Source: a virus
Reading direction: 5' to 3' (one strand)
IMG/VR virus record: IMGVR_UViG_3300045922_000143
Span: 1-20,080 of that record
DNA length: 20,080 nt
The notes under the pieces: model-generated
Databases searched by the model: none
What the model saw: only the letters and a program-made list of their open reading frames with translations
What the model was told of the DNA's origin: nothing
Part shown: positions 1 to 20,080 of the stretch, one piece after another
How the letters are laid out: each line of letters begins with the position of its first letter
Position numbering within the stretch: position 1 is the first letter of the stretch
Translations under genes and position numbers: made by a program

Positions 1-101
1 CCTATCGCCGCGCTGGCGTCGTCTTCATGATGGCCTATCGGCGTGTCGGTGGTAACGTCACGAAGTTCGAGAGCATGAAGTTCCTGCGGTTCGGCAGCTG
101 A
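1..101 (+). CDS. Major capsid protein, HK97-fold, C-terminal end only (partial)
   Basis: The frame starting at base 3 is open from the window edge to the TGA at 99-101 and gives 32 residues. The tail of the protein, with an R-V-G-G turn followed by K-F-E-S-M-K and F-L-R-F, resembles the C-terminal strand of HK97-fold major capsid proteins of GTA-type phages, which end in an RVGG...F.A.K..KF pattern. The protein would form the icosahedral shell. Its position directly upstream of the head-tail connector genes fits. Only the last residues are visible, so the call rests on this short motif and on synteny; another head protein is possible. Confidence 0.55.
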   Translation, partial: YRRAGVVFMMAYRRVGGNVTKFESMKFLRFGS

Positions 102-112
102 GGGAGTATCAG

Positions 113-556
113 ATGGGCGATTTCATTACTGGAGTTCGGGTTAGCCCTGGTCTTACTTTCGTGGTCCGGACGGCTACTGCCAATGGCAATACGATTGACC
201 GTCGGGGCTTCGATGCTGTTTCCTTCTGCCTCTTTACTGGCGTCGGCGGCATCACCTTTACCGGCACCAACAGGCTCGACTGGGTGATCCAGCACAGCGA
301 CGACGGGTCTACTTGGGCTGACGTCACTACTGGCGATATTCTGGCGCCGAATGGCCGTGAGCTGACCATTGTGTCGAATGGCCGGGTTGAGTCGTGGACC
401 TCGGCGAAGGCGGCGGAATCAACCACCCACGTGGAGTATATCGGGCGCAAGCGTTATTCGCGCGCGGTGGCGTCTTTTGGCGGCACGCATGGGACTGGAA
501 CGCTTGTCGGCGCGACTGCTCTTCTCAGCCAGCCCACCTACGCCCCGACTGCATAA
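113..556 (+). CDS. Small head-associated protein, possibly head decoration
   Basis: This 147-residue protein starts at an ATG preceded by a purine-rich GAGGGAG ribosome binding site, 11 bases after the capsid stop. It is rich in beta-prone Thr, Val and Gly, has no membrane segment or signal peptide, and shows alternating strand patterns, including an S-D-D-G-S-T-W turn around residue 60, as in small beta-sandwich capsid proteins. Lying immediately after the major capsid gene, it may be a decoration or cement protein, or an outer-capsid protein paired with the downstream Ig/beta-helix protein. I recognise no catalytic motif. The functional suggestion is an inference from position. Confidence 0.5.
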   Translation: MGDFITGVRVSPGLTFVVRTATANGNTIDRRGFDAVSFCLFTGVGGITFTGTNRLDWVIQHSDDGSTWADVTTGDILAPNGRELTIVSNGRVESWTSAKAAESTTHVEYIGRKRYSRAVASFGGTHGTGTLVGATALLSQPTYAPTA

Positions 557-559
557 GAG

Positions 560-581
560 GGGGCCTCGCCGTGAGGCTCCC
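560..581 (+). promoter_or_regulatory. Hairpin covering ribosome binding site and GTG start
   Basis: Bases 560-567 can pair with 573-581 (GGGGCCTC with GAGGCtCCC, one bulged T at 578), leaving a five-base loop at 568-572. The stem contains part of the only plausible Shine-Dalgarno (AGAGGGGG, 557-563), and the GTG start at 571 straddles loop and stem. Such a structure could limit translation of the 836-residue gene. The pairing is seen in the sequence; the regulatory role is inferred. Confidence 0.4.
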
Positions 582-3081
582 TTCCCGCCGGCCAAGGATT
601 CGCTTCGGCGATGGCAACGAGTCTGCGATTGCCACGCCTGGGTTTCGCTATGGGCCCGGCGGCCAAGGCGGCGGTGATCCGCTGTCGATCTCTGGCACAT
701 GGCCCGACGATCTGGTCGTAGGGCAGGCGGTCACGCCTTTTACGCCAACGGTTTCGGGCGGCACCGCGCCCTACAGTTTCGCGGTCATCGGCACTGCGCC
801 CAGTGGTGTCAGCATCAGCCAGACGACCGGCGCGCGCTCTGGCACTCCGGCGCTGGAGGGGCCGTATTCCTTCACGATCCGGGTGACGGACGCGGCTTCG
901 GCGACGGCTGACCTTGCGGTGTCGGGGTCGGTCACATTGGCAGGGGCGCCTTTTCTGGTTTCCGTTGAGACGCACGGGTTTCTGGCCGAGGCGACCAATA
1001 CACCGACCGACATTGTCATTGACCAGTTCGTGCCTGTCCTGCGGACTGGCTATCTTGGCACTACCAGCCTGACCACATGGACAGAGCAGGTTCTGGTGCA
1101 CCAGCGCGCACCGACTCCGGGATCGTTCCCGCGCGCCTATTCCGGCAATCGGGTGGTCCTTAATTCCGTCATCCTTTCCGGCGATGTAATTTCCGGCACG
1201 GTGAATAATAGCACCCGGACAGCACCGGCGCTCGAGGGGTTTTTCACTTGCCCGCTGAACCAGGTTCTTGGCAATTCGGTCACTCTTACTTCAGTGTGGG
1301 AGTGCGCGATGACACGGAACGGGGTTCCTGTCACTCTGGTGCGCTACACGATCTCTTCGCTTGACGGGCCTCAGGAAGTGACAGCGGATGTGACGGCGCC
1401 TGTCGCGCGGTCGCACAGCCTGACCGGGCTTTCGTCGCACTCGTGGGAGGCAACGCTCGACACTTCCGTTATCCCGGACGGCCACCGCGTCAAATACCGG
1501 ATGCAGGGCTACGGCCCCTATGGACAGGTCTTCGACAGCGACGACTGGACCTCGCAGGCAGATATCCTGATTGGTCGCGGCTCGAGGCGCGGGCTGAAAC
1601 ACAACGGGATTGCTACCAATCCCGTCAAAGTTGTCCTTCGTGATACGGCCTCGGGATCGCCAACTGCGTCGACCGACTATGCTACAGCCTATTCCGGGCA
1701 TTACGCGCGCACTACGGCAGGTATCAACTCTGCCCGCACTGCCGCACGGTCACTCAATCTTTCCACCTACGGTATTGACGGGCTGGACGGTGTGGAGTTC
1801 TACATTGGCGGAACAGCCATAGACACGACATTTCATCCGACCAGCCTGACTGTCCTTTACACAGGGATTATTATCCGATCTGACCCGACAGATTTCCCGG
1901 GCGGCGCTGACTTTTTCACAAATTTCCAACCAAACTGGACTGGACACTTGGAAGGCGCGCCGCACAATATCTACGGCCTCACCTTCCGCGATTTTGCAAA
2001 GACAAGGCGGCGGTCGCCGTCCGGCAACACTACTGTAGACTTCATCAGCGGGAGCGGAATTACCGACCTATGGATCGAGGGCGGCGAGCATGACTGCCTC
2101 ACGCCTGGGTCTGCAAACGCTTTTTTGGTGGACGGCGGGGGCGTTGCAACTTTTCTGAATGTGACGATTACGAATAACACCGGAGGCGCAGGAAACTATA
2201 CCGGCGTCATTACTGGCGGGAACGTCAAGTATCTGCGGGTTATCGGTTCGCGCTTTGCAGAGGTCTCGTCCGGTATTCAGGAGGTCGCGTCTCCGCTTAA
2301 AATAGGTTCGGTCTTTGAGCGCACCCGGTTCCGGCTGATCGACATTTCTAACTCTTGGGCAGTGAATAGCCACATTGCAGATGGCTGCCGCCTGTTTAAT
2401 CACAATCCTACCGCTAACGGCATTATGTTGAGTGCGCCAACACTTGCGCAAAAGGATAATACGCGCGGCTGGTATTGGAGGAACTGTCTTTTCGAGAATG
2501 TTTCGAACTCCAACAATGACCGCGCTTCCCTCCTGAGCGACGGCAATATAGAAAGTTGTTTTTGCGTTGTGTTCCGAAATTGCACCGGTGTCGGCTTCAA
2601 ACTTGCTGGCCGTTGGAACGCTTACTACAATCAGAGCACGCCATCGCCGGTTTCAATGTTCCAATATACTTTTTTTGATGCCTGCATTATGCCGCGCTCG
2701 GCGAGCAAGGGCGACATGGACGGCACTCCGGACGGGGCGCGCTATGTCGGGTGGGCCGAGCAGGGGACAATGGTGCTCGGGCGCGGGAACTGGGTGCAAT
2801 GGGTGCCAGCTCCAAACGACCGGCGCGACAGCTGGGGTCCGGGCTCAGTCACTACGACAGACACGGAAGTCTGGAACGATCCCGGTTTTGTCGATTACCG
2901 TGGCTCTGATGGTGTAACTCTCGGCTCTGGCTATGGTGACTACAATCTGACCGCCTCCGCTCCCGCGCGTGGCGGTGTCTCCTACATTCCAGCCTGCCGG
3001 TTTGACGCCGAGGGCAATGCGCTGCCTATCGGCACGGTGCACACAACGCCCGGCTATTTGGCTAACAAGCCCGCACCATGA
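571..3081 (+). CDS. Large Ig-like plus beta-helix protein in the head module (fibre/adhesin-like)
   Basis: From the GTG at 571 this gene encodes 836 residues; the frame is open from 394, but 571 is the first start with a ribosome binding site after the upstream gene ends at 556. Residues 1-38 are a basic, then Gly-rich, lead. Residues about 40-125 form a putative Ig domain of the He_PIG type, with the S-G-T-P...G-P-Y-S-F-T-I-R-V-T-D-A signature. Residues about 400-705 show short, repetitive beta/Asn turns (N-V-T-I-T-N-N-T, then further V-F-R-N-C turns) typical of right-handed parallel beta-helices. No signal peptide or membrane segment is visible. Such proteins are usually tail spikes, but this one lies between capsid and connector genes, suggesting a capsid-attached fibre that binds cell-surface glycans. 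Its middle part is visibly more AT-rich than its neighbours, which may mean separate acquisition. Function is inferred. Confidence 0.7.
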   Translation: MRLPSRRPRIRFGDGNESAIATPGFRYGPGGQGGGDPLSISGTWPDDLVVGQAVTPFTPTVSGGTAPYSFAVIGTAPSGVSISQTTGARSGTPALEGPYSFTIRVTDAASATADLAVSGSVTLAGAPFLVSVETHGFLAEATNTPTDIVIDQFVPVLRTGYLGTTSLTTWTEQVLVHQRAPTPGSFPRAYSGNRVVLNSVILSGDVISGTVNNSTRTAPALEGFFTCPLNQVLGNSVTLTSVWECAMTRNGVPVTLVRYTISSLDGPQEVTADVTAPVARSHSLTGLSSHSWEATLDTSVIPDGHRVKYRMQGYGPYGQVFDSDDWTSQADILIGRGSRRGLKHNGIATNPVKVVLRDTASGSPTASTDYATAYSGHYARTTAGINSARTAARSLNLSTYGIDGLDGVEFYIGGTAIDTTFHPTSLTVLYTGIIIRSDPTDFPGGADFFTNFQPNWTGHLEGAPHNIYGLTFRDFAKTRRRSPSGNTTVDFISGSGITDLWIEGGEHDCLTPGSANAFLVDGGGVATFLNVTITNNTGGAGNYTGVITGGNVKYLRVIGSRFAEVSSGIQEVASPLKIGSVFERTRFRLIDISNSWAVNSHIADGCRLFNHNPTANGIMLSAPTLAQKDNTRGWYWRNCLFENVSNSNNDRASLLSDGNIESCFCVVFRNCTGVGFKLAGRWNAYYNQSTPSPVSMFQYTFFDACIMPRSASKGDMDGTPDGARYVGWAEQGTMVLGRGNWVQWVPAPNDRRDSWGPGSVTTTDTEVWNDPGFVDYRGSDGVTLGSGYGDYNLTASAPARGGVSYIPACRFDAEGNALPIGTVHTTPGYLANKPAP

Positions 3082-3097
3082 CGAAAGAGGATGCCAA

Positions 3098-3691
3098 GTG
3101 ATCCTTCCGCGCTCCTACGCAGCCACCCCACCCGCTGTCCCGGCGGACATCTTCTTGCGCGGCTCGGGCGGTGCGCTGTTTGCAAATGCGGCGGACATCC
3201 GCGCGCATCTCAATGTCGACGACGCTGCCGATGACGCTCTTCTCTTGCGCTACGCGGCGGCGGCGCAGCAGCATATTGAGCGCATCACGTCGCACTTTCT
3301 GACACCCAGGTCTGTCACAGGCACCTCAGGGCAGTCGGCGGCGGAGTATCGGCTTTTCGCGGCGCCGCTGACCAGCATCTCCGAGATCGTCGTGGACACC
3401 CCCGATGGGCCCCTCGATGTCGCGGCGGACTTCGTCCGCGCCGACCGGCACGAGATGCCGATAATCGCCACAGTCGCGGAAAAGCCGCTTTGGCTGGCTG
3501 TGACCGAATCCCTGCGGGTGGAGGCAGTGGCCGGCCACAGCGCGCCTCCTGAGCCTCTTGTTCAAGCGGTCCTGCTTCTGACGGGGCACTTCTACCGCTA
3601 CCGCGAGGATTCGAGCCCATCCGTGATTTCGTCCATCCCCAATGGCGTCGCGGCGCTGTGTGAGCCTTATCGGCTGAGGGCCTTCCGGTGA
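3098..3691 (+). CDS. Head-tail connector protein, gp6/phiE125 gp8-like
   Basis: This 197-residue protein matches the phage head-tail connector family (gp6-like, phiE125 gp8 family). It has an N-terminal helical bundle (A-A-D-D-A-L-L-L-R-Y-A-A-A-A-Q-Q-H-I-E), a central strand region with P-L-T-S-I-S-E-I-V, and a C-terminal helix ending in H-F-Y-R-Y-R-E followed by a short tail that closes with Y-R-L-R-A-F-R. It would form a ring below the portal and extend the DNA channel. I chose the GTG at 3098 because AAAGAGG lies seven bases upstream and the frame before it (open from 2969) falls inside the previous gene. Its stop overlaps the next start (GTGA). Confidence 0.85.
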   Translation: MILPRSYAATPPAVPADIFLRGSGGALFANAADIRAHLNVDDAADDALLLRYAAAAQQHIERITSHFLTPRSVTGTSGQSAAEYRLFAAPLTSISEIVVDTPDGPLDVAADFVRADRHEMPIIATVAEKPLWLAVTESLRVEAVAGHSAPPEPLVQAVLLLTGHFYRYREDSSPSVISSIPNGVAALCEPYRLRAFR

Positions 3692-4029
3692 TCGCCGCCG
3701 GCCTTCTGCGAGAGCGCGTGACTGTCGAGCGGCCGGTGTTGGTGGAAGACGACACGGGCGGGCAGGAGGATGACTGGCAGCCTGTCGTTGAGGATTGGCG
3801 CGCGCGGGTAAGGGCACTTGGCGGCCGCGACCAGTCAACCAATGAGGCGCTCGGCACCATTTACACTTACGAAGTCACGCTGCGGCTCTCGCCGGCCACT
3901 GAGGGAATCCTTGCCACCGACCGGATATTGTGGCGCGGCCTCGTGCTTAAGGGCGACGGTGTGACGATCGACCGGGAGGCGCGCGAGGTGCGGATCCTGT
4001 GTAGCGCGGGTTCGGCGGTCAATGTCTAG
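3688..4029 (+). CDS. Head-tail adaptor (joining) protein, SPP1 gp16-like
   Basis: The 113-residue product fits the short head-tail joining family. It opens with G-L-L-R-E-R-V-T-V-E-R-P, has the central W-R-A-R-V-R-A-L-G-G-R-D strand-turn, and continues with Y-E-V-T-L-R and a D-R-I-L-W-R-G strand pair near the end. These small beta-barrel proteins join connector rings to the tail in siphoviruses. Its GTG start overlaps the TGA of the connector gene by four bases and its stop overlaps the next gene by eight, so translation is probably coupled across the head-tail completion cluster. Length is normal for the family. Confidence 0.88.
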   Translation: MIAAGLLRERVTVERPVLVEDDTGGQEDDWQPVVEDWRARVRALGGRDQSTNEALGTIYTYEVTLRLSPATEGILATDRILWRGLVLKGDGVTIDREAREVRILCSAGSAVNV

Positions 4030-4513
4030 GCGTCGCAGATATGGGTCGGCTTACTGGAAGGGGATGCGCAAGACGCGCCGCCTGCTCCGCGCCATGGAGC
4101 CGGAGATGCGCGACCAGATCGCTGACGCAATGCAGTCGGCGCTACCGGCGGCCATCGCGGCCGTCCGGCAAGAGGCGCCGCGCAGGACGGGTGCCCTCGC
4201 CAATGCCATCTCGGGAAAAGTCTTGCGCAAATCGCTGACAATGCGCCTCGGACTTCTGACGAAAAAGGTGCAGCGCGACTATTTCTACGGCTACATTCTG
4301 GAGGTGGGCCGCAAGGCAAAAACGGTCAATGTGCGCCGCAAGACTGCATCCGGGATCTCGACCTACAGGCTGAATGTGCGCCCAATGTCGCCCGCGCGTT
4401 ACGATATGGTTGCAAGCCGTGGTCGCAAGCGTGTTTCAAGGTCTCTCGACTTTGTGCTGAAAAACGCTTACAGGAAAGCCTTGACGAAGCTGGCAGGGCT
4501 TTCGGATGCTTGA
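4022..4513 (+). CDS. HK97 gp10-like tail/head-tail completion protein
   Basis: This 163-residue protein matches the HK97 gp10 family by its helical N-terminus and the A-P-R-R-T-G-A-L-A-N-A-I motif around residue 60, followed by a Y-F-Y-G-Y-I-L-E-V-G segment and a basic loop. Members are placed at the head-tail junction or tail completion step and occupy this exact gene position in many siphoviruses. The N-terminus is strongly basic (S-R-R-R-R-Y). The C-terminal helix is rich in Lys and Arg. Both ends overlap neighbours by eight bases. Confidence 0.85.
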   Translation: MSRRRRYGSAYWKGMRKTRRLLRAMEPEMRDQIADAMQSALPAAIAAVRQEAPRRTGALANAISGKVLRKSLTMRLGLLTKKVQRDYFYGYILEVGRKAKTVNVRRKTASGISTYRLNVRPMSPARYDMVASRGRKRVSRSLDFVLKNAYRKALTKLAGLSDA

Positions 4514-4889
4514 GGCTGTTCGCAAAGCGTATTTCGACCATCTGAGGGCGAATCTCTCAGTGCCCGTCTATAGCCGCGTGCCTGATGAGGGGCGGCCTCC
4601 GTTTGTGGTGATTTCCGCTATTTCGCTGGATGAGGCGGCGGAAAAGAATGGCGCCCATGTGCCCGTCACCGTCAATCTTCTGGCTGTGGAGGCGGGCCGC
4701 TCTCCTGCCCGCGCCGATCAGCTGACCTGGGATGTCGTCAATGCCGTCAAGCAGCAGGATTTGGGGATCGCGTCTCCATATTCTGCAACTGAACCGCGCC
4801 TTTTGTCGGCCAGCACGGCTGAAAGGGGCGAGGGAGACGGAAAACTGTGGGTTGGCGAGATCGCGTTCACCCAGATGGTATCGCACTAG
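4506..4889 (+). CDS. DUF3168 tail completion/terminator protein
   Basis: The 127-residue product has the pattern of the DUF3168 family: an N-terminal helix (L-E-A-V-R-K-A-Y-F-D-H-L-R), a strand with V-P-V-Y-S-R-V-P, the P-P-F-V-V-I-S turn, and a C-terminal strand ending in G-E-I-A-F-T-Q-M-V. Proteins of this type (SPP1 gp17, lambda gpU class) form a hexameric ring that stops tail-tube growth and docks the tail to the head. It sits directly before the tail tube gene, the usual place. The ATG overlaps the upstream stop by eight bases; its TAG runs into the AGGAGG of the next gene. Confidence 0.85.
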   Translation: MLEAVRKAYFDHLRANLSVPVYSRVPDEGRPPFVVISAISLDEAAEKNGAHVPVTVNLLAVEAGRSPARADQLTWDVVNAVKQQDLGIASPYSATEPRLLSASTAERGEGDGKLWVGEIAFTQMVSH

Positions 4890-4898
4890 GAGGCGCAA

Positions 4899-5324
4899 AT
4901 GGCACTTCTCTCATCTCTGATCTACAAACTGGAAGTCGAGACTGCGACTCCGGGCACTTTCGGCGAGATCAAGGGGCAACAGACGCTGGAATACAGCGCT
5001 TCTGCCCAGACTGTTGACACATCCACGAAGGACACTGGCGCTTACGCGACTTTGCGGGCTGTGCAGAGGTCGGTCACCATCTCCGTTTCTGGTCTTGTGG
5101 ATTTGCCGGACGCAAATGGATTTTCGCGGCTGGAGACAGTCGCCAATGCCGCGCCGCAAGTGCCTTTCAGGGTCCGCATCCGAAAGAGCGGCACCACGAC
5201 TGTCTTCGATGGTGAGGTCATGGCGACAACCTTCGACAAGACGATGAACCGCGACGATGCGGTTGTCGGTTATCGGGTTGAGCTGGTCTCGGCAGCCGCT
5301 CCGACTACGGATACCCTTTCGTGA
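4899..5324 (+). CDS. Major tail tube protein, TP901-1-like
   Basis: This 141-residue protein resembles the TP901-1/Phage_tail_2 major tail protein family: an early W-free beta strand (L-I-Y-K-L-E-V-E-T), the T-L-E-Y-S-A-S-A-Q-T-V-D-T-S-T-K-D-T-G stretch, then V-T-I-S-V-S-G-L-V-D, and a late G-Y-R-V-E-L-V strand. It would polymerise into the non-contractile tail tube. It carries the strongest ribosome binding site seen in the head-tail region (AGGAGG at 4888-4893), as expected for the most abundant tail protein. Its position between the terminator and chaperone genes is canonical. Confidence 0.87.
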   Translation: MALLSSLIYKLEVETATPGTFGEIKGQQTLEYSASAQTVDTSTKDTGAYATLRAVQRSVTISVSGLVDLPDANGFSRLETVANAAPQVPFRVRIRKSGTTTVFDGEVMATTFDKTMNRDDAVVGYRVELVSAAAPTTDTLS

Positions 5325-5701
5325 CGCCTAACCCGGTGCGCGGCGAGATGCGCGTCACTTTGGCTGGCGAGCCTCTCGATTTGCGGCCTTCCTTTGAGTG
5401 CCTGGTTCAGATCGAACAGACATTGGGGAAGTCCATGCTTGCGCTTGCACGCTCGGCAGTCTCCGACGCAGGGCTGACCATCAATGAGATGGCCACCATC
5501 ATCAAGTGTGGTGCGGACGCTTTTGCCGACGCGCACAACACTGGCAATGTCTTCAACACCTCGACAATCGCGGGCCTGATTCTCAAGGAGGGCCTCGTTC
5601 CTTCGCTCGCGGCTGTGGTGCGGTTCCTTGAGGCGGCGGTTCTGGGAGGCGCGGAACCGGCCAAGGGGGAGGCGGGAAAGGCGGAGGCGCCCCGGATGTG
5701 A
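5321..5701 (+). CDS. Tail assembly chaperone, GTA gp10 family (gpG-like)
   Basis: The 126-residue product looks like the GTA TAC family (Phage_TAC_11): N-terminal G-E-M-R-V-T-L-A-G-E-P-L-D-L-R-P-S-F, then helices I-E-Q-T-L-G-K-S and I-N-E-M-A-T-I-I. Such chaperones coat the tape measure protein while the tail tube forms. The GTG start overlaps the tail tube stop by four bases. Near its 3' end, codons 119-120 read GGA AAG preceded by G, forming the heptamer GGGAAAG (5674-5680) in the X-XXY-YYZ phase. A -1 shift there enters the downstream frame without meeting a stop, so a longer 175-residue gpGT-like fusion is likely made as well. The unshifted product ends six residues after the site. Confidence 0.85.
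   Translation: MTPNPVRGEMRVTLAGEPLDLRPSFECLVQIEQTLGKSMLALARSAVSDAGLTINEMATIIKCGADAFADAHNTGNVFNTSTIAGLILKEGLVPSLAAVVRFLEAAVLGGAEPAKGEAGKAEAPRM
5674..5680 (+). promoter_or_regulatory. Probable -1 ribosomal frameshift site GGGAAAG
   Basis: The heptamer lies in frame as G GGA AAG in the upstream chaperone gene and is the same heptamer used in the lambda G/T tail chaperone frameshift. Slipping back one base puts ribosomes into the frame of the small downstream gene (5698-5847), which is open through this point. The site sits 19 bases before the upstream stop codon. Heptamer, phase and open frame are directly visible; use in the cell is inferred from the conserved dsDNA-phage mechanism. Confidence 0.75.
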
Positions 5702-5847
5702 TCGACTGGCGCCGTTTCATGGGCACGGCGGTGGCCCACATGGGATGGTGCCCAAACACTTTCTGGGCCTCTACGATGCATGAATATCAATCTGCGGCTG
5801 AGGCTCTGAGGGCCTCCGAGCCAAAGGGGATAGGCGGCGGTGTCTGA
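5698..5847 (+). CDS. Second tail chaperone segment, rcc01693/TAC_6-like
   Basis: A 49-residue frame opens at a GTG at 5698 that overlaps the upstream TGA and ends at the TGA at 5845. It carries the family pattern M-G-W-C-P-N-T-F-W-A-S-T-M-H-E-Y, close to the W.P..FW..T..E signature of the small GTA protein between gp10 and the tape measure (rcc01693 type, Phage_TAC_6). The protein may be made alone from the GTG, as the C-terminal part of a -1 frameshift fusion with the upstream chaperone, or both. Its stop overlaps the tape measure start. It is below the usual length cut-off for automatic gene calls. Confidence 0.8.
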   Translation: MIDWRRFMGTAVAHMGWCPNTFWASTMHEYQSAAEALRASEPKGIGGGV

Positions 5848-7492
5848 CGATATCAAAACACTCCTGCTGCGGATTGAAGCGACCACCGAGTTGTTGCGCG
5901 CGGAGACACGGCGTGGTGAGCAGTCGCTCGCGCGCCTCGATGAGCGCGCCACTAAGTCTGGCGAGAAGATCGACTCAGCGTTCGCGCGCATGTCTCGCGC
6001 GGCTGCGAGCCTCAAGACGGCCTTGGCTGGTCTTGCTGGCGGCATTGCAATTTCAACATTTCTCAGCCTTGGCCGTGGCGCCCTTCAATTCGCAGACGAC
6101 TTGCAGACTGCGGCGGACCGCGCGAATGTTTCGGTTGAGACGTATCAGCGGTTGCGCGAGGCGTTGCGCGCTCTTGAGCTGGACACTGCCCAGACAAACC
6201 GGGTGCTGGAAGGCCTGATCACGACGCTCGGCAAGGCTCAGACTGGCACTCTGTCCGATTCAGAGGTGGCAGCTCTTGAGCGGCTGGGTGTTGCGGCAAA
6301 GATCGCGTCCGGCGAGATTCAGGACACTGCCGGGCTTCTCGATGAGCTTGGGCGGGCTTCGGCGCGCTACTCCACACAGGCGCAGTTTGCGGCTGATTTG
6401 AGCGCGATCGTCGGTCAGCGGCTCGGTCCCAAGCTGGCTGCGGCGCTGGCTGATGGCGGGCAGGCGTTTCGGGATTTGGCAGCGGCGGCGAATGTCGCGA
6501 GCGATGCCCAGGTTGCGGCGCTCGCGGCAGCCAGTGAGGCGCTCGACCGGACGCGCGAAAATTGGAGGCGGTCTGTTATCTCAATTGCGGGATCCGCGGT
6601 TATCCTTTTCGAGCAGCTTGGTCAGGCGGTCCAGCTTTTCAGGCAGGCTGGTGGCCGCATTCCGCTTCTCGACGCACTCAAGGAGGTCCGGCGCGAGGCA
6701 GAGCTGGCGCAGAAGTTCCCGCTTGATCGCTTCCTGCCGCAGCCACCAAAGTCAGGCCCCCTTCCGCAGCAGCCGCCACGGTTCCGGAGTCCAGATAACG
6801 ACTCGTTCCCAAAGCTGGCAAAGAGTGTGCGCGAGACGGATAGGGAGTTGGCAGTATTTCAGGCGCGCATGGACAACTTTGCCGAAGTCGCGGCCAAGTT
6901 GACGGCAGAGGCTGGCAATTTCACCATGATGCGCGATGTCTTCAAGGACCTGGAGCCGATTATTCAGCGCACCATCCCGAACCTCTCCAAACCTTTTGAG
7001 GATGCCGCCAGATTTGCCCGTAGCCTGAGCGACAACCTTGCGCAGGCGATTGTCAATGGTCAGGGAATTGGTCGCGCGCTTGTCAGCAGCTTCAAGGCTG
7101 CGGCGGCGGAGGCAATTTCAAGCGGTCTTTTCCGTCTGCTGATCGGCACTGGCGAAACCGGAGTGCCTACGGGGTTAATCGGCGGCCTTTTTTCAAAGCT
7201 GGGCGGTCTTTTCGGAGGCTTCCGGGCGAGCGGCGGTCCTGTTTCGGCGGGCCGCGCATATGTTGTTGGGGAGCGCGGCCCTGAGCTGTTCGTGCCGCGC
7301 GCGGCGGGCGTGATCCAGCCATCTGCCGGAGGCGGCGGCACGGTCATCAATGTGGACGCTCGCGGCGCGGTCAGTCCTTCCGCTGTCGCGGAGGCGACTG
7401 TTTTCGCGGTCCGCACGGCCACACGCTACACGGACGCGCGGCTCGGTCGGATGGCGAGGCCGACACTGCCGCGTGGGGGAGGTGCGCCATGA
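5840..7492 (+). CDS. Tail tape measure protein
   Basis: This 550-residue protein has the composition and layout of a tape measure protein. A helical, coiled-coil-prone N-terminus (about 1-50) is followed by a hydrophobic stretch at about 53-75, long Ala/Leu-rich helices, a second hydrophobic segment near 245-262, a Pro/Gln-rich break near 293-320, and the typical C-terminal motif near 466-495 (G-R-A-Y-V-V-G-E-R-G-P-E-L-F-V-P). It sets tail length and helps DNA entry. It is longer than the RcGTA tape protein but short for siphoviruses, implying a short tail. The GTG at 5840 overlaps the chaperone stop, and it follows the chaperone pair as usual. Confidence 0.9.
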   Translation: MSDDIKTLLLRIEATTELLRAETRRGEQSLARLDERATKSGEKIDSAFARMSRAAASLKTALAGLAGGIAISTFLSLGRGALQFADDLQTAADRANVSVETYQRLREALRALELDTAQTNRVLEGLITTLGKAQTGTLSDSEVAALERLGVAAKIASGEIQDTAGLLDELGRASARYSTQAQFAADLSAIVGQRLGPKLAAALADGGQAFRDLAAAANVASDAQVAALAAASEALDRTRENWRRSVISIAGSAVILFEQLGQAVQLFRQAGGRIPLLDALKEVRREAELAQKFPLDRFLPQPPKSGPLPQQPPRFRSPDNDSFPKLAKSVRETDRELAVFQARMDNFAEVAAKLTAEAGNFTMMRDVFKDLEPIIQRTIPNLSKPFEDAARFARSLSDNLAQAIVNGQGIGRALVSSFKAAAAEAISSGLFRLLIGTGETGVPTGLIGGLFSKLGGLFGGFRASGGPVSAGRAYVVGERGPELFVPRAAGVIQPSAGGGGTVINVDARGAVSPSAVAEATVFAVRTATRYTDARLGRMARPTLPRGGGAP

Positions 7493-8559
7493 GTCTTCTG
7501 CGCTGGCCTATTCTTTTGCCTCCTGCCACTGTCGATTGGCAGCACAATCGCCAGTTCATCGAGCAGGTGTCGCTGTGGACAGGGAGGTCAAGGATTGCGC
7601 GCTGGGGTCCGGCCTCCCGGTGGGCGGCTGAGGTAACATTTCCGCCGCTCGATGCCTCTACTCTCAGGGTCTTCCGATATTTTGCTGGCGAGTTGGGCAA
7701 TGGCAAATACACATATCTGCCGGTTGTCGAAGGGAGCCAGTATGGGGCAAGCGAAAATCTTGTTACTGACCCGTTCAGGCTTGTTACCGGCTGGTCCTTT
7801 TCGTCGCCTCTTCGTGAGCCAGCGATATTTCACTCAATAGCCTTCTGGGCGCCTTCGCCGCAGAATGTTTTGACCAGCGCCACACCGGGCGTCAAGACCG
7901 CTACCGCCAATGGTGGGGTCAGCGTTTTTCTTGGCTCGCCCCTTCCCGCGCAGCTCTATATTTCCTGCTGGGGCCTGACGGCGGGCGGAGCGACTGGGAC
8001 GGCATCGCTCCGCGTCGAATGGCGCGATTCATCTGACACTCTTCTCAGCACGGCTATTCTCAATATGGACCCGGGCAATGCTCCCTTCACGACACCTACG
8101 ACTTGGCATCGTGTCCAGACTGTAGCCACGCGGCCCGGATCGGCTGATCGCGTGCGCATCTTCCTTTTGTGCGAGATCACGGCGGGCCGCATGGTCTGGG
8201 CGCATCCTCGCGTTTCTGTTTTCCCGGAGTTCATCGAGGCCACGACATCAACGCCAACGGTGATCAACGGGACTGGCGCCCAGCCTTCGCGCCCGGGAGT
8301 TAGCAGGTCGGACATGCTCTCGATCCAGTTTCCGTCCGGGCAGGTCCAGACGGCGGTCATCGACATTGCGACTTCCGATGGCTCGGGCAATTTTGCGGCA
8401 CAGTTGACGGAGCCAATCCGTCAAAGCCCGCCCGCAGGCACACGGATTCACCTCGCGCGCCCATTCGTCGCGCTGCGCGGGCCTACCAATGTCCTGTCGT
8501 GGAGCGCGCAGCGGATGGGCGTCTATGAGACCACCATGTCTTTGACGGAGGCATTCTGA
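7489..8559 (+). CDS. Distal-tail-like protein with an inserted CBM-like domain
   Basis: The 356-residue product follows the tape measure gene, where distal tail (Dit) proteins lie. Residues about 1-85 and 245-356 look like the two halves of one beta-rich tail protein (W-T-G-R-S-R...R-W-A-A-E-V-T-F-P-P-L at the start; I-H-L-A-R-P-F-V-A-L-R-G-P near the end). Between them, residues about 88-235 resemble a jelly-roll carbohydrate-binding module: E-N-L-V-T-D-P...T-G-W-S-F, a strand with L-Y-I-S-C-W-G-L, then T-T-W-H-R-V and a closing V-W-A-H-P-R-V-S-V. Dit proteins carrying such insertions bind host saccharides in other phages. The start is supported by GGGGGAGG upstream and a four-base ATGA overlap. 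The Dit assignment is mainly positional. Confidence 0.65.
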   Translation: MSLLRWPILLPPATVDWQHNRQFIEQVSLWTGRSRIARWGPASRWAAEVTFPPLDASTLRVFRYFAGELGNGKYTYLPVVEGSQYGASENLVTDPFRLVTGWSFSSPLREPAIFHSIAFWAPSPQNVLTSATPGVKTATANGGVSVFLGSPLPAQLYISCWGLTAGGATGTASLRVEWRDSSDTLLSTAILNMDPGNAPFTTPTTWHRVQTVATRPGSADRVRIFLLCEITAGRMVWAHPRVSVFPEFIEATTSTPTVINGTGAQPSRPGVSRSDMLSIQFPSGQVQTAVIDIATSDGSGNFAAQLTEPIRQSPPAGTRIHLARPFVALRGPTNVLSWSAQRMGVYETTMSLTEAF

Positions 8560-9203
8560 TGCCCGCAGTCACTGATGCTGACCTTTCCGCTCCGGCTCCC
8601 ATCCTTGGGCTTGCGGCCTTTCTCGACATCCAGGACGACCCGCTACGGTATTGCGTCGCGCCTTTGCCGCTGACCATGCCCAATGCGACAATTCTGCCAA
8701 GCGCGGACCCGGATTTTGACGGACGCACATTCACGACGCTTGACCCGCGATTCATCTCCGTGTCGCCAATTTCATTCGGTCCCGGCGGCACTGACGGTGT
8801 TGAGTTTCAGCTGTCCGGCTCGCTCGAGTTTGATGCTAATTTGCTAACCGCCCTTTCCGACCCGTCAAAGTTCTTCGGTCGGATTGCTAAGATTTGGCTC
8901 ATTCGTCTCAACGAATCCTACCAGCCGACGCACGCAACCCCTCGCTTTGTCGGCTACATGTCGGTCCCGTCCTTTGCCGGCGACGCCGAGAGCCAGACGA
9001 TATTGCTCAGGGCGGAGAGCTATTTGGCCATTCGGGTTGGCTCGCCCAGCCGCAGCCTGCTCAATCAAAAGGAGTTCGACCCGGATGACGAAAGCGCAGC
9101 AGCGACCATCGGCGCGGCGAGAGGGACGGGCGCCCTCGGTCCTCAGTGGGACGCTGTGCGCTCAGGCAACCTGTTTGAGGGCGGCGTCACATGGCAGCTG
9201 TGA
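8559..9203 (+). CDS. Tail hub-like protein (GTA gp13 position)
   Basis: This 214-residue protein is beta-rich and has the layout of baseplate hub N-terminal domains: V-E-F-Q-L-S-G-S-L-E-F-D, then the F-G-R-I-A-K-I-W-L-I-R-L strand, a P-R-F-V-G-Y-M strand and I-L-L-R-A-E-S-Y. It probably forms part of the hub ring at the tail tip, connecting the distal tail protein with the tip protein. The start ATG overlaps the upstream stop by one base (TGATG) and is preceded by GGAGG. I do not recognise a precise family; hub assignment comes from strand pattern and from its position just before the peptidase-like gene, as in gene transfer agents. Confidence 0.6.
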   Translation: MPAVTDADLSAPAPILGLAAFLDIQDDPLRYCVAPLPLTMPNATILPSADPDFDGRTFTTLDPRFISVSPISFGPGGTDGVEFQLSGSLEFDANLLTALSDPSKFFGRIAKIWLIRLNESYQPTHATPRFVGYMSVPSFAGDAESQTILLRAESYLAIRVGSPSRSLLNQKEFDPDDESAAATIGAARGTGALGPQWDAVRSGNLFEGGVTWQL

Positions 9204-9616
9204 TGCGACTGCCGGACTGGGAGGCGCGTCTTGCGGCGCTGATCGAGGCGGTCAGAGATCGCCCATACCAGATCGGGAAATGGGATTGCGCTCAATTTTG
9301 CGGCGCGGCGGTTGAGGCGGTTCTGGGCGACAATCCGGCGGCGCCATTTCTGGGGCGCTACCGAAACAGAAAACAAGGAATACGCTTGCTGCCAGGGCGT
9401 CGCTTGAAGCTTCGGGCTTTTCTGACTGATCTGTTTGGCCCGCCCGTGGCGCCCCTCTTCCTGCGGCGCGGTGACATCGCAATGATGGCGACAGCCATCG
9501 GTGTGCGCTGGGGCGCGGGGCTGCTCTTTGTCGGCGCCGATGCGGGCGCAGATCGCGAGGGCCTAGTATATCGCCCGGTTGAGGATGCCCGCTGCGGCTG
9601 GAGGGTGGGCGCGTGA
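9191..9616 (+). CDS. DUF6950-like tail protein related to NlpC/P60 peptidases
   Basis: The 141-residue product shows the DUF6950 pattern: R-L-P-D-W-E-A-R-L at the start, the K-W-D-C-A-Q-F box near residue 35, a G-R-Y-R segment, R-R-G-D-I-A-M-M around residue 94 and a C-terminal C-G-W-R-V. The D-C-A box corresponds to the nucleophile cysteine of NlpC/P60 peptidases, which in GTA-type phages (gp14) cut peptidoglycan during DNA entry. The usual catalytic histidine after the G-D motif is not evident, so activity is uncertain. An alternative start at 9203 overlaps the upstream stop as TGATG and matches the usual M-R-L-P-D-W family start. Confidence 0.75.
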   Translation: MAAVMRLPDWEARLAALIEAVRDRPYQIGKWDCAQFCGAAVEAVLGDNPAAPFLGRYRNRKQGIRLLPGRRLKLRAFLTDLFGPPVAPLFLRRGDIAMMATAIGVRWGAGLLFVGADAGADREGLVYRPVEDARCGWRVGA

Positions 9617-12600
9617 GCAAGGTGCTGACCGCTGTCGCGGTTGTCGCGGCAGTCTTTGTGCCTTTCATAGGCCCCGCTCTCGCGCCCATCATCGGCTCAG
9701 CCTTTGCCTCGATTGGCGTAGGTCTCACCTGGGGTGTCGCGTCCGGCATTGGCTCGGCAATCGGCGCGGCGGGGGTGCTTGGCCTCAGTGGGACGGGCAA
9801 CAAGTTGGCGCGGAAAAAGGCGCGCGGCAGGCTTGTCGATCTGGACAGGATGGCCGTCAACACTGCTGCGGACGGCCCCCGAAAGGCGGTCTTTGGCCGG
9901 ACGGTCATGGCCGCTGATCTGCGCTACGTGGAGCCTTCGCCGGACTCCGAACAGCGATATGTGGACGCCATCATACATCTCGCCTCGCATCGCGTCACCT
10001 CCATCGAGGAGATGCGGATTGGCGACCGGGTAGCGTGGACATCTTCCGGCGGCGTTGCGGCAGAGTTCGCCGGGTTCCTGACTGTGTCGCCCATCCTTGA
10101 GGGCGGTCCGGCGGCTTACCACACGGTCAACAGCGGCTCGCGCTGGGGCGCTGCGCAGAGGCTGACGGGCTGCGCCAGTGTCAAAATCCGCGTGGACAGG
10201 CAATCGACAAAGCGTGCGGCCAGTCCTTTCAGTGCCGGAATTCCCTCGCAGATGGGCTTCATCGGGCAAGGCATGGCCGTCTACGACCCACGGCGCGACA
10301 GCACGGTTCCGGGCGGCTCCGGGCCGCATCGCGCAGACAATCAGTCCACATGGCAGTATAACGACGGCGGGACAGTGCTGGGCGAAAATCCTTCGCTGGT
10401 CGCGCTCGCCTATCTGCTGGGGTGGCGGATCAATGGCAAGGTGTCTGTTGGCCTCGGCATTCCGCCTTCGCTTCTCGATATGCCCGCTTTCGCGGCGGCG
10501 GCGAATGTGTGCGACGAAAGTGTCGCGCTGGCCGGCGGAGGCACGCAGCCACGCTACCGCATCAGCGGGCTCATTCCGGACGATGCGGATGAATCTGTGG
10601 TCCTCGAAGAGATCGCCAGATCAGCCAATGGCTATTTCGACGATTCGCGCGGGCGGCTTGGGTTCTTTATTGCCGTCAATGACCTTTCCGGGCCTCTGAT
10701 CGCCATCACTGAAGATGACATGAAGGGGCCTTTCTTCTGGGATCCATTCCCGGAGGTCGAAGAGCGATACAATGTCGTGCGGGGCACCTTCCTTGAGCCG
10801 GAGATGCCCGCCAACTTTCAGATGATATCTTTTCCAGATGTCCGCATCCCGTCCGTGGACGGAATTGACCGGGCGATGGTTGTCGCATATCCGATGGTCA
10901 CCGATTCGCGGCGCGCCCAGCGCCTCGCGAAACAGGCGTTGCAGCGCGCGCAGTATCGCGGACGCTTTCGCGTGCGGCTTGGGGTGCGGGGATGGCAGTT
11001 GTCATATGGGCAGCCTGTTAGTGTTTTCTTTTCGCCTCTGGGATGGGTGGGCAAAATCTTCCGCGTCCAGACGATTTCTTTCAACCCGGATGCGTCGGTT
11101 GAGGTTGAGTTCATTGAAGAGAATGCCGCAATCTACGCATGGGCGGCGGAAGAAGCGCCCATGCCTGAACCGGCGGTTCCCATCAAATATGACCCCAGGA
11201 ATAACCCCTTCCTGATTACTGAGGGGCCGCAGATCGGGGTTGAGGATGGCGCGACGCGCAATGTCTTTCGCGGCGCGTGGGCGGGCCTCCCGATGGCCAC
11301 TGCCTTCGTTCCGGGTGACGAGGTGCTTGACCAAGATGCAATCTGGGTCGCCACGACCGCCCACAATAAGACAGGAGGCAACGGGCCGCCGACGCTTCCG
11401 ACAACCTCCAACGCAACATGGCAACTCAAGTTGCAGGCTGGCGCGGGCGCTCCCGGCTCGACAGTCGTGCCGGTCATCATTTATCGCCGCTCTGCCACGG
11501 CGCCCAGCCTCCCTACTGGGACGGTCACAGTCACGCTCTCGACTGGTGCGGTCAGTGGGCTGACGGGCGGCTGGTCGCTTTCGATTCCGGCTTACGATGG
11601 CACTCCCGTCTGGTCAGCGCAAGCGGCGGCTTACGGGCTGGCGACTGACTCTGAAGATACAATCGCTCCCGGCGAGTGGATTGGGCCGCGCGAATTGGCG
11701 CGCGATGGCCAGCCCGCTCTGTCGGGCCTGCTGACCAACGAGGCTCATGTGGTCCAGACGGCCGCAGACGGGAGCGGCGGCAATTACACTGGCGCGGGCG
11801 GCACCTTCATCGTGCGGCGCGGCGAGACGGTCCTCACCTCGCCCGATGTCTCTTTTTCAATTGTCTCCAGTTCAGGCATCACAGGCCTGTCCATCAATTC
11901 GGCGACTGGCGTCTATTCGCTCACGGGCATGTCTGCGGCGACTGGCACCGCCACCTTCCGGGCGACAGTGGGCTCGCAAACGATAGATCGCGTCTATTCC
12001 ATCTCGCAGTCGCGCGCTGGTGCGGACGGGCAGGACGGGCAGGACGGGCAGGATGGAGCGCCTGGACAAGATGGGCAGGACGGCGCACCCGGGCAGGACG
12101 GAGACGACGCGCTCACCATCACGGCGCGGCCTTCTGTCGTCACGCTCTTGTCCAATTCTGCGGGCGTCATCAATTCCGGCCAGCTTCCGCGCACGGTCAA
12201 GCTGCAGGTCTATGAAAGTGTTTTCGATGTCACGGCGAGCGCCTCTTACACGGTGAGCGCCACCAACCTCACATTCACAGACCTGGGCGGGGGCGAATAC
12301 TCAATCACAGGGCTGACGGCGGAAACGGGCACGCTTCTCGTGATTGTTTCATCCGGCGGCAAGGTGGGCACTCTCCTGATCGTTGTCCAGAAGGTCCGGC
12401 AGGGCTCCAGCGCTTTGCAGGCGATTGACGACACTCTGCTCATTAATAGCTCTACGTCATATGTGGGTTCTGCGCAGGGAGGGCCTCTCGTTCTGGCGGT
12501 CTCCAACGGCACAATCAACCTGTCTGTCAATCACAGCTATGTCGGCGACAGTTCCGCCTCACGCTTGGCGGGTAAGGTCCAGTATCGCACGACGCCGGGA

Positions 12601-12807
12601 AGCGGGGCATGGATCGATGTCGCGTCCGAGACTGTAGCGGCTGGTTCGAACGGCCCGGGTGAGCCGGACACCCTCAGCTTTGCTGAAGGCCTGTCCGGGC
12701 CTCCTAGTCCAGAAAATTGGGAATTCCGCTACCTGAACCGCCGCTTTTCCGGCGGCACGGCATCCAATGACGGCACAGGGCAGCTGTTTGCTGTGGAGTT
12801 TGCATGA
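9613..12807 (+). CDS. Tail tip / host-specificity protein (J-like, Phage-tail_3 domain)
   Basis: This is the largest gene, with 1064 residues. A hydrophobic, Gly/Ala-rich N-terminus (about 4-60) precedes a beta-rich hub region with conserved-looking R-Y-V-D-A-I-I-H-L-A-S-H-R-V. The region around residues 360-510 has the Phage-tail_3 pattern (F-P-E-V-E-E-R-Y-N-V-V-R-G-T-F, then A-K-Q-A-L-Q-R-A-Q-Y-R-G, and V-E-F-I-E-E-N). After it come Ig-like strands, ten G-X-Y triplets at 803-832, and a beta-rich C-terminus that ends in a G-Q-L-F-A-V-E-F. It should form the tip fibre that contacts the receptor, with the C-terminal half as the specificity part. The GTG overlaps the upstream stop (GTGA) and the stop overlaps the next start (ATGA). 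Confidence 0.85.
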   Translation: MSKVLTAVAVVAAVFVPFIGPALAPIIGSAFASIGVGLTWGVASGIGSAIGAAGVLGLSGTGNKLARKKARGRLVDLDRMAVNTAADGPRKAVFGRTVMAADLRYVEPSPDSEQRYVDAIIHLASHRVTSIEEMRIGDRVAWTSSGGVAAEFAGFLTVSPILEGGPAAYHTVNSGSRWGAAQRLTGCASVKIRVDRQSTKRAASPFSAGIPSQMGFIGQGMAVYDPRRDSTVPGGSGPHRADNQSTWQYNDGGTVLGENPSLVALAYLLGWRINGKVSVGLGIPPSLLDMPAFAAAANVCDESVALAGGGTQPRYRISGLIPDDADESVVLEEIARSANGYFDDSRGRLGFFIAVNDLSGPLIAITEDDMKGPFFWDPFPEVEERYNVVRGTFLEPEMPANFQMISFPDVRIPSVDGIDRAMVVAYPMVTDSRRAQRLAKQALQRAQYRGRFRVRLGVRGWQLSYGQPVSVFFSPLGWVGKIFRVQTISFNPDASVEVEFIEENAAIYAWAAEEAPMPEPAVPIKYDPRNNPFLITEGPQIGVEDGATRNVFRGAWAGLPMATAFVPGDEVLDQDAIWVATTAHNKTGGNGPPTLPTTSNATWQLKLQAGAGAPGSTVVPVIIYRRSATAPSLPTGTVTVTLSTGAVSGLTGGWSLSIPAYDGTPVWSAQAAAYGLATDSEDTIAPGEWIGPRELARDGQPALSGLLTNEAHVVQTAADGSGGNYTGAGGTFIVRRGETVLTSPDVSFSIVSSSGITGLSINSATGVYSLTGMSAATGTATFRATVGSQTIDRVYSISQSRAGADGQDGQDGQDGAPGQDGQDGAPGQDGDDALTITARPSVVTLLSNSAGVINSGQLPRTVKLQVYESVFDVTASASYTVSATNLTFTDLGGGEYSITGLTAETGTLLVIVSSGGKVGTLLIVVQKVRQGSSALQAIDDTLLINSSTSYVGSAQGGPLVLAVSNGTINLSVNHSYVGDSSASRLAGKVQYRTTPGSGAWIDVASETVAAGSNGPGEPDTLSFAEGLSGPPSPENWEFRYLNRRFSGGTASNDGTGQLFAVEFA
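12019..12108 (+). repeat. Collagen-like G-X-Y repeat within the tail tip gene
   Basis: Ten consecutive in-frame triplets encode G-X-Y units (GAD, GQD three times, GAP, GQD twice, GAP, GQD, GDD), with nine-base DNA units varying around GGGCAGGAC. It probably forms a short trimeric collagen-like stalk separating the hub half from the C-terminal receptor-binding half. The repeat can expand or contract in frame by slippage. Confidence 0.9.
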
Positions 12808-13349
12808 TCGGCATTCTCAATTCTGAAGGTGAAATTGTCGAAGTCGTCGCCAGTCTCGATGGCGTGGAGGCGCTGCACGGCACTGTGCCCGATGTTCCGC
12901 CGGAGTTCGTCACTGGAGATTTGCTCTGGAATGGCTCGGCATTCGTCGAAAATCTCCCCAAGGTGGAAGCAGATCGCCTCGCGGCCATCAATGCGGAGTG
13001 TGAGCGGGTTCTGGCGGCATTTGCGTCGCCGCACCCACTCTTCGAGGCATTTCGCGCGGCGAAGCGTGAAGAGTTGCGGCGCTGGGCAGAGGAGCAGCCC
13101 TCGCCAGTCGTGACCGCGACGACCTATCCTTTCCTTCACGCGGAATCCCAACTGCGTGATCGTTCACCGGCAGAGATCGTCGCGGAATGGACGCAGGCGG
13201 CTGCGCTGTGGGCTTCGGCTGGTGCGCAGCTTGAGGCGATTCGCGTCGCTGGCCGTGCGGCTGTCCGAGCCGCGCCGAATGCGACCATGAAAGCCAATGC
13301 CGCGAGCGCGGCGATTGCCGCGATTCAGCAGCTGGAGGATGAGCTGTGA
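12804..13349 (+). CDS. Tail accessory protein, tail-fibre-assembly-like
   Basis: This 181-residue protein starts with an ATGA overlap with the tail tip gene. The first 55 residues are beta-rich with a D-L-L-W-N-G-S-A-F-V hairpin, like the small N-terminal domains of proteins encoded after tail fibres. The rest is helical: A-D-R-L-A-A-I-N-A-E-C-E-R-V, then P-F-L-H-A-E-S-Q-L-R-D-R-S-P-A-E-I-V-A-E-W, a pattern common in phage tail fibre assembly or DUF4376-like proteins, which have a long helix ending in R.A...A..A. Its position after the tip gene suggests a chaperone or accessory for tip assembly. No membrane segment or catalytic motif is visible. Confidence 0.55.
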   Translation: MIGILNSEGEIVEVVASLDGVEALHGTVPDVPPEFVTGDLLWNGSAFVENLPKVEADRLAAINAECERVLAAFASPHPLFEAFRAAKREELRRWAEEQPSPVVTATTYPFLHAESQLRDRSPAEIVAEWTQAAALWASAGAQLEAIRVAGRAAVRAAPNATMKANAASAAIAAIQQLEDEL

Positions 13350-13435
13350 CGGCCCTTTTTGACGCCAAAGAATCCGTTGTTGCGGTCCGGATGTCTGGCC
13401 TGTCCAGTGGCGCAGGAGTTAACCATCTGGTATAG
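13346..13435 (+). CDS. Possible very small gene, 29 residues
   Basis: A GTG at 13346 overlaps the upstream TGA in the same GTGA manner as several proven junctions here, and the frame runs 29 residues to the TAG at 13433. The peptide starts M-T-A-L-F-D-A-K-E-S-V-V and has no recognised motif. GGAGGATGAG lies just upstream as a fair ribosome binding site. It fills an otherwise empty gap of about 110 bases. Nothing beyond the junction pattern supports it. Confidence 0.3.
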   Translation: MTALFDAKESVVAVRMSGLSSGAGVNHLV

Positions 13436-13459
13436 GCCGGGCGTGATCTTTGGGAGGCG

Positions 13460-13708
13460 ATGATGTTTGGCTTCACCATCCGACGCACATCGACGGTCAG
13501 GCGCCATGTTGCCGAGTGCCGCGCGGCGCTGTTGCGGGTCGAGCAAACGTTCGCAGCCCTAGGCGACAAGCCTTCGCCGGAAATGATGCGGCGCCATCTG
13601 TCGGCAATTGAGGCGCTCCACTACCGGCTCAAGCGCGCGTCGGAGGCGGCGGGCGTCAAGGTGGCTCCGCTGACTGGTGGCCTTCCCAAGCCGGAGGACG
13701 AGCAATGA
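13460..13708 (+). CDS. Hypothetical small helical protein
   Basis: An 82-residue protein starts at ATG 13460 (or the adjacent ATG at 13463) with GGGAGGCG a few bases upstream. It has a basic start, then two predicted helices (V-R-R-H-V-A-E-C-R-A-A-L-L-R and S-A-I-E-A-L-H-Y-R-L-K-R-A-S), and a short hydrophilic tail. There is no membrane segment or catalytic motif, and I do not recognise the family. Its stop overlaps the next start (ATGA), which ties it to the membrane/lysis genes downstream. Confidence 0.65.
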   Translation: MMFGFTIRRTSTVRRHVAECRAALLRVEQTFAALGDKPSPEMMRRHLSAIEALHYRLKRASEAAGVKVAPLTGGLPKPEDEQ

Positions 13709-14190
13709 TACAGGCCGCGACCATTGCCTATCCTGTCTCTCTTGCGGCGCTCATAGCCTTTCTGCTCGCGATGCGAGACAGCTTCGATCTCAGGACGGCG
13801 GTTGCCCTCTTCCTCAACTGGGTCGCTGGCCTTGTCGTGCTTGCCGTCACGCCAGTTGAGCAGGCATGGGCGCCTTTCATCGTCGTTGACGCGCTGACCG
13901 CCTATGTAATCCTCAGGCAGCCCGCACACATGCAGCAGGCCATTGTTGGCGGGCTGCTCTTGAGCCAGATCGTCTGGCACGCAGCGTTTGGATGGGTAGG
14001 GACGTCCTATTCGCTGCACTTCTACCTCACGGCCGTGAACCTGGCAGGGTGGCTCATGGTCGCAACTCTCTTTGGGGGTGCGGCTTATGACGGCGGCAGA
14101 AAGGTGCTTCTGGATTGGCGTGGCGCTAGCGGCGCTGGTGCGCCTTCTGCCCATGGTGATCGCGGCGTGGCGAAATGGCGCGGACCGTGA
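13705..14190 (+). CDS. Multi-pass membrane protein, holin candidate
   Basis: The 161-residue product has about four hydrophobic segments: residues near 6-24, 33-52, 80-100 and 108-130. The last 30 residues are hydrophilic and Arg/Gly-rich. It sits three genes upstream of the endolysin and could be a holin or another prophage membrane protein; the number of segments is higher than in most class I-III holins. Codon overlap (ATGA) and GGAGG upstream support the start. The C-terminal coding part overlaps a second small frame that starts at 14087. Confidence 0.6.
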   Translation: MIQAATIAYPVSLAALIAFLLAMRDSFDLRTAVALFLNWVAGLVVLAVTPVEQAWAPFIVVDALTAYVILRQPAHMQQAIVGGLLLSQIVWHAAFGWVGTSYSLHFYLTAVNLAGWLMVATLFGGAAYDGGRKVLLDWRGASGAGAPSAHGDRGVAKWRGP

Positions 14191-14200
14191 GCGCGAATGA
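14087..14200 (+). CDS. Small single-pass membrane protein, 37 residues
   Basis: A short frame starts at the ATG at 14087, behind a GGGGGTG ribosome-binding-like stretch, and ends at 14198-14200. It encodes one hydrophobic segment (C-F-W-I-G-V-A-L-A-A-L-V) flanked by basic and charged ends, finishing in D-R-E-R-E. It is nested in the 3' end of the upstream gene and the 5' end of the next one, a layout typical of compact phage lysis cassettes. It could be a small holin or antiholin. The evidence is the membrane-like composition and the context only. Confidence 0.45.
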   Translation: MTAAERCFWIGVALAALVRLLPMVIAAWRNGADRERE

Positions 14201-14441
14201 GGATCAGCCCGTTACGCGGTGGCAGGTCGCGATTGTGGTCGCAGCCATCATGCTTGCGGCGCCTGTCTTTGCTTGGGTCCTGAACAGCGAGGCAGAATGG
14301 AGGCGTGAGATGCAGAGCAGCGAGGCAGAATGGAGGCGGGAGATGCAGGCGCTGAGGGCGGAACATCGGGCGCTGCTTGGCCTCGTGTGCGAACAGCCGG
14401 AAAACGAGCGGCGCTATCCATGCCGGAGTCGGCATCAATGA
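14175..14441 (+). CDS. Single-pass membrane protein with hendecad repeats, i-spanin-like candidate
   Basis: The 88-residue product has one transmembrane segment at about 17-36 (V-A-I-V-V-A-A-I-M-L-A-A-P) followed by a highly charged helical region that contains two almost identical 11-residue units, (N/S)-S-E-A-E-W-R-R-E-M-Q, and a weaker continuation. Eleven-residue repeats favour coiled coils. An N-terminal anchor plus periplasmic coiled coil is the layout of Rz-type inner-membrane spanins, and the gene lies directly before the endolysin. A GTG at 14187, overlapping the upstream stop as GTGA, is an alternative start. Two cysteines close the C-terminus. The spanin role is a suggestion. Confidence 0.6.
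   Translation: MARTVSANEDQPVTRWQVAIVVAAIMLAAPVFAWVLNSEAEWRREMQSSEAEWRREMQALRAEHRALLGLVCEQPENERRYPCRSRHQ
14283..14348 (+). repeat. 33-bp tandem repeat, two copies
   Basis: Two adjacent 33-base units (14283-14315 and 14316-14348) differ at two positions only and encode two consecutive 11-residue charged helical units in the membrane protein before the endolysin. Such near identity points to recent duplication. Confidence 0.9.
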
Positions 14442-14965
14442 AGGCAGGACCGCGCGCCATCGCTTGTATCAAGCGATTTGAGGGGTGCCGCCTGCGGGCC
14501 TATCTCTGCCCGGCTGGGAAGTGGACGATTGGGTGGGGCAACACTACCTACCCGGACGGGCGAAAGGTCAAGGAGGGAGATCGAATCACGGCAGCGCAAG
14601 CCGAGGAAATGTTCAGGGTGATCCTTGGCCAGTTTGAGCGCGGCGTCATGCGGCTACTTCAGGTGAAAGCGCCGATTCAGGGCGGCAACCCAACAAATCA
14701 GGCCCAATTCGGGGCGCTGGTGTCTTTTGCCTACAATGTCGGGCTTGATGAGGACGGCGATGGAATTGCCAAGGGCCTCGGCGATAGCACTTTGCTCAAG
14801 CTCCATCGGGCCGGGCAGTATGATCGGGCGGCTAACGAGTTTCTGAAATGGGTCTTTGCCCATGGGCGCCGGCAGAAGGGATTGGTCAAGCGGCGGCAGG
14901 CGGAGCGGTTTCTGTATCTGCGGCAGTTTGACGAGTTCGACCGCCTGATTAAGTATAAGCCATGA
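14438..14965 (+). CDS. Endolysin, GH24 lysozyme (R21/P1 Lyz-like)
   Basis: The 175-residue protein is a phage lysozyme that cuts the MurNAc-GlcNAc bond of peptidoglycan. The active-site block runs F14-E15-G16-C17 to C24-P-A-G-K-W-T30-I-G-W-G-N-T, giving catalytic Glu15 and Thr30, with Cys24 where T4 lysozyme has Asp20. Cys17 and Cys24 have the spacing of the Cys44/Cys51 pair of P1 Lyz, but no N-terminal signal-anchor helix exists, so export needs a holin. Later motifs (Q-A-Q-F-G-A-L-V-S-F-A-Y-N-V-G) fit the family. ATG 14438 overlaps the upstream stop (ATGA); an in-frame ATG at 14420 is possible. Length is typical. Confidence 0.93.
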   Translation: MKAGPRAIACIKRFEGCRLRAYLCPAGKWTIGWGNTTYPDGRKVKEGDRITAAQAEEMFRVILGQFERGVMRLLQVKAPIQGGNPTNQAQFGALVSFAYNVGLDEDGDGIAKGLGDSTLLKLHRAGQYDRAANEFLKWVFAHGRRQKGLVKRRQAERFLYLRQFDEFDRLIKYKP

Positions 14966-15141
14966 GCAACACGATTCCGCCCTTGGCGCCGCACGAAGGT
15001 TCATGGGCCGTCGTTGATCGCCATACAGGCCAAGCTGTCATGGAAGTTTTTCGCGGATCCAATTTGGTTAAGATGGTGAACCTAGACAAATTCCGCCTTG
15101 TGCCGATTGTCAGCTATCTGGCCAGCTTGAACCGGCACTGA
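14962..15141 (+). CDS. Small hypothetical phage protein, 59 residues
   Basis: The frame starts at the ATG overlapping the endolysin stop (ATGA) and ends at the TGA at 15139. The peptide starts M-S-N-T-I-P-P-L-A-P-H-E-G-S-W-A-V-V-D, then T-G-Q-A-V-M-E-V-F, and closes with Y-L-A-S-L-N-R-H. The S-W.V.D..TG.AV.E.F opening followed by a C-terminal Y-L..LN helix looks like a small conserved prophage protein, though I cannot name a family. It is cytoplasmic in appearance. Translational coupling to the endolysin gene makes it likely to be real despite its size. Confidence 0.6.
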   Translation: MSNTIPPLAPHEGSWAVVDRHTGQAVMEVFRGSNLVKMVNLDKFRLVPIVSYLASLNRH

Positions 15142-15261
15142 CGAGGCAGGGCGATGGGCGCGGGCGCGAAAATGCCAGCCGCGAGCGTCTTTGGCTGTCG
15201 CCGCACTGCTTCGGGGTAAGGCTTGATCTTTTTGGAGCGGTTGCATGATCGGAGACAGCCC
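15142..15261 (+). other. Intergenic gap between small gene and holin-like gene
   Basis: These 120 bases hold no convincing gene, promoter or terminator. A seven-base inverted repeat (GGCTGTC and GACAGCC) spaced about 60 bases apart is the only structure I see, and it is weak. It is the longest plus-strand gap in the window, so an internal promoter for the last four late genes could be here. Confidence 0.4.
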
Positions 15262-15480
15262 ATGAACCCCGAGTTGACCGCCTACAAACTGACCTTGGGC
15301 GCCTTGGTGCTTGTCTTCATGGGCACGATGTTGGTGGCCGCCCTGTTTCCGCACATCGTCGGCAAGCTGGAAATGTTCGGCCTTGGCACCATCACCGGCG
15401 GCCTGATCGGCCTTCTGCGGGCGCCACGGTTCACGGGAGGCGCTGAGAGGCCCGCAGAGCGCGAAAAGGAAGACAAGTGA
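15262..15480 (+). CDS. Small membrane protein, holin-like
   Basis: This 72-residue protein starts at ATG 15262, chosen because GGAGAC lies seven bases upstream; the frame is open from 15223 but that start lacks a good site. It has one strong transmembrane segment (about 8-29, L-T-L-G-A-L-V-L-V-F-M-G-T-M-L-V-A), a second weaker hydrophobic Gly-rich helix (about 46-60), and a charged C-terminal tail rich in Glu, Arg and Lys. Two segments plus a charged tail is a class II holin-like layout. It follows a 120-base gap and starts a new run of overlapping genes. Confidence 0.55.
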   Translation: MNPELTAYKLTLGALVLVFMGTMLVAALFPHIVGKLEMFGLGTITGGLIGLLRAPRFTGGAERPAEREKEDK

Positions 15481-15842
15481 TGCCCGATGAAACCATCCGA
15501 GCATGGATCGCCGCTCTGGCGGCCTGTGCGGGCGTCCTGAGCCTGTCCGGCTGTGCGACATTGCAGCCGGATCGCCCGCCACTGGAGGCGACACTGGCTG
15601 ACGAGCGAGCGCTTGCGGCCTTGGAGATCGCCTTCCAGGCGGCGGCCACGTCTGCGATTGGCGCGGTGGACGCCGGGCTGGTGGAGCCGGGCAGCCCGGA
15701 GGCGGTGGCGCTGGCCGACAAGGTGGAGCGTGCCCATGCCGTCCTCAGGCGAGCGCGCGCGGCGCAGGCGGCAGGCCAGACGCAGGCATTGGCGGCGCTG
15801 GTGGCTGAGGCGCTGGCGCTTATTGGGGAGATCGGGAGATGA
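15480..15842 (+). CDS. Lipoprotein, possible o-spanin or lysis-module lipoprotein
   Basis: The 120-residue product has a lipoprotein signal peptide: a hydrophobic stretch with L-A-A-C-A-G-V-L-S and the lipobox L-S-G-C near residue 25. The mature part is Ala/Glu-rich and helical. It should be exported and lipid-anchored in the envelope. In a lysis module with a coiled-coil membrane protein upstream, it could act as an outer-membrane spanin subunit, but it is much longer than most Rz1 proteins and lacks Pro richness beyond the anchor, so other envelope roles are possible. ATG 15480 overlaps the upstream stop; a GTG at 15477 is an alternative. GAAAAGGAAG serves as ribosome binding site. Confidence 0.65.
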   Translation: MPDETIRAWIAALAACAGVLSLSGCATLQPDRPPLEATLADERALAALEIAFQAAATSAIGAVDAGLVEPGSPEAVALADKVERAHAVLRRARAAQAAGQTQALAALVAEALALIGEIGR

Positions 15843-16027
15843 ACGCTGACCAAGTGACTGCGCTGCTCTTCACCGTCTCGCGGCTTGTCGGCGAGGCGAC
15901 GCAGTTTGTCCGGCAGATCGCGGCGCTGTCCGACATGGGGCAGGCAGAGATTGATGTGCTCCTGAAGAACCTGTCGCAGATCACAGAACGGCTGGCGCAG
16001 GAAGCGTCGCGGCGGCTGAGGGGGTGA
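15839..16027 (+). CDS. Hypothetical small helical protein, last gene of late operon
   Basis: A 62-residue protein starts with an ATGA overlap with the lipoprotein gene, with GGGAG just upstream. It is predicted to be almost entirely helical (A-L-L-F-T-V-S-R-L-V-G-E-A-T-Q-F-V-R-Q-I, then I-D-V-L-L-K-N-L-S-Q-I-T-E-R-L), amphipathic, with a basic C-terminus. I recognise no family. It is the final plus-strand gene before the convergent junction. Confidence 0.6.
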   Translation: MNADQVTALLFTVSRLVGEATQFVRQIAALSDMGQAEIDVLLKNLSQITERLAQEASRRLRG

Positions 16028-16046
16028 CCTCTGTATCCTCAATGGT

Positions 16047-16082
16047 GGGGGCGGCGCTCGAAGGAGGAAAAGCGCCGCCCCC
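16047..16082. terminator. Strong hairpin between convergent operons, probable bidirectional terminator
   Basis: Bases 16047-16058 (GGGGGCGGCGCT) are perfectly complementary to 16071-16082, giving a 12-bp GC-rich stem with a 12-base loop. It lies between the end of the plus-strand late operon (16027) and the end of the minus-strand operon (16121), exactly where a shared terminator is expected. No T-run follows on either strand, so it is not a textbook intrinsic terminator. The plus-strand loop contains AAGGAGG without a start codon at a useful distance. Confidence 0.6.
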
Positions 16083-16120
16083 GGTCAGCGCGCCCAAGGG
16101 AGGACAGGCGGCCGACCAAC

Positions 16121-16315
16121 TCATCTCTTGAGCCACTCCGCAAGCCGGATCCACCACGGACGGCGCGCCGCTGCCCGCATCCGTTCGCGCGCCTCGATTT
16201 GCGCGGCAATGGCCCGCGACGCCGCGTAGTCAGGCGCAAGCTCAACGCCGCCCCTGCCGTTCTGGCGGACCGTCAGTGGGATCGGCAATGCGCGATGGAC
16301 AGGCCCGACAGTCAT
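16121..16315 (-). CDS. Hypothetical small protein, last gene of minus-strand operon
   Basis: A 64-residue product begins at the ATG at 16315 (complement), preceded by GGGGGAGAGG; a GTG immediately upstream (16318) is an alternative. It has a short beta-like start (R-A-L-P-I-P-L-T-V-R-Q-N-G) and a basic amphipathic helix ending in P-W-W-I-R-L-A-E-W-L-K-R. The Trp/Arg-rich C-terminus could lie at the membrane surface. I do not recognise a family. Spacing of about 20 bases to the upstream gene fits an operon. Confidence 0.55.
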   Translation of the reverse strand: MTVGPVHRALPIPLTVRQNGRGGVELAPDYAASRAIAAQIEARERMRAAARRPWWIRLAEWLKR

Positions 16316-16333
16316 CACCTCTCCCCCATCAGT

Positions 16334-16681
16334 TCAGCGAAGCGACCGCCGCTTGTTGAGCGCGGCGCCGATCTCCCGGTAGAGCGCCTCCAACTCCTCG
16401 GCGGTCAGCCAGTGATAGGTGCTGCCACCTTGGATGCAGTAGGGCCGGGCCGGGCTTTCGGCTGACGCATCCGTCACCCGGAGGTGGCCGGTGCGCTGCG
16501 GCTCGCCGTAGTCGGCCTGGATGGCGACGAGCACGGCGATCTGCCAGTCGGCCTTGCTTTGCGTGAGCTTGCGCTCTGCGACCCAGCGCGGGTAGACCCG
16601 CTGCCGGAGAGCAATTTCGCGGGTGATCTCGGCGATCTTGTCCTCGCGGGTGATGCCTGCGTTTCCAAAGAGGTCGGTCAC
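16334..16681 (-). CDS. Hypothetical phage protein with a V-Y-P-R-W-V helical motif
   Basis: The 115-residue protein starts at the GTG that overlaps the upstream TGA by two bases; the frame is open further upstream but lies inside the preceding gene. Residues about 12-60 (D-K-I-A-E-I-T-R-E-I-A-L-R-Q-R-V-Y-P-R-W-V, then L-T-Q-S-K-A-D-W-Q-I-A-V) form a helical pair that I associate with small conserved proteins of alphaproteobacterial phages, with no known function. The C-terminal half (Y-H-W-L-T-A-E-E-L-E-A-L-Y) is another helix. No catalytic motif is seen. Confidence 0.7.
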   Translation of the reverse strand: MTDLFGNAGITREDKIAEITREIALRQRVYPRWVAERKLTQSKADWQIAVLVAIQADYGEPQRTGHLRVTDASAESPARPYCIQGGSTYHWLTAEELEALYREIGAALNKRRSLR

Positions 16682-16860
16682 AGCACAGCCCTCCACGCCG
16701 CTTCCAGCGCGGGCCAGAAGACATGCGCGATCAGGAGCGTGATCGCCACGACAGCCATAACCATCCACGCGGCCTGCATCCGCTCCTTGACGATGCGGTC
16801 AATCTCCCCTTTCGGGATCGGGCCGTCATCGTGGCGACGGCCAGCGCGGGTGCTTCTCAT
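16678..16860 (-). CDS. Small single-pass membrane protein
   Basis: A 60-residue product starts at the ATG overlapping the upstream TGA (ATGA). A basic N-terminus (R-S-T-R-A-G-R-R-H) is followed by an amphipathic segment (I-D-R-I-V-K-E-R-M-Q) and one transmembrane helix (about 31-49, A-W-M-V-M-A-V-V-A-I-T-L-L-I). Positive residues before the helix suggest the N-terminus stays in the cytoplasm. It lies in the recombination-type operon, not the lysis module, so it may act on the host membrane early, for example in superinfection exclusion. That role is speculation. Confidence 0.65.
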   Translation of the reverse strand: MRSTRAGRRHDDGPIPKGEIDRIVKERMQAAWMVMAVVAITLLIAHVFWPALEAAWRAVL

Positions 16861-17993
16861 GCTACTTCCTCCTCTCTGATGGGGTTGCCCGGCGCCTGCT
16901 GAATGGTGAACGCACAACAGGTGGCCGGGCAATCTTCGGCGGGCGATTGAACGTTGGGTGTCCCTGTTCCATTGGCCCGCCACGCCCGCCACAGGTCTCG
17001 CAGCAGGCGTTTCTCGGTGTAGCGCTTGGCCCTGTTATGGGCGTGCGCTGCTGTCTCGACGCGTCCGGCCTCATAGGCCTTGCGCTCAAGGTAAAGCGCG
17101 CCATAGGGACCGATAGCGCGGCTGCCGGTGCGGGTGCCGTCCTCGTCCCTCTCGGCCCGCACTTGGGCCTTGATCAGGCACTCGCCGACATTCCACATCA
17201 GCGACCGCCGCGTCGGGCTGTATCCGTGCTCAAGCGCCGCATCACCGGCAACCCTGCGCTGCCGCCCGCCGCTGATGACGCCCAACCCCATCCGCTTCCA
17301 GAGCGCGGCGGGGCTGCGGAAGTCGCCCGGTGCATGGCCGCCGCACTCGCCGATGATGCCAGCAAGCGACACATCGCCCAGTCCTGACACGGTGGCGGTC
17401 CATTCGTGGATTGGCAGCGTCCTTACCAGCTTGGCAAGCGTGCGCTCGGTCGCGGCCTGTTGGGCCTCAAGCGGCTCCATGGCCGCCAGCATGGCACCGA
17501 GCCACGCACGCTCTGGCGCGGCAGGATCGCGCTTGACCTGCACCCATCGCTTGGCGGCTGCCACCTTATCGCCGTCGAGCAGGCGCCGCAGGACGGCCTG
17601 TGCCTGCAACTCCAGCCGCTGCCGGGCGCGTATCATGTCCTGCCGCAACCGGTGGTGCTCGACGATCTGCCCGATGGTGTCCGCGAGGGCGGGCGAGCGG
17701 TGGTTGTCGCAGGCCGATAGGCCCTCGCGGATGGGGCGAGCGGAAGGCGCCGCGCGCCTGGGTTTCGCGGCGTTTGTGGCCTTCCGCTCAGTGGTATCCG
17801 CGTGGGCGGACAGTCGGTGGTTGTCGCCATTCGGCAGGCCCTCGCGGATGGGTTGAGCGGAAGGCGCCTCGATACTGGTTTTCGGCTCACTTGTGACCTT
17901 CCGCTCAATGGTGCGAGGCGTCGAAGCCATGGGTTCCAATCTGGCATTGGCCTCGCCGCCGGTGGTTCCGGCGATTCCTGTGATCTCAAGCAT
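16857..17993 (-). CDS. IS110-like coiled-coil plus Tnp-domain protein lacking the RuvC-like domain
   Basis: This 378-residue protein has three parts. Residues 1-105 are hydrophilic and include two in-frame 39-residue repeats (28-66 and 67-105). Residues about 106-195 are helical and Arg/Leu/Ala-rich. Residues about 196-340 match the C-terminal transposase domain of the IS110/IS116/IS902 family: a helix-hairpin-helix-like V-S-G-L-G-D-V-S-L-A-G-I-I-G-E-C-G, then D-F-R-S-P-A-A-L-W-K-R-M-G-L, the I-S-G-G-R block with Ser241 where the catalytic serine lies, H-G-Y-S-P-T-R-R-S-L, and the terminal A-H-A-H-N-R-A-K-R-Y-T-E-K-R-L-L-R. The N-terminal DEDD/RuvC-like half is missing. It is part of a phage operon with RecT, not flanked by transposon ends, so it is probably a phage DNA-binding or recombination protein. 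CAGGAGAC precedes the start, which overlaps the previous gene by eight bases. Confidence 0.7.
   Translation of the reverse strand: MLEITGIAGTTGGEANARLEPMASTPRTIERKVTSEPKTSIEAPSAQPIREGLPNGDNHRLSAHADTTERKATNAAKPRRAAPSARPIREGLSACDNHRSPALADTIGQIVEHHRLRQDMIRARQRLELQAQAVLRRLLDGDKVAAAKRWVQVKRDPAAPERAWLGAMLAAMEPLEAQQAATERTLAKLVRTLPIHEWTATVSGLGDVSLAGIIGECGGHAPGDFRSPAALWKRMGLGVISGGRQRRVAGDAALEHGYSPTRRSLMWNVGECLIKAQVRAERDEDGTRTGSRAIGPYGALYLERKAYEAGRVETAAHAHNRAKRYTEKRLLRDLWRAWRANGTGTPNVQSPAEDCPATCCAFTIQQAPGNPIREEEVA
17674..17907 (-). repeat. 117-bp in-frame tandem repeat, two diverged copies
   Basis: Units 17674-17790 and 17791-17907 align with a constant offset of 117 bases (39 codons) and similarity runs a few bases beyond. 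Each carries a ten-base inverted repeat, GAGCGGAAGG and CCTTCCGCTC (17738-17747 with 17780-17789; 17855-17864 with 17897-17906). In copy one an inner CGCCGCG/CGCGGCG pair could extend the hairpin. The repeats encode the 39-residue units of the IS110-like protein. Confidence 0.88.
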
Positions 17994-18531
17994 CGCGTGT
18001 CTCCTGTTGCAGTGCGCGCAGGTCTTCTTCGTTCAGGACGTCCGACACAATCGCATTGCCGACGCGCGCGGCAATCGCCTCAAGCCACCGCGCCTTCCAG
18101 ACGGCATCGGAGGCCGTGTGGCGATAGGCGGACGCGCCCTCGATGCAGTCCGCTGCCGTGGCATCGCGGAGCAGGCCGCCACCCGGCAGGGGGAAGTCCA
18201 TGAGCGTCGCCGACAGCGCCATCCGCAGACGCGATCCGCGCGCGGCATCGGCCTCGCTGCGCAGACGAAAAACCGCCGTCCGGTGCGCGCTTGCGGCCTG
18301 CCGCACCTGATCGCGGCACCAGGCGGCGAACGCCATCCGCCGCGCCTTTCTGAGCATCTCCCGATCAGCCTCAAGGGCCTTCGCAAACCGCTCGGCGGCG
18401 GCGTCAAAGTCGCCGTGCGACGCCTCCCACGCAGCGCGTGCCATGGCGCCGATGCTGTCACCACCGGGGGCGCTAATCCGCTGGTTGGCGGCGACGTTAT
18501 GGCCCCCGGTGGTGTTCGTGCGTTCTGTCAT
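17986..18531 (-). CDS. Hypothetical helical protein
   Basis: A 181-residue protein starts at the ATG overlapping the upstream TGA (ATGA). The first 25 residues are polar and disordered-looking; the rest is helical, with A-R-A-A-W-E-A-S-H-G-D-F-D-A-A-A-E-R-F-A-K-A-L-E resembling a helix pair, then a basic region and a C-terminal A-R-W-L-E-A-I-A-A-R-V-G-N-A-I. I do not recognise the family. Being between RecT and the IS110-like gene and overlapping both neighbours, it may act in phage DNA replication or recombination. Confidence 0.65.
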   Translation of the reverse strand: MTERTNTTGGHNVAANQRISAPGGDSIGAMARAAWEASHGDFDAAAERFAKALEADREMLRKARRMAFAAWCRDQVRQAASAHRTAVFRLRSEADAARGSRLRMALSATLMDFPLPGGGLLRDATAADCIEGASAYRHTASDAVWKARWLEAIAARVGNAIVSDVLNEEDLRALQQETRDA

Positions 18532-18983
18532 GCGACCCTCCCGTGCAGCTTGGCGAGCGCGGCGCGCATGGCTGCGCAGTCGGCTTCCCGGTCGGCGCGC
18601 TCCTGCCGGTCACGCGCGCGGCGCGCCTTGAGTTCCGCCACTTCATCTTCCGAACGCGGCCATACCGGCGTCAGTGCCAGTGCATCCGGGTAGCTCTCAA
18701 GGATGTCCCGAACGGCTTCCTCAATACACGTCGGCTCGCTGTCCCGGGCAAGCGACATGGCTTCTTTTACCTCGTCGTCGGCAACGCCCCAGTCAGCAGA
18801 GACGGCCTCGTGAAAGGTCCGCTCGGCCATTTCGTCAAGGGTGCGGCGCGCCTCGGGCACGTCCTCAAGAATGAGAGCGCAAGCGCGCATCAACCGGGCG
18901 TGGGCAATTCGCTCGTGATCGACATACACCCTCGGGTGTTCGGGAAAGTATTCGTCGTGTTCCCAGTCGTAACTGTAACCCAT
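18528..18983 (-). CDS. Hypothetical acidic protein downstream of RecT
   Basis: The 151-residue product starts at an ATG preceded on the minus strand by AAGGAGG, the best ribosome binding site of this operon. It opens with an aromatic and acidic segment (G-Y-S-Y-D-W-E-H-D-E-Y-F-P-E-H-P), continues with acidic helices (V-A-D-D-E-V-K-E-A-M-S-L-A-R-D), and ends with a charged coiled-coil-like helix (E-L-K-A-R-R-A-R-D-R-Q-E-R-A-D-R-E). No known family is evident. The acidic start could mimic DNA or bind a basic partner, but this is only a guess from composition. Confidence 0.65.
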   Translation of the reverse strand: MGYSYDWEHDEYFPEHPRVYVDHERIAHARLMRACALILEDVPEARRTLDEMAERTFHEAVSADWGVADDEVKEAMSLARDSEPTCIEEAVRDILESYPDALALTPVWPRSEDEVAELKARRARDRQERADREADCAAMRAALAKLHGRVA

Positions 18984-19007
18984 TCCATTCCTCCTTCGTT
19001 GCGTCCG

Positions 19008-20080
19008 TCATTCCCGATCGGCATCGACCGGCGCGGCGGCAAAGTCGCGCTTCATCCGGTCCTTGAGCGCCACCAGCATGATGTAAGTCTCAGGGTCCAT
19101 CGCCTTGAGCTTGATGAGGTCGCTCTTGAGCTCAATCCAGTTCGCCTCCAGCGTGGCCGCCGTCGACATCTTGAGCTTGCGCTCGATGCTGGCGGCCAGC
19201 ACGACGCTTTCCGGCTCGCCCATGTCGAAGCCCTCGGGCATTTCCTCGGCGGCATCCTCGACCGCGAACGGCAGATCGCCGGGAAAGTCGTCGTCATCCG
19301 GCTGCGCCCCTTCGTCCGTGTCCTCAGCGCCCCCCGCAATATACTGCTCGAGCGCGTCAAGCCGCGACTGCGGCGCCGGCTGCTGCGGCGAGGCAATCAA
19401 CATCGCCGCCGCGTCGGCCTGCATCGTCTCGTCACGCTCGAACTCGGCCTCGATGTCCGTGCTCATCGGCAGCCTTTTTGCCAGCCGGCGCATGACCGTT
19501 TTGCGCGCCATTTCGCCCCACCATGCGAGCCACGGCCCATTGTCCCTGGAGCGGCTGACGCTGCGGACCTGTTCGATCTGCTGGCGGCTCATGATTTCAA
19601 CGAATGCCGCGCCGTTCTTGAGCCGGGCAACGGCATAGGCACCCACCACCTTCCCGCGCTCCCCGAACCAGTCAGGCTCGTGAACGGGCACTTCATCGAT
19701 GCCGGGGCGATAGGTAAACTTGTCCGCCTCGTGCACAAGCTGGGCGTCAATGCTTGCCAATTCGCCCGACTGCCGGACCTTTTTCAGGATGCCGGCTACC
19801 ATCGGCATCCACTGGACCTGGGCGCCGTGCTTGCCCTTGAAGATCACAAGCGCGCCTTCGCGTCCGTCCGGCAACAGACCGTCCTGCGCCGCCTTGACGA
19901 TGGCCCCGAACAGCGAGCGACGGTCGGCGTCCAGAAGAGCGGGCGTCGATTGAATGGCCGTCATCGTGACGCGCTGAAACTTGTCAACCGACACGTGGCT
20001 AGGCAGCGCCATCTTGAGTTGCTCGCCCATTGTGGACAGCGTCTGCCGCACCACGGCAACGGGGTCTGCTCGCCGCTCTG
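19008..20080 (-). CDS. recT: RecT-family single-strand annealing protein (partial, start outside window)
   Basis: The frame is open to the right edge; residues before the first internal start (A-D-P-V-A-V-V-R-Q-T-L) continue the RecT N-terminal pattern, so the true start lies beyond base 20080. RecT landmarks are present in order: A-L-P-S-H-V, F-Q-R-V-T-M-T-A-I, S-L-F-G-A-I-V-K-A-A-Q-D-G-L, H-G-A-Q-V-Q-W-M-P-M, then H-E-A-D-K-F-T-Y-R-P-G, A-Y-A-V-A-R-L-K-N-G, the N-G-P-W-L-A-W-W-G-E-M-A-R-K-T box and R-L-A-K-R-L-P-M-S-T-D. RecT binds single-stranded DNA and anneals complementary strands in phage recombination. After the core comes a very acidic linker (D-D-D-D-F-P-G-D-L) and an extra helical segment. 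No exonuclease partner is visible here; it may lie outside. Confidence 0.93.
   Translation of the reverse strand, partial: ERRADPVAVVRQTLSTMGEQLKMALPSHVSVDKFQRVTMTAIQSTPALLDADRRSLFGAIVKAAQDGLLPDGREGALVIFKGKHGAQVQWMPMVAGILKKVRQSGELASIDAQLVHEADKFTYRPGIDEVPVHEPDWFGERGKVVGAYAVARLKNGAAFVEIMSRQQIEQVRSVSRSRDNGPWLAWWGEMARKTVMRRLAKRLPMSTDIEAEFERDETMQADAAAMLIASPQQPAPQSRLDALEQYIAGGAEDTDEGAQPDDDDFPGDLPFAVEDAAEEMPEGFDMGEPESVVLAASIERKLKMSTAATLEANWIELKSDLIKLKAMDPETYIMLVALKDRMKRDFAAAPVDADRE

Follow-up and report, generated by a model that had tools for sequence, protein, structure and literature searches.

A likely programmed -1 frameshift in the tail assembly chaperone genes of a siphophage contig related to those of Alphaproteobacteria

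How the smaller of two overlapping tail genes is reached by the ribosome is the question raised by this locus. The window, i.e., the whole stretch of DNA that was analyzed (20,080 bases; IMG/VR virus record IMGVR_UViG_3300045922_000143), contains genes that Pfam and PHROGs place in the order head-tail connector, tail terminator, tail tube, PF11836, PF09550, and tape measure. The overlapping pair thus sits between the major tail (tube) protein gene (4899..5324, + strand; PF06199 Phage_tail_2, E 1.4e-11; phrog_1407 major tail protein, E 3.1e-16) and a tail length tape measure gene encoding 550 aa (5840..7492, + strand; phrog_2276 tape measure, E 4.6e-12). The first gene of the pair (5321..5701, + strand) has a GTG start and encodes a 126-aa, gpG-like tail assembly chaperone of the GTA-gp10 family (PF11836 Phage_TAC_11, E 6e-7; 29.9 bits over 5321-5698, above the gathering cut-off of 27.8). 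The second (5698..5847, + strand) is gpT-like and would encode 49 aa if read from a GTG (PF09550 Phage_TAC_6, E 1.2e-6; 29.3 bits over 5698-5844, above the gathering cut-off of 23.4). NCBIfam contains no match for either chaperone protein, and PHROGs yields only weak matches for the first. Elsewhere in the window, the sole match of an 895-aa ORF located 5' of the connector genes (394-3081, + strand) is to the Ig-like domain PF05345, and a RecT-family protein (PF03837) is encoded at 19008-20054 (- strand). Additionally, an ORF at 16857-17993 (- strand) resembles the TIGR-Tas RNA-guided endonuclease family NF052498 of NCBIfam (E 2.8e-22; 79.7 bits, short of the 100-bit cut-off), and on the 5' side of its Tas-like domain lies a tandem repeat (17674-17912; period 117, two copies) with two inverted pairs per unit, which may represent a short TIGR array.

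The AlphaFold model of the first chaperone protein (pLDDT 87) comprises five helices and a short hairpin; confidence drops below pLDDT 50 in residues 112-123 of the tail, where most of the slip-site region lies. The HK97 chaperone 2ob9_A aligns to it with a Z of only 3.6 (85 residues, 4.8 A), unrelated globins following close behind, and the structure matches in BFVD include tail assembly chaperones. Against the PDB, sequence searches with this protein found nothing relevant, and Foldseek returned no match at E 0.001.

The sequence-only reading had proposed that the two genes are joined by a programmed -1 frameshift at a GGGAAAG heptamer, and the elements of that proposal that can be read directly from the DNA are confirmed by translation. 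The heptamer (5674..5680, + strand) is phased as G GGA AAG by the reading frame of 5321-5701, where the codons at the slip site are GCG GGA AAG. The slippery heptamer of lambda G/T is likewise G GGA AAG. The second part lies in the -1 frame and overlaps the first without an intervening stop; this frame runs uninterrupted from 5632 until its stop codon at 5845-5847 (5632..5847, + strand), opening at -67 from the stop of the first gene, and takes in both the heptamer and the gpT-like part. After a shift, the product would continue from 5680 and comprise 120 + 55 = 175 aa (junction, AGK/GGGAPD), compared with 126 aa for the unshifted product, both lengths being those proposed. When the upstream protein was kept and its codons were redrawn, an in-phase heptamer appeared in the open overlap of the window in 3.4% of draws, and the phased heptamer taken alone is suggestive, no more. 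Searches with the window proteins recovered only one sister contig (L002; ~92% identical DNA), plus weak phage and plasmid matches. The sister contig retains the heptamer and its phase, and between heptamer and GTG it differs from the window at two positions only, both silent in the first frame and residue-changing in the -1 frame, a pattern that counts against the -1 frameshift reading.

A second possible route to the small gene, absent from the sequence-only reading, is provided by the GTG at 5698, which is in the -1 frame and overlaps the TGA stop of the first gene (GTGA). This GTG is weak evidence of initiation, since a TGA stop with a -1 partner always produces NTG at the overlap. However, a GGAGG located nine bases ahead (5684..5688, + strand), a possible ribosome binding site that is kept in the sister contig, means that it may be a genuine start, from which the small gene may also be separately translated, and with both elements in place a shift is not needed for its expression. 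The window sequence alone is ambiguous between a frameshift and a separate start, and it is the relatives that tip the balance towards the frameshift.

Junctions between PF11836 and PF09550 were collected from phage and plasmid records, IMG/VR, Sphingomonas-type genomes, and class-, family-, and order-level genome draws, with both domains located using custom-built profiles. The even class-level draw comprised 385 genomes, with PF11836 in 52 and PF09550 in 45; the family draw comprised 248 genomes queried with the tail tube protein of the gene transfer agent RcGTA, of which 184 were positive and the best 30 loci were used; and in the two order draws 34 of 96 genomes and 12 of 61 genomes were positive, with 30 of 34 matches and 17 of 17 matches, respectively, used as loci. 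T-domain matches without a partner were found at L139, L020, and L009. Merging duplicates reduced 203 junctions to 164 distinct ones, 146 of them in the -1 frame, 14 in the +1 frame, and 4 in the same frame. A junction was considered start-less if ATG, GTG, and TTG were all absent between a point 40 bases ahead of the first gene's stop and the second domain's core; by start codon, the -1-frame junctions divide into 66 with none, 55 with ATG, and 25 with GTG or TTG only. The heptamer definition used first required a phased X XXY YYZ with X unlike Y and Y = A or T. The wider definition covers any phased X XXY YYZ (Y = A or T) within the open overlap (GGGAAAN, CCCTTTN, and A AAA AAR), its A-run heptamers were added after results had been inspected, and counts are reported under both definitions.

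Among these relatives, the phased heptamer occurs mainly where a start codon is missing. Under the wider definition it is present in 60 of the 66 start-less -1 junctions versus 3.75 (sd 1.8) expected from synonymous recoding of the upstream gene, compared with 5 of 55 junctions with an ATG (0.64 expected by the same recoding), a difference corresponding to a Fisher p of 2.7e-21 with relatedness ignored. The narrower definition places an in-phase heptamer in 52 of 67 start-less junctions and matches in the other two phases in 0 and 2; the corresponding off-phase counts under the wider definition, 7 and 9 of 66, are explained by long A runs that fit several phases. The even class sample alone (43 junctions in total) has the heptamer in 17 of 21 start-less -1 junctions versus 1 of 11 with an ATG. 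After clustering at 60% identity, start-less clusters number 22 with and 5 without the heptamer, and ATG clusters 3 with and 11 without. In 52 junctions the entire open -1 frame lacks ATG, GTG, and TTG, and 47 of these contain the heptamer. The -1 frame opens no more than 12 bases before the heptamer in 12 of 60 loci, and in L098 and L086 it opens exactly at the heptamer, the preceding codon being a stop, so that only a slip at that position could reach the small gene. The start-less -1 junctions without a heptamer are L008, L010, L066, L068, L101, and L105, and there is one start-less +1 locus (L090). A tree-based independent-pairs test found three supported pairs, too few for significance. 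Judged by phase and by the within-locus null, the association between a missing start and the heptamer is strong, though shared descent of the loci may contribute to it.

The sequence-only reading had pointed to related phages as the place where conservation of the heptamer and its phase should be visible, and the closest loci agree with it. Besides the sister contig, the nearest relatives of the window are L098 (39%; GGGAAAC) and L062 (38%; GGGAAAT), both start-less, and L006 (35% to the window; GGGAAAT) is start-less as well; the pattern that would have refuted the reading, a missing heptamer or a stopped -1 frame, is not seen in these nearest relatives. Annotated phages also include junctions of this type. 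In Sinorhizobium phage phi2LM21, the annotated start of the second chaperone gene, p43 (L005, 1468-1719), is a CTG that overlaps the upstream stop, and the phased GGGAAAG suggests that this start is an annotation artefact. Rhizobium phage RHph_Y3_1 (L004, 1118-1689), annotated as two genes, carries GGGAAAC in phase, and a stop in the -1 frame lies just 5' of it. In Escherichia phage mEp515 (L009, 1063-1743), a weak PF09550-like match occurs within one 226-aa ORF in which PF11836 was not found, possibly a natural single-gene form.

These comparisons bear on three other explanations. The window pair could be two separate genes with start-stop coupling, in which ribosomes terminating at the TGA would restart at GTG 5698 by means of the GGAGG, and GGGAAAG would be incidental or left over. 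The GTGA overlap with a GGAGG at nine bases, in both the window and its sister contig, would be expected from such coupling, as would the heptamer-free GTGA of the locus identical to RcGTA (L216) and the own starts seen in Sphingomonas and Rhodobacteraceae loci. This explanation is nevertheless improbable, given that an NTG at the overlap is obligatory, that the nearest relatives combine a phased GGGAAAN with the lack of a start, and that the heptamer is enriched even among the GTG/TTG junctions (6 of 25 versus 0.38 expected, the window and its sister contig being counted among these). A related alternative, not exclusive of the frameshift but a refinement of it, is that both routes operate, slippage yielding the fusion and GTG 5698 supplying extra free T domain. 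Both signals are present in the window and kept in its sister contig, and two other loci are alike in this respect (L087, with GGGAAAG and a TTG at the overlap; L092, with CCCTTTG and a GTG at the overlap), but a free T is outside the lambda scheme as presented in the available portion of PMC5009743, and this refinement is regarded as possible while somewhat unlikely.

A third explanation concerns the comparative signal rather than the window. In many loci the CCCTTTN heptamer coincides with a conserved Pro-Phe-x-Trp motif of the small protein, of which it could be a by-product unconnected with slipping. The codon usage speaks against this, since the Phe at the slip site is TTT in 30 of 30 CCCTTTN loci compared with 43 of 149 at other positions of these genes. 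Moreover, these CCCTTTN loci lack starts and have Shine-Dalgarno-like elements upstream, and the motif leaves GGGAAAN and A-run loci untouched, making this explanation very improbable.

The frameshift reading is well supported because 60 of 66 start-less -1 junctions have the in-phase heptamer, and it is probable that the window contains a lambda-type G/T tail assembly chaperone unit, expressed by a -1 frameshift, from a siphophage related to alphaproteobacterial ones; the event proposed by the sequence-only reading is therefore likely. What we infer for the window is slippage, at a low rate and with a function modeled on lambda. Most ribosomes would translate the first gene as far as its TGA, producing the 126-aa gpG-like chaperone, and a small share would move back one base at G GGA AAG, giving the 175-aa fusion that includes the gpT-like domain. 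On the lambda analogy, the partner of the G part would be the tape measure protein and that of the T part the tail tube protein, the ratio setting orderly tail assembly. PMC5009743 describes G-T frameshifting as conserved widely among long-tailed phages and G_GGA_AAG as a sequence that is highly shift-prone in E. coli, a frameshift is usual in the chaperone genes of the phages described in PMC8601537, and one is argued for in other phages (PMC12846349).

A candidate stimulator of slippage in the window is a Shine-Dalgarno-like element, AAGGGGGAGG (5663..5672, + strand), directly 5' of the heptamer. The best 8-mer starting at -21..-12 from the heptamer has a predicted energy of -9.9 kcal/mol to the anti-Shine-Dalgarno sequence (rank 0.038 relative to the rest of the gene), and a similar element precedes the heptamer in the sister contig. 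The spacing is short; in dnaX the stimulatory Shine-Dalgarno sequence is ~10 bases from the slip site, and the window element is nearer to its heptamer. In class means for which the relatedness of loci was not controlled, 8-mers 21-12 bases before the heptamer in start-less loci average -7.9 versus -3.4 kcal/mol in the rest of the gene for CCCTTTN (n=32), -5.3 versus -3.2 kcal/mol for GGGAAAN (n=20), and -7.1 versus -3.8 kcal/mol for A runs (n=8). Downstream RNA structure was rejected as a stimulator in the window, where its z of 0.0 indicates no excess; nor is an excess clear for start-less junctions with a heptamer, whose class means range from z 0.1 to -1.1. A GGCGCC hairpin 3' of the slip site was also discarded, being broken by a change in the sister contig.

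The sequence-only reading had further claimed that gp10 of gene transfer agents (GTAs) and its small neighbor are the G and T parts of one frameshifted unit, a claim that holds for several lineages and fails for RcGTA and its family. In 40 of the 60 start-less heptamer junctions, the tail tube gene ahead of the pair has 35% or more identity to the RcGTA tail tube protein Rcc01691 over at least 100 residues, with CCCTTTN in 31, A runs in 6, and GGGAAAN in 3; in the ten CCCTTTN loci listed, the tape measure is 174-228 aa, similar to RcGTA-family loci and unlike the window. Among the best 30 Rhodobacteraceae loci, both genes were found in 29, all 29 have an own start, 8 of the 29 are not in the -1 frame, and none of the 21 -1-frame loci has a phased heptamer. 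L216, with a tail tube 100% identical to Rcc01691 and by inference from R. capsulatus, overlaps as GTGA and lacks the heptamer. All 35 Sphingomonas-type junctions have a start and none has a phased heptamer (first definition). A frameshifted pair is thus indicated in many RcGTA-type clusters, and the lineage of RcGTA itself uses separate starts. The papers listed by the literature searches, covered by title and abstract or by selected passages, contain no description of a frameshift at the PF11836/PF09550 pair in GTAs.

Whether the -1 frameshift is ancestral for alphaproteobacterial prophages and RcGTA-type GTAs is an evenly balanced proposition, under which the site would have been swapped several times (GGGAAA, CCCTTT, AAAAAA) and some lineages, Rhodobacteraceae (with RcGTA) and Sphingomonas among them, would have moved to start-stop coupled genes. 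If so, the GTAs long credited with two independent chaperone genes would descend, by splitting, from a single frameshifted unit. The comparison indicates that many RcGTA-type clusters need a frameshift to reach the second gene and that RcGTA itself does not, which offers a testable example of a homologous gene pair that has moved between two modes of setting a protein ratio. Annotation is likely to miss the start-less small second genes of such clusters or to assign them false starts, as with the CTG of phi2LM21.

Compared with known systems, the window shares with phi2LM21 p42/p43 and relatives the phased GGGAAAG, and phi2LM21 itself is start-less for the second gene; the proteins are distant, and the phi2LM21 pair is annotated as two genes. 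RcGTA g10/g10.5 belong to the same two protein families and likewise adjoin the tail tube gene; the available portion of PMC11409702 treats them as two chaperone genes, the word 'frameshift' not occurring there. The RcGTA-identical locus differs from the window in having its GTGA overlap without a heptamer, and the tape measure of the RcGTA family is ~220 aa compared with 550 aa. The window has neither of the marks of an RcGTA-type GTA, its tape measure being long and its tail tube gene going unmatched by Rcc01691 in tblastn (E 1e-3). The lambda gpG/gpGT pair resembles the window in gene order, in the overlap with the second gene in the -1 frame, and in a heptamer near the end of the first gene; the window differs in its families (PF11836/PF09550) and in its possible own GTG start. 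The proposed frameshift mechanism is of the known lambda G/T kind.

What the first reader, a model, noticed from the sequence alone, without database searches (positions are those of the whole stretch)
16857..17993. RuvC-less IS110-type protein inside a RecT operon
The protein keeps the helical and Tnp parts of an IS110 recombinase, including the serine block and C-terminal basic helix, but the DEDD/RuvC-like half that cooperates in IS110 strand exchange is absent, replaced by a 105-residue repeat-bearing segment. It is an ordinary member of a tightly overlapping phage operon with a recT gene. This suggests a domesticated transposase domain used as a DNA-binding or recombination cofactor, or perhaps a serine recombinase working without a RuvC domain. 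I know of no described system of this kind.
Basis: partly seen in the sequence, partly recalled or inferred. Interest (0 to 1): 0.78.

Follow-up and report, generated by a model that had tools for sequence, protein, structure and literature searches.

The report
Guide-RNA array inside its effector gene
The odd phage protein is the RNA-binding partner (TasA) of a recently described RNA-guided DNA-targeting system, TIGR-Tas, and the "repeat segment" at its start is the system's own guide-RNA array, sitting in frame inside the protein's gene, an arrangement I found described nowhere in the literature I could read.

Summary
The ORF at 16857-17993 (-) is real and has no RuvC domain, but it is not a domesticated IS110 transposase. 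Its residues 106-342 form a Nop domain whose nearest relatives are the TIGR-Tas proteins TasR and TasH. It has no nuclease domain, so it is a TasA. The "105-residue repeat-bearing segment" is DNA of a stem-loop TIGR guide array: five units here, two in the 3' tail of the same ORF and one at the 5' end of the upstream ORF. Each unit is stem-CCA-N9-YG-N4-CCA-N9-YG-stem. The core motif occurs 171 times on the tas strand of related loci and 3 times on the other; 1.8 are expected. Spacers are replaced wholesale between relatives while boxes and stems stay. What looks new is that the array lies in frame inside tasA. In 16 loci there is no start codon between a unit and the conserved first helix, flanking codons evolve as coding sequence, and Shine-Dalgarno starts usually lie upstream of units. 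A conserved unknown gene, not recT, is tasA's constant neighbour. Expression, processing and targets are untested. The published supplement was not readable.

The parts
16857..17993 (-). tasA ORF, 378 codons; 5' part carries five guide units in frame, middle codes the Nop domain, 3' tail carries two guide units
16968..17678 (-). Nop domain (residues 106-342): coiled coil plus RNA-binding domain; best structural match TIGR-TasR 9mty
   Evidence: AlphaFold2 pLDDT 92.3, pTM 0.86; TasR Z 17.7, rmsd 2.5, 187 aligned
18001..18005 (-). Shine-Dalgarno AGGAG, 7 nt before the tasA ATG at 17993; lies inside the upstream ORF
   Evidence: sequence; SD scan; same in L002
18459..18514 (-). guide unit 1: caccaccggggg-CC-ATAACGTCGC-CGCCAACC-AGCGGATTAG-CG-cccccggtggtg, in the 5' codons of the upstream ORF; spacers the same in L002
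17913..17956 (-). guide unit 2: gcgagg-CC-AATGCCAGAT-TGGAACCC-ATGGCTTCGA-CG-cctcgc; spacers replaced in L002
17853..17908 (-). guide unit 3: ttgagcggaagg-TC-ACAAGTGAGC-CGAAAACC-AGTATCGAGG-CG-ccttccgctcaa; spacers replaced in L002
17796..17849 (-). guide unit 4: atccgcgaggg-CC-TGCCGAATGG-CGACAACC-ACCGACTGTC-CG-cccacgcggat; spacers replaced in L002
17737..17790 (-). guide unit 5: tgagcggaagg-CC-ACAAACGCCG-CGAAACCC-AGGCGCGCGG-CG-ccttccgctcg; spacers replaced in L002
17680..17731 (-). guide unit 6: tccgcgaggg-CC-TATCGGCCTG-CGACAACC-ACCGCTCGCC-CG-ccctcgcgga; ends just before the first Nop helix
16937..16982 (-). guide unit 7, weak (box D reads GG): tggcggg-CC-AATGGAACAG-GGACACCC-AACGTTCAAT-CG-cccgccg, in frame after the Nop domain
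   Evidence: canonical TG box D at the same place in L002
16885..16932 (-). guide unit 8: ttgcccgg-CC-ACCTGTTGTG-CGTTCACC-ATTCAGCAGG-CG-ccgggcaa, in frame in the 3' tail; spacer A differs in L002, spacer B is the same
17986..18531 (-). conserved partner ORF, 181 aa, function unknown; homologue near tas in nearly all loci, usually directly upstream
   Evidence: no significant Pfam, PHROG or PDB match
19008..20054 (-). recT single-strand annealing protein; same operon, but not a conserved neighbour of tasA
   Evidence: Pfam RecT 6e-44

Best explanation
A phage-borne TIGR-TasA system with a stem-loop guide array. One operon transcript carries eight hairpins. Each hairpin presents two 9-nt spacers, each between a box C (CCA) and a box D (YG), which a TasA dimer should bind as TasR binds tigRNA. 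A cellular nuclease should release the hairpins as single guides. The ribonucleoprotein should bind an 18-bp duplex, spacer A pairing with one strand and spacer B with the other, without cutting, because TasA has no nuclease; it would block, bend or mark DNA of a competitor or host. The unusual feature is that most of the array lies in frame inside tasA: translation starts at 17993 and ribosomes read through guide units before and after the Nop domain, so the same RNA is message and guide precursor. Shown here by comparison: family membership, array, spacer turnover, in-frame embedding. Inferred: transcription, processing, DNA binding and its purpose. Speculative: that guide excision cuts the tasA message and so limits TasA level.
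For: Protein: NCBIfam TIGR-Tas model 2.5e-22 over residues 119-339; profile hits only TasR 9mty (4e-24) and TasH (9e-12) in the PDB; AlphaFold model best matches TasR Z 17.7 and TasH Z about 16, ahead of IS621/ISCro4 about 14 and Nop5 8.6. Array: core CCA-N9-YG-N4-CCA-N9-YG found 171 times on the tas strand, 3 on the other, 1.8 expected in 291 kb; 140 of 171 are flanked by at least 6 of 7 pairable bases, 12 expected when arms are dealt out anew. In 189 units the unselected base after box C is A in 86% and 82%, and the spacers are near even. Spacer turnover: among six relatives of one group, spacers differ at 66% of sites equally over codon positions (70/64/64), while the following codons differ mostly at position 3 (45/19/150). 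Embedding: window aa 1-106 versus L002 differ without third-position bias, aa 107-290 with it; Arg at window residues 115 and 117 is at least 90% conserved, upstream of the first later ATG; in 16 loci no ATG/GTG/TTG separates a unit from that Arg (28 units), and 9 loci have units in frame after the Nop domain; near-Nop codon-position counts 7/0/17, 3/1/17, 1/0/11, and a whole 66-nt unit inserted in frame; over 5' unit clusters the tas frame has 8 stops versus 41 and 77 in the other frames; unit phases 41/38/3 inside versus 38/30/30 outside the frame.
Against: No RNA or protein data. The window's NCBIfam score (79.9) is below that model's naming cut-off (100). Units within a locus and loci within a clade are related, so counts are not independent; the embedded set is defined by open frames, and high G+C favours open frames (one other frame is also open across the window array). 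Several relatives have a start just before the Nop domain and arrays outside the 5' frame (L016, L027, L034, L038), so embedding is not obligatory. Non-standard start codons (ATC, ATT, CTG) between array and Nop are not excluded. No target was found for the spacers.
Confidence: 0.86

Rival explanations
1. Same TIGR-TasA system, but the array is an untranslated 5' region: TasA starts internally (for instance TTG 116, ATG 120 or a non-standard codon) and the long ORF through the array is a by-product of high G+C content.
For: G+C-rich DNA has long chance ORFs; one of the other two frames is also open through the window array. ATG 120 exists in the window, and an SD-like GAGG precedes it in L002. 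Some relatives start next to the Nop domain with the 5' array outside the frame (L016, L034, L038).
Against: Arg 115 and 117 are conserved upstream of that ATG and lie in the first helix. The codons before it change synonymously. L051 and L052 have only one in-frame start, upstream of a unit. Unit phase and stop counts are skewed. Guide units downstream of the Nop domain are in frame with no stop before them.
Confidence: 0.12
2. Domesticated IS110 transposase domain acting as a recombination cofactor of RecT, the N-terminal repeats being a protein domain.
For: Shared Nop/Tnp fold with IS621 (Z about 14); recT in the same operon.
Against: Closer to Tas proteins by sequence and structure; no conserved serine; recT absent near tas in the other loci within the stretches held; repeats change without codon constraint and also occur outside ORFs with the same motif.
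Confidence: 0.02
3. A TIGR-TasA RNP that regulates the phage's own or the host's genes rather than attacking competitors (a rival on purpose, not on what the system is).
For: No nuclease; in Rhizobium phage RHph_X2_25 the locus lies beside the repressor gene. TasA DNA bending was proposed as an aid to phage integrases (PMC12045711).
Against: Spacers turn over completely between close relatives, unlike fixed regulatory sites. No self-targets in the held phage DNA beyond shuffled pairings, and three guides tested found no exact site in one carrier genome.
Confidence: 0.25

Closest known systems
TIGR-TasA with stem-loop array (Peromyscus gut contig; Faure et al. 2025, PMC12045711)
   Same: Solo Nop protein without nuclease; tandem hairpins with two short spacers, each between box C and box D; array around the tas gene
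   Different: There the array is described as sub-arrays separated by intergenic sequence, and arrays lie upstream or downstream of tas; here most units lie in frame inside the tasA ORF, at both ends. The loop is a fixed 8-nt element as in dual-repeat arrays, and an unknown partner gene is constant
TIGR-TasR / TasH (PDB 9mty, 9vzx)
   Same: Nop fold; TasR boxes CCA and UG with 9-nt spacers and C-G closing pairs
   Different: Those carry RuvC or HNH nuclease domains and compact dual-repeat arrays
IS110/IS621 bridge-RNA transposases
   Same: Related Nop/Tnp domain fold
   Different: No RuvC-like DEDD domain and no conserved serine here; RNA is an array of units, not one bridge RNA
Archaeal Nop5 box C/D RNP
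   Same: Distant Nop fold (Z 8.6) and C/D-box guide logic
   Different: No L7Ae or fibrillarin found here; targets RNA for methylation

Membership tests
TIGR-Tas (TasA) | Protein is a Nop domain of the Tas type | tested here: met
   NCBIfam NF052498 E 2.5e-22 (79.9 bits, under the naming cut-off of 100; L003 107 and L005 193 exceed it); PDB profile hits TasR and TasH only; TasR Z 17.7
TIGR-Tas (TasA) | No nuclease domain (separates TasA from TasR and TasH) | tested here: met
   No Pfam, PHROG or NCBIfam nuclease domain outside the Nop match; outside the Nop domain only array-coded sequence and short tails
TIGR-Tas (TasA) | Tandem units with two 8-12 nt spacers, each between box C and box D | tested here: met
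TIGR-Tas (TasA) | Stem-loop array: palindromic flanks closing each unit | tested here: met
   140 of 171 core motifs, chosen without regard to stems, have at least 6 of 7 flanking pairs; control mean 12
TIGR-Tas (TasA) | Variable spacers with conserved repeats | tested here: met
TIGR-Tas (TasA) | Array adjacent to (upstream or downstream of) the tas gene, as published | tested here: met
   Adjacent, and moreover overlapping the coding frame
TIGR-Tas (TasA) | Array transcribed and processed into tigRNAs bound by Tas | not testable with these tools
   needs RNA sequencing
TIGR-Tas (TasA) | Tandem-spacer DNA target | tested here: inconclusive
   One sequence match, in four copies of one freshwater phage site, at chance level; no enrichment over shuffled spacer pairs
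IS110/IS621 transposase | N-terminal RuvC-like DEDD domain | tested here: not met
   Sequence before residue 106 is array-coded; no match in Pfam, PHROG or NCBIfam
IS110/IS621 transposase | Conserved serine in the Tnp domain | tested here: not met
   Ser241 only in window and L002 among 28 sequences
IS110/IS621 transposase | Bridge RNA with target and donor loops, element ends | not tested
   -
RecT-associated recombination cofactor | Conserved neighbourhood with recT | tested here: not met
   RecT homologue only in L002 among the loci within the flanks held

The most novel reading that the evidence does not exclude
An RNA-guided system whose guide array is translated as part of its own effector: one RNA segment serves both as the N-terminal (and C-terminal) coding sequence of TasA and as the precursor of its guides, so that making guides destroys the message and TasA output is self-limiting. 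Hypervariable spacers are thereby constrained to lack stop codons in one frame.
Probability: 0.5. Interest if true: 0.85.

Novelty: new variant of a known kind. Interest (0 to 1): 0.74.

Why it matters
TIGR-Tas is a young family with open questions: how arrays arise, what guides target, and what nuclease-free TasA does. Here is a phage and prophage clade (mainly alphaproteobacterial) with a clean unit grammar (CCA-N9-YG-N4-CCA-N9-YG in a hairpin), complete spacer turnover between close relatives, and arrays overlapping the effector's own reading frame. A guide array read by ribosomes would be a new kind of overlapping gene and gives a direct handle on how message and guide production are balanced. 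The conserved unknown gene next to tasA is a concrete candidate for a missing accessory factor (processing, spacer acquisition or target action). The sequenced Rhizobium phage RHph_X2_25 offers an experimental model.

Tried and rejected
Catalytic serine: rejected, not conserved. recT partnership: rejected beyond L002. Protein repeat domain: rejected, changes are spread over all codon positions. Open frame alone as evidence of translation: not relied on, since G+C-rich DNA keeps other frames open too. Spacer targets: unit-1 spacers matched four identical copies of one freshwater phage site with a 2-bp gap, about what chance gives. Shuffled spacer pairing gave as many near matches in held DNA. 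No match for window or RHph_X2_25 guides in the phage collection (the search is weak for 18-nt sites), and none for three guides in the genome carrying L037. Rfam: nothing relevant. Partner protein: no significant Pfam, PHROG or PDB sequence match and no PDB fold match; its model is only moderately confident (pTM 0.39). Plasmids: no relative. The L003 units are longer and were not found by the fixed-geometry scan. That array and the dual-repeat array of L005 were read by eye.

Full report
WHAT WAS CHECKED. The 378-aa ORF at 16857-17993 (-) exists and lies in an operon whose genes overlap by a few bases, with recT at 19008-20054. So the anatomy reported is right; its meaning is different.

THE PROTEIN. 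Pfam gives nothing at E 1, PHROGs gives a 'transposase' family (2e-21), and NCBIfam gives NF052498, 'TIGR-Tas system RNA-guided endonuclease', 2.5e-22 over residues 119-339. A profile of five relatives finds only TasR (9mty, 4e-24) and TasH (21kl and others, 9e-12) in the PDB. The AlphaFold model of residues 106-342 (28-row alignment, pLDDT 92.3, pTM 0.86) matches TasR with Z 17.7, TasH with Z about 16, IS621/ISCro4 about 14, and archaeal Nop5 8.6. There is no nuclease domain, so in the published nomenclature this is TasA (PMC12045711). Serine 241, proposed as an IS110-type serine, is found only in the window and its nearest relative.

THE ARRAY. Comparison with L002, a contig 83% identical over the whole ORF, shows that residues 107-290 differ mainly at third codon positions (3/1/13 and 2/4/15), but residues 27-106 differ equally at all three (18/21/19). 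Within those 80 codons, conserved blocks alternate with 10-nt blocks that are largely different. The pattern is a hairpin holding CC-N10-CGAAACCC-N10-CG. A scan for it finds eight units in the window (listed under parts), one with a weak box D. In related loci from viral contigs and bacterial genomes (37 fetched), the same units surround most tas genes. The core CCA-N9-YG-N4-CCA-N9-YG, without any stem requirement, occurs 171 times on the tas strand and 3 times on the opposite strand of 291 kb, with 1.8 expected. Of these, 140 have at least six of seven flanking bases able to pair, against 12 (maximum 21 of 200 shuffles) when arms are dealt out at random. These are the published boxes (C = CCA, D = UG), the published 9-nt spacers and the published stem-loop array type (PMC12045711). 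The loop is a fixed 8-nt element, like the loop repeat of dual-repeat arrays. The distant Microcystis phage Mvi-JY20 has a dual-repeat array with the same loop, CGAAACCC, downstream of its tas gene (L005 about 5600-5930, by eye).

THE ARRAY IS INSIDE THE GENE. Five lines of evidence. (a) Starts: the tasA ATG has AGGAG seven bases upstream, inside the preceding ORF. In most relatives the SD-preceded start likewise lies upstream of one to ten units. (b) No alternative start: Arg 115 and Arg 117 are at least 90% conserved and lie in the first helix of the model. In 16 loci, the window included, no ATG, GTG or TTG lies between at least one unit and Arg 115, 28 units in all. In the window that holds for four units. 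L051 and L052 have a single in-frame start, 45 nt upstream of a unit. (c) Coding signal on both sides: between the last unit and the Nop domain mismatches are third-position biased (7/0/17, 3/1/17, 1/0/11 by codon position in three pairs), and the leader before the units is itself conserved as protein in L004, L012 and L013 (S-[EQ]-ICAVVETTT, read from the sequences). L013 has one whole extra unit, 66 nt, in frame relative to L012. In the group of L033, spacers differ at 66% of sites evenly (70/64/64) while the codons after the unit differ at 22% with 45/19/150. (d) Frame: over unit clusters upstream of the Nop domain the tas frame has 8 stops, the other frames 41 and 77. The 8 come from four loci (L007, L009, L011, L016) whose units extend beyond the open frame. 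Units in the open frame occupy phases 41/38/3, units outside it 38/30/30; the avoided phase is the one in which units most often hold a stop. Without selecting on frame, units within 300 nt upstream show 35/30/6. (e) The 3' side: two window units, and 13 units in 9 loci by the stricter count (which takes one of the two window units), lie in frame after the Nop domain with no stop before them, so any ribosome that makes the Nop domain must read them. Units and loci are related, so these counts are not independent trials. Embedding is common but not universal (not 5' in L003, L005, L016, L027, L034).

THE PARTNER GENE. recT is near tasA only in the window and L002. The ORF at 17986-18531, however, has homologues near tas in nearly all loci, usually directly upstream. 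Searching viral contigs from this gene alone returned 18 loci, several of them already seen, 17 with a tas gene downstream; the other is a 2.9-kb fragment ending at the gene. It has no significant Pfam, PHROG or PDB match. One guide unit lies in its 5' codons in the window, where the model is low in confidence and probably disordered. The 2025 paper reports ParB-like genes as occasional TasA neighbours; I found no sign that this is one.

MECHANISM. By homology with TasR, a TasA dimer should hold one hairpin, box C and box D pairs on each protomer, and let spacer A pair with one strand and spacer B with the other of an 18-bp site. Without a nuclease the outcome is binding and bending. Because the guides come from the coding part of the same mRNA, excision of guides should remove the start region from the message; I propose, without direct evidence, that this limits TasA. 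The complete replacement of spacers between close relatives suggests changing targets, such as rival phages or plasmids, but no target was found.

NOVELTY. TIGR-Tas, TasA and stem-loop arrays are known. In-frame embedding of the array and the constant partner gene are not mentioned in the parts of the 2025 paper's main text that I searched or read, or in other papers found. Its supplement could not be read, so earlier notice there is possible.

Noticed in passing
window 17986-18531 (-); homologues e.g. L033:3304-3825, L010:2864-3460: Conserved gene family of unknown function near tasA; 17 of 18 viral loci found from this gene alone have tas downstream.
   Followed up: yes
L005:5600-5930 (Microcystis phage Mvi-JY20): Dual-repeat TIGR array (edge TGCGAGCC, loop CGAAACCC) downstream of a TasA gene annotated as hypothetical; same loop as the stem-loop units of the window clade, perhaps a link between the two array types.
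   Followed up: partly
L004:4749-5804 (Rhizobium phage RHph_X2_25, QWY83253.1): A sequenced phage of Sinorhizobium with units inside and on both sides of tasA, next to the repressor gene; good experimental model.
   Followed up: partly
L003:3350-3690: Stem-loop array downstream of tas with longer hairpins and linkers not matching the fixed geometry.
   Followed up: no
Mycobacterium phage Rich (KY224000), Gordonia phage Morrissey (MH271305), Arthrobacter phage Talia1610 (PQ559666), prophiFSAT01-1 (BK061308): Weak Tas-like matches in hypothetical proteins of actinobacterial phages; arrays not examined.
   Followed up: no
L043-L046: Spacer pair of window unit 1 matches one site (2-bp gap) in a small gene of a freshwater phage, four identical copies; at chance level.
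   Followed up: partly
window 9613-12807 (+): Large tail protein with a collagen-like GQDGQDGQDGAPGQDG stretch.
   Followed up: no
window 14285-14348 (+): Nearly perfect 33-bp tandem duplication in frame in a small ORF (14175-14441) before the lysozyme gene.
   Followed up: no
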